A stretch of DNA of 64,000 nt from Paenirhizobium cremeum (GTDB taxonomy: Bacteria > Pseudomonadota > Alphaproteobacteria > Rhizobiales > Rhizobiaceae), in assembly GCF_022884085.1 (NCBI RefSeq), contig NZ_JAGGCS010000002.1, forward strand, positions 496,001 to 560,000, written 5' to 3'. The notes under the pieces are model-generated. The model searched no databases. It saw nothing but the letters and a program-made list of their open reading frames with translations, and had not been told where the DNA came from. Every line of letters starts with the position of its first letter. The first letter of the stretch is position 1. Of the stretch, positions 1-64,000 are shown piece by piece. The translations under genes were made by a program, and so were the position numbers.

Positions 1-297
1 CGGCTGAAGATCATTCTCGCTGGGGGTAGCGCGTTGCAATGCGCCGCCTTCGTTTTCCCATTCGTTCAAGGCTTCGGCAGTATCTTGCTTGTTTATGGCC
101 GATGGGTCACGAGGCTCGTTGCCAACCATGCCGGCTTTAATGCGGCTGATTGTTGACAGCTCCTCTTCATAGTCCCTGCCGGCGACGGCGACGAGATTTG
201 CAGTAGCGTAGGCCGCACGGCTAAGAAGACGCATCAAGATGCCCTGGCTGTATTCACGGACAGCTGCTCGGCGAGTGAATATGTGAACCGCTACCAT
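1..297 (-). CDS. Hypothetical protein, cut by the window edge
   Basis: The frame is open from an ATG at 297 and runs off the left edge, so 99 residues are visible and the C-terminus is missing. An in-frame ATG also exists at 303, but a GGAGG lies only about one base before it and about seven bases before the ATG at 297, so 297 is the better start. The N-terminal third is basic and slightly hydrophobic; the rest is polar and acidic. I recognise no domain. It overlaps the end of the 40-residue gene upstream by seven bases, which suggests translational coupling. The function is unknown. Confidence 0.5.
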   Translation of the reverse strand, partial: MVAVHIFTRRAAVREYSQGILMRLLSRAAYATANLVAVAGRDYEEELSTISRIKAGMVGNEPRDPSAINKQDTAEALNEWENEGGALQRATPSENDLQP

Positions 298-413
298 AGC
301 CATCCCTCCGTCAGAACAAATGCGACGAAGATCATGCTGAGACCGGACACGCCATAGCCGATCATTTCGGCAAGCGTGTACTGTTTATAAGGGTTGTGGG
401 AGATGGAAGACAT
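291..413 (-). CDS. Small membrane protein, 40 aa, unknown function
   Basis: A 40-codon frame starts at ATG 413 behind a strong AGGAGG about six bases upstream and ends in TAG at 291. The protein has a polar N-terminus (SSISHNPYKQYT) followed by one hydrophobic helix of about 20 residues (MIGYGVSGLSMIFVAFVL) and ends TEGWLW. This fits a single-span small membrane protein. Its last codons contain the ribosome binding site and start of the downstream gene, so the two are probably co-translated. I cannot assign a family. The good ribosome binding site and the overlap are the main reasons to call it real. Confidence 0.5.
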   Translation of the reverse strand: MSSISHNPYKQYTLAEMIGYGVSGLSMIFVAFVLTEGWLW

Positions 414-566
414 GACGTCCTCCTTTGTTGGGGCGAAGAGCATCCCCTTCTGTCACCAGCGCCCGTTTTGTGTGCTGGAGATAAACGTTTATGCGCTTCA
501 ATTGTGTCGGGAGAGTGATGACATATGACTGTAAGACAGACTATGAAGCATCAGCTTTCGGTTTTG

Positions 567-598
567 TGTGCCAAAGCCAATGTTGATTTGTGCCAAAG
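567..598. repeat. Direct repeat TGTGCCAAAG, two copies 22 bp apart
   Basis: TGTGCCAAAG occurs at 567-576 and again at 589-598. The 22-base period is two helical turns, so both copies would lie on the same DNA face. They lie about 155-185 bases upstream of the 40-aa gene on the minus strand and beyond the 3' end of the tRNA. A regulator site is a possibility; there is no direct evidence. Confidence 0.35.
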
Positions 599-654
599 GC
601 AGCGCCGCGCGCATCAAGGTATCCAGCGGAAGGTCATAGGGGAGAAGGAGAATT

Positions 655-731
655 TGGTAGCGGGAGGCGGACTTGAACCGCCGACCTTGGGGTTATGAAT
701 CCCACGCTCTAACCACCTGAGCTATCCCGCC
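655..731 (-). tRNA. tRNA-Met (anticodon CAT), elongator type
   Basis: On the minus strand a complete cloverleaf can be drawn. The acceptor stem is GGCGGGA/TCCCGCT, then a D arm GCTC...GAGC, an anticodon loop TTCATAA with anticodon CAT, a T arm with GTTCAAG, and an encoded CCA end at 655-657. Position 1 is G opposite U72, a wobble pair; initiator tRNAs normally carry a C1-A72 mismatch, so this is the elongator form. The Ile2 (lysidine) CAT tRNA has a different acceptor and D arm and is less likely. Confidence 0.92.
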
Positions 732-867
732 ACACATCGGTCGAGGCGTTTGAAAAATCAAAGCCGCCCGAAGCGATGGGCGGCTTATAAGGCGAGGCTC
801 CCGTTAGTGTCAAGCGCGTGACAGGCAAAAACAGAAGCGTTTTCACCGGCGTTGGGAAGCGTTGCCT

Positions 868-2064
868 TCAGGCGGCAACGGGAGCGGAAAGAAGCGCCTT
901 CAGGGAGGCTTCCGCCTCTGCTGCGCGCTCCGAACGATCGATGAAGCCGCCGCCATAGACGCGGGCATCTGCGCCCGGCGCCGAATAAAGGACACAGGCC
1001 TGGCCGGGCGCTATGCCGGCTTCGCCGATCTCCAGATCGACATAGACGCCGTTTTCGTCGGCATGCAGCATAGCCGGTGCCGGCGGGCGGGTGGAACGGA
1101 CCTTGGCGAAGCAGGCAAAACCGTCACGGGCTTCGTCGGCCAGCGGCCGGTCGCCCAGCCAGTTGATGTCGCGCAGGTAGACGCGGTGGGTTTCCAGCGC
1201 TTCCTTCGGGCCGACGATGACGCGGCGCGAGCGGGCATCGAGATAGATGACGTAGAGCGGTTCGCCCGTGGCGACGCCCAAGCCCTTCCTCTGTCCGATG
1301 GTGTAATGCAGGATGCCTTCATGGCGACCGAGCACACGGCCGTCGAGATGCACGATATCGCCGCCAAGCGCTGAATCGGGGCGGAGCTTGGTGATGATGT
1401 CGGCATATTTGCCCTGCGGCACGAAACAGATGTCCTGGCTGTCCGCCTTCTGGGCGACGACGAGGCCCATTTCCTCGGCCAGCGCCCGGGTTTCGGCCTT
1501 GGAGAGGCCGCCCAGCGGAAAGCGCAGGTAATCGATCTGTTCCTGCGTCGTAGCGAACAGGAAGTAGCTCTGGTCGCGTTCGCTGTCGATCGGGCGGAAG
1601 AGCGCCCGATGGCCCGGATTGCCGGGAAGGGGCGTCGCCTTGGAACGGATATAATGGCCGGTTGCCAGCGCGTCGGCGCCGAGTTCCCTGGCGGTCGCCA
1701 AGAGGTCGGCGAACTTGACGGTCTGGTTGCATGCAACGCAGGGGATCGGCGTTTCTCCGGCGACATAGCTTTCCATGAACGGGTTGATGACCGTGTCGCG
1801 GAAGCGCTGTTCGTAATCGAGGACGTAATGGGGAATGCCGAGCGTTTCGCAGACGCGGCGCGCATCGTCGATGTCCTGGCCGGCGCAGCAGGAGCCGGCG
1901 CGATGCACGGCGGCGCCGTGATCGTAGAGCTGCAGCGTGATGCCGAGGACATCGTAGCCCTCGCGTTTGAGGATGCCGGCGACAACGGACGAATCCACGC
2001 CGCCCGACATCGCCACAACGACGCGGGTATCTTCAGGCTTCTTGTCAAAATCCAGCGTATTCAC
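868..2064 (-). CDS. mnmA: tRNA-specific 2-thiouridylase MnmA
   Basis: MnmA makes the 2-thio group of s2U34 in tRNA-Lys, -Glu and -Gln, using sulfur relayed from IscS. The 398-aa protein has the PP-loop ATP site SGGVDSS (residues 20-26), the two catalytic cysteines (C112 in CVACN, C213 in DSQDICFV), the GHY motif near 136-138 and the tRNA-binding [11 protein letters not shown] segment in the C-terminal half. Length and motif order match the family. The gene is divergent from the dipeptide epimerase with about 200 bases between them and lies just downstream of the tRNA-Met, which is on the same strand but separately transcribed. Confidence 0.96.
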
Positions 2065-2266
2065 GGGGCTTGTCCGCCAATTTCATGCGTTAGAAAGGCG
2101 AGGCATGCGGCCGGCATTCCGCCATCGGAATGCGGCAAATTGCGATTATGGATCGCGAAGACCTCGACCAGATTGTTGACGGATATAGAAAGGATTGCCG
2201 TCCCGCGCAAGGGGCGGCGATTCGGGAGCGGCGGCAAGGGCCCTGCAGGCAAAGGAATGGACGACG

Positions 2267-3253
2267 ATGACAGGCCTCATTCTGACTGCGACGGAAGAGC
2301 GTTTTCCGGTCGCCGGCAGCTTCACCATTTCGCGCGGGTCGCGCACCGAAATCCACGTCGTGACGGTTATGCTTTCGGACGGCAGTTTCACCGGGCGAGG
2401 CGAGTGCGTGCCCTATGCCCGCTATGACGAGACCGTCGACGGGGTGATCGCGACCATTCTTTCCTGTGCGGCCGACCTGAAGACGGGCATGACGCGCGAG
2501 GCGCTGCAAGCGCGGCTGCCGGCGGGGGCCGCGCGCAACGGCCTCGATTGCGCCTTCTGGGATCTCGAGGCAAAACGCGGCGGACGGCCCGCCTGGCAGA
2601 TTGCCGGCCTGTCCACGCCGAAGCCGGTCGAGACCGCCTTCACGCTGTCGCTCGGGACGCCCGAGAGCATGCGCGAGGCTGCGGCGAAGAATGCTGCGCG
2701 GCCGCTCCTCAAGGTGAAGCTCGGCGGCGAGGGCGATATCGAACGGATCGAGGCGGTGAGGGCGGGCGCGCCTGCCTCGAAAATCATCGTCGATGCCAAT
2801 GAGGGCTGGTCGATCGATGAGTATCAGGCGCTTGCGCCCGTTCTGGTCAAGCTCGGCGTGGCGCTTGTGGAACAGCCGCTGCCGGCGGGCAAGGACGATG
2901 CCCTTCTCGATATCGAGCGGGTTCTGCCCGTCTGCGCCGACGAGAGCTGCCATGACCGCGCTTCGCTCGCCAGGCTCGTTGGCAAGTACGATGCCGTCAA
3001 CATCAAGCTCGACAAGACGGGTGGCCTGACCGAGGCGCTGGCGATGCGGGAGGCGGCGCTTGCCGCCGGTTTCGACGTCATGGTCGGCTGTATGCTCGGC
3101 ACCTCGCTCGCCATGGCGCCGGCCTTTCTGGTGGCGCAGGGCGCGCCTTATGTCGATCTCGACGGGCCGCTGCTGCTCGCCGCCGACCGCGACGATCCGG
3201 TCCGATATGAGGGGTCGATGATGCAGCCGCCCGCGGCGCGGCTTTGGGGTTGA
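2267..3253 (+). CDS. L-Ala-D/L-Glu-type dipeptide epimerase (enolase superfamily)
   Basis: This 328-aa member of the muconate-lactonizing subgroup of the enolase superfamily epimerises the alpha carbon of a dipeptide or N-acyl amino acid. Visible signatures are the KxK acid/base pair in LLKVKLGG, metal ligands D (IIVDANEGW), E (LVEQPLP) and D (CADES), and the second catalytic lysine in NIKLDKTGG. The start at 2267 is preceded by AAAGGA and gives the expected N-terminus; the frame is open further upstream but that stretch is not conserved-looking. Related rhizobial proteins are annotated DgcA (N-acetyl-D-Glu racemase), usually beside a dgcN gene, which is absent here. The substrate is therefore open: cell-wall dipeptides or N-acetyl-glutamate. 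Confidence 0.85.
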   Translation: MTGLILTATEERFPVAGSFTISRGSRTEIHVVTVMLSDGSFTGRGECVPYARYDETVDGVIATILSCAADLKTGMTREALQARLPAGAARNGLDCAFWDLEAKRGGRPAWQIAGLSTPKPVETAFTLSLGTPESMREAAAKNAARPLLKVKLGGEGDIERIEAVRAGAPASKIIVDANEGWSIDEYQALAPVLVKLGVALVEQPLPAGKDDALLDIERVLPVCADESCHDRASLARLVGKYDAVNIKLDKTGGLTEALAMREAALAAGFDVMVGCMLGTSLAMAPAFLVAQGAPYVDLDGPLLLAADRDDPVRYEGSMMQPPAARLWG

Positions 3254-3266
3254 TGGCGTCTCGACT

Positions 3267-4847
3267 CTATAATGCATCCAGTTCGGCGCGATGGCGCTGC
3301 ATGGCAAGGAAGCGCCGATAGTCGCGCTCATAGAGGGGGCGTTTGGCTTCATCGGGCCGCCGGGTCAGCGAGGATGCGGCCATTCCGACGCCTGCGGCGG
3401 CAAGCGAGGGATAGAGCCCGCCTGCAGCTGCCGCATTCATGGCGGTGCCAACGAGCACGGCGTCGTCGGTTTCGGGGATGACCAGTTCGCGCCCGGTGAC
3501 ATCGCCATAAAGTTCGACCAGCAGCGGGTTCTTGACGTGCCCGCCGGTGAGATGCAGCCGTTCCGGCCGGATGCCGCTCTTTTCCATCGCTTCGAGGATC
3601 TGGCGGAGCGCCAGCGCAATCGCCACGCAGGCGCGCCAGTAGATGCGGCAGAGGCCGTCAAACGAGCTGTCGAGCGTGAGGCCGAAGATCGCGCCGGTGA
3701 GATCCGGATCGGCAAAGGGCGAGCGATTGCCGTGAAAATCGGGCAGGATATGGAGGCGGGCGGCAAAATCCGGCCCTTCCGTCTGCCTGAGGGCCTGCAC
3801 CCGTTCGATGACCTGTCGATGCCGGGCCGGCGTCGGTTCTCCGCCTTCCGCATGCAGCCGCAGCAGATGATTGAGCAGGCCGCCGGTGGCCGACTGGCCG
3901 GCTTCGACCAGCCATTGACCGGGAAACACCGCGTCGAGGAAGGGGCCCCAGAGACTCTTGCCGAAATGGGGCGCGGCGGCAAAGGAAATCAGGCAGCTTG
4001 AGGTTCCGCCGATCAGCGCGATCCGCTTTTCCAGCGATTTCGGTTCCTCGGCGATGGCGCCCAGCACGCCGAGCGCGCCGGCATAGGCATCGACCATGCC
4101 GGCGGCGACCACGACGGCCCGGTCGAGACCGAGCTCTGTCGCGGCCCTTTCCGTCAGCGGGCCGACCGCCTTGCCGACGGCCACACCCTGTTGCGGCAGG
4201 CCGCCCCGCGCCAGAAGGTCGCCGAGGCCGATCCTGTCGAGAAAATCGGGGCTCCAGCCGCTTTTCTCATGGGCGAGAAAATTCCATTTCGATGTGAGCG
4301 TACAAAGCGACCGGCCGGTGCTGCCGGTGGCGCGCCAGCTCATGAAATCGGCGAGATCGAAGAAATGGCCGGATATCGCCCAGAGATCGGGGCGATTGCG
4401 CTTCAGCCACATCAGCTTCGGGATCTGCATCTCCGGCGAGATCGCCTCGCCGGCATAGGCGAGCAACGGGTGGCGCGTCGCGCTGATCTCGGCGGCCTCG
4501 CGGCTGGCGCGATGGTCGAGCCAGGCAATCGTGTCGAAGGTGGCGCCGCTTTCGCGAGCTAGCGCCAACGGCTCGCCCCTGGTATCGCGTAGCACCAGCG
4601 AGCAGGTGGCGTCGAAGGCAAGGGCAGCGATGCGTTCAGCCGGCAGGTCGGTGACTGCGAGCGCCTCGCGGACGGCCATGCAGGTGGCGCTCCATATCTG
4701 TTCGGAATCGTATTCGGCAATGTGGTCGCCGAGACGCCGCATCTCGATCGGGTGTTCCCTGCGGCAAAGCAGCCGGCCCTGTCTGTCGACGATACCGGCG
4801 CGCGCGCTGCCCGTCCCGACATCAACCGCAATCACGTGGTCGCGCAT
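3267..4847 (-). CDS. FGGY-family carbohydrate kinase (ribulokinase/xylulokinase type)
   Basis: This 526-aa kinase starts at ATG 4847 with the N-terminal phosphate-binding strand AVDVGTGSARAG typical of FGGY kinases. The C-terminal ATPase half contains LHLTGGHVKNPLL, the family's second phosphate loop, and TDDAVLVGTAMNAAAAGG. It is the last gene of the polyol operon, 25 bases after the HAD gene. In this setting it probably phosphorylates a ketose made by the dehydrogenases upstream, such as D-ribulose or D-xylulose. Exact sugar specificity cannot be read from the sequence. A frame extension to 4961 exists but overlaps the HAD gene and lacks family similarity. Confidence 0.85.
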   Translation of the reverse strand: MRDHVIAVDVGTGSARAGIVDRQGRLLCRREHPIEMRRLGDHIAEYDSEQIWSATCMAVREALAVTDLPAERIAALAFDATCSLVLRDTRGEPLALARESGATFDTIAWLDHRASREAAEISATRHPLLAYAGEAISPEMQIPKLMWLKRNRPDLWAISGHFFDLADFMSWRATGSTGRSLCTLTSKWNFLAHEKSGWSPDFLDRIGLGDLLARGGLPQQGVAVGKAVGPLTERAATELGLDRAVVVAAGMVDAYAGALGVLGAIAEEPKSLEKRIALIGGTSSCLISFAAAPHFGKSLWGPFLDAVFPGQWLVEAGQSATGGLLNHLLRLHAEGGEPTPARHRQVIERVQALRQTEGPDFAARLHILPDFHGNRSPFADPDLTGAIFGLTLDSSFDGLCRIYWRACVAIALALRQILEAMEKSGIRPERLHLTGGHVKNPLLVELYGDVTGRELVIPETDDAVLVGTAMNAAAAGGLYPSLAAAGVGMAASSLTRRPDEAKRPLYERDYRRFLAMQRHRAELDAL

Positions 4848-4872
4848 CGTGGCCTGTTTCCGTCCCGTTTTT

Positions 4873-5553
4873 TCATTTTTGCACAAGGTGGAGCAATTCG
4901 GCCATGTCGTCAAACTGCCGGTCCGGTCGAAGGGCTGCAATTTCGTCGCGATAGGCGGCAAGCGTCGTGTGCGAGCCTCCGGTGAAGGCGAAGACGGTCA
5001 TGCCGGCTGCCTTTGCGGCCATGATGCCGGCGGGGCTGTCTTCGATCACGACGCAGTCGCGGGGGGCAAAACCCATGGCGGCGGCGGCATGAAGAAAGAG
5101 ATCAGGCGCCGGCTTGCCGTTTTTGACCATCGTCGCGCTAAAGAGATGTGGCGAGAAACGGTCCATCAGACCTGTGACCGTCAGCGACAGGGCGATACGC
5201 TCCGGCTGGCTGGACGAGGCAACGCACCAGCGGATACCGGCTGCGGCCAGCGCATCGAGCGCTTCCGCGATGCCGGGCATCGGTTTGAGCTCGCTGCGGA
5301 ATCTTGCATAGAGGGCGTTCCTCAGGTCGAGGAGGAAGGGTTCTCCGATTTCGAGCGAAAATTCGTCGCGTGCCGTCGCAATCACCGCCGCAAGGCTCTT
5401 GCCGAGAAAACGCCGATGGGCATAGTCTGCATCGATTGTCACGCCGGCCTGCCGGAAGGCATCGACGAGAACGGCGAGCGAGATCGGCTCGCTGTCGACG
5501 AGCACGCCGTCGCAATCGAAGATGACCAGCCGTTTGCCGTCCTTCCCCATCAT
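4873..5553 (-). CDS. HAD-superfamily sugar phosphatase/phosphoglucomutase-like hydrolase
   Basis: This 226-aa HAD hydrolase of subfamily IA has motif I FDCDGVLVDSEP near residue 12, with the Asp nucleophile and the Asp acid two residues later. Motif II is the serine in VASSSQPER, motif III is the lysine in KNGKPAPD, and motif IV is VVIEDSPAGI. The insertion after motif I marks a type C1 cap domain, typical of small sugar-phosphate phosphatases and beta-phosphoglucomutases. It begins four bases after mtlK and is clearly part of the same transcript. A role in removing phosphate from a polyol or sugar phosphate is an inference from context. Confidence 0.85.
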   Translation of the reverse strand: MMGKDGKRLVIFDCDGVLVDSEPISLAVLVDAFRQAGVTIDADYAHRRFLGKSLAAVIATARDEFSLEIGEPFLLDLRNALYARFRSELKPMPGIAEALDALAAAGIRWCVASSSQPERIALSLTVTGLMDRFSPHLFSATMVKNGKPAPDLFLHAAAAMGFAPRDCVVIEDSPAGIMAAKAAGMTVFAFTGGSHTTLAAYRDEIAALRPDRQFDDMAELLHLVQK

Positions 5554-5557
5554 CGGA

Positions 5558-7042
5558 TCAGGCCGCGAGCCTGCCGTCGAGATAGCGCTTCAGCGTTTCC
5601 GCGGTGCCGACCTCGCGGAGCGTTGCGAGCGCATGGCTGAAGCGTTTGATGAAGAGCGGGTTCTGGCCGACCGCGCCGAAGATATCGCCAAGCGCCAGGA
5701 ATGCCTTCGGGTCGTCGCGGGAGGCAAGGGCTGCCTTCTGCAGGCGCTCGGCGCTTGCGTCGTTGAAGGCGATGGTCTTTCCGCCGTCCGACTTGCCCTC
5801 GAAATAGCGGCACCAGAGCGCCGAGACCAGCGCCAGCCCAACGACATCCAGTCCCTTGTTCAGGCGGTCGGCGGTGGAGGGCAAGATGAATTTCGGCTGG
5901 CGGTTCGAGCCGTCCTGGGCGAGACGTGGAATGGTGTCGCCGATCTTCGGATTGGAAAAGCGGCGTTCGATGAGCTGGAAATAGTCTTCGAGGCTGGTGT
6001 CCGGCACCGGCGGCACAACGGGGATGATTTCGTCTCTCTCCAGCTTGGCGAGGAAGGCACGGACCAGCGGTTCCTCCATCGCCTCGTGAACGAAATGGAT
6101 GTCCATCAGCGCGGCGGGATAGGCGATGGCCGCATGGCCGCCGTTCAGGATGCGCAGCTTCATCAGTTCGTAGGGCGCGACATCCGGCACGAAGGTGACG
6201 CCGACTTCTTCGAGCGCCGGGCGGCCGAGCGGAAAGCGATCCTCCAGAACCCATTGCTTGAACTCCTCGCAGAAGACCGGCCAGCCGTCCTCGATGCCGT
6301 AGGTATCGCGGGCGATGGCGATTTCGCGTTCGCCGGTTGCCGGCGTGATGCGGTCGACCATGGAATTGGGAAAGGCCACGTTTTCATGGATCCAGTGGGC
6401 GAAGTCGGCATCCGATAGTTTCGCAAGGCCGGTGACGGTGGCCTCCGTCACTTCGCCATTGCCGGGAATGTTGTCGCAGCACATGACGGTGAAGGGCGGA
6501 ATGCCCTTGGCCCTGCGCGCCTTCAGACCGGCGATGATGAGGCCGAACACGGTCTTCGGCTCTCCGGGATTGGCGGCGTCGGCCACCATGGCCGGATGGC
6601 CGGGGTCGAACTTGCCGGTTGCCGGATCGATGAAATAGCCGCCCTCGGTGATGGTCATCGACACGATGCGGATCGCCGGATCGGAAAGGGCAGCGATGAT
6701 ATCGCCGAAATCCGGGGCGGCGATCATACCCGTCATCGGGCCGGTAACCATGGCGGAGCTGCGGTTGATGTCCTGTTCGACAACCGTCGTCAGATAATCC
6801 TGCTCCTCCAGAGTTTCCTTCATCTTTCGGTCGGACGGCAGGACGCCCGCGCCGAGAATGGCGAAATCCATGTCCCGGCCCTGGTTGAAGAGCTCGTGGA
6901 GATAGACGGCCTGATGGGCGCGGTGGAAGTTGCCGACACCGAAATGCAGGATGCCGGCCTTCAACTGTTCGCGGCGATAGGCCGGAACGGCTGCGTTCCT
7001 GGAGATTTCGGCAAGGTTTGCCAGCGATAGCTTGCAGGTCAT
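5558..7042 (-). CDS. mtlK: Mannitol 2-dehydrogenase (long-chain polyol dehydrogenase)
   Basis: This 494-aa NAD-dependent polyol dehydrogenase oxidises D-mannitol (or D-arabinitol) to the ketose. It shows the N-terminal segment FGVGNFHRAHQAVY near residues 34-47, the central TITEGGY motif, and the catalytic pattern K-x4-N-x2-H in KLRILNGGH, which is diagnostic of the family. It lies between smoS and the HAD gene, the order known from rhizobial and Rhodobacter smo/mtlK operons. Cytosolic. Together with SmoS it would feed fructose or another ketose into metabolism. Confidence 0.92.
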   Translation of the reverse strand: MTCKLSLANLAEISRNAAVPAYRREQLKAGILHFGVGNFHRAHQAVYLHELFNQGRDMDFAILGAGVLPSDRKMKETLEEQDYLTTVVEQDINRSSAMVTGPMTGMIAAPDFGDIIAALSDPAIRIVSMTITEGGYFIDPATGKFDPGHPAMVADAANPGEPKTVFGLIIAGLKARRAKGIPPFTVMCCDNIPGNGEVTEATVTGLAKLSDADFAHWIHENVAFPNSMVDRITPATGEREIAIARDTYGIEDGWPVFCEEFKQWVLEDRFPLGRPALEEVGVTFVPDVAPYELMKLRILNGGHAAIAYPAALMDIHFVHEAMEEPLVRAFLAKLERDEIIPVVPPVPDTSLEDYFQLIERRFSNPKIGDTIPRLAQDGSNRQPKFILPSTADRLNKGLDVVGLALVSALWCRYFEGKSDGGKTIAFNDASAERLQKAALASRDDPKAFLALGDIFGAVGQNPLFIKRFSHALATLREVGTAETLKRYLDGRLAA

Positions 7043-7088
7043 TTCGGTCGTCCTCGAAAGCGAGACATGTTGTCTTTGAAGGCGGTCT

Positions 7089-7865
7089 TCAGTTCATCCA
7101 GTTGCCGCCGTCGACGTTATAGGTCTGGGCGACGATGTAGTCGGCTTCCGCCGTGGCGAGAAAAATCGCCATGCCCGTGAGATCCTCGGCCCGGCCCATG
7201 CGACCGAAGGGAACAGCCTCGCCGACGAGCCGCTTCTTTTCTCCGATAGGGCGCTTCTCGTAGCGGGCGAAGAGCGCATCGACGCCGTCCCAGTGTTCGC
7301 CGTCGACGACTCCAGGTGCGATGGCGTTGACGTTGATGCCGTGCTTGATGAGGTCGAGACCGGCTGACTGGGTGAGCGAGATGATCGCGGCCTTGGTGGC
7401 GCAGTAAACGGCGACGAGCGCTTCGCCGCGCCGCCCCGCCTGGCTTGCCATGTTGACGATCTTGCCGCCCTTGCCGCGGGCGATCATCGATTTCGCGACG
7501 GCCTGCAGTGTGAAGAGCGAGCCCGCGACATTGATCGAGAAGAGCCTGTCATAGCTTTCGCGGGTGATTTCGACGATTGGCGCAAGGTCGAAAAGGGCGG
7601 CGTTGTTGATGAGAATGTCGATGCCGCCGGTTCTCTCCTCCACCGCCTTGACGGCGGCGTCGATCGAGGCCTGCTCGGTGACGTCGAGCAGCACCGGATA
7701 GGCCTCATCCCCGATCTCTGCGGCAGTCTGGCTGGCGCGTTCGAAGTTAATGTCGGCGATGGCGACAGTTGCTCCTTCGCGGACATAAGCTTCCGCGAAG
7801 GCGCGGCCGATGCCGCGCGCCGATCCGGTAATCAGCGCCGATTTGCCCTGAAGTCTGCCGGTCAT
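7089..7865 (-). CDS. smoS: Sorbitol dehydrogenase SmoS (SDR family)
   Basis: This 258-aa classical short-chain dehydrogenase/reductase has the nucleotide-binding TGSARGIG (13-20), the NNAA motif, and the catalytic tetrad with Y154 and K158 (YCATK). The C-terminus [12 protein letters not shown] is the usual SDR ending for this group. SmoS converts D-glucitol to D-fructose using NAD. Its start overlaps the stop of smoK by four bases (ATGA), so translation is coupled with the transporter ATPase. Confidence 0.9.
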
Positions 7866-8860
7866 GCTGCAAGTCCCTTGTCATTGAAGCGATGGATGCG
7901 GTCGGTGTCGGGGCTGACGAACACCGTGTCGCCGCTCCTTGCCGCGAACTCGCCGCCGGCGCGGGCGGTGATCTGGCCGATGCCATCCACCGTGATGTGG
8001 AGGAAGGTGTCGGAACCCAGATGTTCGGCGACCGCGACCTTGCCCTTCCATGTTCCGCTTTCGGTCGAAAGCGTCACATGTTCCGGCCGTATGCCGATGG
8101 TGTGGGCGCCGTAGGCCGCTGCCGTCTGGCCGGAGATCAGGTTCATGCGGGGCGAGCCGATGAAACCCGCGACGAAGAGATTGGCCGGATTGCGATAGAG
8201 CTCCAGCGGCGAGCCGACCTGTTCGATACGGCCCTTGTTCAGGACGACGATCTTGTCCGCCATGGTCATGGCTTCGATCTGGTCGTGCGTGACATAGATC
8301 GAGGTGGCCTTGAGCTGATGATGGAGCTCGGAGATTTCGAGCCGCATGTTGACCCGGAGCGCCGCATCGAGGTTCGACAGGGGTTCGTCGAACAGGAAGC
8401 ATTCCGGCGAGCGGACGATGGCGCGGCCGATCGCGACGCGCTGGCGCTGGCCACCCGAAAGCTGGCGGGGCTTGCGGTCGAGATAGTCGGTGAGGTTCAG
8501 GATGCGCGCGGCGTCGTTCACCTTGCGGTCGATCTCGGCCTTGTCGACACCGGCCATCTTCAGCGGAAAACCGATATTGGAGCGCACGCTCATATGCGGG
8601 TAGAGCGCATAGGATTGGAACACCATGGCAAGGCCACGATGGGCGGGCGCCTTTTCGGTCGCGTCCTTTCCGTCGATCAGGATGCGGCCGCCGGAGACAT
8701 CTTCGAGGCCTGCGATCAGGCGGAGCAGGGTGGACTTGCCGCAGCCGGAAGGACCGACGAAGACGACGAATTCGCCATTATTGATCTCAAGGTCGATCGA
8801 GGGAATGACGGTCGCCTCGCCGAAGGACTTGGAGACATTTTCGAGCTTGATGCTACCCAT
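7862..8860 (-). CDS. smoK: Sorbitol/mannitol ABC transporter ATPase SmoK
   Basis: This 332-aa CUT1-type sugar importer ATPase has Walker [10 protein letters not shown] (36-44), Q-loop [10 protein letters not shown], signature LSGGQRQR and Walker B CFLFDEP, with D-loop and H-loop following. The C-terminal part (from about 240) carries the regulatory OB-fold seen in MalK/UgpC proteins, with the usual IGIRPEHV motif. I chose the ATG at 8860 because the protein then begins like other MalK-type ATPases ([11 protein letters not shown]); the frame is open further upstream over smoG. The gene follows smoG by 11 bases and overlaps smoS. Confidence 0.93.
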
Positions 8861-8871
8861 GTGCGTGTTCC

Positions 8872-9702
8872 TTATTTGACGGCGCCGAAGGTCAGACCGC
8901 GGACGAGCTGTTTCTGGCTGAACCAGCCGAGAATGACGATGGGCGCGATCGCCATGGTCGAAGCGGCGGAGAGCTTGGCGTAGAAAAGCCCTTCGGGGCT
9001 GGAATAGGAGGCGATAAAGGCGGTGAGCGGCGCGGCCTTGGAAGCCGTCAGGTTCAGCGTCCAGAAGGCTTCGTTCCAGGAGAGGATGATGTTGAGGAGC
9101 ACCGTGGACGCGATGCCGGGCACGGCCATCGGCGTCAGTACGTAGACGATTTCCTTCATCAGCGATGCGCCGTCCATGCGGGCCGCCTCGAGGATCTCTC
9201 CGGGGATTTCCTTGAAGTAGGTGTAGAGCATCCAGACGATGATCGGCAGGTTGATGAGGGTCAGCACGCCGACGAGGCCGGTCCGGGTGTCGAGCAGTCC
9301 GAAGTCGCGGAAGAGGATGTAGATCGGCACCAGCACACCGACCGGCGGCAGCATCTTGGTGGAGAGCATCCACATCAGGATGTCCTTGGTGCGCTTCGTC
9401 GGCGAAAACGCCATGGCCCAGGCGGCCGGAATGGCGATGATGAGGCCGAGCAGAGTGGAGCCGAACGAGATCACCACCGAGTTCATGAAGTGGCGGAAGT
9501 AGTTCGAACGGCTCTGCACTTCCGCATAGTTCTCCGTCGTCCAGTCGAAGAACAGGAAGGAGGGCGGCGAAGCGATGGCTTCGGCTTCCGTCTTGAAGCT
9601 TGTCAGGAAGGTCCAGAGGATCGGGAAGAAGATCAGGATGCCGAGCGTCCAGGCGATGGCGGTCCAGGCGACTTTGCGGCGGGTGGAAATAGCGCGTGCC
9701 AT
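8872..9702 (-). CDS. smoG: Polyol ABC transporter permease SmoG
   Basis: This 276-aa MalG-type permease has six predicted membrane spans. The cytoplasmic coupling (EAA) loop, [22 protein letters not shown], sits in the second half and would contact SmoK. The segment [37 protein letters not shown] is a typical C-terminus for this family. It begins one base after smoF ends, so the two permeases are made together and form the heterodimeric channel in the inner membrane. Confidence 0.92.
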
Positions 9703-9703
9703 G

Positions 9704-10576
9704 TCAGCTCTCCAGATTCTTGCCGATCAGGCGGATGAGGAAGAAGGCGACGATGTTGGCGAGCACCACGGCGACGATGCCGCCGGCGGATGCGCCGCCC
9801 ACGTCGAACTGCAGCAGCGCCTGGGCATAGACGAGATAGGTGATGTTGGTGCTCTGGTAGCCGGGACCGCCATTGGTGGTGACGAGGATTTCGGCGAAGA
9901 CCGAGAGCAGGAAGATCGTCTCGATCAGGATCACCACCGTGATGGCGCGGGCCATATGGGGCAGGATGATATAGATGAGTTTGGAAACGGGGCCTGCGCC
10001 ATCCATCTCGGCGGCTTCCTTCTGTTCCTCGTCGAGCGATTGCAGCGCGGTCAGAAGGATCAGCGTGGCGAAGGGCAGCCACTGCCAGGCGACGATCATG
10101 ACGATCGACAGCAGCGGATAATTGGCGAGCCAGTCGACCGGCTGCAGGCCGAAGAGCTTGGCGATCCAGGCGAAGAGCCCGTTGACCGGGTTCATCAGCA
10201 TGTTTTTCCACACCAGCGCGGAAACCGTCGGCATGATGAAGAAGGGTGCGATCACCAGAATGCGCACGATGCCCTGGCCGAACATTGGCTGGTCGAGCAG
10301 CAGGGCGAAGGCAATGCCGCCGATCACGGTGATGGCGAGAACGCCCCCGACGAGCAGCAGGGTGTTGGTCAAGGCCGCGAAGAAGGCCGGGTCGGTCAGG
10401 AAGAACCGGTAATTCATAAAACCGGCAAACTCTTCCATCCCCGGCATCAGCAGGTTGTAGCGCAGGAAGGAGAAGTAGACCGTCATCACCAGCGGCACGA
10501 TCATCCATGCCAGCAGGAGCAGAACGGAGGGCGCCATCATCAGGCGCGCCGAGGAGTGGGTGTGCGTAGTCGCCAT
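9704..10576 (-). CDS. smoF: Polyol ABC transporter permease SmoF
   Basis: This 290-aa MalF-type permease has six predicted membrane spans and an EAA-type loop (EEQKEAAEMDGAGPVSKLIYIILP). The ATG at 10576 gives a sensible N-terminus (polar tail, then the first span MAPSVLLLLAWMIVPL); an upstream ATG in frame adds a basic, unlikely tail. It is separated from smoE by 209 bases containing a terminator-like hairpin, so permease levels are probably lower than binding-protein levels. Confidence 0.92.
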   Translation of the reverse strand: MATTHTHSSARLMMAPSVLLLLAWMIVPLVMTVYFSFLRYNLLMPGMEEFAGFMNYRFFLTDPAFFAALTNTLLLVGGVLAITVIGGIAFALLLDQPMFGQGIVRILVIAPFFIMPTVSALVWKNMLMNPVNGLFAWIAKLFGLQPVDWLANYPLLSIVMIVAWQWLPFATLILLTALQSLDEEQKEAAEMDGAGPVSKLIYIILPHMARAITVVILIETIFLLSVFAEILVTTNGGPGYQSTNITYLVYAQALLQFDVGGASAGGIVAVVLANIVAFFLIRLIGKNLES

Positions 10577-10684
10577 GACGGTCCCGCGCCTTTCTCGATC
10601 TCGGTGTTCAACTCTCGGCGACCCATGCCGGTCCACGTCGGCGAGGGACACTGAGCCATCGCCCGGTTCCTCGATGTCGCCGGT

Positions 10685-10738
10685 AAAAAAAGAAGCGGGA
10701 GAAAGGAGGAGAGCTGACGCTTCTCTTTCTCTCCCGCT
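10685..10738 (-). terminator. Attenuator-like intrinsic terminator between smoE and smoF
   Basis: Read on the minus strand, a perfect 9-bp stem (AGCGGGAGA at 10694-10702 with TCTCCCGCT at 10730-10738) is followed by TCTTTTTTT. This is the layout of a rho-independent terminator placed inside the operon, after the binding-protein gene and before the permeases. Partial termination here would give more SmoE than SmoFGK, a common need of ABC importers. The 27-base loop is long, so the stem may be weaker than the count suggests. Confidence 0.6.
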
Positions 10739-10745
10739 CCAGGCG

Positions 10746-10770
10746 GGCCGGACGCTCTCGTCGTCCGGCC
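10746..10770 (-). repeat. Hairpin GGCCGGACG-N7-CGTCCGGCC after smoE
   Basis: A perfect 9-bp inverted repeat with a 7-base loop starts 16 bases after the smoE stop codon. It would form a very stable 3' hairpin on the smoE transcript, upstream of the terminator-like stem. Protection of smoE mRNA from 3' exonucleases, as for the malE-malF REP hairpin, is a reasonable inference. Confidence 0.6.
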
Positions 10771-10785
10771 ACAGTCCACGGGAGT

Positions 10786-12099
10786 TTACTTGATGTAACC
10801 GGCCTTCATCATTTCGCGCTCGGTCAGTTGCTGGGCATTCTTGAGCGCCTGGTCGACGCTGACCTGTCCTGCGAGGGCGGCAGAGAACTGCTGGCCGACG
10901 GCGGTGCCAATGCCCTGGAATTCCGGAATGGCGACGAACTGCACGCCGACATAGGGAACGGGCTTGACCGAAGGGTTCTTCGGATCGGCGGCGTTGATCG
11001 AGTCGAGCGTCATCTTCGCGAAGGGTGCTGCCTTCTGGTATTCCGGGTTTTCATAGAGCGAGGTGCGGGTTCCCGGAGGAACGTTGGCCCAGCCTTCCTT
11101 GTCGGCGACCAGTTTCAGGTAGTCCTTGCCGGTTGCCCAGGCGATGAACTTCTCGGCGGCTCCCGCCTTCTGAGTGCCTGCCGGGATTGCGAGGTTCCAG
11201 GCCCAGAGCCAGTTGCCGCGCTTGCCGAGGCCGGCGTCGGGAGCGAGCGCATAGCCCACCTTGTCGGCGACCGTGGATTCCTTCGGGTTCGAGACGAAGG
11301 AGGCTGCCACCGTTGCATCGATCCACATGCCGCACTTGCCGGTCTGGAAGAGTGCCAGGTTTTCGTTGAAGCCGTTGGAGGAGGCGCCCGGAGGGCCGGC
11401 GTCCTTCATCAGATTGACGTAGAAGTCCAGCGTGGTTTTCCATTCCGGCTGATCGAACTGGGGCTTCCAGTTCTCATCGAACCAGCGGGCGCCGAAGGCG
11501 TTGGAGGTGGCGGTGAGGAAGGCCATGTTCTCACCCCAGCCGGCCTTGCCGCGTAGGCAGATGCCATAGACCTCGTTGGCCTTGTCGGTCATCTTGCGGG
11601 CCGCATCGGCGATGAAGTCCCAGGTCGGAGCGTCGGGCATGGTCAGGCCGGCCTTTTCCATCAGGTCCTTGCGGTACATGACCATCGAGCTTTCGCCGTA
11701 GAAGGGCGCGGCGTAGAGCTTGCCGTCCTCTCCCGTCAGGCCCGAGCGGATCGCCGGCAGGAGGTCGTCGACGTCGTAGTCGGCGCCGAGATTGTCGAGC
11801 GGCAGGAGCCAGCCCTGCTTGGCCCAGATCGGAACCTCGTAGGTGCCGATCGTCAACACGTCGAACTGGCCGCCCTTGGTGGCGATATCGGTCGTCACCT
11901 TCTGGCGCAGCACGTTTTCCTCGAGCGTCACCCATTCGAGGTCGATGTCCGGATTCTTCGCCTTAAAGTCGTCCGTCAGCTTCTGCATCCGGATCATGTC
12001 GCCGTTGTTGACGGTGGCGATGGTGAGGGTTTCGGCGGAAGCCAGGCCAGCCATGGCCAATACCGAGCAGGCGCCCAGCAGGATCGTCTTCAATGTCAT
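10786..12099 (-). CDS. smoE: Periplasmic polyol-binding protein SmoE
   Basis: This 437-aa family 1 extracellular solute-binding protein delivers sorbitol/mannitol to SmoFG. The first 22 residues are a clear Sec signal peptide (basic start, hydrophobic core, cleavage after GLASA). The body has the usual features of sugar-binding proteins, including WAKQGWLLPLD and the hinge segment around APFYGESSMVMYRKDL. It is the first gene of the polyol transport operon, starts after a GGGAGGA ribosome binding site, and is preceded by a recognisable promoter with an overlapping palindrome. Confidence 0.92.
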   Translation of the reverse strand: MTLKTILLGACSVLAMAGLASAETLTIATVNNGDMIRMQKLTDDFKAKNPDIDLEWVTLEENVLRQKVTTDIATKGGQFDVLTIGTYEVPIWAKQGWLLPLDNLGADYDVDDLLPAIRSGLTGEDGKLYAAPFYGESSMVMYRKDLMEKAGLTMPDAPTWDFIADAARKMTDKANEVYGICLRGKAGWGENMAFLTATSNAFGARWFDENWKPQFDQPEWKTTLDFYVNLMKDAGPPGASSNGFNENLALFQTGKCGMWIDATVAASFVSNPKESTVADKVGYALAPDAGLGKRGNWLWAWNLAIPAGTQKAGAAEKFIAWATGKDYLKLVADKEGWANVPPGTRTSLYENPEYQKAAPFAKMTLDSINAADPKNPSVKPVPYVGVQFVAIPEFQGIGTAVGQQFSAALAGQVSVDQALKNAQQLTEREMMKAGYIK

Positions 12100-12132
12100 A
12101 TCTTCCTCCCAGAAGAAAAATGAGCATTCGCT

Positions 12133-12154
12133 TTGCTCGTGAGCAATTTCTCAC
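12133..12154. promoter_or_regulatory. Candidate operator: two overlapping palindromes upstream of smoE
   Basis: TTGCTC-GT-GAGCAA (12133-12146) and GTGAG-N6-CTCAC (12139-12154) overlap each other. They cover the -10 region of the proposed smoE promoter. The SorC-type regulator gene lies immediately upstream, so it is the obvious candidate ligand-responsive repressor or activator for this site. Confidence 0.55.
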
Positions 12155-12174
12155 TTTGCTGCGGACAGAGTCAA
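12146..12174 (-). promoter_or_regulatory. Putative sigma-70 promoter of smoE
   Basis: On the minus strand TTGACT (12174-12169) is separated by 17 bases from AGAAAT (12151-12146). The -35 box is close to consensus; the -10 box is weak, as expected for a regulated promoter. The start codon of smoE lies about 45 bases downstream. Confidence 0.5.
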
Positions 12175-12252
12175 TGCCGATTCCATGCTGCAGCGCCGAA
12201 GGTGACGGTTAAGCCGCTTCATTTGAAAGGAAAAATGTTGTTATCGGGGATG

Positions 12253-13206
12253 TCAGGGAAGCAGCAGAAAGCGGGCTGCATCCTCGTCCGTAATGAGCGC
12301 ATTGATATGGGCGCCACGCAACGCGGCGCGAATGGCCGCATGTTTGCGCCTGCCGCGGGCCAATCCGATGACGCAGGAGGTCTCCCGCGAAGGCAGCGGA
12401 ATACTGGCCACCCGCTCGTTGACGGGGTTGTCGAGCAGCCTGCCGTCCGCATCGAATGTCCAGCCGCAGATCTCGCCGGTCGCGCCCGCCTGCATCAGGC
12501 TTTCCACTTCCTGCGGTTGCAGGAAGCCGTCCAGCAGGAGAGGGGCCTGCGGGTCGATTTCACCGATGCCGACGAAGGTCACATCGGCCTTTGTGCCGAG
12601 CGTGATGGTCGGCCGGACGAGCGCCTGCTGGTGCAGGAGTTCCCGTTCTGCCCGGGAGGAAACGAGCACCGGCAGCGGCATGGGGAAATGGCGCGCCTTG
12701 ATCGCGTCAGCCATGGAGAAGATGACGTTGTAATAGGCAGCGGAGCCGTCGGGGCTGATATTGCCGGTGAGCGACACGATGCGGTGTTGCGGACACTCCA
12801 TCGGCGACAACTGGTCGACGGCGGCGCGCAGCGTACGTCCCGTGCCCATGGCGATGATGAGCGGTTCGGGTTGCTTCAGCCAGCGCTCCAGTTCGGCGGC
12901 ACCGGCTTCGGCAACACCGGTCGGGGCCGCATCTGAACCGGGGTCGGTGGGGACGATCTCGACCTGTCGCAGTCCATATTTCTGCTTCACCGCCTCCGCG
13001 AGTTCCATGCAGACCGCGATCGGATGGTCGAGACGGACCTTAATCAGCTTTTCGGCGACGGAGAGAGACACGAGGCGCTGGGCACTCTGGCGGGAAATGC
13101 CCATGGCGGCGGCGATCTCGTCCTGGGTCCGACCGGCGACATAATAAAGCCAGCCGGCGCGGGCCGCATCGTCAAGCCGTCCGAGATTGCCAGCTCTTTT
13201 CGCCAT
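12253..13206 (-). CDS. SorC-family sugar-binding transcriptional regulator
   Basis: This 317-aa regulator has an N-terminal helix-turn-helix (about residues 28-50, RTQDEIAAAMGISRQSAQRL). The large C-terminal SorC/DeoR sugar-binding domain shows typical features such as AMGTGRTLRAAVDQL, and VTFVGIGEID further on. It is on the same strand and just upstream of smoE, so it probably senses a polyol or polyol phosphate and controls the smo operon through the palindrome at 12133-12154. Whether it activates or represses cannot be told. Confidence 0.88.
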   Translation of the reverse strand: MAKRAGNLGRLDDAARAGWLYYVAGRTQDEIAAAMGISRQSAQRLVSLSVAEKLIKVRLDHPIAVCMELAEAVKQKYGLRQVEIVPTDPGSDAAPTGVAEAGAAELERWLKQPEPLIIAMGTGRTLRAAVDQLSPMECPQHRIVSLTGNISPDGSAAYYNVIFSMADAIKARHFPMPLPVLVSSRAERELLHQQALVRPTITLGTKADVTFVGIGEIDPQAPLLLDGFLQPQEVESLMQAGATGEICGWTFDADGRLLDNPVNERVASIPLPSRETSCVIGLARGRRKHAAIRAALRGAHINALITDEDAARFLLLP

Positions 13207-13274
13207 CGAAATCCTTTGCTCGATTTTGAGTAGCGTTGCAGCCGTTTGGTGTCAATTCGGCGGTTGCGGGGAGG

Positions 13275-13946
13275 TCACCGTTTGCTCGCCAGCCAGATGA
13301 CGTGGCGAGCGCCGCCGCGCTTGCCGTTGGCGCGGGTATTGACTTCCTTCACGGCAAAACCGCTGCCTTGCAGGCGGCGGGTGAAGCCGGCATCGGGGCC
13401 TGACGACCAGACGGCCAGCACGCCGTTTGCCCGAAGCGCGGTCTTCGACGCATTCAGGCCGCCGAAATCGTAGAGACCGTCATTCGAGGCGCGGGTCAGG
13501 CCATCCGGACCGTTGTCCACGTCCAGCATGATGGCATCGAATTTGCCGGGGGACGTGCGGATGAGCGCGCCGACGTCGCCTTCATGGACCCGAACGCGCG
13601 GATCGTCGAGGCTGCCCTTGAAGATTTCGGCCATCGGGCCCCGCGCCCATGCGACGACGGCCGGCACGAGCTCCGCGACGGTGACTTCCGCATCCTCGGG
13701 CAGGACGGCAAGCGCCGCACGCAGGGTGAAGCCCATGCCGAGCCCGCCGATGAGCACGGCCGGGCGTTTCTTGTCCTTGATATGCTCGCAGGAAAGCGTG
13801 GCGAGCGCCTCTTCCGAGCCGCTGAGGCGGCTGTTCATCAACTCGTTGGTGCCGAGCATGATGGAAAATTCGGTTCCCCGCTGCTTGAGACGCAATTCAC
13901 CGCCGCCCGGAATGCTGGCGATATCGAGCTGCTTCCAGGGGATCAT
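13275..13946 (-). CDS. Spermidine-synthase-like SAM-dependent protein
   Basis: This 223-aa protein has a Rossmann methyltransferase fold like spermidine synthase. The glycine-rich motif GGLGMGFTLRAAL lies near residues 67-79, then the acidic motif VAELVPAVVAW, and MLDVDNGPDGL near 140. It lacks the N-terminal beta domain of true spermidine synthases and is shorter (about 290 is usual), so it may be a methyltransferase or an aminopropyltransferase paralogue. It stands alone between the sugar regulator and a structured noncoding region. Confidence 0.7.
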   Translation of the reverse strand: MIPWKQLDIASIPGGGELRLKQRGTEFSIMLGTNELMNSRLSGSEEALATLSCEHIKDKKRPAVLIGGLGMGFTLRAALAVLPEDAEVTVAELVPAVVAWARGPMAEIFKGSLDDPRVRVHEGDVGALIRTSPGKFDAIMLDVDNGPDGLTRASNDGLYDFGGLNASKTALRANGVLAVWSSGPDAGFTRRLQGSGFAVKEVNTRANGKRGGARHVIWLASKR

Positions 13947-14137
13947 GCCGGTCTTTCTTGCTGTCTGCGGGCGTTTCGCGCTCTCCTATCACGAGCAGAC
14001 GCCATACTTCAATCGAGGGATGAGCGGCGATGTTGTCGCTCACTCTGCCGGCGATCCCGTCGCGGACGTTTCGGGTGTCTTTTGATGGGAGCGGACAGCC
14101 GCCGTATCGACCGGGCGATTCGGTCTTTGCAGGCGGG

Positions 14138-14222
14138 CGGCATTTGCGTGCCCTTAAACGAGAAATGCCGGTAATGGCGTCCTCCCACGCCAACCGGCAC
14201 TCTCCTCCCTCCCGGAGTTTTT
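14138..14222. other. Mutually exclusive hairpins in the 650-base gap upstream of hpaR
   Basis: Two good inverted repeats share bases and cannot form together. CGGCATTT (14138-14145) pairs with AAATGCCG (14163-14170). The alternative hairpin starts at TGCCGGT (14166) and ends at ACCGGCA (14199), with an inner TGGCGT/ACGCCA stem. On the plus strand a short CTCC/GGAG stem and TTTTT follow at about 14204-14222. This resembles an attenuator or riboswitch switch pair. On the minus strand the loop of the longer hairpin reads GGGAGG, a Shine-Dalgarno-like sequence. I see no protein-coding gene with support between 13947 and 14593. Confidence 0.4.
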
Positions 14223-14284
14223 GAAGCCCCCTCCCGTCCGGCACCAAGTGCAGCAGACGGCCTCCTCGAGGGGTGAAAGCGAAC

Positions 14285-14296
14285 TTAACAAGTTAA
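14285..14296. promoter_or_regulatory. Palindrome TTAAC-AA-GTTAA, candidate HpaR/MarR operator 1
   Basis: A 5-bp-arm palindrome matching the core of the larger palindrome at 14352-14371 (TTAAC-N2-GTTAA). The two centres are 71 bases apart. Both lie upstream of the MarR-type regulator gene at 14594. Confidence 0.5.
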
Positions 14297-14351
14297 TAAG
14301 ATGGCATTCGGAGAAGATTGTCAAGGGGTTGAATCGCGAAGCTGCGCTTTA

Positions 14352-14371
14352 ATGATTAACGTGTTAATCAT
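14352..14371. promoter_or_regulatory. 20-bp palindrome, candidate HpaR/MarR operator 2
   Basis: ATGATTAAC-GT-GTTAATCAT is a perfect 20-bp inverted repeat. MarR-family dimers typically bind AT-rich palindromes of this size near their own promoters. A weak TTGAAT at 14329-14334 with 17-base spacing would place the -10 region inside this palindrome, consistent with autorepression. Confidence 0.6.
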
Positions 14372-14593
14372 GTGTGGATAACGGTGCTTCGGTCCCGGAC
14401 GGATGCCGTTGGCTGCGGTGGCGCCGTCCGCGCGGCCAATCCCGTTTTCCCGGTGGATGCGCATTCTTGCCGGTGGCGGGCAATGATTGGTATAGAGACG
14501 CCAAACAAAGGCATATGAGTTATTCTTGAAATTATAAGGGGCCCCGTCCTTGCATCTCTTTCGATGCGGCGGCGGGATTTCCGTGGGGACGGC

Positions 14594-15136
14594 ATGGTGG
14601 ACAAATACGGAGAGGGCGACGAGGGCCAGAGGGATGGCGGCGCGGGCACGCAACGATTGCGGCTGCGCCATTTTTCGCGGTCCATGCCGATGCTCCTGTT
14701 GCGAGCCCGTGAATCCGTCATGAAGCATTTCCGCAATGCGCTACGCATGTACGACATCACCGAGCAGCAGTGGCGAATCCTGCGTGCGCTGGTCTCGGTG
14801 AAGGAAATCGAGGTGACGGAACTGGCGCGCGCCACGTTCCTGCTCGGGCCAAGCCTGTCGCGAATTCTCAAGGAACTCGAAGGCCGCCACCTGATCGAGC
14901 GCCATCCTGACGAAAACGATCTGCGCCGTGCCCGCATTTCGATCAGCGCGGCAGGCCTCGAACTGATCGAGAAGATGACCCGTCATTCCGACGAGATCTA
15001 CAGCGAGATCATCCATGCCTACGGGGCCGAGCGGATGCGCGACCTGCAGAAGCTTCTCGAAGAGCTTGAGGGCGCCATGGCGCAGGTCGATGTCTCCGAA
15101 GTGGATGCCGCCGCCGGCTTCGTCGCCGACGATTGA
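14594..15136 (+). CDS. hpaR: MarR-family regulator, HpaR type
   Basis: This 180-aa MarR regulator carries the HpaR signature RHFSRSMPMLLLRARESVMKHF followed by ITEQQWRILRAL, a winged helix (ELARATFLLGPSLSRILKELEGRHLIER) and the DENDLRRARISIS wing. HpaR regulators control homoprotocatechuate or related aromatic degradation operons, yet no such operon is next to it here. I start at ATG 14594, preceded by GGGGAC; an ATG at 14564 has no ribosome binding site. Two matching palindromes upstream suggest autoregulation. The exact effector is unknown. Confidence 0.8.
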   Translation: MVDKYGEGDEGQRDGGAGTQRLRLRHFSRSMPMLLLRARESVMKHFRNALRMYDITEQQWRILRALVSVKEIEVTELARATFLLGPSLSRILKELEGRHLIERHPDENDLRRARISISAAGLELIEKMTRHSDEIYSEIIHAYGAERMRDLQKLLEELEGAMAQVDVSEVDAAAGFVADD

Positions 15137-15252
15137 ACCTGTCTTCTTTCGGCATGTTACCTGTGGCAGCCGGTTATTTCCGCCCTATCTAAGCGCGTCA
15201 GATGACGCCCAGCGGTTCCGCGGGGCTCCGCGGACGAGGCCGGGAGGCCGGT

Positions 15253-15723
15253 ATGAGCATATCGAAAATCGCGCATAGCCCGGGACACCTGATCCGCCGC
15301 CTGAACCAGGCGGCCGTCTCGCTCTTCCTCGAAGAGGTCGGCCGGGCAGGATACGACCTTACACCGGTTCAATATGCGGCCTTGGCCGAGATCGAGGTCG
15401 CGCCCGGGATCGATCAGGCGACGCTTGCGGCACGTATCGCCTATGACCGCGCCACCATAGGCGGGGTGGTCAGCCGCCTGGTCGGCAAGGGGCTGGTGCA
15501 TCGCGGCACCAGCAGCCAGGACCGGCGCGCCAAGCAACTCCATCTCACGGAGGAGGGAAAGCGTGTTCGCAACGATATCGAGCCGCTGGTCGAGAAGGTG
15601 CAGCAACGCATTCTCGCCGGGCTTTCGGTCGGCGAAGGCGAGGTGCTGGTGAAGCTTCTCTACAAGGCGGCGGAGGCGAGCAACGAGCACAGTCGCGCGC
15701 CGCTGCGCATCGACGACGAATAG
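15253..15723 (+). CDS. MarR-family winged-helix transcriptional regulator
   Basis: This 156-aa regulator starts at ATG 15253 behind GGGAGG. It has a helical dimer region at the N-terminus (HSPGHLIRRLNQAAVSLF), a winged helix (IDQATLAARIAYDRATIGGVVSRLVGKGLVHR), the DRRAKQLHLTEEG wing and a C-terminal dimerisation helix. It is 116 bases downstream of the HpaR-like gene in the same direction, so the two MarR genes may be read together. The target and ligand are unknown; the group includes sensors of phenolic compounds and oxidants. Confidence 0.85.
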   Translation: MSISKIAHSPGHLIRRLNQAAVSLFLEEVGRAGYDLTPVQYAALAEIEVAPGIDQATLAARIAYDRATIGGVVSRLVGKGLVHRGTSSQDRRAKQLHLTEEGKRVRNDIEPLVEKVQQRILAGLSVGEGEVLVKLLYKAAEASNEHSRAPLRIDDE

Positions 15724-15744
15724 CGCGCGTCCTTTGGAGCATTC

Positions 15745-17094
15745 CTATTCATAGTCCGCCCGATTGATGCCGTGCCGCTGCAGCTTGTCGTAGAAGGTCT
15801 TGCGGGGAATCTGCAGCGCCTCAATCGTGCGGCGGACGTCGCCGCCGTTCTCGATCAGCGCCGCGCGGATCAATTCGGCTTCGTGCTGTTCCATTCTCTC
15901 CGGCAGGCTTGCATGGCCGTTGGACGCTATTGCGCCCGAGGTCGGGGAGGACGCGGGCGCCTCGGCGAGGCCGAGGGCCACCCGCTCCGCATAATGGGCG
16001 AGTTCACGGACATTGCCCGGCCAGGAATGGCTTTCGAGATGTCGGTGCACGGCGGATGTCAGCCGCGGTACCTCCCTGTGGAAGCGTTCGGCGGCGCGGG
16101 TCAGGAAGTGGGAGAACAGGAGAGGGATGTCCGCCCGCCGCTCGCGTAGCGGAGGAATGGAAACCGTCACGACATTGAGGCGGTAGTAGAGGTCCTCGCG
16201 AAAATCGCCGCGCTCCGCCGGATTGCCGAGATCGACCTTCGCCGCGGCGACGACCCGGAGGTCGACGGGACGCACCTCGTTGGTGCCAAGCGGGCTTACT
16301 TCCCGCATTTCCAGAACGCGCAGCATCTTCACCTGCGTCGCGACCGGCATGCTTTCGATCTCATCGAGGAAAAGCGTGCCGCCGCTTGCATGTTCTATGC
16401 GGCCGATGCGCTTCTTCTGGGCGCCGGTGAAAGCACCGGCCTCGTGGCCGAACAGTTCGCTTTCGATCACCGTTTCCGGCAGCGCACCGCAGTTGAGGGC
16501 GACGAAATTGCCGCTTCGCCTGCGGCTCCAGCGATGCAGCAGGGTTGCCACGACCTCCTTGCCGCTTCCCGTCTCGCCGGCGATCAGCACGTCGACATCG
16601 GTGTCGGCGATCTGGCGGAGTGTCTGGCGCAGGTGTTCCATGGCGGGCGTCTGGCCGATGAGCGGCAAGTCGTCGCTGCTTTCCTCCGCCGCCTTCCGCA
16701 ACGCCCGGTTCTCCAGCACCAGACGGCGTTTCTCGACCGCACGGCGCACGGTCTGCGCCAGCCGGTCCGCCGGAAACGGCTTGGCGATGAAGTCGTAGGC
16801 GCCGTCATGCATCGCCTGTACGGCCATCGCGATGTCGCCGTGGCCGGTAATCAGGATGACGGGCAGGTCCTGATCGATGGTCTTGATGCGGGCGAAAAGC
16901 TCCAGTCCGTCCATGCCGGGCATGCGAATATCGGTCACGACCACGGCGGGAGATGCGGCCGAAAGCATGCCGAGGGCAGACTTGGCATCGGCATGATCCT
17001 CTACCGCGAAGCCGGCCAGTTCCAGCGTCTGCCGGGTGGCCCGGCGCAGGTCGGCGTCGTCGTCGATGAGGATGATATCGGTCTTGTCCTGCAT
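15745..17094 (-). CDS. dctD: C4-dicarboxylate response regulator DctD (sigma-54 activator)
   Basis: This 449-aa regulator has three domains: a receiver (1-120) with phospho-acceptor D55 in VTDIRMPG and K105; an AAA+ sigma-54 interaction domain (about 145-370) with Walker A GETGSGKE (173-180) and the GAFTGA loop (220-225) that contacts sigma-54; and a C-terminal Fis-type helix-turn-helix ([21 protein letters not shown]). Phosphorylated by DctB, it binds the two sites at 18938-18986 and activates dctA. It follows dctB by four bases. Confidence 0.95.
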
Positions 17095-17098
17095 GGTC

Positions 17099-18928
17099 TC
17101 AGGCTCGTTTCAGGGTCACGGTGAAGGTTGTGCCGTTCGGGCCACTGTCGACGGCGATGCGTCCGCCATAGTCCCCGACAATATCCTTGGAGATCACCAG
17201 CCCGAGGCCGAGGCCGCCTTCCTTGGAGGTGTTGAACGGCGTGAACAGACCTTTGAGGATTTCGGGCGGGATGCCGGGGCCGTTGTCGGTGACGACGATT
17301 GCGGCTTCGCCTTCGTTGCTCTCGCCGAGGCATACATCGATGCGGCCGTCGGCGCGGCCGGCTATGGCTTCGAGCGCGTTCTGGAAGAGGTTTATCAGCA
17401 CCTGTTCCAGCCGGACACGGTTGCCGAGCACGTGAATGTTGGCGGGGATGTCGGCGACGCGCAGCATGTCGAGGCGGCCGGAGAACCGGCTCCTGAGCAG
17501 CAGCAGCGCGCCGTCGATCACGGTTTTCAACGCCACCGGTTCCGCAGCCGCGCGACCCTTGCGGGCAAAGGTCTTGAGTTCGTCGGTGATCGTGCCGATG
17601 CGCTCGGTGAGCCTGGCGATGAAGGCAAGATTTTCCGCGGCCGGTTCGCTCTGGCCGCGCGAAAGGAAGGTGCTGGCATTGTCGGCATAGGCGCGGATCG
17701 TGGCGACCGGCTGGTTGATCTCATGGGCGACGCCGGCCGCGACCTGGCCGAGAATGGCGAGGCGGTTTGCCTGCACCAGTTCCTGCTGTACCTTCTGCAG
17801 TCGCGTTTCGGTGGCGCGATGTTCCTCGATTTCCGTTTCCAGCCGGTCACGGGCGAGGCTGAGCTCTCCCGTCCGTTCCCTGACCTTGCGCTCCAGTTCG
17901 TCCCGGGCCGCCCTCTCTTCGGCCTCGCGCTGGCGCGTGCGCTGCGAGCGGAAAAGCCAGAAGGCGGCAAGGCCGACAAGCGGCAGCAATCCGGCAAGCG
18001 CCAGCAGGCGGCCTTGCAGCGCGCCCGCTTTCAGTGCGGCGTCGGCCGGCACCAGAAGGTGCAGGCTCCATGGCGTGGTCGGTACGGGCAAGGCGAGTGC
18101 CAGAAAACGTCCGGTTTCCCTCATGCCAGACGCATTGACCCTGACGAGGGGCGTGCCGCCCGCCTGAAGCGGCGGCGCAATCGGCAACATCGTCAGGGAG
18201 GCCTCGCCGAATTGCAGGCTCTCGCGGATCTCCTCGCGCTTTTCGGGGGAGATTGCGGCGATCGAGGAAAAACGCCATTCCGGCCTGCTGGTAATCAGCA
18301 CGATGCCGTTGCGGTCGGTGACGAAGGTCGGCTTTCCGGAAAGACCCCAGTCCTTTTCCAGTCCATCGAATTCCACCTTGACGACGACGACGCCGAGCGC
18401 CCTGCCATCGCCGCTTTCGACCCGGCGGGAAATGTAAAGGCCCGGCCGTTTGCTCACGGTTCCGAGCGCGTAGTGCTCGCCGCTGCCCGTCGCCATCGCA
18501 CGGGTGAAATATTCCCGGAAGCTGTAATCGTTGCCGACGAAACTGTCCGTCTGCCGCCAATTGCTGGCCGCCATGGCGATGCCATTCGGCGGGATGACGT
18601 AGATGACCGCAGCCTGGCTGTCCTCTACCAGTTTTTCGAGTTTCCGGTTGAGATGGGTGATAGCGCCCTCGCTTTCGGTGAAAAGCGCGCTGCGCAGCTC
18701 GGCATCGTCGGCCAGCACCATCGGTAGGGATCGCGGCCGCTCCAGAACGGCCTGGAGCAATGCGCTCTTCAGCGCCACGTCGTTGCCGGCGTCTTCCGAG
18801 AGCGTCACCAGGGCCTCGTCGCGGCCGACGCGGCCCGCATAATAGGAGCCGCCGGCGAGAATGAGCGCCGCGACAAGGGCAAAGACAGCCCAGGCGGAAT
18901 GATCCTTCATCTTGAGGCGAGAGAACAT
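17099..18928 (-). CDS. dctB: C4-dicarboxylate sensor histidine kinase DctB
   Basis: This 609-aa membrane sensor kinase has a first span at about residues 12-31, a periplasmic double-PAS-like domain (about 32-295) for succinate, malate and fumarate sensing, and a second span near 300-320. A coiled coil, the H-box [17 protein letters not shown] and the ATPase boxes DNGPGIPPE and [14 protein letters not shown] follow. I take ATG 18928; the frame extends to 19006, but that would run across the upstream activator sites. It is divergent from dctA and co-transcribed with dctD. Confidence 0.95.
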
Positions 18929-18937
18929 GGCTTCACT

Positions 18938-18986
18938 GTGCGTCAAATCGCACGGAAAGCCAAGAGATTTGTGCGGAAAGTCGCAC
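18938..18986 (+). promoter_or_regulatory. Tandem DctD upstream activator sites
   Basis: Two sites share the arms GTGCG-N6-CGCAC: 18938-18953 (spacer TCAAAT) and 18971-18986 (spacer GAAAGT). Their centres are 33 bases apart, three helical turns. They lie roughly 80-125 bases upstream of the dctA -24/-12 promoter, as in Rhizobium and Sinorhizobium dctA. Confidence 0.88.
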
Positions 18987-19062
18987 TCTTCATGAGGTTG
19001 TGGCAATTCTGTGAATGCTTAATCTCATTTATATCAATGGCTTATTCGATATTTCGCAATTC

Positions 19063-19078
19063 TGGCACAAGTCTTGCT
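19063..19078 (+). promoter_or_regulatory. Sigma-54 promoter of dctA
   Basis: TGGCAC-N5-TTGCT is a full match to the RpoN -24/-12 consensus, with the invariant GG at 19064-19065 and GC at 19076-19077. It lies between the DctD sites and dctA, giving an untranslated leader of about 85 bases. Confidence 0.92.
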
Positions 19079-19174
19079 GCTCGGTAAATACAACGCTGAA
19101 CCGTTGCTATCGTTCATATCGCTGTGCCCGGGAGGCCGGAACTCGTTCCGACAGGGTACGAAACGGAGGACATC

Positions 19175-20506
19175 ATGAATATCCCATCCGCGGCCCCGAT
19201 TTCCGGGGGCAAGCAGCCTTTGTACAAGCATCTCTACGTCCAGGTTCTGGCGGCGATCGTAGCCGGCATCCTGCTCGGCCATTTCTATCCAGATATCGGC
19301 ACGCAGTTGAAGCCGCTCGGCGACGCCTTCATCAAGCTCGTCAAGATGATTATCGCGCCGGTCATCTTCCTGACGGTTTCCACCGGCATTGCAGGCATGA
19401 CCGACATGAAGAAGGTGGGTCGCGTTGCCGGCAAGGCGATGCTCTACTTCCTGACCTTCTCGACGCTGGCGCTGGTTGTCGGTCTCATCGTCGCCAACGT
19501 CATCCAGCCGGGTTCGGGCATGCATATCGATCCGGCCTCGCTTGACGCCAAGGCGGTCGCTTCCTACGCCGAAAAGGCCCATGACTCGAGTATCATCGGC
19601 TTCCTGATGAACATCATCCCGACGACCATCGTCGGCGCCTTCGCCGATGGGGATATCCTGCAGGTGCTGTTCTTCTCGGTGCTCTTCGGTATTTCGCTGG
19701 CGCTGGTCGGCGAACGCGGCCAGCCGGTCACCGACTTCCTGCATGCCGTCATCAACCCGGTCTTCAAGCTGGTCGCCATCCTGATGAAGGCCGCCCCGAT
19801 CGGCGCCTTCGGCGCGATGGCGTTTACCATCGGCAAGTACGGCATCGCGTCGGTCGCGAACCTCGCCATGCTGATCGGCACCTTCTACCTTACCTCCATC
19901 CTGTTCGTGGTGGTGGTTCTCGGTGCCGTCGCCCGCTACAACGGTTTCTCGATCCTCGCGCTCATCCGTTACATCAAGGAAGAGCTGCTTCTGGTTCTCG
20001 GCACGTCTTCTTCCGAAGCCGCGCTTCCCGGCCTGATGAACAAGATGGAAAAGGCCGGCTGCAAGCGCTCGGTCGTCGGTCTCGTCATTCCGACCGGCTA
20101 TTCCTTCAATCTTGACGGCACCAACATCTACATGACGCTTGCCGCGCTGTTCATCGCCCAGGCGACAGACATCCACCTGTCGCTCGGCGACCAGATCCTG
20201 CTGCTTGCCGTTGCGATGCTGAGCTCGAAGGGTGCTGCCGGGATCACCGGCGCCGGCTTCATCACGCTTGCCGCGACCCTTTCGGTCGTCCCGTCCGTTC
20301 CGGTTGCCGGCATGGCGCTGATCCTCGGCATCGACCGCTTCATGTCGGAATGCCGAGCGCTCACCAACTTCATCGGCAATGCGGTTGCGACCGTCGTCGT
20401 TGCGCGTTGGGAAGGCGAGCTCGACGAGCAGCTCTTCCATGCGGCTCTCGGCGGTGTCGTCTATGAGGACGATGTCAAGCGTCCCGAGCTGCAGGCAGCG
20501 GAGTAA
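19175..20506 (+). CDS. dctA: C4-dicarboxylate:cation symporter DctA
   Basis: This 443-aa member of the DAACS family imports succinate, fumarate and malate, the main carbon source of rhizobia in nodules. It has the family pattern of eight membrane helices plus two re-entrant loops: the serine-rich [12 protein letters not shown] loop, the [10 protein letters not shown] motif in helix 7, and [14 protein letters not shown] in the second hairpin. The start at 19175 follows CGGAGGA. It is divergent from dctBD and controlled by the sigma-54 promoter and DctD sites just upstream. Confidence 0.97.
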
Positions 20507-20549
20507 GCGTTCGTTCGGCGCCAACCCAAGACGGCGACCCAATGCAAAG

Positions 20550-20582
20550 CGCGGCCCGACCTCGAAGCGGGCCGCGTTTTTT
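20550..20582 (+). terminator. Intrinsic terminator of dctA
   Basis: CGCGGCCCG (20550-20558) and CGGGCCGCG (20568-20576) form a perfect 9-bp GC stem with a 9-base loop, followed by six T. It lies 44 bases after the dctA stop codon. Confidence 0.92.
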
Positions 20583-20587
20583 ATTGC

Positions 20588-20896
20588 CTATTCCGCAGCG
20601 ATGATGTGGAAGGGCTGCTGCACATCCGGCTGCTGGGCCTTGCCCATCAGGTAAATCAGACAGCTTGTCCTCAAAAGCGAGGCGAAATTGGACACCGTGC
20701 CGTTCCGCTCCAGCGCTTCGTCATAGAGTGTGGAGAGAAAGCGCGAGGTCGACATCGACTGTCCCGCCGCGATCTCGTCGATCAGGTCCCAGAAGGCTGC
20801 CTCGATCTGGATGCTGGTCGAGTGGCCGCCGATCCTCACCGAGCGATTGACTGCGCGGTAGCGGGCCGGGTCCTGTCCGGCAAAGACTTCACACAT
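20588..20896 (-). CDS. Ribbon-helix-helix domain protein
   Basis: This 102-aa protein starts at ATG 20896 after GGAGGA and has a compact N-terminal ribbon-helix-helix pattern: the strand RSVRIGGHSTSIQIE, then helices AFWDLIDEIAAGQ and MSTSRFLSTLYDEALER. This matches the RHH_4 group of small DNA-binding proteins common in alphaproteobacteria. The C-terminus (FHIIAAE) ends just before the dctA terminator. Target genes are unknown. An upstream extension of the frame exists but lacks coding character. Confidence 0.75.
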   Translation of the reverse strand: MCEVFAGQDPARYRAVNRSVRIGGHSTSIQIEAAFWDLIDEIAAGQSMSTSRFLSTLYDEALERNGTVSNFASLLRTSCLIYLMGKAQQPDVQQPFHIIAAE

Positions 20897-21110
20897 GGCA
20901 TGCTCCTCCGGCGTTTCTTGTTTTGAGCCATTATGGGACCGGGCGTGACCGCGGTCAATTTCGCAAATCGCCGTAACGCTTTCCCTCAAACGGAAAGAAT
21001 ACGAAAAAAAACACTCGAAATCATGCATGCGGTAGTGGGCTGCTACCCGATTTGCCGCCGTCATAGGAAACTCTTCAGCATCGATGAAATGCATGAATCA
21101 GGAGTTGCCC

Positions 21111-21506
21111 TTGGCGAAGATGATCCATTCGATGATCCGGGTGCTGGAAGAAGCCCGGTCCGTCGCGTTCTACGAACAGGCTTTCGGACTGCAGATTGCC
21201 GAAAGGTTGGATTTCGACACCTTCACGCTGATCTATCTCAGCAATGCGGAGACGGAATTCGAGCTCGAGCTCACCGTCAACAAGGGCCGCGAGGAAGCCT
21301 ACGAGCTCGGCAACGGCTACGGCCATCTCGCCGTCAGCGTCACCGATCTCGATGCCGAGCACAAGAGGCTCACGGATCTTGGGCTCAACCCGAACAAGAT
21401 CGTCGAGTTCAACCGCGATGGCGCGCTCTTCGCCCGCTTCTTCTTCATCACCGATCCGGACGGCTACAAGATCGAGGTCCTGCAACGTCACGGACGGTTC
21501 AAGTGA
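21111..21506 (+). CDS. gloA: Lactoylglutathione lyase (glyoxalase I)
   Basis: This 131-aa vicinal-oxygen-chelate enzyme converts the methylglyoxal-glutathione hemithioacetal to S-lactoylglutathione. Metal ligands expected of GloA are visible: His in MIHSMIRV near the start, Glu in ETEFELELT, His in GYGHLAV and Glu in DGYKIEVLQ. I prefer a TTG start at 21111, six bases after AGGAG, because it gives the family-typical start (x-A-K-M-I-H-S); ATG 21120 is 15 bases from that ribosome binding site. Confidence 0.9.
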   Translation: MAKMIHSMIRVLEEARSVAFYEQAFGLQIAERLDFDTFTLIYLSNAETEFELELTVNKGREEAYELGNGYGHLAVSVTDLDAEHKRLTDLGLNPNKIVEFNRDGALFARFFFITDPDGYKIEVLQRHGRFK

Positions 21507-21637
21507 TCCGTGTCGTCGGAGGGTTGGAGGACTTTCCGGCCGTACGATGACATCGGGCGGCGCGTTCGCGCGCCGCTCCTGACGGACCGGAGGATGAGGG
21601 TCCGTCGATTGCCACAAGACCTTGGGAGGAGACTGAC

Positions 21638-22168
21638 GTGGTAACGCTTTACGAAAAGACCAACGGGCTTTCGCGCCGCGACCTGCTGAAGACCGGCAGC
21701 GTGGGTGCGCTGCTCGTCATCAGCGGTTCGGCGGTGATCTGTCCGCAGGCGGCCTGGGCGCTCGAAGCCAAGGCCCTCAAGCCCGAAACCATGGCGACGC
21801 TCATCAAGCTCGCCCGCGATATCTATCCGCACGACCAGCTTGCCGACCGTTTCTATGCGGTCGCCGTCAAGGGGCAGGACGATCTCGCGGCAAAGGAGCC
21901 CGCGCACAAGAAGCTGGTGGAGGAGGGCATCGCCGATCTCGACAAGCGCGCCGGCGCCGGCGGCTACTTCGGCCTTGGCTGGGAGGATGAGCGCGTGGCG
22001 ATCCTGCGCGACATCGAGAAGACGCCCTTCTTCCAGGCGGTGCGGGGCGACCTCGTGGTCAGCCTCTATAACCAGAAGGAGCTGTGGCCGATCTTCGGCT
22101 ACGAGGGCGAGTCCTTCTCGAAGGGCGGCTATATCCACCGCGGCTTCGACGATCTCGAATGGCTCTGA
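21638..22168 (+). CDS. Tat-exported small subunit of a GMC dehydrogenase
   Basis: This 176-aa protein starts at GTG 21638 after GGGAGGA. Its N-terminus has a twin-arginine signal (LSRRDLLKTG followed by a hydrophobic stretch), and the mature part resembles gluconate 2-dehydrogenase subunit 3 type proteins. Such small subunits escort the FAD subunit through the Tat system and are needed for its folding. The GMC oxidoreductase gene follows 105 bases downstream and lacks its own signal peptide, consistent with piggy-back export. Confidence 0.8.
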   Translation: MVTLYEKTNGLSRRDLLKTGSVGALLVISGSAVICPQAAWALEAKALKPETMATLIKLARDIYPHDQLADRFYAVAVKGQDDLAAKEPAHKKLVEEGIADLDKRAGAGGYFGLGWEDERVAILRDIEKTPFFQAVRGDLVVSLYNQKELWPIFGYEGESFSKGGYIHRGFDDLEWL

Positions 22169-22273
22169 CGCCCCGATTGCATACCGACGATCCAAGCCGC
22201 CCGAGGAGACCCGCCGATAGCGGGGCGGCGGCGCATTGAGGACATTCCCGACTGATATTCCTGGGAGGAAACC

Positions 22274-23845
22274 ATGGCAGCGCCTTATGATCTCAACGAC
22301 GACAGCGTGGTCGTCATCATCGGTTCGGGTGCCGGCGGCGGAACGCTCGGCAACGAACTTGCCCAGAAGGGCATCGACGTCGTCGTTCTCGAGGCCGGTA
22401 ACCGGATCGAGCACGAAGACTTCATCAATGACGAATGGGACAGCTTCGCCCAGCTCGCCTGGCTCGATCATCGCACCACGGGCGGCGGCTGGCGCGTGGC
22501 GAAGGACTTTCCGAACCTGCCGGCCTGGATCGTCAAGGCGGTCGGCGGCACCACCACCCACTGGGCGGGCGCTTCGCTGCGTTTTCAGGAACACGAGTTC
22601 AAGACGCTCACCCATTACGGCAAGGTGGAGGGCGCCAACCTTCTCGACTGGCCGATCACGCTCGCGGACCTCGAACCCTATTATGCCAGGGCAGAAGACA
22701 AGATGGGCGTGACCCGCACCAACGGCATCGAGGGACTGCCGGGGAACAACAACTTCAAGGTCTTCAAGGCGGGTGCCGACAAGCTCGGCTATCAGGAGTG
22801 CCATACCGGACGGATGGCGATCAACTCCGCCGACCGCGACGGCCGTGTCGGCTGTCAGCAGACGGGATTCTGTTTTCAGGGCTGCAAGTGGGGCGCCAAG
22901 TGGTCGACGCTTTACACCGAAATCCCGAAAGGCGAGGCGACCGGCAAGCTGGAAGTCAGGCCGAATTCTCATGTGGTGAAGATCGAGCATGACAAGTCCG
23001 GCAAGGTGACGGCGGTCGTTTATGCCGACAAGGACGGCAAGCTGCAGAGCCAGAAGGCCCGCATCGTCGCGGTCGCCGGCAATTCGATCGAAAGCCCGCG
23101 ATTGCTGCTCAATTCGCATTCCTCGATGTTTCCGGACGGGCTTGCCAACTCGTCCGGTCAGGTGGGCAAGAACTACATGCGCCACACGACCGGCTCGGTC
23201 TATGCCGTGTTCGAGAAGCCGGTACATATGTATCGCGGAACGACCATGGCCGGCATCATCCGCGACGAGGCGAAGCACGATCCGTCGCGCGGCTTCGTCG
23301 GCGGCTATGAGCTGGAAACGCTGTCGTTGGGGCTTCCCTTCATGGCGGCCTTCCTCGATCCCGGCGGCTGGGGTCGTTCGTTCACCTCGGCGCTCGACAA
23401 TTACGCCAACATGGCGGGCATGTGGATCGTCGGCGAGGACATGCCGCAGGAGCAGAATGCGGTGAAGCTGCACAAGGAACTGAAGGACAAGTACGGCATG
23501 CCGATCCCGGATGTCTGGTTCACCGATCATCCGAACGACGACGCCATGCGCAACCACGCCTACAAACAGGGCATGGCGCTCTACGAGGCGGTCGGGGCGA
23601 CCCGCTCCTTCCCGACACCGCCCTATCCCTCGACGCACAATCTCGGCACCAACCGGATGAGCGAGAAGGCGCAGGACGGCGTGGTCAACAAGCATGGCCA
23701 GACGCACGACATCAAGAACCTGTTCATCTCGGACGGCAGCCAGTTCACCACAGGCGGAGCGGAGAACCCGACGCTGACCATCGTGACGCTGGCGATCCGG
23801 CAGGCCGAATACATCGCCGGCGAAATGAGCTCGGGCGTGATCTGA
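22274..23845 (+). CDS. GMC-family FAD dehydrogenase, large subunit
   Basis: This 523-aa glucose-methanol-choline oxidoreductase has the dinucleotide motif GSGAGGG (17-23), the substrate-loop GGTTTHWAG, and a C-terminal active-site region PSTHNLGTNRMS...NPTLTI. A three-cysteine cluster, C194-x5-C200-x3-C204, resembles the hinge cysteines that bind a 3Fe-4S cluster in bacterial FAD glucose dehydrogenase, which would pass electrons on to a cytochrome. No cytochrome subunit is encoded next to it. The substrate (sugar, sugar acid or polyol) is unknown. Starts after GGGAGGA. Confidence 0.85.
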   Translation: MAAPYDLNDDSVVVIIGSGAGGGTLGNELAQKGIDVVVLEAGNRIEHEDFINDEWDSFAQLAWLDHRTTGGGWRVAKDFPNLPAWIVKAVGGTTTHWAGASLRFQEHEFKTLTHYGKVEGANLLDWPITLADLEPYYARAEDKMGVTRTNGIEGLPGNNNFKVFKAGADKLGYQECHTGRMAINSADRDGRVGCQQTGFCFQGCKWGAKWSTLYTEIPKGEATGKLEVRPNSHVVKIEHDKSGKVTAVVYADKDGKLQSQKARIVAVAGNSIESPRLLLNSHSSMFPDGLANSSGQVGKNYMRHTTGSVYAVFEKPVHMYRGTTMAGIIRDEAKHDPSRGFVGGYELETLSLGLPFMAAFLDPGGWGRSFTSALDNYANMAGMWIVGEDMPQEQNAVKLHKELKDKYGMPIPDVWFTDHPNDDAMRNHAYKQGMALYEAVGATRSFPTPPYPSTHNLGTNRMSEKAQDGVVNKHGQTHDIKNLFISDGSQFTTGGAENPTLTIVTLAIRQAEYIAGEMSSGVI

Positions 23846-23853
23846 GGAAACCT

Positions 23854-23899
23854 CCCTGCGGGCGGGGGTGGCGCTTCGGCATCGCCTCCGCTCGCAGGG
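23854..23899. terminator. Imperfect hairpin after the GMC dehydrogenase
   Basis: CCCTGCG (23854-23860) pairs with CGCAGGG (23893-23899), with further partial pairing inside. There is no T tract, so it may be a rho-assisted end or simply a transcript-stabilising hairpin between two convergent genes. Confidence 0.3.
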
Positions 23900-23954
23900 T
23901 GCCTTTCATCCGTTGCGTTTCCTGCAAGCGGCGGGGGTGTCGGCGGGCGCTGCC

Positions 23955-25154
23955 CTAATGCCGGAATGCCGCCGTGAGCGTTCTCGCACGCTCCCGTGTC
24001 TTATCGACGACACGGCGGATACGGGTTTTGGCCGATGACGTTTCGGTTTCCTCGGCGGACGCTACCGACATGGCGTTGCCGCGCCAGACGAAGCCGTTGC
24101 CGAACCATGCGGCGATCCAGAGAACCGGAAGCGCGAGATCGCGCATCGCCATGGCCGGCAGGCTGAGCCTGCCCATATGCCAGCCGAAGCTGCGGTTCAT
24201 CAGGATTTCCCCGGAATACCAGGCGGAGACATAGAGGAAAGCACTCAGTGCCGTGCAGGTGCCGGAGGCGACGAGAACCATCAACGCTAGGAGAGGCAAG
24301 GCACAACCGGTAAAGAGTTCCGGCACGAAGTAGAGCGGGAAGGATGCTCGGCGCAGGCGAGCCCAGCGCAGCTGGCGCTTCCAGACGGAGGCGAGATTGC
24401 GCTCTCCGAGCGGCTGAAAGAAGGGCTCCTTCACCAGCCTGACCTTCAGTCCCATTTCCCGGATGAGCGCCGTTGCCGCCGCGTCCTCGGCCACTTCCTC
24501 GCCCAGGCGCTCGAATCCTCCGGCCCGCGCCATGATCTGGCGGTTGAGCAGCATGGTCTTGCCCTGGGCAAAGCCGAGCCCGATGGCATCGGCCAGCAAT
24601 TGCCAGCGCGCCTGGAAGCTGTTCAGCCATGCGCATTCGATTTCCGCCGAGACGCCTTCGGGCGACGATCCGACCGGCGGTGAGCAGACGAGGCCGGTGC
24701 CGGGAAGCCAGCGTGCGAAGAGTCTCTGGATATAGTCTTGGGGCATCAGCACGTTGCTGTCGGCGACGATGATCCAGTCGTGCCTTGCGGAGCGCCATCC
24801 CTTGACGACGTTGTTCAGCTTCGGGTTGACGCTGATCCTGTCCTCGCCGACCAGCAGGCGGGCCGGGATATGCGGATGGGATGCCATGCAGCGTCGGGCG
24901 ACGGCAATTGCCGGATCGCCGGCGGCCGCGACGCAGAACACGATCTCGTAGTCCGGCCAGTCGAGCCGAAAGGCGGATGACAGCGTGGCTTCGAGATTGT
25001 TCTCAAGCCCGCAGACGGGCCTGACGATCGTCACGGCGGGACGGCTGGCGGGAAGAGGCTCTTCCCGTCCGTGGCTTCTCCAGATCAGCACCAGAACGAT
25101 GCTGAGCAGATGGACAACAAGGGCTAACGCGCAGAACCATATCAGCAGAGTCAT
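23955..25154 (-). CDS. Ceramide glucosyltransferase-like GT21 enzyme
   Basis: This 399-aa membrane glycosyltransferase has one N-terminal span, a GT-A domain and C-terminal spans. It shows the D,D,D,(Q/R)xxRW pattern of GT21/GT2 enzymes: DSNV and related acidic residues, EVAEDAAAT, and RQLRWARLRR. Agrobacterium and other rhizobia have such enzymes that attach glucose or galactose to ceramide or diacylglycerol. Its likely role is a membrane glycolipid, made on the inner membrane. It is convergent with the GMC gene and divergent from ung. Confidence 0.82.
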   Translation of the reverse strand: MTLLIWFCALALVVHLLSIVLVLIWRSHGREEPLPASRPAVTIVRPVCGLENNLEATLSSAFRLDWPDYEIVFCVAAAGDPAIAVARRCMASHPHIPARLLVGEDRISVNPKLNNVVKGWRSARHDWIIVADSNVLMPQDYIQRLFARWLPGTGLVCSPPVGSSPEGVSAEIECAWLNSFQARWQLLADAIGLGFAQGKTMLLNRQIMARAGGFERLGEEVAEDAAATALIREMGLKVRLVKEPFFQPLGERNLASVWKRQLRWARLRRASFPLYFVPELFTGCALPLLALMVLVASGTCTALSAFLYVSAWYSGEILMNRSFGWHMGRLSLPAMAMRDLALPVLWIAAWFGNGFVWRGNAMSVASAEETETSSAKTRIRRVVDKTRERARTLTAAFRH

Positions 25155-25394
25155 GGCACAACCTCACCGTATAAGATTCGGCATAGCATCGGCTTGTGAC
25201 AGTTTGGCAAATATGGCTGTTATTGATTTTACCGGGACTAATATACCGCGCGGCTTCCTCTATATTGGCATGGTCGGGGAGGGGATTTGCGCTCTCCGCC
25301 TTCGCGACCGGCGGTATCGCCCTTTACGGGATTGACAGTTCCGTCATTCGTCCTTCAATCGCCTCGGAACTGAAACGCAGGACGGTGAGATCAC

Positions 25395-26099
25395 ATGACT
25401 TCGTCGGATGTCAGGCTTGAGGAAAGCTGGAAGCGGGTATTGGGAGCGGAATTTGCCAGCCCCTACATGCAGCAGTTGAAGGATTTCCTGGTTGCCGAGA
25501 AGGCGAACGGCAAGCGCATTTTCCCGAGGGGTAGCGAATATTTCCGCGCGCTGGATCTGACGCCGTTGCAGAACGTCCGGGTGGTCATCCTCGGCCAGGA
25601 CCCCTATCACGGCGCCGGGCAGGCGCATGGCCTCTGCTTCAGCGTGCAGCCCGGCGTCCGTATTCCGCCGTCCCTCGTCAATATCTACAAGGAACTGGAA
25701 ACCGACCTTGGCATTGCGCCGGCCCGTCACGGGTTTCTCGAAAGCTGGGCGCAGCAGGGTGTGCTGCTGCTCAACAGCGTGCTGACGGTGGAGGAGGCGC
25801 GCGCCGGCGCCCATCAGGGGCACGGCTGGGAACGCTTCACCGACGCCGTCATTCGGGCGGTCAATGACGAATGTGAAAATGTCGTCTTCATTCTGTGGGG
25901 CTCCTATGCGCAGAAGAAGGCCGCCTTTGTCGACCGCAACCGCCATCTGGTGTTAAAGGCGCCGCATCCGTCGCCGCTTTCGGCCCATAACGGCTTCTTC
26001 GGATGCCGGCATTTTTCCAAGGCCAACGAGTTCCTGCAGTCGCGCGGGCTGGAGCCGATCGACTGGCGACTTCCGGAGCGGGCGGAGAGCCCGCACTGA
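25395..26099 (+). CDS. ung: Uracil-DNA glycosylase, family 1
   Basis: This 234-aa enzyme removes uracil from DNA. It has the water-activating motif GQDPYHG (67-73, catalytic D69), the uracil-specificity LLLNSVLTV segment, and the minor-groove loop HPSPLS with its catalytic histidine, followed by [13 protein letters not shown]. Length is normal for the family. It stands alone, with a 240-base upstream gap that it shares with the glycosyltransferase. Confidence 0.96.
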
Positions 26100-26212
26100 T
26101 ATCCTCCGGTGTCTGTTGATAGGGTGCATGCTCCCTAAAAATCTATTGATTTTGAAAAGTGCCGCGTTCAGTCTGCGCGGCAGTTAATTGATATATTTTC
26201 AGGATATTGATT

Positions 26213-27499
26213 ATGACGCCGTCGCAGTTCTCCTGCCCTGTATGGAGGCGGCCCGATCGTGAGCGGATCGTTGTCGCGCCGGTCAGATCGCGCGAGGTGG
26301 TGGATCTCGTCGTCGTCGGCGCGGGTTTCCAGGGATTGTCGACGGCGCTTGCGGCGGCCCGCAACGGACTGGTCGTCAGGGTCGTGGAGGCCCGAGACAT
26401 CGGTGAAGGTGCTTCCGGACTGAACGGCGGGCAGGTCATTCCCGGTCTCAAATACGATCCCGAATGACTGATTGCCCGCTTCGGAGAGGAAAAGGGCGAG
26501 CGCCTGATCGATTTCGCGTCGCGCACGGCGGATGCCGTCTTCGACCTCATCGAGGGCGAGGGGCTCGATGTCGAATATCTGCGCAATGGCTGGATACAGG
26601 CCGCCCATACCCACACCGCCATGGACAATGCCGAGGAGCGCACCACGCAGTGGCGCGCTCGCGGGGCCGACGTGACGCTGCTCAATGCATCCGATATCGC
26701 GCTGATGACCGGTGCGCACGGCTATCTCGGCGGCTGGCTCGACCGACGGGCCGGGGTCATCAACCCGCTCGCCTTCGTCTGCGAACTGGCGCGTCTTGCA
26801 ATCGCAGCCGGTGCGCGCATCGCGACGAACGAGACCGTTACGGATCTGCGACAGGAGAGCGGTGCCTGGACGGTCCTGCTCTCCGGCGGCCATTCCATTT
26901 CAGCCCGGGCGGTTCTGGTTGCGACGAATGCCTATTCCGGCCGGCTCGTGCCGGGGCTGGCCCAAAGCATCGTGCCATTGCATTCCTTCCAGATCGCCAC
27001 CGCACCGCTGAGCGAGGCGCAGCAGGAGATCATTCTGCCGCACGGGCAGGCCGTTTCGGACAGCCGCCGCATCCTCGTCTATTATCGGAAAAGCCCGGAC
27101 GGGCGACTGGTGCTTGGAGGGCGGGGCCGCATGTCCGAGCCGCAGGGCGAGGAGGATTGGGATCATCTGCGACGGGCAATGCTGCGCATTTTTCCGGATC
27201 TCGCGGGCATTCCGGTCGAGCGCCGGTGGTTCGGACGGGTTGCGGTGACGCCGGACCACCTGCCGCATGTGCACGAACCGGAAAAGGGTCTGCTGATGGT
27301 GGCCGGCTGCCAGGGACGCGGCGTCGGACTGATGACGGCGATGGGGCCGCATCTTGCGACATACATCGAGACCGGGGACCGGGCCGTCTTGCCGCTGCCG
27401 GTGTCCGCCATCCATCCCATTCCTTTGCACGGCCTTCGACAGATCGGCGTGGCGGCAGCGATCACCTGGTATCGGCTGCTCGACAGTCTGGAGAAGTAA
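26213..27499 (+). pseudogene. FAD-dependent amine oxidoreductase (PuuB-like) with an in-frame TGA
   Basis: The frame starts at ATG 26213 behind AGGA and encodes the FAD-binding N-terminus VDLVVVGAGFQGLSTALAAA and the GEGASGLNGGQVIPGLKYDP motif of the gamma-glutamylputrescine oxidase family. A TGA at 26465-26467 interrupts it. Translation in the same frame then resumes with LIARFGEEKGERLIDFAS and continues to a normal stop at 27499, so a single nonsense codon splits an otherwise intact gene of about 428 codons. Either this is a young pseudogene or a base-call error. The aldehyde dehydrogenase that follows would be the natural next step in polyamine or amine catabolism. Confidence 0.85.
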
Positions 27500-27615
27500 G
27501 TCCCCTTCATCGCTGGAGAATCTTCCAGCCTGTGACACGCCCGTCTTGCGGTCCACCCTGCCTTGACCGATAGTTCGCCGCGACAAATCCCCTTTCCTTT
27601 TTGACGGAGCCCGGC

Positions 27616-29043
27616 ATGTCCCATCATCTGAAGTTCTTTATCGACGGCGCATGGGTCGATCCCGTCGTGCCCTCGGTCCTGGATGTGATCGACCCTTCGA
27701 CGGAAGAAGCCTACACGCAGATTTCGGTGGGTTCGAAGGCCGATGTCGACAAGGCCGTGGCTGCTGCAAAGCGGGCATTCGCTTCCTTCTCGCTGTGGCC
27801 TGTGGCGGAGCGGTTGGCGCTGCTGAAGAAAATTCTCGAAGTCTATAACGAACGGTTCGAGGATATCGCCCAGGCCGTCAGCCAGGAAATGGGCGCGCCG
27901 CTTTCCTTCGCCCGCGAGGCGCAGGCCTGGGCCGGTCGCGCGCATATGGAAGCCACCATCGCGGCGCTGGAAACCTATGAGTTCAGCGAAAAGCGCGGCT
28001 CTACCACGGTCGTCAAGGAGCCGATCGGTGTCTGTGCGCTGATTACGCCGTGGAACTGGCCGCTCAACCAGATCGTCTGCAAGGTGGCTCCGGCGATTGC
28101 GGCCGGCTGCACGGTTGTGCTGAAGCCGTCAGAGATCGCTCCCATTTCGGGTGTTGTCTTCTCGGAGGTGATGGAGGCCGCCGGCGTGCCGAAGGGCGTC
28201 TACAACATGGTGCAGGGCACCGGTCCCGATGTCGGTCAGGTCATGGCCGGTCATCCCGATGTCGACATGGTTTCCTTCACCGGCTCTACCCGCGCCGGCA
28301 TCATCGTTGCCAAGACGGCCGCCGATACGGTCAAGCGCGTGGCACAGGAGCTTGGCGGCAAGTCGGCCAACATCATCCTGCCGGACGCGGATTTCGAGAC
28401 GGCGGTGCGAAAGGGCGTTCAGGGCTGCTTCGGCAATTCCGGCCAGTCCTGCGATGCCCCGACGCGCATGCTGGTGCCGGCCGAGCGTCACGACGAAGCC
28501 CTGGGCTATGCCAAGTCGGAAGCCGAAACATTCGTGGTCGGCGACCCGCGTTCGGACGAGACCGTGCTCGGTCCGGTGGTCAGCCAGTTGCAGTTCGACA
28601 AGATCCAGCGGCTGATCGAGGCCGGCATCAAGGAGGGGGCGACGCTGGTGACGGGTGGTCCCGGCCGCCCGGAAAACCTCAATCGCGGCTACTATGTCCG
28701 TCCGACCGTCTTCGGCAATGTCAGCAACGACATGACGATCGCACGGGAAGAAATCTTCGGGCCGGTGTTGTCGATCCTGCCCTACAGGGACGAGGAAGAG
28801 GCCGTGGCCATCGCCAACGACACGGTTTACGGGCTTGCGGCCTATGTGCAGTCGCAGGACATCGCCCATGCCCGAAAGGTGGCAGCCCGCATGCGGGCGG
28901 GCTCCGTTTACCTCAATTATCCGGAGTGGGATACGTTTGCGCCTTTCGGCGGCTACAAGCAGTCCGGCAACGGCCGCGAATATGCCGACTGGGGCATTCA
29001 TGACTTCCTGGAGATAAAGGGCATCGTCGGCTACGGCGACTGA
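27616..29043 (+). CDS. NAD(P)-dependent aldehyde dehydrogenase
   Basis: This 475-aa aldehyde dehydrogenase has the general base E245 (QELGGKSAN), the nucleophile C279 (GNSGQSCDAPT), the ITPWNWPLNQ cofactor loop and the EEIFGPVLSI motif. It starts at ATG 27616, after GGAG. It lies 116 bases after the interrupted amine oxidase and on the same strand, so it may oxidise the aldehyde released by that enzyme. The substrate is not determined by sequence. Confidence 0.92.
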   Translation: MSHHLKFFIDGAWVDPVVPSVLDVIDPSTEEAYTQISVGSKADVDKAVAAAKRAFASFSLWPVAERLALLKKILEVYNERFEDIAQAVSQEMGAPLSFAREAQAWAGRAHMEATIAALETYEFSEKRGSTTVVKEPIGVCALITPWNWPLNQIVCKVAPAIAAGCTVVLKPSEIAPISGVVFSEVMEAAGVPKGVYNMVQGTGPDVGQVMAGHPDVDMVSFTGSTRAGIIVAKTAADTVKRVAQELGGKSANIILPDADFETAVRKGVQGCFGNSGQSCDAPTRMLVPAERHDEALGYAKSEAETFVVGDPRSDETVLGPVVSQLQFDKIQRLIEAGIKEGATLVTGGPGRPENLNRGYYVRPTVFGNVSNDMTIAREEIFGPVLSILPYRDEEEAVAIANDTVYGLAAYVQSQDIAHARKVAARMRAGSVYLNYPEWDTFAPFGGYKQSGNGREYADWGIHDFLEIKGIVGYGD

Positions 29044-29186
29044 GGCCGTCGCTACGGCGGCGAAGAAAGGCTTGCCGCGAAGGCGGGCCTTTCTTCTTTC
29101 CGCGACCGAAACCGCCGCAGCCCGCGCTTGCCGCTGCCGGTCAGCCGCGATACTCCTTCACGCATCTCATTCAGACTGGTTTTTCC

Positions 29187-30095
29187 ATGACCCTCGACGA
29201 CCCCCGGCAATATCGTCTCGGCGTGATGTATGTTGCGACGTCAGCACTTGCCTGGTCCTCGTCCGGCCTGTTTATCCGATCGATCACGACCGACGTCATG
29301 ACCATGCTGTTCTGGCGGGGCCTGGTGTCGGGGAGTTGCGTGCTCCTCCTGTTCTTCTATCTGGAGCGTGGCGCGGCGTTTTCGATCCTTCGGCGCATGC
29401 GCTCCCCATCGCTTCTCGCGATGTTCTTTTCCGCCATCAGCATGATTACCGGCATCGGCTCGATGTATTACACCTCGGTCGCCGATGCGATGGTGATCTA
29501 TGCCACGGTGCCCTTCGTCACCGCGGCGGTGGCCTATCTCTGGATCGGGGAAAAGCCGACGCGCTCGACGCTGATCGCCAGCGCTGTCGCGGTCTGCGGC
29601 GTGCTGGTCATGCTGGCCGACAGCGGCGGCGAAGAGGGTGGGCTTTTCGGCAAGGGGCTTGCCGCTCTGATGACGCTCTCCGTCGCCGCTCTCGCAACCG
29701 TCATGCGCAAGCATCGCGGCGTGCCCATGCTGCCGGCGATGGCGGGCTCGGCCTGGCTCTGCTCGCTTATGACCTTCTGGTTCGCCGCGCCTTTCTCCGT
29801 CAGCGCCGGAGATATGGGGCTTATCGTCGTCTTCGGCATGGTGCAGAATGCGCTCGGTCTCATCCTCTATACCGCCGGTTCGCGCCGTCTTCCGGCTGCG
29901 GATGCCAGTCTGCTGACTTCGCTCGAGGTGCCGCTGACGCCGCTGTGGGTCTGGCTGGTCCTCGGTGAAACGCCCTCGGCAGCGACGCTCGTGGGCGGCC
30001 CGATCGTGCTGGCGGCATTGTTCGGCCATATCTTCTACGAAGTCCGGCGAAACCGGAGCGACGCCGCTGCGAGCCCAAGGAGCGAAACCCCGTGA
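29187..30095 (+). CDS. EamA/DMT-family transporter
   Basis: This 302-aa protein has ten predicted membrane helices in two EamA repeats. Typical segments are LFWRGLVSGSCVLLLF in the first half and TSLEVPLTPLWVWLVLGE in the second. Such proteins export metabolites such as amino acids. The stop overlaps the start of the RidA gene by four bases (ATGA), so the two are made together. No clear ribosome binding site precedes the ATG. Confidence 0.87.
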   Translation: MTLDDPRQYRLGVMYVATSALAWSSSGLFIRSITTDVMTMLFWRGLVSGSCVLLLFFYLERGAAFSILRRMRSPSLLAMFFSAISMITGIGSMYYTSVADAMVIYATVPFVTAAVAYLWIGEKPTRSTLIASAVAVCGVLVMLADSGGEEGGLFGKGLAALMTLSVAALATVMRKHRGVPMLPAMAGSAWLCSLMTFWFAAPFSVSAGDMGLIVVFGMVQNALGLILYTAGSRRLPAADASLLTSLEVPLTPLWVWLVLGETPSAATLVGGPIVLAALFGHIFYEVRRNRSDAAASPRSETP

Positions 30096-30481
30096 AACGT
30101 ATCTTCAATCCGCCATCCGTTCGACCGCCGTTCGGAAACTACAATCACGGCCTGCTGGTGCCGCCGGGCGCCAGCCTGCTGGTAACCTCCGGCCAGCTGG
30201 GCATTGCCGTCGACGACAGCATTCCCCCGGATGTCACCGGCCAGGCGGAACTCTGCTTTGAGGCAATCAAGGCGATCCTCGATGAAGCCGGCATGAGTTT
30301 TGCCGATGTCATCCGCATTTCCGGCTTCGTCACGAAGCGCGAGGATTTTCCCGCCTATATGGCCGTTCGTGACCGCTACACGCTGGAGCCAAAGCCGGTA
30401 TCCACCCTCATCGTCGTCGGCGGCTTCACCCGCGCCGATTTCCTGGTCGAGGTGGAAGTGACGGCGGCAAAGGTGTTCTGA
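30092..30481 (+). CDS. RidA/YjgF/Rid-family deaminase
   Basis: This 129-aa Rid protein hydrolyses reactive enamine/imine intermediates from PLP enzymes. The conserved pattern of the family is visible: NYNHGLLVPPGASLLVTSGQLG near the start, the FEAIKAILDEAG helix, and the C-terminal LVEVEVTAAK strand. The position corresponding to the catalytic arginine of RidA proper (R105 in IEAVA-type ends) is not clear, so it may belong to one of the Rid1-7 subgroups. Translationally coupled to the EamA exporter. Confidence 0.85.
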   Translation: MKRIFNPPSVRPPFGNYNHGLLVPPGASLLVTSGQLGIAVDDSIPPDVTGQAELCFEAIKAILDEAGMSFADVIRISGFVTKREDFPAYMAVRDRYTLEPKPVSTLIVVGGFTRADFLVEVEVTAAKVF

Positions 30482-30643
30482 TTTCGTTTCTTCGTATCTT
30501 TGAGTTGAAACTGAAAATATCTTTTGCTTCGTCCGGAAAATGAGGCGTTGTCTACCTATTTTTCGGGGTGAATCTCGCCGGAACAAATCTCTGTGATTGG
30601 TGTTGTTTCTTCATTGGCATGACAGAAACGAAAGGAACTCGCC

Positions 30644-31042
30644 ATGACCATGAAGATTCTTGCTGCTTCTGCAGCATTACTTGCGCTTGTCGGCGCGCCG
30701 GCACTGGCGCAGGAGGGCACCGTAACGGGGGCCGCGGGCGGCGCCGTCACCGGCGCCATCGTGGGCGGCCCGGTCGGAGCGGCGGTAGGCGGTGTTGTCG
30801 GCGCGGTTGCCGGCACGGCTGTCGATCCGCCACCGCAGCGCGTCGTCACCTATGTGGAACAGCAGCCCCTGCCGCCGCAGCCGATCGTCATCCAGCAGCC
30901 GGTCGTGATCGGTGAACCCTTGCCGCCGGAGGTCGTACTCACTCCAGTGCCGGAGGACCCGACCTATGCCTATGCTGTGGTGAACAACCAACGCGTGATC
31001 GTCGATCCGGAAACCTATGTGGTGGTTCGGGTGCTGCAGTAG
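30644..31042 (+). CDS. DUF1236-type secreted protein
   Basis: This 132-aa protein has a Sec signal peptide (cleavage after APALA), a glycine/alanine/valine-rich stretch of about 35 residues (GAAGGAVTGAIVGGPVGAAVGG...) that looks like a glycine-zipper membrane segment, a proline-rich linker, and a C-terminal repeat unit (YAYAVVNNQRVIVDPETYVVVRVL) like DUF1236. It stands alone, starts after AAGGA and has its own terminator. Probably an envelope protein; function unknown. Confidence 0.75.
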   Translation: MTMKILAASAALLALVGAPALAQEGTVTGAAGGAVTGAIVGGPVGAAVGGVVGAVAGTAVDPPPQRVVTYVEQQPLPPQPIVIQQPVVIGEPLPPEVVLTPVPEDPTYAYAVVNNQRVIVDPETYVVVRVLQ

Positions 31043-31067
31043 GTGGAGCATGTAGCGGATAAGCGGG

Positions 31068-31093
31068 CCGGCCGGTGTTCGCCGGCCGGTTTT
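31068..31093 (+). terminator. Intrinsic terminator of the DUF1236 gene
   Basis: CCGGCCGG at 31068-31075 and again at 31082-31089 form an 8-bp self-complementary stem with a 6-base loop, followed by TTTT. It lies 25 bases after the stop codon. Confidence 0.75.
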
Positions 31094-31124
31094 CATATGC
31101 CGATCCAAGGCGTGGATTTTTGCC

Positions 31125-32321
31125 TCAGTGGCGATGTTCTTCCGCTTTCGAGGCTTGTCGGGGCATCAACCACGAGCGCGAAGCCGCGCAGAGCGCAGCC
31201 ATGGCTGCGACGCCCTCCAGACCGAGCCCCGCCACGGGCGCGGCAAGCGCCAGCGCGGCGAAGAGGGGCAGGACCGCCGTTGCCAGGCCGTTTCCGGCAT
31301 AACGGTCCCGGACGATCCAGAGAGCGGAAAAATAGGTCGCGACGGGGATGGCGACCGCATAATCGCCCGCCAGGATCGAAATTTCTGCATGATGGGTAAT
31401 GACATCGACGAGCGCGGCAAAGCCGGCGCCCACGGCCGCTCCCGATGCGAAAATGAAGAAATGTCCGTAACCCCAGATGAGAGACCTCCTCAGGGAACGC
31501 GTCGGCAGGTGTTCGTCCGGCGCGAAGTAGACCCACCAGAGCGAAAAGACGATCACCAGCGCGGAAAGCGCGGTGTGGACCAGCATGATGTCGAAATGCT
31601 CGACCGTTTCGCGCAGCGCCATCGTGCCGGCCAGAAGGGTTTCGCCGAGCACGATGATGTTGAGCAGGCCGTAACGCTCCATGATGTGATGGCGGTGCCA
31701 CGGTGTGTTCGAGGTCAGCGATTCCGCTATGGCGGGAACAGCGATTTCAAGAAGTGCGCCGACGATCCACATGCCGTAGGCGATGCCGGTCGAGAGCGGC
31801 TGTACCAGAAGGAAGATCACCCAGTAGACCTGCACCACGCCGATGCCGACCGCATAGGCGACGGCCGTTTTCCGATGGACAGGATCAGCGATGGCCGCGC
31901 GCAACCACAAAACGATCATGGCGAGGCGCATCACCACGTAGCCGAGAATGACCGGGGTGAAATTCGGCTCGCTCGCGAAGAGGTTCGGAATGCCGGCCGC
32001 CATGACGAGCGAGCCGGCCATGATCGCCATGGTGAGGAGCCGGTAAAGGGTGTCGTCGTTGTCGTAGGCCGAAGCGAACCAGGTGAAGTTCATCCAGGCC
32101 CACCAGATGGCGAAGAACGCCATGCCGAACAGTGGCAGCGCCTGAAGCGCATGGCCCTCCGAAATGCCATGGTGGAGGCCGGCGGCGGCTGAGGCGACCG
32201 CAATCACTGTCACAAGGTCGAACAGCAGTTCCAGAGGCGTTGCCACGCGATGATGCTCATCAGGGTTGCGTGGCCGCATGGGAGCGACGATGCGTCGGTA
32301 GAGCGGATGCCCGGCGGTCAT
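31125..32321 (-). CDS. Low-temperature-requirement A (LtrA) family membrane protein
   Basis: This 398-aa polytopic protein has about ten hydrophobic spans. Conserved LtrA features are visible: VATPLELLFDLVTVIA at the first span, WWAWMNFTWFASAYDNDD, ERYGLLNIIVLGETLLA near the middle and GYGHFFIF. The ATG at 32321 follows GAAGAG and is better than 32378. LtrA proteins were named from Listeria cold growth; the biochemical role is unknown. It is 70 bases downstream of the quinone-reductase-like gene and on the same strand. Confidence 0.82.
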   Translation of the reverse strand: MTAGHPLYRRIVAPMRPRNPDEHHRVATPLELLFDLVTVIAVASAAAGLHHGISEGHALQALPLFGMAFFAIWWAWMNFTWFASAYDNDDTLYRLLTMAIMAGSLVMAAGIPNLFASEPNFTPVILGYVVMRLAMIVLWLRAAIADPVHRKTAVAYAVGIGVVQVYWVIFLLVQPLSTGIAYGMWIVGALLEIAVPAIAESLTSNTPWHRHHIMERYGLLNIIVLGETLLAGTMALRETVEHFDIMLVHTALSALVIVFSLWWVYFAPDEHLPTRSLRRSLIWGYGHFFIFASGAAVGAGFAALVDVITHHAEISILAGDYAVAIPVATYFSALWIVRDRYAGNGLATAVLPLFAALALAAPVAGLGLEGVAAMAALCAASRSWLMPRQASKAEEHRH

Positions 32322-32391
32322 ATCGGTCTCTTCGTTGGTTCCCCACGATCTTTTCGCAGGAAACGAAGGGCTCAACAAGCCGGGAGGCGGA

Positions 32392-32973
32392 TCAGAAGCG
32401 TTCCATCTCGCGCTTTACCTTGGCCAGGAAGGCTGCTCTCGTTTCGTCGGTGCAGTTGTTCATGTCGTAATGGGCAAGATATTTCACCGGTGCGCCGATC
32501 CTGATCTGGGCGCGCAGCACGCGGGTGACGATCTTCTTCGGTGGATTGCCGACCAGGAAGGCGCGCCACGGCGTAGCGCCATAGGTCATGACGGCGGCCA
32601 GCTTCTTTATGTGGCGAAGCGTCGGCGTCAGTTTGCCGTCTTCGAGGTCGAAGGAAACGCCCTTGACCCAGACGCGGTCGAAATAGCCTTTCAGCATGGC
32701 CGGAAAGCCGAAGTTCCAGACGGGTGTGACGATCACCAGCGCTTCGGCGGATTGCAACCGTTCCACATAGGATTTTACCAGCACCGTGTTTTCCGGAAAG
32801 TCGTGATAGACGCGGCGATCATGGGCGGAGAGAACCGGGTCGAAGCCTTCCTCGTAGAGATTGCAGCCGTCGACCTCGTGGCCGGCTCTCGTCAGGCTTT
32901 CGCAGGTCTGGCGGTAAAGCGCCCGGCCATAGCTTTCATCGAGGGGATGGGAATGCAGGACAAGTACGCGCAT
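32392..32973 (-). CDS. NAD(P)H-dependent oxidoreductase (quinone reductase/MdaB-like flavodoxin fold)
   Basis: This 193-aa flavoprotein-like enzyme has the flavodoxin_2 pattern: the phosphate loop LVLHSHPLDESYGRAL at the start, TPVWNFGFPAMLKGYFDRVW in the middle and the conserved MTYGATPWRAF. Members reduce quinones or azo compounds with NAD(P)H and FMN/FAD. It is short (typical 190-200). It reads in the same direction as ltrA with a 70-base gap and may share its transcript. Confidence 0.85.
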   Translation of the reverse strand: MRVLVLHSHPLDESYGRALYRQTCESLTRAGHEVDGCNLYEEGFDPVLSAHDRRVYHDFPENTVLVKSYVERLQSAEALVIVTPVWNFGFPAMLKGYFDRVWVKGVSFDLEDGKLTPTLRHIKKLAAVMTYGATPWRAFLVGNPPKKIVTRVLRAQIRIGAPVKYLAHYDMNNCTDETRAAFLAKVKREMERF

Positions 32974-33274
32974 GTCGAGAAAAGCTCCATGTCTTGGCCC
33001 GGTGAAAAGGCTTCGCCGGGCGTCGATTGAAAATTTTCCGCGCCGTTTGTCCCGATGATGGGTAGGCCGCCGCCATAGCCGGTCCTGTCATCACCATGGT
33101 CCGTTCCATGCGCCTGAGGCAATCGTCTTGCCCGGCCGGGAGTACCTTCGGAAGTCGTTTTGGTCTGAAGCATCGGCGGAAACCGAGTTGCCGCCGATAC
33201 TCTATCTCCTTGTTTTCAAGCAATTGCGAACGCAAAACCGCTTCACGCTTTTGCTGGAATTGCTTCAGGCGGTA
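32974..33274. other. Intergenic stretch without a supported gene
   Basis: About 300 bases between the quinone-reductase gene and the convergent end of the FAD-oxidoreductase operon. I see no supported gene, RNA or clear terminator in it. Confidence 0.6.
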
Positions 33275-34681
33275 TCAGGCCTCCATGAAAGACTGAAGGC
33301 CCGGGAAAAGGTAGTTCTTGCCGGACTTGAAGTCGAAGTCGGGATTGTCCCAGGCAATCATCTTGCCGGGGTTCAGGAGGCCCTTCGGATCGGTCTCCTT
33401 CTTGAAGGCGAGCTGGACGGTGTCGGTCTGCTTCATGCCGCCTTCTTCCAGCGTATAGCGGTGCGGGTTGAAGATCGGGCAGCCGTTGTCCTCGTGGATC
33501 TTGATGATCTCCTCGAGCCGCTCTTCCGTCGTGTAACGGACCAGCGGAAGGCCGGAGCACTGGATGGCGCCGTCGAACTTGATGAATTCGAGATGGCTGA
33601 TGACCTCGTCGCCAAAGATCTTCACCAGCCTGCCGACCTTCTCGACATGATCGGGTCCCGGATATTGCACCTGCAGATATGTGATGCCGGGATCGACCTT
33701 CAGGGCGCGAAGGGTCGTGTGGTTCCAGGCAAGCTCATAGGCATGGGGGATGCCCTTCATGCTCTCGACCTTGTCGGAACGGAAGCGGATGTCGCCCTTC
33801 ATCTTCTCGGCATAGGCGACGAGCGGTGCCATGGAGTGCGGCGCGACCATCAGCACGACGACCGACTGGCCTTCCTTCAGCCACGGCTTGTGGCGGGTGA
33901 AGTAGTCGTACGGGATCGGGGCGGAGATAGGCGCGACTTCCTTGAGCAGAATGCCGTTGCGATGGGTCAGCGCGTCGGCGAAGCGGACGGCATCCATGTA
34001 GTCGTCATAGCCGATGATGACGTCGACCCAGTCATAGGCCGGTGCCAACGGCATCTCGACCTCGGTGATGATGCCGTTGGTGCCGTAGGCGTGGCTCACC
34101 TTCTGCAGATCCCAGGCGGAAAGTTCCAGAACGCGGGGTTCAGCCTCCATGGTGACGACGCGCAGGCGCAGGATGTTGCCGAGGTCGCGCAGGCCGCCCC
34201 AGGTGATCGAGCCGACGCCGCCGGAGCCGCCGGCGATGAAGCCGCCGAGCGTCGCGGTCCCGGTGGTGGACGGATGGAAGCGCAGTTCCTGGCCGGAATG
34301 GGCTTTCGTCTGGCGATCCAATTCAGCGGTGATGATGCCGGCCTCGGCGATCACGCGGCCGGGATGGATTTCCTTGATCCTGTTCATGTTCATCAGGTTC
34401 AGTACGATGCCGCCGGAAAGCGGCATGGCCTGGCCGTAATTGCCGGTGCCGCCGCCGCGCGGGGTGACGGGGACGCCGTGGGCATAGGCCACCTTCAAGG
34501 TTCGGATCACCTCTTCCTCGCTCTTCGGCGAGACCACGAGGTCGGCGGTCACGTTGTCGAGCTGGGCCTTCAGGATCGGCGAGTACCAATAGAAGTCGCG
34601 GCTCTTCTGCTTGACGAGCGCCGGATTGTCCTCGACGGCGATCCCTTCGAGTTCTTGTCTGATCTGTTGGTAGTCAGGCAC
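33275..34681 (-). CDS. FAD-binding oxidoreductase, GlcD/D-lactate dehydrogenase type
   Basis: This 468-aa protein has a PCMH-type FAD domain (TPRGGGTGNYGQAMPLSGG near residues 72-90, GGSGGVGSITWGG near 150-165) and a C-terminal cap domain ending PGKMIAWDNPDF. It most resembles glycolate oxidase GlcD and D-2-hydroxyacid dehydrogenases. It is the last gene of the ABC-importer operon, after the amidohydrolase, and probably oxidises a 2-hydroxyacid or an intermediate of the imported compound. The substrate is unknown. Confidence 0.85.
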   Translation of the reverse strand: MPDYQQIRQELEGIAVEDNPALVKQKSRDFYWYSPILKAQLDNVTADLVVSPKSEEEVIRTLKVAYAHGVPVTPRGGGTGNYGQAMPLSGGIVLNLMNMNRIKEIHPGRVIAEAGIITAELDRQTKAHSGQELRFHPSTTGTATLGGFIAGGSGGVGSITWGGLRDLGNILRLRVVTMEAEPRVLELSAWDLQKVSHAYGTNGIITEVEMPLAPAYDWVDVIIGYDDYMDAVRFADALTHRNGILLKEVAPISAPIPYDYFTRHKPWLKEGQSVVVLMVAPHSMAPLVAYAEKMKGDIRFRSDKVESMKGIPHAYELAWNHTTLRALKVDPGITYLQVQYPGPDHVEKVGRLVKIFGDEVISHLEFIKFDGAIQCSGLPLVRYTTEERLEEIIKIHEDNGCPIFNPHRYTLEEGGMKQTDTVQLAFKKETDPKGLLNPGKMIAWDNPDFDFKSGKNYLFPGLQSFMEA

Positions 34682-34713
34682 GGTCGGTCTCCAGATTCTT
34701 GAACTGCATGATC

Positions 34714-36033
34714 TCAGCCGGGATCACGCATCAGCGGGTCAAGGTCGCGATAATCCGGCAGGCTGCGGTCGATGCCCATGCCATTCCGCATCACGATGCG
34801 GTCAGCCTGCGGACGGGAAAGGAATTCGCTCCAGCGGCGGGCGCCGAAAAGCACAAGGTCGGCTGGAAGGCCCTCGGCGATGCGGCCCTTGTCCGGTCGG
34901 CCGAGAATATCGGCCGGCGAGCGGGTGACGACGCGGGCCGAGGTATCCAGCGGGTGGTCGAGATGGATGATGCGCACCGCCTCGCGGAAGACCTCGACGG
35001 CATCGAGGTCGCCATAGGCGTAGAACGGGTCGCGGGTATTGTCCGAGGACACGGCTGTCGCGACGCCGGCATCCGCCAGTTCGTGAAACAGCGTCACGCC
35101 GCGATAGCGCGGTGTCGAGCCGTTGCTGCGGTCCTGCAGATACATGTTGCACATCGGCAGCGAAACGACCGAGATCGCGGCTTCCGCCACCTTGTCAATC
35201 GTCTGCTTCGCCATATCCTCGTCCTGGCGGGCAAGCGAGCAGCAGTGGCCGACGGTGACTGAGCCCTCGAAACGGTTCCTGAGCTTCGCTTCGGCGATGG
35301 CTTTCAGGGTGAGGACTTCCTTATCCTGCGTCTCGTCGACATGCAGATCGATGTCGAGGCTGTTGTCGGCTGCCGCGCGGAAGAGGGTATCGAGCCGCTG
35401 GTTCAGGTCGGGTAGCATCTGGGTGACGCCGCCGAGCAGGCCGCCATTCGCCTTCACCACGGAAATCAGATCCTTGAAGAAGGCTTCGTCATCCATCAGT
35501 TCGAAGGGGAAAAGCGCCGCGGCCTGTAGGGCGATCCGGTCCTTCCAGGCGTCCCGGACCTCCGAGAAGACCTCGAAGGAGATGCGGTGCTGCGGCGGCA
35601 GACTGTCGAGATGGGTGCGGATCAGGCTCGTGCCGTGCGCATAGGCCGTCCTGAGGGAGAATTCCATGCGGGCGCGAACGTCGTCCGCGTTCCAGCGGGC
35701 TTCGCGGTCGGTGCGGACCGCATCGAGGGCGCCGGGAAAGTCTCCGGTCGGGTTCGGCTTGCGTTCCCAGATGTGACCCTTGTCGAGATGGGTATGCATG
35801 TCGACGAAGCAGGGCCACACCATGCCGTCGTCAAGATCCGCCTTCGGAAGTTCGGCGGCCGCGGTGCCTGCGGGCAGGATGGCCTCGATCCTGCCGCCGG
35901 CGATCACCAGGTCGGCGCCGACCAGCCCTTCGCGCGCGGGCGCATCGAAGCCGTCGACGGAAACGGCGGGAAGGGTGGCATTCGCAAGGACGAAGCGATC
36001 GGCAACGGGCAGGCGGGGAGGAAATGCGGGCAT
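34714..36033 (-). CDS. Cytosine-deaminase-type amidohydrolase
   Basis: This 439-aa metal-dependent hydrolase of the cytosine deaminase branch has ligands visible as DMHTHLDKGH (HxH), the catalytic pair in HVDETQD, GHCCSLA and the metal Asp in SSDNTRDP. The branch covers cytosine, isocytosine, creatinine and triazine deaminases. Its start codon overlaps the permease stop (TGATG), so it is coupled to the importer. The substrate is most likely the imported nitrogen compound, possibly a pyrimidine or creatinine-like heterocycle, but that is inference. Confidence 0.85.
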   Translation of the reverse strand: MPAFPPRLPVADRFVLANATLPAVSVDGFDAPAREGLVGADLVIAGGRIEAILPAGTAAAELPKADLDDGMVWPCFVDMHTHLDKGHIWERKPNPTGDFPGALDAVRTDREARWNADDVRARMEFSLRTAYAHGTSLIRTHLDSLPPQHRISFEVFSEVRDAWKDRIALQAAALFPFELMDDEAFFKDLISVVKANGGLLGGVTQMLPDLNQRLDTLFRAAADNSLDIDLHVDETQDKEVLTLKAIAEAKLRNRFEGSVTVGHCCSLARQDEDMAKQTIDKVAEAAISVVSLPMCNMYLQDRSNGSTPRYRGVTLFHELADAGVATAVSSDNTRDPFYAYGDLDAVEVFREAVRIIHLDHPLDTSARVVTRSPADILGRPDKGRIAEGLPADLVLFGARRWSEFLSRPQADRIVMRNGMGIDRSLPDYRDLDPLMRDPG

Positions 36034-36881
36034 CAGTTTTCTCGCTTGAGGCTGCTTTCATGCCAGCGATGCAGCGCCAGCCAGGAGATGAAGGAGGTGA
36101 TGGCGAAGATCAGCACACCGAGGCAGGAGAGCAGGAAGAGTGCGGCGAACAGGCGCGGAATGTTGAGGCGGTACTGGGCCTCGAGCAGACGGAAGGCGAG
36201 ACCGGAACCGGCCCCGGCGGAACCCGCCGCGAATTCTGCAACAACCGCCGCGATCAGCGCCAGACCACCGCCGATCCTCAGGCCCGTCATGAAATAGGGC
36301 AGCGAGGCCGGCAGCTTGAGATAGAGCAGCGTCTGCCAGCGGGACGCGCCATAGAGGTCGAACAGGTTCAGGAGATTGTGATCGACGCTCTTCAGGCCCT
36401 GAACCATGTTCGAAAGGATCGGAAAGAAGGCGACGAGGAAGGCGCAGATCAGAAGTGCCACCTGGGTGGACGGCGCATAGATCAGGATCAGCGGCGCAAT
36501 GGCGACGATTGGCGTGACCTGAAGGATGACGGTGATCGGATAGAAGGCCGTCTCGATCCATTTGGATTGAACGAGGAAGATCGCGATGCCGACGCCGCCG
36601 ATCAGGGCCAGCGCCAGCGAGGCCATGGTGATCTGGGTGGTGACCCAGAGCGCCGGTACCAGAATGCCCCAGTCCTTGAACAGGGCGATGGCGACGGCGC
36701 CCGGGCTCGGCAGGATGTATTGCGGCACGCCGGTCACCGTCACGCCGATCTGCCAGAGGCCGATCAGGACGGCGACGACCGCGACGGGGACGAGGATACG
36801 CAGCAGCGTTTCCCCATGGCGGGCGAGCCAACCGGTGGCGGCGGAAGAGGTGCCGGAAGCGCTGACGATCATGTCTGACAT
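36033..36881 (-). CDS. ABC transporter permease (SsuC/TauC/ThiX type)
   Basis: This 282-aa permease has six predicted spans and the coupling-loop pattern seen in nitrate/sulfonate/taurine importers (LLNLFDLYGASRWQTLLYLKLPASLPYFMTGLRIGGGLALI). It pairs with the ATPase upstream; the start overlaps that gene's stop by one base (TGATG) and its own stop overlaps the amidohydrolase start in the same way. This is a tightly coupled operon. Confidence 0.9.
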   Translation of the reverse strand: MSDMIVSASGTSSAATGWLARHGETLLRILVPVAVVAVLIGLWQIGVTVTGVPQYILPSPGAVAIALFKDWGILVPALWVTTQITMASLALALIGGVGIAIFLVQSKWIETAFYPITVILQVTPIVAIAPLILIYAPSTQVALLICAFLVAFFPILSNMVQGLKSVDHNLLNLFDLYGASRWQTLLYLKLPASLPYFMTGLRIGGGLALIAAVVAEFAAGSAGAGSGLAFRLLEAQYRLNIPRLFAALFLLSCLGVLIFAITSFISWLALHRWHESSLKREN

Positions 36882-37711
36882 CAGTGTGTGTCCTCTCCGC
36901 CAATGGCTTCGAGAAGGGTTTCTGAAACGGTCTCGCAGGCCTGCCGGTATTCCTCGGAGGTACGGTAATGGGCGTCCCGTAGGAGGCTGGTCTTCAGCGG
37001 GAAATCGGCATGGACGCGGCCGGGCCTAGCCTTCATCACGACGATGCGGCTCGAGAGATAGGCGCTTTCGAACACCGAATGGGTGACGAAGATGACGGTG
37101 ATGCCGGTCTCCCTCCATAGGCGCAGCACGTCGTCGTTGAGCTTCTGGCGGGTGATCTCGTCGAGCGCGGCGAAGGGCTCGTCCATCAGGAGCAGCTTCG
37201 GCTTGGTGACCAGCGCACGCGCGATGGAGACGCGCATCTTCATGCCGCCGGAGAGCTCGCGCGGATAGGCGTTCGCGAAGTCACCGAGGCCGACGGTGGC
37301 GAGTGCGGTCATGATGTCGTCTCGGGCCGCGGCCCTGGAGATGCCGCGCAGCTTGAGCGGCAGGTAGACATTGCCGAAAACGGTCTGCCAGGGCATCAGT
37401 GTCGGCTCCTGGAAGACGAAGGAAATGTCGCCTTCCGGCAGTCCCCTGGAATTGATGCGCGAACTCGGCCAGTCGATCGTGCCCTTCGATACGTCGCCGA
37501 GGCCGGCGATGATCCTGAGCGCCGTCGACTTGCCGCAGCCGGAAGGGCCGAGCAGGCTCACGAATTCTCCGCTGTTGACAGCAAGCGACATGCCGGTCAG
37601 CGCCACCGTGCCGCTGGAGAAGACCTTGGACACGTCCTTCATCACCACAAGCGCCCGGCGCTGTTCGGGGGGAGGGGTGATGGGGTCTTCCGTCGATGGC
37701 AAACTGGTCAT
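36881..37711 (-). CDS. ABC transporter ATPase (SsuB/TauB/ThiZ type)
   Basis: This 276-aa ATPase has Walker [11 protein letters not shown]-loop FQEPTLMPWQT, signature ELSGGMKMR, Walker B LLLMDEP and the H-loop VTHSVFES, which is the pattern of the taurine/nitrate/HMP importer group. I start at ATG 37711; the frame is open further into the repeat element, which is not coding. It is separated from the binding-protein gene by about 250 bases that contain a RIME-like repeat. Confidence 0.92.
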   Translation of the reverse strand: MTSLPSTEDPITPPPEQRRALVVMKDVSKVFSSGTVALTGMSLAVNSGEFVSLLGPSGCGKSTALRIIAGLGDVSKGTIDWPSSRINSRGLPEGDISFVFQEPTLMPWQTVFGNVYLPLKLRGISRAAARDDIMTALATVGLGDFANAYPRELSGGMKMRVSIARALVTKPKLLLMDEPFAALDEITRQKLNDDVLRLWRETGITVIFVTHSVFESAYLSSRIVVMKARPGRVHADFPLKTSLLRDAHYRTSEEYRQACETVSETLLEAIGGEDTH

Positions 37712-37776
37712 TCTGTCTCGCGTTACATCCGCGTTGCATTCTGGTGTTGCGGCAGCGTTGGCGTTGCGCGATTGGC

Positions 37777-37955
37777 TACCCCTCTGCCCTGCCGGGCATC
37801 CTCCCCTCAAGAGGGAGGTCGGAATCCGGTGGCTTCTACCCTCCCCTTGAGGGGGAGGGTCGGCACGCGGCGCCGTGGTGGGGTGACTTCAACGGTATCC
37901 GGTCGATCACCCCCACCCGCAGCTTCGCTGCGACCTCCCCCTTAAGAGGTAGATG
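37777..37955. repeat. RIME-like palindromic intergenic repeat
   Basis: The spacer between the binding protein and the ATPase holds a mosaic of inverted units. CTACCCTCCCCTTGAGG...GTGGGGTGA (about 37837-37886) is facing ATCACCCCCACCCGC...CCCCCTTAAGAGGTAG (about 37906-37952), with an extra related half unit CCTCCCCTCAAGAGGGAGG at 37800-37818. This is the style of the Rhizobium-specific intergenic mosaic elements, short palindromes scattered between rhizobial genes. It sits within an operon, so its hairpins may lower expression of the genes after it. Confidence 0.8.
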
Positions 37956-37960
37956 GGAGA

Positions 37961-38977
37961 TCACTTCTTCAACGCCATGCCCACGCCCTTGCAGACGAAC
38001 TTCGTCGTATAGGCCTTCTTGTAGTCGAGGTCGGCCGGCTCGACACCGATCTGGACCATGGCGTCGAAGAATGCCTTGTATTTTTCATCCGTCATGCAGC
38101 CGATGCCCTTGTCGAGCGCCTCGGCGGATTCGACGATGCCGTATTCCTTCATCTTCTCTATGGAATAGGCGATCTGACCATCCGTCATTTCCGGATTGTC
38201 CTTCTTAATCAGGTCATTGGCGGCCTTGTTATCGCCGTAGAGGTAGTTGTACCAGCCTTCGATCGAAGCATCGACGAAGCGCTGCACGAGATCGGGGTTC
38301 TTCTCGACCAGTTCGGCGCTGGTGGTAATCATCGTTGAATAGGGCGAGTAGCCATTGTCGGCGAGCAGGAAGACCTTCGGCGTCCAGCCGGCCTGCTTCT
38401 CCACCTCGTAGGGCTCGGAGGTCAGGTAGCCCTGCTGTCCGGATTTCGGGTCGGCGATGAAGGGGGCCGGGTTGAAGGTGTAGGGCTTGTACTTCTCGTC
38501 GGTGAAGCCCTTGAAATTCTTCTTCATCCACTCGTAATAGGTGATGTAGCCGTCCTTGCCCATGAACAGTGTGTCGAGCTTGGCGAGATCGGCGAAGGTC
38601 TCGATGCCCTGGTCGGGATGGGCCATCAGCATCTGCGGGTCCTTCTGGAAGATGGACGCCACGTCGACCAGCGGAACGCCCTCCTTGACCGCATCCAGAC
38701 CCTGCAGCTGGCCGCCCATGTAGAACTCGACCTTGCCGGCGATCAGCAGCGCCCGGTTGGCGGCCTGGGGACCGCCCTGGACGATGGTGACCTTGAGGCC
38801 GTATTTCTCATAGGTGCCGTCCGCGACCGCCTGGTAGAAGCCGCCGTGCTCGGCCTGTGCGAGCCAGTTGGTGCCGTAGCTGACCTCGTCCAGTGCATAA
38901 GCCTGGCCGGCCAGCGAAAACGCCGCGGAGAGGCTAAGAGAAAGTGCGAGAGCCTTCAGTTTCAAAGAGCTATGCAT
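37961..38977 (-). CDS. ABC importer substrate-binding protein (NMT1/THI5-like)
   Basis: This 338-aa binding protein has a Sec signal peptide (about residues 1-29, cleavage after QAYA) and an NMT1/THI5-like body (GTNWLAQAEHGGFYQAVADGTYEKYGL, GGPQAANRALLIAGKVEFYMGG). Members bind pyrimidine precursors of thiamine, riboflavin or other nitrogen heterocycles. The ATG at 38977 follows AGGGGA. It is the first gene of the operon, divergent from the LysR gene, with the shared motif at 39057-39090 in its promoter region. Confidence 0.88.
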   Translation of the reverse strand: MHSSLKLKALALSLSLSAAFSLAGQAYALDEVSYGTNWLAQAEHGGFYQAVADGTYEKYGLKVTIVQGGPQAANRALLIAGKVEFYMGGQLQGLDAVKEGVPLVDVASIFQKDPQMLMAHPDQGIETFADLAKLDTLFMGKDGYITYYEWMKKNFKGFTDEKYKPYTFNPAPFIADPKSGQQGYLTSEPYEVEKQAGWTPKVFLLADNGYSPYSTMITTSAELVEKNPDLVQRFVDASIEGWYNYLYGDNKAANDLIKKDNPEMTDGQIAYSIEKMKEYGIVESAEALDKGIGCMTDEKYKAFFDAMVQIGVEPADLDYKKAYTTKFVCKGVGMALKK

Positions 38978-39056
38978 ATTTATGAGTTCCCCTGTTAAAC
39001 CTTGCGGCATCGTGAGACTGGCCGTTTTTGACATTTGAGCGATTGCGTTGCTCTTT

Positions 39057-39090
39057 GAAAAGCATCAAAATTCGTCCGCATTGATGCCTT
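39057..39090. promoter_or_regulatory. Bipartite site in the LysR/ABC-importer divergent promoter
   Basis: GAAAAGCATCA is followed after exactly 14 bases by TGATGCCTT. The identical arms and spacing recur at 40992-41025 upstream of the creatininase gene. The inverted GCATCA/TGATGC core is typical of a dimeric regulator. The site lies about 80 bases upstream of the binding-protein start and 70 bases upstream of the LysR start. Confidence 0.75.
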
Positions 39091-39159
39091 TTTTGCACTG
39101 CATCAGGGGCGGCTGCACAAATAATGCTTTCTGAATAAATTTTGCGCAATGGTGGGCCG

Positions 39160-40152
39160 GTGCTGCATTCCCGAAAACTTCTCTACATCAACGAAATCGT
39201 CCGCTGCGGTTCCATCCGCAAGGCGGCTGCGCGGCTGAACGTGGCCTCATCGGCGGTCAATCGCCAGATCCTGGCGCTGGAGGAAGAGCTCGGCGCGCCG
39301 ATTTTCGAGCGCCTGCCGAGGGGCTTGCGGCTGACGGCCGCGGGAGAGCTTTGCGTCGAGCACATCCGGGATGTGCTCAAGAACTACGAGCGCCTGGAGA
39401 CCCGCATTCGCGGACTGAAGATGCCCCAGGCCGGCAAGGTGACGCTGGTGACGACGGTGGGGCTTGCCTCCGGTCCCCTGCCGCCGATCCTTGCCCGTTT
39501 TCTCGAGAGCCATCCGCGCGTGCGCATCAAGCTCAGGAACGACAGCGGCTCGACGACCGTCAATCCGGTTCTGACGGGGGAAGTGGACATCGGTCTCGGC
39601 TTCAATATTCCGGCGACGCCGGGCATCCGGACGCTGGCCAATTTCGATGTGCCTGTCGGTGTCGTGCTGCCGCCTTCCCATCCGCTCGCACAGGAGGAGG
39701 GGCCGATCGATCTGGTCGACGTGGTGCAGGAAAAGCTGGTGCTGGCGCAATCGGGAACCAGCCTGCGCAATATCATAGACCTCGCGCTGTCGCCGCTGCC
39801 ACTGCCGGTCGAGCCGCTGCTGGAGACCAACTCGTCGGAGCTCATCAAGCAGCTGGTAAAGTGCGGCACGGGGCTGACGCTGCTCAATCCGCTCGACGTC
39901 ATCAGCGAATGCCGGGCCGGCGAACTGGTGTTCCGGCCGCTTTTCGAGCCGCATGTCAGACATCAGCCGATGCGGCTTTTTGCCCGGGCGAGGGCGCCGC
40001 TCGATGCGGCGACCAGCCTTTTCGTCGAATATCTGATGCAGGAACTGCTTCTGCTGATCCAGGAACTGCGTTCCAAAGGGCATCTGCCGGCGGGTGAAAA
40101 GGCGGCAGATCGCGCAGCCGATGCGCCGGATGACCGGGATCAGCGCGAATAG
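39160..40152 (+). CDS. LysR-family transcriptional regulator
   Basis: This 330-aa regulator has an N-terminal winged helix-turn-helix (YINEIVRCGSIRKAAARLNVASSAVNRQILALEEELG, about 8-42) and a C-terminal periplasmic-binding-protein-like effector domain. The GTG at 39160 gives the family-typical start x-LHSRKLLY; the frame is open back to a TTG at 39142. It is divergent from the ABC operon and its 3' end overlaps the convergent creatininase gene by 13 bases. It is the best candidate to bind the repeated site at 39057-39090 and 40992-41025. Confidence 0.88.
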   Translation: MLHSRKLLYINEIVRCGSIRKAAARLNVASSAVNRQILALEEELGAPIFERLPRGLRLTAAGELCVEHIRDVLKNYERLETRIRGLKMPQAGKVTLVTTVGLASGPLPPILARFLESHPRVRIKLRNDSGSTTVNPVLTGEVDIGLGFNIPATPGIRTLANFDVPVGVVLPPSHPLAQEEGPIDLVDVVQEKLVLAQSGTSLRNIIDLALSPLPLPVEPLLETNSSELIKQLVKCGTGLTLLNPLDVISECRAGELVFRPLFEPHVRHQPMRLFARARAPLDAATSLFVEYLMQELLLLIQELRSKGHLPAGEKAADRAADAPDDRDQRE

Positions 40153-40937
40153 AGGTTGGAAAGCGGGTAGGCGGCGAGGTCGCGCAGAAGCTCGATGAAG
40201 CCTTCTACCTGATGCTTGCAGATGAGTTCGCCCTTTTCGGCCGTGCCCTTGGAGGCATCGCCGACGACGCCGTTCGGGTTCAGGTCGTGGGCGATCCATG
40301 CCAGCGAATGGGGCGGCAGCGGCGTCAGGAATTTCGAGTTGGCACGCATTTCCTCGGCCCGGGAGACGAAGTTTTTCGCCTTTTCCATGCGAACGAGATC
40401 GGGCCGGAAGTAAAGCATCAGGGAGGTCTCGACCTCGCCGCCGTGAATGCCGTATCGGCTTTCATGCTCGGAGATCATGCCTTCCGGATTGCCGAAGCGG
40501 CCCCACTGGGTGGAGACGACCGCCATCTTGTGGCGGACGCGCAGCTCGCGGGCGACGATGCTCATGACGTCGACATTGCCGCCGTGGGAATTGACGATCA
40601 CCATCTTGCGGATGCCGGCTTCGGCGACCTTGGCGCCGATCGCGGTCCAGGCGGGAATGAGGATTTCGGGACCGAAGGACAGGGTGCCTGGACCGTAGAC
40701 ATGTTCGTTCGCCTTGCCGATTTCCTGGGTCGGCAGAACGAGGAAATCGAGATCGTCGGGCCGCTGGTTGCGAAGCTCGGCGAGCATGCCGTTGGCAATG
40801 GCGACATCGGTGGCAATCGGCAGGTGGGGGCCGTGCTGCTCCGTCGATGCGATCGGCAGGATGGCGATGGTCTTTTCCGGATCGAGGCCGGCGAAATCGC
40901 CCGTGTTCAGTTCGTTCCAGAAAAATGGCCTGGCCAT
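40140..40937 (-). CDS. Creatininase-family amidohydrolase
   Basis: This 265-aa protein has the family's metal ligands: Glu and His in STEQHGPHLPIATD (with the Asp), His in VNSHGGN and Glu in HGGEVETS. The family includes creatinine amidohydrolase, FAPy deformylase (ArfB) and MftE, all acting on amide bonds of small cyclic or peptide substrates. It is tail-to-tail with the LysR gene but shares its operator with the importer operon, which suggests it handles the same compound as the deaminase-like enzyme. Confidence 0.88.
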   Translation of the reverse strand: MARPFFWNELNTGDFAGLDPEKTIAILPIASTEQHGPHLPIATDVAIANGMLAELRNQRPDDLDFLVLPTQEIGKANEHVYGPGTLSFGPEILIPAWTAIGAKVAEAGIRKMVIVNSHGGNVDVMSIVARELRVRHKMAVVSTQWGRFGNPEGMISEHESRYGIHGGEVETSLMLYFRPDLVRMEKAKNFVSRAEEMRANSKFLTPLPPHSLAWIAHDLNPNGVVGDASKGTAEKGELICKHQVEGFIELLRDLAAYPLSNLYSR

Positions 40938-40991
40938 GTCCGCATCCTCGCTGTTTCCTTGCCTATTCGCTTAGGAAATAACGCGGGCTGA

Positions 40992-41025
40992 GAAAAGCAT
41001 CATATTGCGTGCAGGCTGATGCCTT
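40992..41025. promoter_or_regulatory. Second copy of the bipartite site, upstream of the creatininase gene
   Basis: GAAAAGCATCA-N14-TGATGCCTT lies 55-88 bases upstream of the creatininase start. Arms and spacing are identical to the copy at 39057-39090, while the 14-base spacers differ, which argues for a functional binding site rather than a recent duplication. Confidence 0.75.
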
Positions 41026-41248
41026 AAAGGTCGCGCAGAGACATTTCGGGCGGAACGGCGCTAACCGGTCCCGCCTGCCGCAGGAAGCATGCGTGTATCG
41101 ATTCGAGAAAAAGACGCTATTCGCTAAAATTGTCGGCATCTGTTTAAGCGCGCCGAAAAACACCCCGTGTAGGTTCGAGACACAAGGAAGCCGGAGGAAC
41201 TGTTCCGGCGCCGTCAAAAGAAAGAGTTCTGAACGGGGACCTGAGGAT

Positions 41249-41824
41249 ATGCTGAAGAAACTTCTCGCAACCGCCGTCGTCGCGGCGACGGCATTCGTCC
41301 TGTCCGATCCGGCCCATGCTTTCGGGCCTGGCGGTTTCGCCCGCAATCTCACCGATGCGCCGACGATGCGTCTCGTCATTTCCGGCGAACGGGTTGCGTC
41401 GAGCGACGCGAAGCTCTGCACCGATGCACAGGAGGACTGCCTTGCTATCGAGCGCCCCTACACGTTCGTCCTCACCTCGTATCGCGAAAGCCAGCTGAAG
41501 CGTGTCAACGCCACGGTTAACGCCTCGGTCCGGCTTATCAACGACTTCTTTTCGTTCGGTCGCCGCGACGTTCTGAAGATTTCCAGCCCGGTGAACTTCG
41601 GTTCCGATCTTGCCGGCGCCAAGCGCGCGATGCTGATCGCCATGGGCTGGTCGCCGGAGGCGCTGACGATTGCCACCGGCCGCACGGCCGACGGCGAGCG
41701 CCGGGTGGTTCTCGTGGTCACCACCAACAAGGGCGACTACGCGCTCGACGACCGCTCGAACGCGATCAAGAAGTGGAAGCGCGTCGAGATCCCGACCGCA
41801 AGCATTCGCCCGATGGGGCTTTAA
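41249..41824 (+). CDS. Transglutaminase-like (BTLCP) protein lacking the catalytic residues
   Basis: This 191-aa protein has a signal peptide (cleavage near DPAHA) and a body that aligns with bacterial transglutaminase-like cysteine proteinases (BTLCP): NATVNASVRLINDFF, then KRAMLIAMGWSPEALTI, VVLVVTTNKGDYALDDRSNAI. In the family the core reads GDCEDY for the catalytic Cys and GHAVL for the His. Here the matching segments are NFGSDLAG and ERRVVLV, so both are gone while the Asp region (YALDD) remains. It is probably a secreted pseudoenzyme. ATG 41249 follows GAGGA; the frame extends upstream but is not coding-like. Confidence 0.75.
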   Translation: MLKKLLATAVVAATAFVLSDPAHAFGPGGFARNLTDAPTMRLVISGERVASSDAKLCTDAQEDCLAIERPYTFVLTSYRESQLKRVNATVNASVRLINDFFSFGRRDVLKISSPVNFGSDLAGAKRAMLIAMGWSPEALTIATGRTADGERRVVLVVTTNKGDYALDDRSNAIKKWKRVEIPTASIRPMGL

Positions 41825-41887
41825 AGAATTCTTCGGGGCGGAGAGTTTTCCGTCCGGCTGAATGTTTCTGTCTGTACTGCCGATTTG

Positions 41888-41920
41888 CCCTGATGGTGTG
41901 AACCACCATCAGGGCCTTTT
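41888..41920 (+). terminator. Intrinsic terminator of the BTLCP-like gene
   Basis: CCCTGATGGTG (41888-41898) and CACCATCAGGG (41904-41914) form a perfect 11-bp stem with a 5-base loop, followed by CCTTTT. It lies between two convergent genes. Confidence 0.85.
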
Positions 41921-41928
41921 CCTTTGTG

Positions 41929-42828
41929 TCAGGTCTTGTTCAGCGGCTTGCCCCATTCGGCGATGGCGATACCGCCGAGGACGAGGGCGAGTGCTAGGAC
42001 ATGGAAAGGCTGAAGCGCCTCGCCGAGCAGGAAGAGCGAAAGAAGCGTTCCGAACACCGGCACCAGATTGATGAAGAGGCCGGCCCGGTTGGCGCCGATA
42101 CCTTCGACACCCTTGATATAGAAGATCTGCGAGATCAGCGACGGCAGCAGGCCGGCATAGGCGATGATCGCCCATCCCGTTGCATCGGGCAGGATCATTC
42201 CACCGTTCGCGCGTTCCCAGAAGACCAGCGGCAGGGCGGTCAGCGCCGCCCCGAGCGCCGGGCCGGCCATCAGGCTCTTCCAGTGCACCGGCGGCTTCCA
42301 GCGCAGCGCGATGGTGTAGATCGCATAGGCGAGCACGGCGAGCAGCATCAATCCGTCACCATAGTTCAGGGTGAGGTGGAGCAGCGACATCGGATCGCCG
42401 TGGCTTGCCGTAAGGGCAACGCCGGCAAAGCTGATGGCGAAGCCGATGATCTGCACCGGCGAGACCGGGATGCGGAAGAGCACGAAGTTGAGGATGAAGA
42501 TCAGGACCGGAATGCCGCCCTGCTCGATCGCGCCGTTGACGGCGCTGGTATATTTGAGGGCGGTATAGAGAAAGCCGTTGAAGGCCGTGTAGCCGATCGC
42601 GCCATAGGCGAGCAGCAGCAGCCAGTTCTTGCGCAGCAGCGGCCAGTCCTTTCTGATCTGCGGCACGGAGATGGCGCAAATGACAAGGACGGCAATCAGC
42701 CAGCGTGAGAAGTTCAGCATCATGGGGCTGACATGGCCGACGGCAAGCTTGCCGACCATGGTGTTGCCGCCCCAGAGAAGCGTCGCGACGGTGAGGAAAA
42801 AATAGGCTCGAAGAAGCAACTGCAACAC
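41929..42828 (-). CDS. EamA/DMT-family transporter
   Basis: This 299-aa protein has ten predicted helices in two EamA repeats (LWGGNTMVGKLAVGHVSPMML near the start; INLVPVFGTLLSLFLLGEAL in the second half). It exports an unknown metabolite. It is divergent from purA with about 185 bases between. Confidence 0.88.
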   Translation of the reverse strand: MLQLLLRAYFFLTVATLLWGGNTMVGKLAVGHVSPMMLNFSRWLIAVLVICAISVPQIRKDWPLLRKNWLLLLAYGAIGYTAFNGFLYTALKYTSAVNGAIEQGGIPVLIFILNFVLFRIPVSPVQIIGFAISFAGVALTASHGDPMSLLHLTLNYGDGLMLLAVLAYAIYTIALRWKPPVHWKSLMAGPALGAALTALPLVFWERANGGMILPDATGWAIIAYAGLLPSLISQIFYIKGVEGIGANRAGLFINLVPVFGTLLSLFLLGEALQPFHVLALALVLGGIAIAEWGKPLNKT

Positions 42829-43013
42829 CAGATGGTATAAGGGAAGGGATGTGCTTTACGGCAATTTGCCGTTTGGATAGGCGACGGGAGGCGCCATGTC
42901 ACGCAAAAAGCCAAATTGCTGGTCACAAACAGGTCGATTTCCCAAAAACAACACAGTATAGATGCGCGGGTTTGGGTTAGGCGCAGGTGCTGCGCAATGA
43001 ACAGGATTTGGAA

Positions 43014-44312
43014 ATGACGAATGTCGTGGTTGTAGGGTCGCAGTGGGGAGACGAAGGTAAAGGCAAGATCGTCGACTGGCTTTCCGAGCGGGCCGATATC
43101 GTCGTGCGCTTCCAGGGCGGACACAATGCCGGGCATACGCTGGTCATCGACGGTGTCAGCTACAAGCTATCGCTGCTGCCCTCCGGTGTCGTGCGGCCCG
43201 GCAAGATGGCCGTGATCGGCAACGGCGTCGTCGTCGATCCCCACGCGCTCCTGGCCGAAATCGAGCGCCTCAAGGCACAGGGCGTTTCGGTGACCCCGGA
43301 CAACCTGCGAATCGCGGAAAACGCCACCCTCATTCTTTCCCTTCACCGCGAACTGGACGGCATGCGCGAGGACGCCGCCTCCAACAGCGGCACCAAGATC
43401 GGCACGACGCGCCGCGGCATCGGCCCGGCCTATGAAGACAAGGTCGGCCGTCGCGCGATCCGCCTGATGGAGCTTGCCGACGTTGCCGCCCTCGAAGGCA
43501 AGGTCGACCGCCTGCTGTCGCATCACAACGCGCTTCGTCGCGGCTTCGGCGCGGCCGAAGTCGAGCACAAGACGATCATGGAGGAACTGACCTCCATCGC
43601 CGACCGCGTGCTGCCTTTCATGGATACCGTCTGGCAGTTGCTCGACAAGGAACGTCGCAAGGGCTCGCGCATCCTGTTCGAGGGCGCCCAGGGATCGCTG
43701 CTCGACATCGACCACGGCACTTATCCGTTCGTGACGTCGTCCAACACCGTCGCAGGACAGGCTGCCGCCGGTTCGGGCATGGGGCCGGGCTCGCTCGGTT
43801 ATATCCTCGGCATCACCAAGGCCTATACGACCCGCGTCGGTGAGGGTCCGTTCCCGACCGAACTGACGGATGAGATCGGACAGTTCCTCGGCGAGCGCGG
43901 CCATGAATTCGGTACGGTCACGGGGCGCAAGCGCCGTTGCGGCTGGTTCGACGCGGCACTGGTTCGCCAGTCGGTCGCGACCAACGGCATTACCGGCATT
44001 GCTCTTACGAAGCTCGACGTGCTCGATGGCCTCGACGAACTCAAGATCTGCGTCGGTTACAGGCTGGACGGGCAGGAGATCGACTATCTTCCGGCATCCC
44101 AGGCCGCACAGGCCCGCGTCGAGCCGATCTATATCACGCTCGAAGGCTGGCAGCAGTCGACCGTCGGTGCGCGCAAATGGGCGGACCTGCCGGCGCAGGC
44201 GATCAAGTATGTCCGGCAGGTGGAGGAGCTGATCGGTGCGCCGGTAGCACTTCTTTCCACCAGCCCGGAGCGCGACGACACCATACTTGTGACCGACCCG
44301 TTTGAGGATTAA
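43014..44312 (+). CDS. purA: Adenylosuccinate synthetase
   Basis: This 432-aa enzyme makes adenylosuccinate from IMP, aspartate and GTP, the first committed step to AMP. It has the N-terminal GTP loop [11 protein letters not shown] (8-18) with the catalytic Asp, [22 protein letters not shown] and the C-terminal guanine-binding [15 protein letters not shown]. Length is normal. The ATG at 43014 follows AGGA; the frame extends a few codons upstream without homology. Confidence 0.97.
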
Positions 44313-44373
44313 TGGTAGAAATCGTTAACGTTTTGTCTGTCGGAATCGGTCCGGCGACCAAGAGAAAGTACTG

Positions 44374-46749
44374 ATGGCCGACTTTATCGCAGTTATTCGG
44401 CGGGCCGTGGATGGGCTGTCGAACAATACACCCGAGATGCGTGCGAAGGTCTATGACAAGGCTCGCAGTGCCGTCATGCGGCAGCTCGAGAACATGTCGC
44501 CGCGCCCGCCGGAGGAGATGCTGCGCCGTCAACTCGACAAGCTCGAGGCCGCCATCAACGAAGTCGAGGCCGAGCATGCGGAAGCACTTCCGGAAGTAGA
44601 GGAACTTCCCGAAGAGGCTCCCGCTGCGCTCGCCGAAGCATCCTGGGAGGATCACGTTCCCGGTGTTTCCGAGTCCCGGCAGGCGCCCGCCTATGAGGCC
44701 GTGGAAGAGCCTGAACCGGTTCATGAGCCGGAGCAGGCCTACGAGCCGGAACCGGAAGAAGCGGCAGAGCCTGAAGAGGCTGCTCGCCCCGAACACGAAG
44801 ACGAGTCTCATGTTGCTCCCGTAACTCCTGCGTCCACGCAGGTCGCATGGGCCGAGGAGCCGGTCGCGGCTGCCGCCGACGAGACTTATCGCGCGCACGA
44901 AGAAGAATATGTCGAGCCTGCTCGCGCCGCTCCGTCGGTGGAATACGAAGAGGTCGAAGACCCCTGGCAGGACGCCGACCCGGAAGCGCCTTCCTATCCG
45001 CCTGTCGTCGCAGCCCGCGAGCCGGAGGCTGTCGAGCCCGCCTTGCCGGAGGCCGAACCGGCGCCGGCCGAGGCGCCCCATGCCGTGCCCCCTTTTCCCG
45101 TCTGGGACGAGGAGCCGCGTCTTCGCCAGGAAGAGGAGCCGGTCGAGCCGGTTCATCCGGCCAGGGAGACCGCCCCCCTGACGGAGGAGGCCGAGGAATG
45201 GCTTTCGCCGGCCCGCTCCGATTTCACCGCGAAGCCTGCGCCGGTTTCCGAGCCCGTCGCCTACGAGCCTTGGGATTTCCCGGAGGATACGACGCCTCAC
45301 CCGGCACGAGCCGAAGACGTCGTGCCGGCTGTCCAACGGCAGGAGCCGGCTCCGGCCGCGTCGGAGCCGCGCCGGGACCATGATTTCGGCAGTTTCGCTT
45401 CCGCCGGCCGCGCCGAGCCCGTTTCGACGGAGGTTCCGGACCTTCTCGAATGGAATGTCGATGAATATCGTTCTCCGGCGGTGCCCGAATCGAATGCAGC
45501 CGCCGGCACCCCGAAGCAGACTGACGCATTTTCGGACTGGTTTGCCGATGTCGGCGACCTGAAGTCCAAGGAGCCGCTGCCGGCTCCGGGCAATGGCAAT
45601 GGAGGAAGGCCGGGCGCGCCGATGGCGGCCGCTGCCGCGACTTCTGCCTCCCCCGACGAAGAGGTCGATGCCTTCCTGGAAAGCGCGCAGCAATCGGCCT
45701 ATCGCAAGGAGACGAAGCCGCGGCGAAATTTCGCCCCGATCGTGCTCGGTGGGCTCGGCATCCTGCTTCTGGCCGGCGGCGGTTTCGCCGCATGGACCTA
45801 TCGCGCCTCCATGGCGGAGTTCGTGAGCGGCCTGACCGGTTCCGAACCGCCCTTCATCGCCGAGAAGCCGGCGACGGACCAGGTTGAGCAACCGGCGGAT
45901 GCGGCACCGGCGACCGATGACGCCGCCGCTCCCGAGGCAAAGCCGCCGGAAGAAGGGGCCGTTCAGGGCCGGAAATTCACCCAGCGTCTGCTGGCCAACG
46001 GGTCCGAGGTCGACGAGGGCGCCGGAACGGCTGCGGCGACGGGCACCGGCACTGAAGGCCGTTCTGTTTCCGAGCAGAATGTCGCCTCGACCGTCGAGCC
46101 GACCGACCAGCCGCCGGTCGGCACCAATGCGGGCGCTCCCGCAGCGCCGGCGACCGCGACCCCTCCGGCAGCCGGCGCCACCGCCGCCACGGCTGCGGGT
46201 GAAAAGGCATTCCTCTACGAGGAGAAGCTCGGGCAGACATCGCCTGTTGCGGTGACGGGGACAGTCGCCTGGACCGCGGTGCGCGAGACCGGCGAGGACG
46301 GCAAGCCCAATCCGGAGATCCAGGGCAAGATCGCCATTCCGGAACGCGGCATGACGGTGCTGATGACCATCAAGCGCAATACCGACAACTCGCTGCCGGC
46401 AAGCCACATCATCGAGGTCGTTTTCTCCATACCGCCTGATTTCGAAGGCGGTGCCGTCGACAACCTTCAGCGAATCGCGATGAAGCGCACGGAGCAGGAT
46501 CGCGGCGACCCGCTGGTCGCGGTCTCGGCACAGGTGACGGAAGACACCTATCTCGTGGCCCTCAACGACTTCGAGGATGTCATCAAGCGCAACCTGGACC
46601 TTCTGTCCACGCGCGGCTGGATCGACATGCCGATCACCTACCGCAACGGTCGCCGGGCGCTGCTGACGCTCGACAAGGGTGCTGCCGGAGCCGCCGTCTT
46701 CGACGCGGTGCTGAAGGAATGGGCGGCGCTGGGATCGGCCGGCAACTGA
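44374..46749 (+). CDS. Large acidic single-span membrane protein, unknown function
   Basis: This 791-aa protein has three parts. The N-terminus (1-70) is helical and charged. Residues about 70-440 are extremely rich in Glu, Pro and Ala (runs such as EEPEPVHEPEQAYEPEPEE), probably disordered. One span (IVLGGLGILLLAGGGFAAW, about 454-472) leads to a second low-complexity linker, and a compact C-terminal domain of about 160 residues (YEEKLGQTSPVAVTGTVAW to the end) would be periplasmic if the N-terminus is inside. It lies between purA and rpoH and ends at a strong terminator. I do not recognise a family. Confidence 0.8.
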   Translation: MADFIAVIRRAVDGLSNNTPEMRAKVYDKARSAVMRQLENMSPRPPEEMLRRQLDKLEAAINEVEAEHAEALPEVEELPEEAPAALAEASWEDHVPGVSESRQAPAYEAVEEPEPVHEPEQAYEPEPEEAAEPEEAARPEHEDESHVAPVTPASTQVAWAEEPVAAAADETYRAHEEEYVEPARAAPSVEYEEVEDPWQDADPEAPSYPPVVAAREPEAVEPALPEAEPAPAEAPHAVPPFPVWDEEPRLRQEEEPVEPVHPARETAPLTEEAEEWLSPARSDFTAKPAPVSEPVAYEPWDFPEDTTPHPARAEDVVPAVQRQEPAPAASEPRRDHDFGSFASAGRAEPVSTEVPDLLEWNVDEYRSPAVPESNAAAGTPKQTDAFSDWFADVGDLKSKEPLPAPGNGNGGRPGAPMAAAAATSASPDEEVDAFLESAQQSAYRKETKPRRNFAPIVLGGLGILLLAGGGFAAWTYRASMAEFVSGLTGSEPPFIAEKPATDQVEQPADAAPATDDAAAPEAKPPEEGAVQGRKFTQRLLANGSEVDEGAGTAAATGTGTEGRSVSEQNVASTVEPTDQPPVGTNAGAPAAPATATPPAAGATAATAAGEKAFLYEEKLGQTSPVAVTGTVAWTAVRETGEDGKPNPEIQGKIAIPERGMTVLMTIKRNTDNSLPASHIIEVVFSIPPDFEGGAVDNLQRIAMKRTEQDRGDPLVAVSAQVTEDTYLVALNDFEDVIKRNLDLLSTRGWIDMPITYRNGRRALLTLDKGAAGAAVFDAVLKEWAALGSAGN

Positions 46750-46775
46750 CGAGATCCGCAGGTCTTGGGGCAATG

Positions 46776-46809
46776 AAAAACCCGGGTTCCTCGCGGTCCC
46801 GGGTTTTTT
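46776..46809. terminator. Bidirectional intrinsic terminator between the 791-aa gene and rpoH
   Basis: AAAAACCCGGG (46776-46786) and CCCGGGTTTTTT (46798-46809) face each other across an 11-base loop. With A5 on one side and T6 on the other it works in both directions and serves both convergent genes. Confidence 0.92.
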
Positions 46810-46834
46810 GTATCATCCAATTTCCGTCAGGCGG

Positions 46835-47737
46835 TCAGGCTTCGACCACCCTGAGCTGGGAGGCGCGTTCCAGCGCCTCCTTCTGGACGGCTTCCTGCAC
46901 CTTTTCGAAGGCGCGGACTTCGATCTGGCGGACGCGCTCGCGGCTGATGTCGAACTCGGCCGAAAGCTCTTCCAGCGTGACCGGATCTTCCGCAAGGCGG
47001 CGGGCCTCGAAGATGCGACGCTCACGGTCGTTGAGAACGCTCATGGCGCGGGCCAGCATCCGGCGGCGCGTTTCGAGTTCGTCCTGTTCGATCAGCACGT
47101 CTTCCTGGCTGTCGTGATCGTCCACCAGCCAATCCTGCCATTGGCCGGATTCACCTTCCGTTGCGCGGATCGGGGCGTTCAGCGAAGCGTCGCCGGACAG
47201 GCGCCGGTTCATCGAGACGACTTCTTCTTCCGAAACGTTCAGCTTGGTGGCGATCTCGGCCACCTGCTCGGGCTTCAGGTCGCCTTCCTCGATCGCCTGG
47301 ATCTTGCCCTTCAGACGGCGAAGGTTGAAGAACAGCCGCTTCTGGTTGGCGGTGGTGCCCATCTTCACGAGCGACCATGAGCGCAGGATATATTCCTGGA
47401 TCGAGGCCTTGATCCACCACATGGCATAGGTCGCCAGACGGAAACCGCGTTCCGGATCGAATTTCTTGACAGCCTGCATCAGGCCGACATTGCCCTCGGA
47501 CACGACTTCGCCGATCGGCAGTCCGTAGCCGCGATAACCCATGGCGATCTTGGCGACCAGACGCAGGTGGCTGGTGACGAGCTTGTGAGCTGCATCGCGG
47601 TCGCCATGTTCGGTATAGCGCTTCGCGAGCATATATTCTTCCTGCGGTTCCAGCATCGGGAACTTGCGGATTTCATCGAGATAGCGATTGAGACCGGCTT
47701 CGCCGGCGGTAATGGTAGGCAAAGTATTGCGGGCCAT
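46835..47737 (-). CDS. rpoH: RNA polymerase sigma-32 factor RpoH
   Basis: This 300-aa heat-shock sigma factor has region 1.2/2 (EEYMLAKRYTEHGDRDAAHKLVTSHLRLVAKIA), the core-binding and -10 segment (DLIEEGN-like SEGNVGLMQAVKKFDPERGFRLATYAMWWIKASIQEY), the RpoH box QKRLFFNLRR, and region 4 with the helix-turn-helix SAEFDISRERVRQIEVRAFEKVQ. Rhizobia usually have two RpoH paralogues; this looks like the general heat-shock one, but that is inference. Promoter elements lie upstream at 47829-47858. Confidence 0.96.
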   Translation of the reverse strand: MARNTLPTITAGEAGLNRYLDEIRKFPMLEPQEEYMLAKRYTEHGDRDAAHKLVTSHLRLVAKIAMGYRGYGLPIGEVVSEGNVGLMQAVKKFDPERGFRLATYAMWWIKASIQEYILRSWSLVKMGTTANQKRLFFNLRRLKGKIQAIEEGDLKPEQVAEIATKLNVSEEEVVSMNRRLSGDASLNAPIRATEGESGQWQDWLVDDHDSQEDVLIEQDELETRRRMLARAMSVLNDRERRIFEARRLAEDPVTLEELSAEFDISRERVRQIEVRAFEKVQEAVQKEALERASQLRVVEA

Positions 47738-47828
47738 AAAGCACCCCCTTTTTCAAGTGCGGCTCCCCTTCATCCCTGGGCAAGCCTGATCTCCGTGGAT
47801 TTCCAAAACCCCACAGAAACCCAGGTAA

Positions 47829-47858
47829 CAGATAAGTGCGGCCAAACGGTGTTTCAAG
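47829..47858 (-). promoter_or_regulatory. Putative rpoH promoter, sigma-70 and sigma-32 compatible
   Basis: On the minus strand TTGAAA (47857-47852) and TTATCT (47834-47829) are 17 bases apart, a good vegetative promoter. The -35 extended by one base reads CTTGAAA, the sigma-32 consensus, so the promoter could also be read by RpoH itself. Confidence 0.6.
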
Positions 47859-47876
47859 CGATCACGGAAGCGTTAT

Positions 47877-47898
47877 GACATTACGTTTTGGTAATGTC
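47877..47898. promoter_or_regulatory. Inverted repeat GACATTAC-N6-GTAATGTC upstream of the rpoH promoter
   Basis: A perfect 8-bp inverted repeat lies about 20-40 bases upstream of the rpoH -35 box and nine bases past the end of the WYL gene. It has no T tract in either direction, so an operator is more likely than a terminator. Confidence 0.5.
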
Positions 47899-47906
47899 GG
47901 GAACGT

Positions 47907-48590
47907 TCAGTAATCGAACAGTTTCCGGTTCTCACGCCATGTCTTCCGGAGCGTGTTCCCGTCGCGGAAACCGTCTTCCAGAAGGCGGCAGCACTCGATC
48001 CTGTCATGGCGGAAATGACGGAAATCCTGCCGCATTTCGCACCATGCAGCAAGATGGATGCCGTCGACATAATAGACGAGGCCGAGCGGACGTATCGTTC
48101 TTTCCGTCTCCCGGTTCTCCGCGTCGCGATAGGTGAGCAGGAGCTTGCGCTCCTCGCGGATGGCGCGGCGCATCGTCGCGAGGTCGACCGTCGGCTCCGG
48201 GATGTCGTGCCAGCGGGAGACGTAGAGCGGCATCGCGTCTATGCCGGTCATGTCGCAGGGCAGGACCTCGCCGATCTTGGCGGCGGCGCTGCGGCCGGCG
48301 GCCTCCAGGCTGCAGTCGCCGGTGCGCGAGACGAGAGAGAGGCCGACCGCGATCGCCTCGATCTCCTCGGGGGAGAACATGAGGGGTGGCAGGTCGTAGC
48401 CGCGGCGCATGACGTAACCGATTCCGGCTGCTCCCTCGATCGGCACGCGGGACGCCTGCAGGGCGGCGATGTCGCGGTAGACGGTGCGCTTCGTCACCTC
48501 CAGTCGCTTGGCGATGGTCTCTGCTGTGAGCGGCGTCTGCGATGTGCGCAGCATCTGGATGATGTCGAACATGCGGCTCGGCTGCACCAT
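47907..48590 (-). CDS. WYL-domain transcriptional regulator (YafY/DeoR type)
   Basis: This 227-aa protein has an N-terminal winged helix (MFDIIQMLRTSQTPLTAETIAKRLEVTKRTVYRDIAAL, about 7-44) and a C-terminal WYL domain (RKLLLTYRDAENRETERTIRPLGLVYYVDGIHLAAWCEMRQDFRHFRHDRI). Such proteins often sense ligands, including nucleic acids, through the WYL domain. The ATG at 48590 follows GGGGGTAA. It is divergent from an EamA transporter, the likely target. Confidence 0.85.
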   Translation of the reverse strand: MVQPSRMFDIIQMLRTSQTPLTAETIAKRLEVTKRTVYRDIAALQASRVPIEGAAGIGYVMRRGYDLPPLMFSPEEIEAIAVGLSLVSRTGDCSLEAAGRSAAAKIGEVLPCDMTGIDAMPLYVSRWHDIPEPTVDLATMRRAIREERKLLLTYRDAENRETERTIRPLGLVYYVDGIHLAAWCEMRQDFRHFRHDRIECCRLLEDGFRDGNTLRKTWRENRKLFDY

Positions 48591-48748
48591 GGTTACCCCC
48601 AAAAAAAAACGCGCTTCGACAAGCCGGGGCGCCTTTGCGCGTCCATGAGCGCATACTGGCCCGGCCGCCGCAACAGAGGCTGCTGACAAAAGGCTGTCAG
48701 CAGCAATCTGCTACAGCTTGCCGCTCTTTCCAACCCGCAGGTGCATCC

Positions 48749-49621
48749 ATGAACATGTCTTCCTATGTCACCGGCCTTGTCGCGGTTTCCCTCGCGACGA
48801 TAGCGCTGAGTACGGCGGGTCTGATGACCCGCCTCATCGCCATGGACAGCGCCACGCTGCTGTTCTGGCGGGGCGTGACGAGTGGCGCCTTCCTGCTCCT
48901 TTGCCTGATCGCGCTCCGGGGGCGGGCCGCCTATGGCGATTTCTCTCGGCTCGGGCTTTCCGGGCTGGCCATCTGCGTGGCATCTGCCGTCAGCGCCTCG
49001 TTCTTCATTGCCGCCCTGCACGAGACGACTGTCGCCCATGTCGCCATCATCTTTGCGACATGCCCTTTCGCCGCTGCCGGCCTCGGCTTCCTGTTGCTTG
49101 GCGAGCGACCCGGTCGCGGTGCGCTCGTCGCCAGCGGAGGCGCCATGGCCGGCGTGTTGCTGATGATCGGCAAGGGAGGGGAGGGATCGATCTTCGGCGA
49201 TCTTCTGGCTTTCGCGATGACCGTTACCGTCGCGCTCTGGACCGTTCTCGTGCGTCGCTATCCGGACAAGCCGGTGCTTGCCTGCTCCGTGTCGTCTACG
49301 GTCCTGAGCGCTGCCTTCGCCGCACCCTTCGCGGTTCCGCTCGCCGTTTCCGGCGACGATCTGCTGGTTGTGCTGCTCTTCGCGATCTTCGGCTTTTCGC
49401 TCGGGGTGGTGCTGCTGATCGTCGGCTCGCGCCTCCTGCCGCCCGTGGAGGCGGCGTTGATCGGCGCCATGGATGCGCCGCTGGCGCCGCTCTGGGTCTG
49501 GCTGTTCGCCGGGGAGGTGCCCGCCGGCGCAACCATGGTCGGCGGAACGATCGTGCTTGCGGCCGTCGGCCTGCATGTTGCCGCGGCGGCGAGACAGGGC
49601 CTACGGGCGGAAAATGCCTGA
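48749..49621 (+). CDS. EamA/DMT-family transporter
   Basis: This 290-aa protein has ten predicted helices in two EamA repeats (LFWRGVTSGAFLLLCLIALRG; ALIGAMDAPLAPLWVWLFAGE). It resembles the exporter at 29187-30095 in sequence pattern, so the two may be paralogues. It is divergent from the WYL regulator, with 158 bases between, including a run of nine A at 48601-48609. Substrate unknown. Confidence 0.87.
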   Translation: MNMSSYVTGLVAVSLATIALSTAGLMTRLIAMDSATLLFWRGVTSGAFLLLCLIALRGRAAYGDFSRLGLSGLAICVASAVSASFFIAALHETTVAHVAIIFATCPFAAAGLGFLLLGERPGRGALVASGGAMAGVLLMIGKGGEGSIFGDLLAFAMTVTVALWTVLVRRYPDKPVLACSVSSTVLSAAFAAPFAVPLAVSGDDLLVVLLFAIFGFSLGVVLLIVGSRLLPPVEAALIGAMDAPLAPLWVWLFAGEVPAGATMVGGTIVLAAVGLHVAAAARQGLRAENA

Positions 49622-49643
49622 AGCGGCGGAGAGGCCCTTCCGG

Positions 49644-50684
49644 TCAGGACCGCTGTGCCTCGATCTCCTGAAGCGCCTCGATCACCGCCTGCATGTCGGC
49701 CGGGACCGGCGCTTCGAAATGCATGGTCTCGCCGGTCGACGGATGCTCGAACTGTAGAAGATAGGCGTGCAGCGCCTGTCGATGGAAATTGTTGACGATC
49801 GATTTCGCCGGCTCCGGCAGAAGGTTCGCCTTGGTCTTGAAGGCGGCGCCATATTCCGGATCGCCGACAAGGGGATGGCCGATATGGGCCATATGGACGC
49901 GGATCTGGTGTGTGCGTCCCGTTTCCAGGCGGCATTCGACCAGCGAGGCGAGGCAGGTCGCGTCCGGCTTCTCACCGTAACGTTCCAGCACTTCGTAGTG
50001 CGTGATGGCCTCGCGGGCGTCATCGCTGTCCTCGCGCTTGACCGTCCGCTTGGTGCGGTCGCCGGCGCGGCCTAGAGGCGCGTCGATCGTGCCGTGAAGG
50101 GAGCGGGGCCTGCCCCAGACGATCGCTTGGTAGGCACGTTCCAGCGGTCCGGTGCGGCCATGGTCGGCGAACTGGTCGGCGAGGTGACGGTGTGCCGCGT
50201 CGTTCTTGGCCACCACCATGACGCCGGAGGTCTCCTTGTCGAGGCGGTGCACGATGCCCGGCCGCCTGACGCCGCCGATACCCGACAGGCTGTCGCCGCA
50301 ATGGTGGATCAGCGCATTGACCAGCGTGCCGGTCCAGTTGCCGGCGCCGGGATGGACGACCAGCCCCGCCGGTTTTGCGATGACGATCAGGTCATCGTCC
50401 TCGTAGAGCACGTCGAGCGGAATATCCTCGCCCTTGGGTTCCGGGTCTTCCGGCTCCGGCAGCACGACGGAAAGGCGGTCGCCGGGCTTGATCTTGCGCT
50501 TCGGTTCGGTGACGGTTTCGCCGTTGACGGCGATTGCCCCTTGCTCGATCAGCGCCTTGATGCGATTGCGGGAAAATTCGCCCGATAGCGCCGTCGTCAG
50601 CCAGGCGTCGAGCCGCCCTTCGGCATCTTCGCCGGCAATCAGCTCTTTTCTTGGCGTCTCTGCTTGTTTAAAGGGGTCGTTCAT
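49644..50684 (-). CDS. rluD: RluA-family 23S rRNA pseudouridine synthase (RluD type)
   Basis: This 346-aa pseudouridine synthase has an N-terminal S4 RNA-binding domain (RLDAWLTTALSGEFSRNRIKALIEQGAIAVNG, about 23-55) and a catalytic domain with the active Asp in VHRLDKETSG. The C-terminus has GRTHQIRVHMAHIGHPLVGDPEYG, the RluA/C/D signature. The S4 domain fits RluD or RluC, acting on 23S helix 69 or others. The start at 50684 fits the family length. It is convergent with the EamA gene. Confidence 0.88.
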   Translation of the reverse strand: MNDPFKQAETPRKELIAGEDAEGRLDAWLTTALSGEFSRNRIKALIEQGAIAVNGETVTEPKRKIKPGDRLSVVLPEPEDPEPKGEDIPLDVLYEDDDLIVIAKPAGLVVHPGAGNWTGTLVNALIHHCGDSLSGIGGVRRPGIVHRLDKETSGVMVVAKNDAAHRHLADQFADHGRTGPLERAYQAIVWGRPRSLHGTIDAPLGRAGDRTKRTVKREDSDDAREAITHYEVLERYGEKPDATCLASLVECRLETGRTHQIRVHMAHIGHPLVGDPEYGAAFKTKANLLPEPAKSIVNNFHRQALHAYLLQFEHPSTGETMHFEAPVPADMQAVIEALQEIEAQRS

Positions 50685-50862
50685 TCTGTCATCCCGCGTG
50701 TCTACCACCGGCGTTGCGGCAGAGGTTTTGCTGCCAATTGGCACAGACCGATGCGATCCACAATCGACGGCCATGAAATTCATGGCCGGTTTTCCCTGAA
50801 CAAAGGTTCGCGGCAGGGAAAATGCAAGAGCCCTGCGAACGACAAGGACCCGGATACCCGCC

Positions 50863-51252
50863 ATGGCAAATGTCGAGCCCGACGAACAGGAAGACAAGCC
50901 GCTCGATCCGGCGATGGAAAATGTTCGCCGCAAGATGGTGAAGCTGCAACTCGTCTCCGGCGGCATCATGCTCCTGATGTTCATGGCGGTGCTGGCGGCT
51001 ATCGTCTACAAGGTCACACGTCCTGACGGCACGCAGAGGCCCGCCGCGGCTCCTTCCGGCCTCATGGTCCCGGCCGACCAGCCCGTTGCTGCGACGGCTG
51101 CGCTGCCAGCCGGTTTCCGCGTACTGTCCACCTCCCTTTCCGGCACCCAGATCCTCTTCTACGGGGAGATGGCGAGCGGCGAGCGCAAGGCTTATGTTTT
51201 CGACATCGCGGTCGGCCGCATCGTCGCGGACGTCACGCTCTCCGGAAACTGA
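50863..51252 (+). CDS. DUF6476-type single-span membrane protein
   Basis: This 129-aa protein has an acidic N-terminus, one membrane span (LVSGGIMLLMFMAVLAAIVYKV, about 30-51) and a short extracytoplasmic domain ending in the conserved-looking YGEMASGERKAYVFDIAVGRIVADVTL. It fits the alphaproteobacterial DUF6476 pattern, usually found near rluD and trmH genes. Nine bases separate it from the methyltransferase gene, so they are probably co-transcribed. Function unknown. Confidence 0.75.
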   Translation: MANVEPDEQEDKPLDPAMENVRRKMVKLQLVSGGIMLLMFMAVLAAIVYKVTRPDGTQRPAAAPSGLMVPADQPVAATAALPAGFRVLSTSLSGTQILFYGEMASGERKAYVFDIAVGRIVADVTLSGN

Positions 51253-51261
51253 CGGTTCTCC

Positions 51262-52095
51262 GTGTCGGAACGCGTCTTCATCGCCATCGAGGACCCGGCG
51301 GACCCCAGGATTGCGGAATTTTCGCAGATCCGCGAGCGGGATCTGACGGGGCGCTCCGGACGGTTCATCGCGGAGGGCACCGTCGTTCTCAGGATGCTGG
51401 CGGCGGCGCATGCCGCGGCGGGCGATTTCGTGGCGGAAAAGATCCTGCTCCTGAAGAACCGTGTGGATGGCGTCGGCGATGTCCTGGCTGCCTTTCCCGT
51501 GGATATCCCTGTCTATGTCGCGGATGCCCCGGTGCTCGACGCCATTGCCGGCTTCCATCTGCATCGCGGCGTGCTGGCGCTTGGACGCCGGCTGTCCGTC
51601 GCGGCGCCGGCCGATCTCGTCGCGCGTCTGCCCGAGACATCGCTGGTGCTGGTCGGCTGCGGGATTTCCAATCATGACAATGTCGGTTCCCTGTTCCGCA
51701 ATGCCGCGGCATTTTCCGCCGATGCCGTGCTGCTCGACGAGACGAGCTGCGATCCGCTCTATCGCAAGGCTCTCAGGGTGTCGGTCGGTTCGGTGCTGAC
51801 GACGCCTTATGCGCGCGGAGGATCGTCCGAGGCCATGCTGGCCTCGCTGGCGGAGGCAGGTTTTGCGATATGGGCGCTTTCCCCTGCCGGCGCGACCGAA
51901 TTGAACGCAATTCCGGCCGCCCGCCGCATGGCGCTTGTCGTCGGAACCGAGGGAGATGGGTTGCCGGCCGCGATACTGTCGCGCTTTGCGACGGCACGGA
52001 TTGCGCAATCGCCCCATATCGACAGCCTCAATGTCGGAACGGCGGCGGGCATTGCGCTTTATTCCATGGCCCGGGCCATGGGCCGGATTTCCTGA
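51262..52095 (+). CDS. TrmH/SpoU-family RNA methyltransferase
   Basis: This 277-aa 2'-O-ribose methyltransferase has an N-terminal RNA-binding region and the three SpoU motifs: GISNHDNVGSLFRNAAAF (motif 1, with the conserved Asn and Arg), LVVGTEGDGLP (motif 2) and IDSLNVGTAAGIALY (motif 3). These form the knotted SAM site. Whether it acts on tRNA or 23S rRNA cannot be told. It starts with GTG or the nearby TTG/ATG; the call here uses 51262. Confidence 0.88.
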   Translation: MSERVFIAIEDPADPRIAEFSQIRERDLTGRSGRFIAEGTVVLRMLAAAHAAAGDFVAEKILLLKNRVDGVGDVLAAFPVDIPVYVADAPVLDAIAGFHLHRGVLALGRRLSVAAPADLVARLPETSLVLVGCGISNHDNVGSLFRNAAAFSADAVLLDETSCDPLYRKALRVSVGSVLTTPYARGGSSEAMLASLAEAGFAIWALSPAGATELNAIPAARRMALVVGTEGDGLPAAILSRFATARIAQSPHIDSLNVGTAAGIALYSMARAMGRIS

Positions 52096-52123
52096 ACGAC
52101 CGGCGTCGAGCCGCGATGCCGGC

Positions 52124-53326
52124 TTATTCCGCTGCCGGGTGTTGACTGAGCGTCTTGACCGCGAGGCCGGGATCGAGGGCAAGCGCTCGTTCAGCGAGGC
52201 TCGGATGGGCATTCCCGCCCTTGACCGATTTGCTGCGCAACAGGCCGGGGATGGGCGAAGCGTCGCCTTCGCGTGCGGCGGTCACGACGATCATCTTGGC
52301 GGCGATGTCGGCGATCTCCTCGCGCAGCGCGTCGTCGTTCGCCGGCGATTTCGCCTTCAGCAGCCGTTCGGTGAGCGCCGTGTGGCGGTGGCGCAATTCC
52401 TCCGCCAGCCGGTCGATATCGATCTCCGGCGCGACGCTTGCCGGCGATGCGGCAATAGTCTCGACCGGTTCTTCCTCCAATGCCTCGACCGCCTTGAAGT
52501 CCGGCACCGGAAGGTTGGCTCCCCGCAGCGTCTTGGCAACCTGTCGCAGCTGGCTGTTTGCCGCCTTCAGGCTCTGCTTGAGGCGGGCGATCTCCTTGAG
52601 ACGGCGGTCGATGGTGGCATCCTTGTCGACATTTTCGGACATCTGGCGGGCGAGGCGATCGTCAAGCCGCAGAAGCTTGTGCTCCTCCTGGGCGAGACGC
52701 ATTTCGGCATCCTTGGCCCGCTTGGTAAGAAGCTTCGTTTCGCGGCGCAGCTCCTCGCGCTCGTCGCGCAGGGTCTGTATCCGCATCTTCATGTTCTCGA
52801 TCTCGGTTTCGCGGCTCGACGCCTCGATCTTCATGCTGTCGATTTCGGAAGCCATCAGTCGCATGCGCTTCGACTGGGCCTCGATCTCAAGCCCCTTGGC
52901 GACGATGTTTTCCTCCGTCCGCTTGAGGGCTTCCTTGAGATTGTCGGCTTCGAGTTCGGCGCGCCGCAGCCTGGAGCGGAATTCGGCGGCTTCCACGCTC
53001 ATCTCGTTGATCTGCGCGTGGAGGTCCTGGTTTTCGGCGACCAGGCGACCGGCCTCGTGGCCAAGCTGTTCGTTCGACAGCTTCAGCGCGATCGACTTTT
53101 CCCGTTCGCGGATGAGTTCCTGGGTCGTGCGCGCATTCTCCGCCGCATAGACGGCGCGGGCCATGTCCTTCTGGGCGCGGATCTCCTGCGGGCTGAGCGG
53201 CATCGTCGCCTTCAGGCGGTTTTCCGTGTAGAGGACGATGCGCCTGTGAATGGCAGGCGCAACCAGCATCACGACCAGAGCGGCCGCCATAAATCCCAGT
53301 CCAAAGAGCAGGCCATATTCGATCAC
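52124..53326 (-). CDS. Coiled-coil single-span membrane protein
   Basis: This 400-aa protein has one N-terminal span (IEYGLLFGLGFMAAALVVMLVA, about 2-23) followed by long heptad-rich helices (residues about 60-290, such as REKSIALKLSNEQLGHEAGRLVAENQ), i.e. a cytoplasmic coiled coil, and a C-terminal helical region rich in Ala, Glu and Arg. Inner-membrane coiled-coil proteins often organise envelope or chromosome-associated structures. No enzymatic domain is seen. It is convergent with the trmH-like gene. Confidence 0.75.
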   Translation of the reverse strand: MIEYGLLFGLGFMAAALVVMLVAPAIHRRIVLYTENRLKATMPLSPQEIRAQKDMARAVYAAENARTTQELIREREKSIALKLSNEQLGHEAGRLVAENQDLHAQINEMSVEAAEFRSRLRRAELEADNLKEALKRTEENIVAKGLEIEAQSKRMRLMASEIDSMKIEASSRETEIENMKMRIQTLRDEREELRRETKLLTKRAKDAEMRLAQEEHKLLRLDDRLARQMSENVDKDATIDRRLKEIARLKQSLKAANSQLRQVAKTLRGANLPVPDFKAVEALEEEPVETIAASPASVAPEIDIDRLAEELRHRHTALTERLLKAKSPANDDALREEIADIAAKMIVVTAAREGDASPIPGLLRSKSVKGGNAHPSLAERALALDPGLAVKTLSQHPAAE

Positions 53327-53471
53327 GGGCGCGCCATTTCAGGTTTGTCGAACATACGAAATCAATAGACGCCCACTGGCTGTCGGAGCAAGTGGGCATC
53401 CATGCCGAAGCAATCTATGCACAATGCATAGAAAAATCCAGAAAGCTTGCGCGAGCCGTACGGCCTGATCG

Positions 53472-54059
53472 TCAGAAAGGATTCCAGGTGGGTTGGCGTG
53501 TGAGTTTCAGATAGCCGACATTGACGCCAAGGCGCGCACCGATACCGGTCCTGATCGGCACGAGCACCACATTGCTGCTCTTGAGCACGGTCATCCCGAC
53601 GCCGGCCACCACATAGGCGGAGCCGCTGACCCCGCCGTAGCGGGCATAGAGGCTTTCGATCGAGGGCAGGTCATAGACCAGCATCATCGCGCGCGTGCCG
53701 TTACCGCCGTAATCGATGCCGAGGGAAGGGCCCTGCCAGAAGACATCGTGCTGGCCGGCGTTCTTGGTGTAGAGGGTGCCCTCGCCATAGGTCAGGCCGG
53801 CGACGAAGGCGCCGGAGCCCTCCTGGCCGAGGATATAGCCATTGGGAAGGCCGTATTGCTGAAAGGCCTTTTCGATCACCTTGGCCAGTCCGCCGCTCGC
53901 TTCACCGAAGAAGCCGTGCCCCGCGTCGACGATTTCCTGAACGCTGTATTCGCCGGCGGCGTGGGATGGCCGGGGAGCGAGGGCCAGCGCGGCAATGGCG
54001 AAGAGGGCGGCTGCCAGCAGCCTGCCGCCGGCGTTGGCGCTAAGTCTCACAAGGCGCAT
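53472..54059 (-). CDS. eipA: EipA-like DUF1134 envelope protein
   Basis: This 195-aa exported protein has a signal peptide (cleavage after PSHA) and a DUF1134 domain (SVQEIVDAGHGFFGEASGGLAKVIEKAFQ, GPSLGIDYGGNG, GIGARLGVNVGYLKLT near the end). EipA of Brucella is a periplasmic envelope-integrity protein whose gene is controlled by CtrA. The ATG at 54059 follows GGAGGA. It is divergent from chpT, which fits a link to cell-cycle control. Confidence 0.85.
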   Translation of the reverse strand: MRLVRLSANAGGRLLAAALFAIAALALAPRPSHAAGEYSVQEIVDAGHGFFGEASGGLAKVIEKAFQQYGLPNGYILGQEGSGAFVAGLTYGEGTLYTKNAGQHDVFWQGPSLGIDYGGNGTRAMMLVYDLPSIESLYARYGGVSGSAYVVAGVGMTVLKSSNVVLVPIRTGIGARLGVNVGYLKLTRQPTWNPF

Positions 54060-54250
54060 AGGGGTCCTCCGTCCGAAATCCGATGCAATCGGCATCTCCA
54101 ATGCATATAGGGCTATTTAGAAAGGATCGTCTTAATAATCGGTTTACCAAATATGGTGTCATTATGGCCGAAAGAAATCCGACCACGCCGGGTGCCGGGA
54201 TTCGGCATATCCGGTCCTCGTCGTCGGGATTGCGTTCTTCAGGAGAGACG

Positions 54251-54895
54251 ATGCCGAAAAACCCGAACCTCACTCTCGCCGGCCCCGATCTTGCGGCATT
54301 GCTGTGCAGCCGGGTCTGCCATGATGTGATCTCTCCGGTCGGAGCGATCAACAACGGCCTGGAATTGCTCGACGAGGGTGGTGCCGATGCCGATGCGATG
54401 GAACTCATTCGCGCCAGCGCGCTTAACGCCTCGGTGCGGCTGAAATTCGCCCGGCTTGCCTTTGGCGCTTCCGGTTCGGTCGGGGCTTCCATCGATACCG
54501 GCGAGGCGGAAAAGGCCGCCAAGGACTTCGCTGCCGCCGAAAAGAAGACGGAAGTCAGCTGGGAGGGCCCGCGCGCCATCATCGCGAAGAACCGGGTGAA
54601 GCTTCTGCTCAACCTCTTCCTCGTCGCCTATGGCGCGATTCCGCGCGGCGGTTCGCTGGATGTTTTCCTGGAAAACCCCGAATACGACGCGAAGTTCAAG
54701 ATCGTGGTCAAGGGCCGGATGATGCGGGTGCCGCCGAAATATGCGGAAATCTGCAACGGAACGGTCGAGGAGGCGATCGATGCTCATTCGATCCAGCCCT
54801 ATTATACCGTGCTGCTCGCCGAGGAATGCGGCATGGAACTGAAGCATGTGGTCAGCGAGGACCACATCGCCTTCACCGCGGAAATCGCCGCCTGA
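54251..54895 (+). CDS. chpT: Histidine phosphotransferase ChpT
   Basis: This 214-aa protein passes phosphate from the kinase CckA to CtrA and CpdR. It has the DHp-like helix with the phospho-accepting His24 in SRVCHDVISPVGAINNGLELL and a degenerate ATPase-like C-terminal domain that does not bind ATP. The start at 54251 follows AGGAGAG and gives the usual length of about 210; the frame extends to 54083 without coding character. The target CtrA is encoded 6 kb away. Confidence 0.92.
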   Translation: MPKNPNLTLAGPDLAALLCSRVCHDVISPVGAINNGLELLDEGGADADAMELIRASALNASVRLKFARLAFGASGSVGASIDTGEAEKAAKDFAAAEKKTEVSWEGPRAIIAKNRVKLLLNLFLVAYGAIPRGGSLDVFLENPEYDAKFKIVVKGRMMRVPPKYAEICNGTVEEAIDAHSIQPYYTVLLAEECGMELKHVVSEDHIAFTAEIAA

Positions 54896-54915
54896 AACAG
54901 CGGCTTTGTGATTGG

Positions 54916-54943
54916 GGTCATCCCGTCCCAAATCGGGATGACC
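54916..54943. repeat. 10-bp hairpin after chpT
   Basis: GGTCATCCCG and CGGGATGACC form a perfect 10-bp stem with an 8-base loop, 20 bases after the chpT stop. It lacks a T tract. It may end or stabilise the chpT transcript. Confidence 0.45.
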
Positions 54944-55043
54944 GGCTGCGGCTTCCGGTAACCTTTCCTTAGTTGAAAGCGCCTATGCTCGGTTGCATGA
55001 TCGAAATCCCCTCTGCAGCAAGCGGGGATGCAGGGAGTAGATG

Positions 55044-55406
55044 ATGCAGCGCTTGATGATCGTGGATGGCTCGGACGTTGTTCGCAAGGTTGGCAAGAAG
55101 ATCTTGTCCGAACTGGGCTTCCTCGTCTCTGAAGCCGCTTCCGCCCGTGATGCCCTGCTGCGCTGCGAAACCGAACTGCCGAACTTCGCGATCATCGATG
55201 CCGGCCTGGACGGCGCCCTGGATTTGATCGCCAACATCCGGGCGCTGCCCGAAGGCAAGAGCGTCCGGATTTACTACTGCGTCATCGAAGCGGATCTGAA
55301 GACGATGATGGCCGGCAAGCGCGCCGGCGCCAACGATTTCCTGCTGAAGCCCTTCGACCGCAAGATCCTGACGACGATCTTCACCGACAAGGCCATCGCG
55401 GCCTGA
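55044..55406 (+). CDS. Single-domain receiver protein with altered active site
   Basis: This 120-aa response regulator has only a receiver domain. The putative phospho-acceptor Asp lies in FAIIDAGLDG, and the conserved Lys is in LLKPFD. The usual acidic pair near the start (normally VDD/EDD) reads VDG, and the conserved Thr/Ser position lies in a region reading YCVIEADLK. Phosphorylation may therefore be weak. It follows chpT by about 150 bases in the same direction. I use ATG 55044, about six bases after GGAG, rather than the ATG at 55041. Confidence 0.82.
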   Translation: MQRLMIVDGSDVVRKVGKKILSELGFLVSEAASARDALLRCETELPNFAIIDAGLDGALDLIANIRALPEGKSVRIYYCVIEADLKTMMAGKRAGANDFLLKPFDRKILTTIFTDKAIAA

Positions 55407-55434
55407 GCTCCGAAGCACTCCTCCCCGAATGATG

Positions 55435-55458
55435 CCCCGCTTCGGCGGGGCTTTTTTC
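55435..55458 (+). terminator. Intrinsic terminator with a TTCG tetraloop
   Basis: GCCCCGC-TTCG-GCGGGGC followed by six T. The very stable UUCG tetraloop closes the receiver gene; the tail reaches the end of the convergent methyltransferase gene. Confidence 0.95.
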
Positions 55459-56413
55459 ACGCGGCGAGGCTCGAAGACGGGGCGCAGGCTTCGCAGATCG
55501 CCGCGATGTGGCGATGGTCGGTGCCGCAGCATCCGCCGAGAATCCGGATTGCGGGATATGCGGCGCGAAGAGCGCTGTAGCGCTGGCCGAGATCCAGTGG
55601 ATCGCCGAGGTCGAGCGTCGTCGATTCATCGAGTTCCTCATGGCTCTTCGTTGAGGCGTTGGCACGAATGCCGCCGATCCGCGACACCCACGCTTCTCCG
55701 GCCTTGAGGGCCTCCTCGAAATGCGTGGGATGAGCGCAATTGACCATGTAGTAGACGGGTGACCCGCCGGTCTCCTCGTCCGTCCGTTCGATCGCCTCCC
55801 GCAGCGTCGTGCCGCCGATCAGCCGGCCATCGGTTTCCACGGTGAAGGAGATGACGCAGGGCATGGATGCCGCTTTCGCCGCCCAGGCGATGCCGGTCGC
55901 TTCCTCCACCGTGTTGATCGTGATCGCGGAAACCATGTCCGCGGTCGAGGCGGCAAAGGCCCGAACCTGCCTGCCGTGGTAGTCCATGGCTTCGAGCGCG
56001 GAGGACCGGCCGGGCTTGTAGGCGTCGCCGCGTGGGCCGATCACGCCGTTGATGACGATCGGCGTGCCGGGCGTCTCCCAGCGGGCGCGGCACTGTTCGG
56101 CGAAGTCGACCGCACGCCTGTTGAGGCCATCGAGGGCGGCAAGGTCGTAACCGAGTTTCAAGCCCCAGTCCGGGTTCGCCCGCCACGTCGGCGTGTCGAG
56201 CACGAAACCGACGCCACGTTGATGGGCAAGGGCGATGTAGGGCTCGAGATAGCGGACCAGTTCTTCCCGTCCGCTCTCGGAATCGACGAGAGGGAAGGAC
56301 GCGAAGTGGGGCAGGTCGAGCCCCCGGTGGAAAACCAGCGTGGTTTCCATTCCGCCATCGGCGAGGAAGTCGCCGCCGGTCAACTGAGGTAGGTTCTGCC
56401 TGTATTTTGCCAT
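55457..56413 (-). CDS. Homocysteine S-methyltransferase family protein
   Basis: This 318-aa protein has the zinc-binding cysteines of the family: Cys in YMVNCAHPTHF and the pair in ILGGCCGTDHRHI near the C-terminus. Other parts fit BHMT/MmuM proteins (DGGMETTLVFHRGLDLPHFA at the start). It transfers a methyl group, for example from S-methylmethionine or betaine, to homocysteine or a related thiol. It is divergent from the TetR gene with a palindrome between them. Confidence 0.87.
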   Translation of the reverse strand: MAKYRQNLPQLTGGDFLADGGMETTLVFHRGLDLPHFASFPLVDSESGREELVRYLEPYIALAHQRGVGFVLDTPTWRANPDWGLKLGYDLAALDGLNRRAVDFAEQCRARWETPGTPIVINGVIGPRGDAYKPGRSSALEAMDYHGRQVRAFAASTADMVSAITINTVEEATGIAWAAKAASMPCVISFTVETDGRLIGGTTLREAIERTDEETGGSPVYYMVNCAHPTHFEEALKAGEAWVSRIGGIRANASTKSHEELDESTTLDLGDPLDLGQRYSALRAAYPAIRILGGCCGTDHRHIAAICEACAPSSSLAA

Positions 56414-56463
56414 TGGAAATCTCCGGTGTTAGATTGGGTCTCGAGCGGCCGTTTGCGCAGCCG

Positions 56464-56479
56464 CAAGAGGGCCCTCTTG
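56464..56479. promoter_or_regulatory. 16-bp perfect palindrome between the methyltransferase and TetR genes
   Basis: CAAGAGGGCCCTCTTG is a perfect palindrome 50 bases upstream of the methyltransferase start, in the divergent promoter region shared with the TetR gene. TetR proteins bind such sites, so it is the likely operator. Confidence 0.5.
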
Positions 56480-56640
56480 TCGCAGATCCGGGATGTCGCC
56501 TTCCAGTGAACTTGCGGTACCGGCCCTCCTTCGGCTTATAAAAATCTTTTTAATACAAAATGTTATCGACGGAAGTGAAGACCCGGACATGCGCGTGGAC
56601 CGGTATTGTCGAAGGGAAAACCAGACCGCAGGTACAGTTC

Positions 56641-57267
56641 GTGGAACGACTGGAACTCAAGAAGGGCGCTGCGACGCGCGAACGCATTCTGGACATTGCG
56701 CAGGCCGCGGTTCTGTCCAAGGGCTTCGCTGCGACCTCGATCGAGGAGATCATCGCCGAGGCCGGACTGACCAAGAGCGGATTCTTCTATCATTTCCGTG
56801 ACAAGAACGAACTGGCGCATGCGCTGTTGCGCCGCTACGTCGCGGAGAACGACGCGATCTTCGACGATATTTTCGGACGTGGCCGCCAGCTCAGCGACGA
56901 CCCGCTCGAGGCGTTTCTGATCGGCTTGAAACTTTTGGCGGAACTCATGCGCGAATTGCCGAGCGTGCATCCGGGCTGCCTGGTTTCCGCGGTCTGCTAC
57001 CAGGAACGCCTTTTCGACCGGCAGGTGAGGGAGCTAAGCGCCGATTCCGTCCGCTCCTGGAACGGGCGTTTTCAGGCATATCTGGAGGAGATCGAAACCG
57101 TTCATCCGCTCAATCCGGGCATCACGGTCGCCGATTTGGCCGTCATGCTGTCCTGCATCATCGACGGTGCGATCATCATGTCCAAGGTGCTTCACGATCC
57201 TGCGGTCCTGGAACGGCAGATCCTGTCCTACCGATCCCTTGTCAGATCGAGCTTCGGCCGCACCTGA
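56641..57267 (+). CDS. TetR-family transcriptional regulator
   Basis: This 208-aa regulator has the N-terminal TetR helix-turn-helix (ATRERILDIAQAAVLSKGFAATSIEEIIAEAGLTKSGFFYHFRDKNEL) and a helical ligand domain. An ATG at 56560 is in frame but has no ribosome binding site and gives a poor N-terminus, so I use GTG 56641, which leaves the usual short lead before the DNA-binding domain; this start is uncertain. It is divergent from the homocysteine methyltransferase gene and likely regulates it. Confidence 0.8.
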   Translation: MERLELKKGAATRERILDIAQAAVLSKGFAATSIEEIIAEAGLTKSGFFYHFRDKNELAHALLRRYVAENDAIFDDIFGRGRQLSDDPLEAFLIGLKLLAELMRELPSVHPGCLVSAVCYQERLFDRQVRELSADSVRSWNGRFQAYLEEIETVHPLNPGITVADLAVMLSCIIDGAIIMSKVLHDPAVLERQILSYRSLVRSSFGRT

Positions 57268-57275
57268 TACCGGCT

Positions 57276-57902
57276 TCAAACGAACGCCGATTTCACGCCG
57301 TCGACCACGAACTGGACGGAAAGCGCGGCGAGCAGGACTCCGAGCAGGCGGGTCAGCAGCGCCCGACCGGTGACGCCGAGGAAGTGGTTGAGCGGTTGCG
57401 CGATCGCGAGCGACAGCAGGACCAGCGCCAGTACGACGCCGATCACGCCGATGAGTTGAAGCCTGCCGATCCAGCCGTCGAGCGTTCCACCGATCAGCAC
57501 CGTGGCGGAGATGGCGCCGGGGCCGGCGATCAGCGGGATCGCCAGGGGAAACACCGCCAGATTGTGGATGTGATCCTTGGTGATCGCGGTGTCGGTGGTC
57601 TTTTCCTTCCGCTCCTGCCGCTTCTCGAAGATCATCTCGAAGGCAATGGCAAACAGCATCAGCCCGCCGGCAATGCGGAAGGCGCCCATGGAAATGCCGA
57701 GCGCTCCGAGGATGCTTGCGCCGAAGAGGGCGAAGACGGTAAGGATGCCGAACGCAATCGCCGCGCCTCTGATCGCCACCTGTCGCCTCTGCGGCGCGCT
57801 CATTCCCTGGGTAAGGCCGAGGAAAAGCGGAGCCAGCCCCGGCGGATCGACAGTGACGAGCAGCGTCGTGAAGGCGCTCACGAGAGCGTCTGCGTTTGCC
57901 AT
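57276..57902 (-). CDS. MarC-family inner-membrane protein
   Basis: This 208-aa protein has six predicted spans and the MarC signature: VTVDPPGLAPLFLGLTQGM near the start, AGGLMLFAIAFEMIF, and PLAIPLIAGPGAISATVLIGG. The role of MarC proteins is unknown; they were once linked to multiple antibiotic resistance. Convergent with the TetR gene, divergent from gyrA. Confidence 0.88.
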   Translation of the reverse strand: MANADALVSAFTTLLVTVDPPGLAPLFLGLTQGMSAPQRRQVAIRGAAIAFGILTVFALFGASILGALGISMGAFRIAGGLMLFAIAFEMIFEKRQERKEKTTDTAITKDHIHNLAVFPLAIPLIAGPGAISATVLIGGTLDGWIGRLQLIGVIGVVLALVLLSLAIAQPLNHFLGVTGRALLTRLLGVLLAALSVQFVVDGVKSAFV

Positions 57903-58090
57903 GCGTCGTCCTCCTTTTTTGCAAACTTTAGGGTGAGGCGATGGCGACTGGCAAGCGATAGGGCAAGTTCTTGATCGTTTTGCCTTTCCGCCGCCTTAAA
58001 AACTGTTCAAAACCCGGGGTGAAATTGGCGCTGCAGCGCCCTTTCGGCTATAAACTTCCAAGTGATTCCGAACAGAGATCGTGACCTGAT

Positions 58091-60898
58091 TTGACTGAGC
58101 AAAGCACTCCCGGCGGCGGCAAGTTCCCGCAAGGCATCGAGCCGATTTCCATCATGGAAGAAATGCAGCGGTCGTATCTCGACTACGCGATGAGCGTAAT
58201 CGTGAGCCGCGCCCTTCCCGATGTCCGAGACGGACTGAAGCCGGTGCATCGGCGCATCCTCTTCTCCATGAGCGAGATGGGGATCGACTGGAACAAGAAA
58301 TATGTGAAATCGGCGCGCGTTACCGGCGACGTGATGGGTAAATACCATCCGCACGGCGACGCCGCCATCTATGACGCGCTCGCCCGAATGGCGCAGGACT
58401 GGTCGCTCCGCCTGCCGCTGATCGACGGCCAGGGCAATTTCGGCTCCGTCGACGGCGATCCGCCGGCCGCGCAGCGTTATACGGAATGCCGTCTGGAGAA
58501 GGCGGCTCACGCCCTTCTCGATGATCTCGACAAGGAAACCATCGATTTCCGCGAGAACTATGACGGCACCCTGCAGGAGCCGGTCGTCGTCCCCGCCAAG
58601 TTCCCGAACCTCCTCGTCAATGGCGCGGGCGGTATCGCCGTCGGCATGGCGACCAACATACCGCCGCACAACCTTTCGGAAGTCGTCGATGGCTGTATTG
58701 CTGTCATCGACAATCCGGCGATCGAACTGCCGGAACTGATGCAGATCATTCCGGGGCCGGACTTTCCGACCGGCGCCCTGATCCTCGGACGTGCAGGCAT
58801 CAAGTCTGCCTATGAGACGGGACGCGGCTCGGTCATCATGCGCGGTGTTGCCCGTATCGAGCCGATGCGCGGCGATCGCGAGCAGATCATCATCAGCGAG
58901 ATTCCCTATCAGGTGAACAAGGCGACGATGATCGAGAAGATGGCCGAACTGGTGCGCGACAAGCGCATCGAGGGCATCTCCGACCTGCGCGACGAGTCCG
59001 ACCGGGAGGGCTATCGCGTCGTTATCGAACTCAAGCGCGATGCCAATGCAGACGTCATCCTGAACCAGCTTTACCGCTACACCCCGCTGCAGACCTCCTT
59101 TGGCTGCAACATGGTGGCGCTGAACGGCGGCAAGCCCGAGCAACTCTCGCTGCTCGACATGCTGCGCGCCTTCGTCGCCTTCCGCGAAGATGTCGTTAGC
59201 CGGCGAACGAAATACCTGCTGCGCAAGGCTCGTGACCGTGCGCATGTCTTGGTCGGTCTCGCGATTGCGGTCGCCAATATCGACGAGGTCATCAACCTGA
59301 TCCGCCGCGCGCCCGATCCGCAGACGGCGCGCGAACAGTTGATGGAGCGCCGCTGGCCGGCGCATGACGTCGAGGCGCTGATCCGCCTGATCGACGATCC
59401 GCGTCACCGCATCAACGACGACAATACATATAACCTCTCGGAAGAGCAGGCCCGCGCCATTCTCGAGCTGCGTCTGGCCCGCCTGACGGCCCTCGGTCGC
59501 GACGAAATCGACGAGGAACTCAACAAGATCGGCGCGGAAATTACGGATTATCTCGATATCCTGTCTTCGCGCCTTCGCATCCAGAGCATCGTCAAGGAGG
59601 AACTTGCGGCCGTTCGCGACGAATTCGGCACGCCGCGCCGCACCCAGATCGTCGATGGCGGTCCGGAGATGGACGACGAGGACCTGATCGCCCGCGAGGA
59701 CATGGTGGTGACGGTCTCGCATCTCGGCTACATCAAGCGCGTGCCGCTGACCACCTACCGCGCGCAGCGCCGCGGCGGCAAGGGCCGCTCGGGCATGGCG
59801 ACCCGCGACGAGGATTTCGTGACCCGGCTGTTTGTTGCAAACACCCACACGCCGGTCCTGTTCTTCTCCTCACGCGGCATCGTCTACAAGGAGAAGGTCT
59901 GGCGTCTGCCGATCGGCACGCCGACATCGCGGGGCAAGGCCCTTATCAACATGCTGCCGCTGGAGCCCGGCGAACGCATCACCACCATCATGCCGCTGCC
60001 CGAGGACGAGAGCACCTGGGACAATCTCGACGTGATGTTCTCGACCACGCGTGGAACGGTGCGCCGCAACAAGCTGTCCGACTTCGTTCAGGTCAACCGC
60101 AACGGCAAGATCGCGATGAAGCTCGAGGAAGAGGGTGATGAGATCCTCTCCGTCGAGACCTGCACGGCGCCGAACCATGATTTGGGTATCCCCGGTGACG
60201 ACGTCCTGCTGACGACCGCGCTTGGTCAGGCGATCCGCTTCCCTGTCGATGAAGTCCGCGTGTTCGCGGGCCGCAATTCGATCGGTGTCCGCGGCATTTC
60301 GCTGGCCGATGGTGACCGCATCATCTCGATGACCATTGTCAGCCATGTCGATGCAGAGCCATGGGAGCGTGCCGCCTATCTGAAGCGCTCGGCCGCCGAG
60401 CGTCGCGCCAGCGGTGTCGATGAAGAGGATATCGCGCTGGTCGGCGAGGAGGTCGCCGAAGAGGGCGAACTGAAGGAGGAGCGCTACCAGGAACTCAAGG
60501 CACGCGAACAGTTCGTGCTGACGGTTTCCGAAAAGGGCTATGGCAAGCGGTCCTCGTCCTATGATTTCCGCATCTCCGGTCGCGGCGGCAAGGGCATCCG
60601 CGCCACCGATACGTCGAAAACCGGCGAGATCGGCGAACTGGTCGCCGCCTTCCCGGTGGAAGACAACGACCAGATCATGCTGGTGTCCGATGGCGGGCAG
60701 CTTATCCGTGTGCCGGTGGACGGCATTCGTATTGCGAGCCGCGCCACCAAGGGCGTTACCATCTTCTCCACCGCCAAGGACGAGAAGGTCGTTTCCGTCG
60801 AGCGGATCTCCGAACCGGAATCCGACGAGGACGGAGAGGCGCCGCTTGGCGAAGAGCAGGACGCCGTCACCGACGCGCCCGCCGCTTCCGGAGAATAG
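58091..60898 (+). CDS. gyrA: DNA gyrase subunit A
   Basis: This 935-aa type II topoisomerase subunit has the catalytic Tyr130 ([10 protein letters not shown]), the quinolone-determining segment [10 protein letters not shown] (A91 and D95 match E. coli 83 and 87), and the C-terminal beta-pinwheel with the GyrA box QRRGGKG. The start codon is TTG at 58091 with a weak ribosome binding site; no ATG fits the conserved N-terminus. A Glu/Asp-rich tail ends the protein, as in many alphaproteobacteria. A strong terminator follows. Confidence 0.96.
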
Positions 60899-60922
60899 GA
60901 AGTCTGGAGAATAAAGGGGAAA

Positions 60923-60956
60923 AGCGGCGGTGCGGGACGGCACCGCCGCTTTTTTG
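60923..60956 (+). terminator. Intrinsic terminator of gyrA
   Basis: AAGCGGCGGTGC, a 6-base loop, then GCACCGCCGCTT with a run of T. It lies 25 bases after the gyrA stop. Confidence 0.93.
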
Positions 60957-60976
60957 TGTTCTGACTTCCGGACAAT

Positions 60977-61003
60977 AAAAAACCTGCCCCGGAAAAGGGC
61001 AGG
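60977..61003 (-). terminator. Intrinsic terminator of ctrA
   Basis: On the minus strand CCTGCCC, a 7-base loop and GGGCAGG are followed by six T. It lies 40 bases after the ctrA stop, facing the gyrA terminator. Confidence 0.9.
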
Positions 61004-61042
61004 TCGGGATTTTTGGGGGATAGGCAGCGGGTAGGGAAGGGC

Positions 61043-61744
61043 TTATGCCGTTTCCATGTACTCCGCACCATCGGGCTCGCGCAGCACGTAGCCGCGGCCC
61101 CAGACGGTCTCGATGTAGTTCGCGCCGCCTGCGGCGTTTGCGAGCTTCTTGCGAAGCTTGCAGATGAACACGTCGATGATCTTGAGTTCCGGCTCGTCCA
61201 TGCCGCCATAGAGGTGGTTCAGGAACATTTCCTTGGTCAGCGTCGTACCCTTGCGGAGCGAAAGAAGCTCCAGCATCTGGTATTCCTTGCCGGTGAGGTG
61301 AACGCGCTGGCCGCCGACTTCGACGGTCTTGGCGTCGAGGTTCACGATCAGTTCGCCGGTGACGATGATCGACTGGGCGTGGCCCTTGGAACGGCGAACG
61401 ATCGCGTGGATGCGTGCGACCAGTTCATCCTTATGGAAGGGCTTGGTCATATAATCGTCGGCGCCGAAGCCGAGACCGCGAACCTTGTCCTCGATGCCGG
61501 CCATGCCGGACAGAATGAGAATGGGCGTCTTGACCTTGGACAGGCGCAGCGTACGCAGTACCTCGTAGCCCGACATGTCGGGCAGGTTCAGGTCGAGCAG
61601 AATGATGTCGTAGTCGTAGAGCTTGCCGAGGTCGACACCTTCTTCGCCGAGATCCGTTGTGTAGACGTTGAAACTTTCCGATTTGAGCATCAGTTCGATG
61701 CTCTGCGCCGTGGCGCTATCGTCTTCAATGAGTAGAACCCGCAT
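61043..61744 (-). CDS. ctrA: Cell-cycle master regulator CtrA
   Basis: This 233-aa OmpR-type regulator has a receiver with the phospho-acceptor D51 ([11 protein letters not shown]) and a winged-helix DNA-binding domain ([52 protein letters not shown]). It controls flagella, division and replication-related genes in alphaproteobacteria and receives phosphate from ChpT. The C-terminal residues are ETA, a possible degradation tag. SciP, encoded 2 kb away, is its co-regulator. A long noncoding region precedes it. Confidence 0.97.
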
Positions 61745-62187
61745 AATTATCCCCTTTACCGCCGCCGAAAGGTCGAGTTGGCCCCCTACGCGATACGGAT
61801 CCAGTCGTTGCCTGATTTGAAGGCTGCCACCAAATGGTTAACAAATTCTGATTCCTTCTGGCAAGGAATATCGAATTCATTAAACATTTTTTGCAGTCTC
61901 CTGATTTTTCACAAGTTTCCGGCATCGCCACTGTTGAATCAGAACTTCAGGAAATACCCGTAACTGATTCATTTGACTCATCATTGTCATGAGCTTTTTT
62001 AGGCCCTGGCATTTACTGACCCTTAAACGATCGTCCTTATCATTAACGATGCCCGTAAACGAAAGGTTACCAACGGTAGTTTTTTGTTAACGCCGCCGTT
62101 TTTTTTCGGGAATGATTCGTCGAAAAGGCGGCAAAGGCATTTGTTAAAATGTGTGGCGGGGGGTCTCGCATCACGGGAGTATTGCGT
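61745..62187. promoter_or_regulatory. ctrA/fliJ divergent region: GANTC cluster and CtrA-like half sites
   Basis: A 440-base noncoding region. Five GANTC sites, the target of the CcrM methylase, occur at 61850, 61936, 61966, 61975 and 62114, within 270 bases. TTAACCAT, a CtrA-like half site, is on the minus strand at about 61834-61841. TTAA occurs several more times (61880, 62023, 62043, 62087, 62144), but none pair at the TTAA-N7-TTAA distance. Several T runs are also seen. I find no gene here. Confidence 0.6.
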
Positions 62188-62538
62188 ATGAAGTCGCGTG
62201 AGAGCCTAGTGCGCCTGAAAGGATTTCAGGTCACAGAAAAGCGTCGGCAGTTGCAGCAGTTGCAGTCAATGATGTCGGAATTCGAGCGTATGGCGAAGGA
62301 GCTGGAAAGCCAGATCGCCATCGAGGAAAAGAAGTCCGGGATCAGCGATCCAAGTCATTTTGCCTATCCAACATTTGCCAAGGCGGCGCGCCAACGGGCG
62401 GACAACCTTCAGGTTTCCATCCGAGAACTCAGGGTTCAGCAGGAGGCTGCGGAACTCGCGCTTGAGGAAGCCGAGGCCGAATATGCAAAGGCTGCGGCTC
62501 TGGAAGAGCGGGACGGCCAGATGCGGGCGCGGGCGTAA
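62188..62538 (+). CDS. fliJ: FliJ-like flagellar export protein
   Basis: This 116-aa, almost fully helical coiled-coil protein (LVRLKGFQVTEKRRQLQQLQSMMSEFERMAKELESQI) matches the size and pattern of FliJ, the stalk and chaperone component of the flagellar export ATPase. Its start follows GGGAG. It is divergent from ctrA, as in other Rhizobiaceae, but away from the main flagellar cluster. Sequence of FliJ is poorly conserved, so the call rests partly on neighbourhood. Confidence 0.65.
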   Translation: MKSRESLVRLKGFQVTEKRRQLQQLQSMMSEFERMAKELESQIAIEEKKSGISDPSHFAYPTFAKAARQRADNLQVSIRELRVQQEAAELALEEAEAEYAKAAALEERDGQMRARA

Positions 62539-62650
62539 GGCAAGCCGCATTCGCATCGAAAAGGAGATCGGTCGGAACGGCGCGGGTCATCCGCGACCGT
62601 TGCCGGCCGTTTTCGTTTTCCGACAGCGTGGATTTCCGGAGGCGGCTGCG

Positions 62651-62941
62651 TCAGCCCTGCTTGATGACGTCGCTCCATTCGGGATGGCGCAGTGTCTGCG
62701 CCCGAAAGAAGGGGCAGAGCGGAATGATCTGCCAGCCGCCGCGTCTGGCTTCCTCGACCGCGTGTTTGGCCAAGGCCTGGCCGACGCCCTGGCCGCGCAT
62801 GCTGTCGGGGACCTCGGTATGATCGATAATAATGAGCTTCGGGTTTGTGCGCGAATAGGTCATCAGGGCAGGTTCGTCCACGCCGTCTACGCGCGCGACA
62901 TAGCGGCCGCCGGACCGCTCCTCTTCATGGACGATATTCAT
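62651..62941 (-). CDS. Small GNAT-family N-acetyltransferase (YjdJ-like)
   Basis: This 96-aa minimal acetyltransferase carries the acetyl-CoA loop VPDSMRGQGVGQALAKHAVEEARRGGWQIIPLCPF with the Q/R-x-x-G-x-G/A pattern. The family lacks the normal N-terminal half of GNAT proteins. The substrate is unknown. The ATG at 62941 fits the family length; the frame extends to 63001. Convergent with fliJ. Confidence 0.85.
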   Translation of the reverse strand: MNIVHEEERSGGRYVARVDGVDEPALMTYSRTNPKLIIIDHTEVPDSMRGQGVGQALAKHAVEEARRGGWQIIPLCPFFRAQTLRHPEWSDVIKQG

Positions 62942-63050
62942 TAGCCGGACCCTTCCTCGGTTTCGGTCCCTTGCGCGGGACGATTGCGCGATGATAGCCA
63001 AAGCGCATGCCGTTTCAACGCGCCCGGTTACCGGGAGAGGGAGTTTCGGG

Positions 63051-63509
63051 ATGCTTTGGCTGAAAGCGATCGTTCTGGTGGCGGCGCCGATTTCGCTCGC
63101 CCTTGGCCTGATCCTGCCTCTCGTCCGCTTTGAGAGGCTCTATTTTTTCAACGAGACGCCGTCGCTCATCGATATCGTCGTTTCGCTCTGGCAAGGGGGA
63201 GACGGCGCTCTCGCTGTGCTGGTGGCGCTGTTTTCCATTGTCTTTCCGGTGTTGAAGCTTCTTGGGCTTGCGCTCGAGGCGCTCGCCCCCGTTTCCTCGC
63301 CCGAGCAACGTGGCCTGTTGCGCAGGCTGGTGCCGCTTCTGTCCAGGTGGTCGATGATGGACGTGCTGCTCGTCGCCCTCGTCATCGTCGCGGCGAAAAC
63401 CAGCGGGCTGGCGGAGGCTTTCACCCAGCCGGGCCTGTGGTTTTACGCGGCTTCGGCCATGCTGGCCGGGATTTTGCACGCGCTGCTGAAGCGCTCGCAA
63501 AGTCCCTGA
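63051..63509 (+). CDS. PqiA-like (paraquat-inducible protein A domain) membrane protein
   Basis: This 152-aa protein has four predicted spans and a single PqiA-type domain: FFNETPSLIDIVVSLWQGGDGALAVLVALFSIVFPVLKLL, then RWSMMDVLLVALVIVAAKT. Classical PqiA has two such domains; this is a half-size member. PqiA proteins work with MCE-domain proteins in lipid transport, but no partner is next to it. I start at ATG 63051 because of GGGAG eight bases upstream; 62991 has no ribosome binding site. Confidence 0.78.
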   Translation: MLWLKAIVLVAAPISLALGLILPLVRFERLYFFNETPSLIDIVVSLWQGGDGALAVLVALFSIVFPVLKLLGLALEALAPVSSPEQRGLLRRLVPLLSRWSMMDVLLVALVIVAAKTSGLAEAFTQPGLWFYAASAMLAGILHALLKRSQSP

Positions 63510-63590
63510 CGACATGCGAAACGGGCCGATGCGGCGGCCCGTTTAAAGCGTTCCGTGTGTCGAAGGCGGGGTCTCCCCCGTTCGATCCGG

Positions 63591-63866
63591 TCAGTGGCGG
63601 TACTGCTGGATGCGCGTCGTGCGCAGGCCGGGGAGACCGTGATCGTTGATGGAGGACTGCCAGGAAAGGAACTCCTCGACCGTCAGGGTGTAACGCTCGC
63701 AGGCTTCCTCGAGGCTCAGCAGGCCGCCGCGCACCGCAGCGACAACCTCGGCTTTCCGGCGGATCACCCAACGGCGCGTATTGGCCGGCGGAAGATCGGC
63801 AATGGTCAGCGGGCTGCCATCGGGGCCGATGACATATTTCACTCGGGGGCGGATCATTTCGGTCAT
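63591..63866 (-). CDS. sciP: CtrA inhibitor SciP (DUF1153)
   Basis: This 91-aa protein matches the small SciP/DUF1153 family: VKYVIGPDGSPLTIADLPPANTRRWVIRRKAEVVAAVRGGLLSLEEACERYTLTVEEFLSWQ, with the helix-turn-helix in the LSLEEACERYTLTVEEF part. In Caulobacter SciP binds DNA and CtrA in early G1 and blocks CtrA-dependent transcription. Being near ctrA and chpT in this window, it completes three parts of one circuit. Confidence 0.9.
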   Translation of the reverse strand: MTEMIRPRVKYVIGPDGSPLTIADLPPANTRRWVIRRKAEVVAAVRGGLLSLEEACERYTLTVEEFLSWQSSINDHGLPGLRTTRIQQYRH

Positions 63867-64000
63867 TGGACTCTCTATACAAACTCAAGACCACAGGAGC
63901 GCATCCTAGCTCCCCACCTTTAAAATTTGCCTAAGCCCATTGTAAGCATTTGATAATAATTTTCGCAGGTTGCCACGCGGCATGCGGGGCGGTTATCCTG
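63867..64000. other. Upstream region of sciP, to the window edge
   Basis: No coding frame is supported here. It should hold the sciP promoter. AT-rich blocks such as TTTGATAATAATTTTC occur near 63950-63965, but no definite -35/-10 pair stands out. Confidence 0.5.

Follow-up and report, generated by a model that had tools for sequence, protein, structure and literature searches.

The gene at positions 41249–41824 (+ strand) of the window (the whole 64,000-nucleotide stretch of Paenirhizobium cremeum DNA analyzed here) encodes a 191-aa member of the bacterial transglutaminase-like cysteine proteinase (BTLCP) family, PF06035, that lacks the catalytic Cys and His. By sequence the protein belongs to this family, but judged by its residues it is no cysteine proteinase. 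We consider it probable that it is a periplasmic pseudoenzyme of the LapG/HvyA type, selected for a noncatalytic job that is most likely binding.

The open reading frame, its start, and its stop agree with those given in the sequence-only reading of this DNA. Pfam returned PF06035 (Peptidase_C93/BTLCP) as the sole match (78.1 bits, E 8.2e-22, above the curated cut-off of 27 bits), and an NCBIfam search with the protein returned no families. Three weak matches to terpene synthases (E 0.8) in a single-sequence PDB search were taken as chance. A signal peptide spotted by eye (residues 1–24, ending AHA; 41249–41320, + strand) suggests export to the periplasm. Besides this signal peptide, the sequence-only reading had singled out the two Cys of CTDAQEDC (41417–41440, + strand). 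The two Cys are there, but the motif was rejected as a special one: an alignment shows it to be the family's conserved pair, Cys57 and Cys64 here, found in 34 of 34 rows whether or not the triad is intact. The two Cys probably form a disulfide.

The alignment has 34 rows after three duplicate copies were dropped, and these were picked nonrandomly, either as best matches to the window protein or as paralogues from its own genome. All 29 rows other than the window protein, its three orthologues, and a gene in genome G183 have an intact Cys/His/Asp triad (C/H/D). As proposed earlier, the Cys and His motifs are replaced and only the Asp region remains. Gly118 (GGT, 41600–41602, + strand) takes the place of the nucleophile Cys, Arg152 (CGG, 41702–41704, + strand) that of the catalytic His, and Asp167 (GAC, 41747–41749, + strand), the third triad residue, is kept, with LDN changed to LDD. 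The active-site stretch GDCEDxAxTKR of relatives reads NFGSDLAGAKR in the window protein, EGHAVLVV reads ERRVVLVV, and VLDN reads ALDD. Composition excludes the finding that would have overturned the earlier claim, a catalytic Cys and His located at other positions: the only Cys and His residues of the whole protein are Cys57, Cys64, and His23, and because His23 lies inside the signal peptide, the exported protein could have no other Cys/His pair. The G195 orthologue has one extra His (65), absent from the others. It is very improbable that the protein has remained enzymatically active by using another nucleophile, such as Ser119, or other chemistry. Asp167 and Asp120 are kept and Ser119 stands beside the old nucleophile position in all four genomes of the clade formed by the window and its close orthologues, but the mature window protein lacks His altogether, its only Cys are the conserved pair, and we know of no Ser-based BTLCP.

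The losses extend beyond the triad. At a threshold of 92% or more, the 29 triad-intact rows share 31 conserved columns, of which 20 are retained in the window clade and 26 in the G183 protein. Gone from the clade are the D and E flanking the Cys (predicted calcium-binding positions in DvhG), replaced in the window protein by F117 and S119; D120 is kept, and the G183 protein retains both D and E. The clade also lacks a Trp found in 29 of 29 triad-intact rows (Leu109 in the window protein; 41573–41575, + strand), the APFAHV segment, and a C-terminal stretch, a strand, with its Trp. Going by a Trp–Cys spacing of 14, which LapG also has, the first of these Trp residues is probably the equivalent of HvyA W178, and a W178S allele of HvyA is described as failing (PMC4241560). 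It is not a LapD-binding Trp, as W125/W126 is assigned to LapD and CdgS9 rather than LapG in the text available (PMC4359373). Taken together, these losses outside the triad make simple occupation of the old substrate site less likely.

Structure prediction suggests that the transglutaminase/papain-like fold core is preserved. A first model, on 3 sequences (pLDDT 34), was set aside. The AlphaFold2 model built on 25 sequences has a mean pLDDT of 60, with 78–93 at residues 71–90 and 121–180 and values below 50 at residues 1–57 and 96–116. Foldseek gave LapG as the best match (E 3.2e-4 to 1.7e-3; prob 1.00 and TM-score 0.42 at E 3.2e-4) with TM-scores of only 0.41–0.45, as did VIA-align (Z 12.5, rmsd 2.9, 107 residues), where the first non-LapG entry was streptococcal TglA (Z 8.2). 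The match to LapG spans about residues 76–191 only. A sequence profile that combines 12 relatives with the window protein also finds LapG (4u65, E 3.8e-8; 4fgo, E 2.9e-7). AlphaFold and HMMER, used here in place of HHpred, bear out the fold pattern recognized in the sequence-only reading: the protein can be aligned, by its sequence as well as by its model, to LapG and to members with an intact triad.

The dead gene, as we call it for its lost catalytic residues, is under strong purifying selection. Between the window and the three orthologues, dN is 0.051–0.055 and dS 0.45–0.49 by NG86 (0.048–0.050 and 0.64–0.71 by YN00), a dN/dS of about 0.11. There are 50–52.5 synonymous and 21–22.5 nonsynonymous differences (Fisher p 2.1e-17 to 3e-18), and by codon position the differences number 9–12, 9, and 53–55. 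A triad-intact paralogue compared over the same species, the C4 type described below, gives 0.14–0.16 by NG86 and 0.15–0.20 by YN00, with a frame that included a few codons ahead of the start. Neighboring genes are tighter (NG86, window versus G168: EamA about 0.09, creatininase 0.06). By these ratios the constraint on the dead gene is no weaker than that on the C4 type and resembles what an ordinary exported paralogue experiences, but falls short of that on creatininase. In protein trees the stem branch of the clade measures 1.1–1.3 changes per site, versus about 0.1 within the clade; the stem of the flanking genes measures 0.085. Fast change came first and constraint afterwards. The long stem and the shortened C-terminus are what a decaying pseudogene on its way out might leave, but the frame is open in four of four clade genomes, an upstream element is retained, and Fisher p is 2.1e-17 or less; we reject this reading on the dN/dS of about 0.11 and regard it as scarcely credible. 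Catalytic residues have been lost and the protein has been kept by selection, the combination that defines a pseudoenzyme.

The same replacements occur in relatives. Of the 63 genomes surveyed in the genus, 11 yield a match with an E-value no higher than 1e-20, and in three of these the orthologue is full length, 90% identical, and G/R/D at the triad positions, which answers the earlier question of whether orthologues also lack the residues. The window and these three genomes have the common order NMT1–LysR–creatininase–gene–EamA–purA (37961–46749 in the window; purA was named by eye, the other neighbors by Pfam). Downstream of purA, window positions 44374–46749 encode a 791-aa acidic protein with no Pfam match that is 78–79% identical in three close relatives and 45–56% identical, in pieces, in two others. 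In G183 the corresponding place, flanked by the same creatininase and EamA, holds a gene 46% identical to the dead gene; it too reads G/R/D but retains the calcium positions, the Trp, and the C-terminus. In G179 and G211 a C/H/D copy adjoins EamA; creatininase lies about 8 kb further off in G179, and in G211 that side is covered for 1.5 kb only. EamA occurs in 62 genomes and its locus was covered in 30, of which five contain the gene, dead in four cases and triad-intact in one, and six are empty sites with 129–157 bp between creatininase and EamA. The other 19 have no BTLCP within 1.5 kb, with creatininase further off in 4 and out of reach in 15. G172, G192, and G161 combine an empty site with triad-intact subfamily copies elsewhere, which are in tandem in G192 and G161. 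Since a single genus offers related species in which the gene is dead, triad-intact, or absent, comparing them gives a way to test what it does.

In a sample of 394 genomes of the family (a few from the same genus), 10 have a match at 1e-20; eight of these are from other genera, and all eight are C/H/D. Relatives on viral contigs number 31, and the 30 that were readable are all C/H/D, a set that is no fair survey because the active site formed part of the search pattern. Within the genus, one loss or two would fit the sequences alike. Protein trees join the G183 gene with the window clade (support 85/87 and 79/83) across two long branches about which the program warned. The AU test also accepts trees in which G183 groups with G172 (p-AU 0.15) or the window clade with G192/G161 (p-AU 0.21), and dropping either dead group left the other without firm placement. 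A tree of flanking sequence from 25 of the 63 genomes puts G183 beside G172 (94/90, not starred), whose copy is triad-intact.

Upstream of the dead gene lies the element TAAAATT-N12-TTAAG (41125–41148, + strand), which also accompanies triad-intact members of the subfamily. It occurs once in the 5.3 Mb of the genome, ahead of the dead gene. It also precedes dead and triad-intact subfamily members across the genus, as well as the genes in G029, G310, and G255. The exact element is absent ahead of the C4-type genes and of those in G047, G117, G014, G251, G305, and G371 (for G371, within the 381 upstream bases available). Its TAAAAT may be a −10 box, and its retention suggests that expression of the dead gene has been kept. 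MucR/Ros and CtrA are both described as acting on hvyA. No TTAA-N7-TTAA was seen by eye, and a literature search turned up no usable Ros box containing this core; as neither a MucR/Ros nor a CtrA site was supported, we claim no regulator. Rfam returned no matches in 40900–41950. About 100 bases of leader (41149–41248) separate the element from the start, with the conserved word CGTGTAG and GAACGGGGA ahead of the ATG in the alignment. A terminator-like hairpin with a T-rich tail follows the gene (41887–41915, + strand), one of 2 such sites in the window versus 1.4 expected in shuffles. Gene, element, and terminator-like site behave like a movable unit, with empty sites, tandem copies (G192, G161), and copies elsewhere (G172, G171). 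Comparison of the window with six loci (L101, L104, L106, L107, L108, and L112) puts this promoter–gene–terminator unit, absent from relatives' empty sites, at approximately 41030–41928, with boundaries set by eye.

The search for an active paralogue elsewhere, suggested in the sequence-only reading, was productive. PF06035 matches eight places in the genome, and the seven other than the dead gene all read C/H/D in sequence. They represent six distinct proteins, as the copy on contig C16 is identical to that on C4. The C4-type paralogue (G000:C4:158912–159541) is 33% identical to the window protein; both are PF06035, and only the C4 type has the full triad. A 17,866-base stretch running to the end of contig C4 (G000:C4:150000–167865) is 100% identical on G000:C16:1–19000 (L087, L088); either this large region was duplicated recently or its second copy is an artefact of assembly, and the C4-type gene is doubled with it. 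Two further triad-intact types (L006-like and L007-like) are present in the four genomes of the window clade. Three other matches lie in G176, G180, and G183 (E 1e-31 to 2e-32, or 5e-31), and the G183 match, the sole one of the three inspected, is C/H/D and by eye neither L006-like nor L007-like. L165 (G170:C16:21885–22217) is unlike the shorter members, a 351-aa open frame in which a C/H/D BTLCP domain follows a long N-terminal extension.

These paralogues bear on how the dead protein might work. As the main special case of binding, it could be a competitive decoy that binds the substrate or receptor of an active BTLCP, such as the C4 type, and so restrains it. C4-type paralogues (at least 75% identity) occur in 4 of the 63 genus genomes, exactly the four with the 90%-identical dead gene, and the dead gene has its upstream element in common with triad-intact subfamily members. 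Against this, the four genomes form one clade, so the co-occurrence is a single event rather than four; the C4-type loci lack the exact element, and the substrate-side segments are eroded. We therefore hold the decoy to be possible but rather doubtful.

The pseudoenzyme proposed at the outset draws support, as a conserved one, from the residue loss, the orthologues, and the selection; its periplasmic location is deduced from the signal peptide, and a binding role would suit it. We envisage an ancestral enzyme that lost its nucleophile and base and went through a period of rapid change, after which strong purifying selection set in for a task that requires the folded, presumably stable domain without catalysis. 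The dead protein would then hold a protein partner or the former substrate in the periplasm or, alternatively, compete for either with the cell's active BTLCP paralogues, and perhaps acts in the pathway of one of them. A bolder proposal, which we think unlikely, is a natural pseudo-BTLCP that regulates active envelope-modifying paralogues in Rhizobiaceae and that arose twice at one locus, with identical Cys-to-Gly and His-to-Arg replacements each time, once the gain of new active paralogues had freed the old enzyme.

From the periplasm, the BTLCPs LapG and HvyA control adhesins and capsule, respectively, and the members described in the studies cited here work by catalysis. If our reading is true, a dead member under strong selection beside six distinct triad-intact paralogues would amount to a noncatalytic layer of control. 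The matches listed in the open-access literature included no inactive, conserved BTLCP. LapG of Pseudomonas and Legionella (PDB 4u65, 4fgo, 4fgp, 4fgq) is the nearest solved relative by sequence profile and model, but it is an active protease with a C-H-D triad and bound calcium, whereas the window protein lacks nucleophile, base, and calcium-ligand positions. HvyA of Caulobacter crescentus, an exported alphaproteobacterial BTLCP, as the window protein would also be, is described as preventing capsulation in G1 cells (PMC4241560). Its C192S/A, H226Q/A, and D241A alleles are nonfunctional, and the positions of C192 and H226, needed in HvyA, are naturally replaced in the window protein, so it is not expected to work as HvyA does. 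DvhG of Desulfovibrio vulgaris has the BTLCP fold, and the residues on either side of its Cys matter: D316A/E318A and C317A are reported as inactive, D316 and E318 being the predicted calcium-binding positions (PMC13090378). The window protein differs in having F117-G118-S119 at D316-C317-E318. Inactive papain-like proteins with scaffold or other noncatalytic roles are known, including menin, EPB42, and FBXO21; the part of that survey available names no inactive C93 member (PMC10318531). Menin, EPB42, and FBXO21 have lost catalysis as the window protein has, but belong to different families. Pseudoenzymes are already known in the wider papain-like superfamily, and the window protein would be a BTLCP example.
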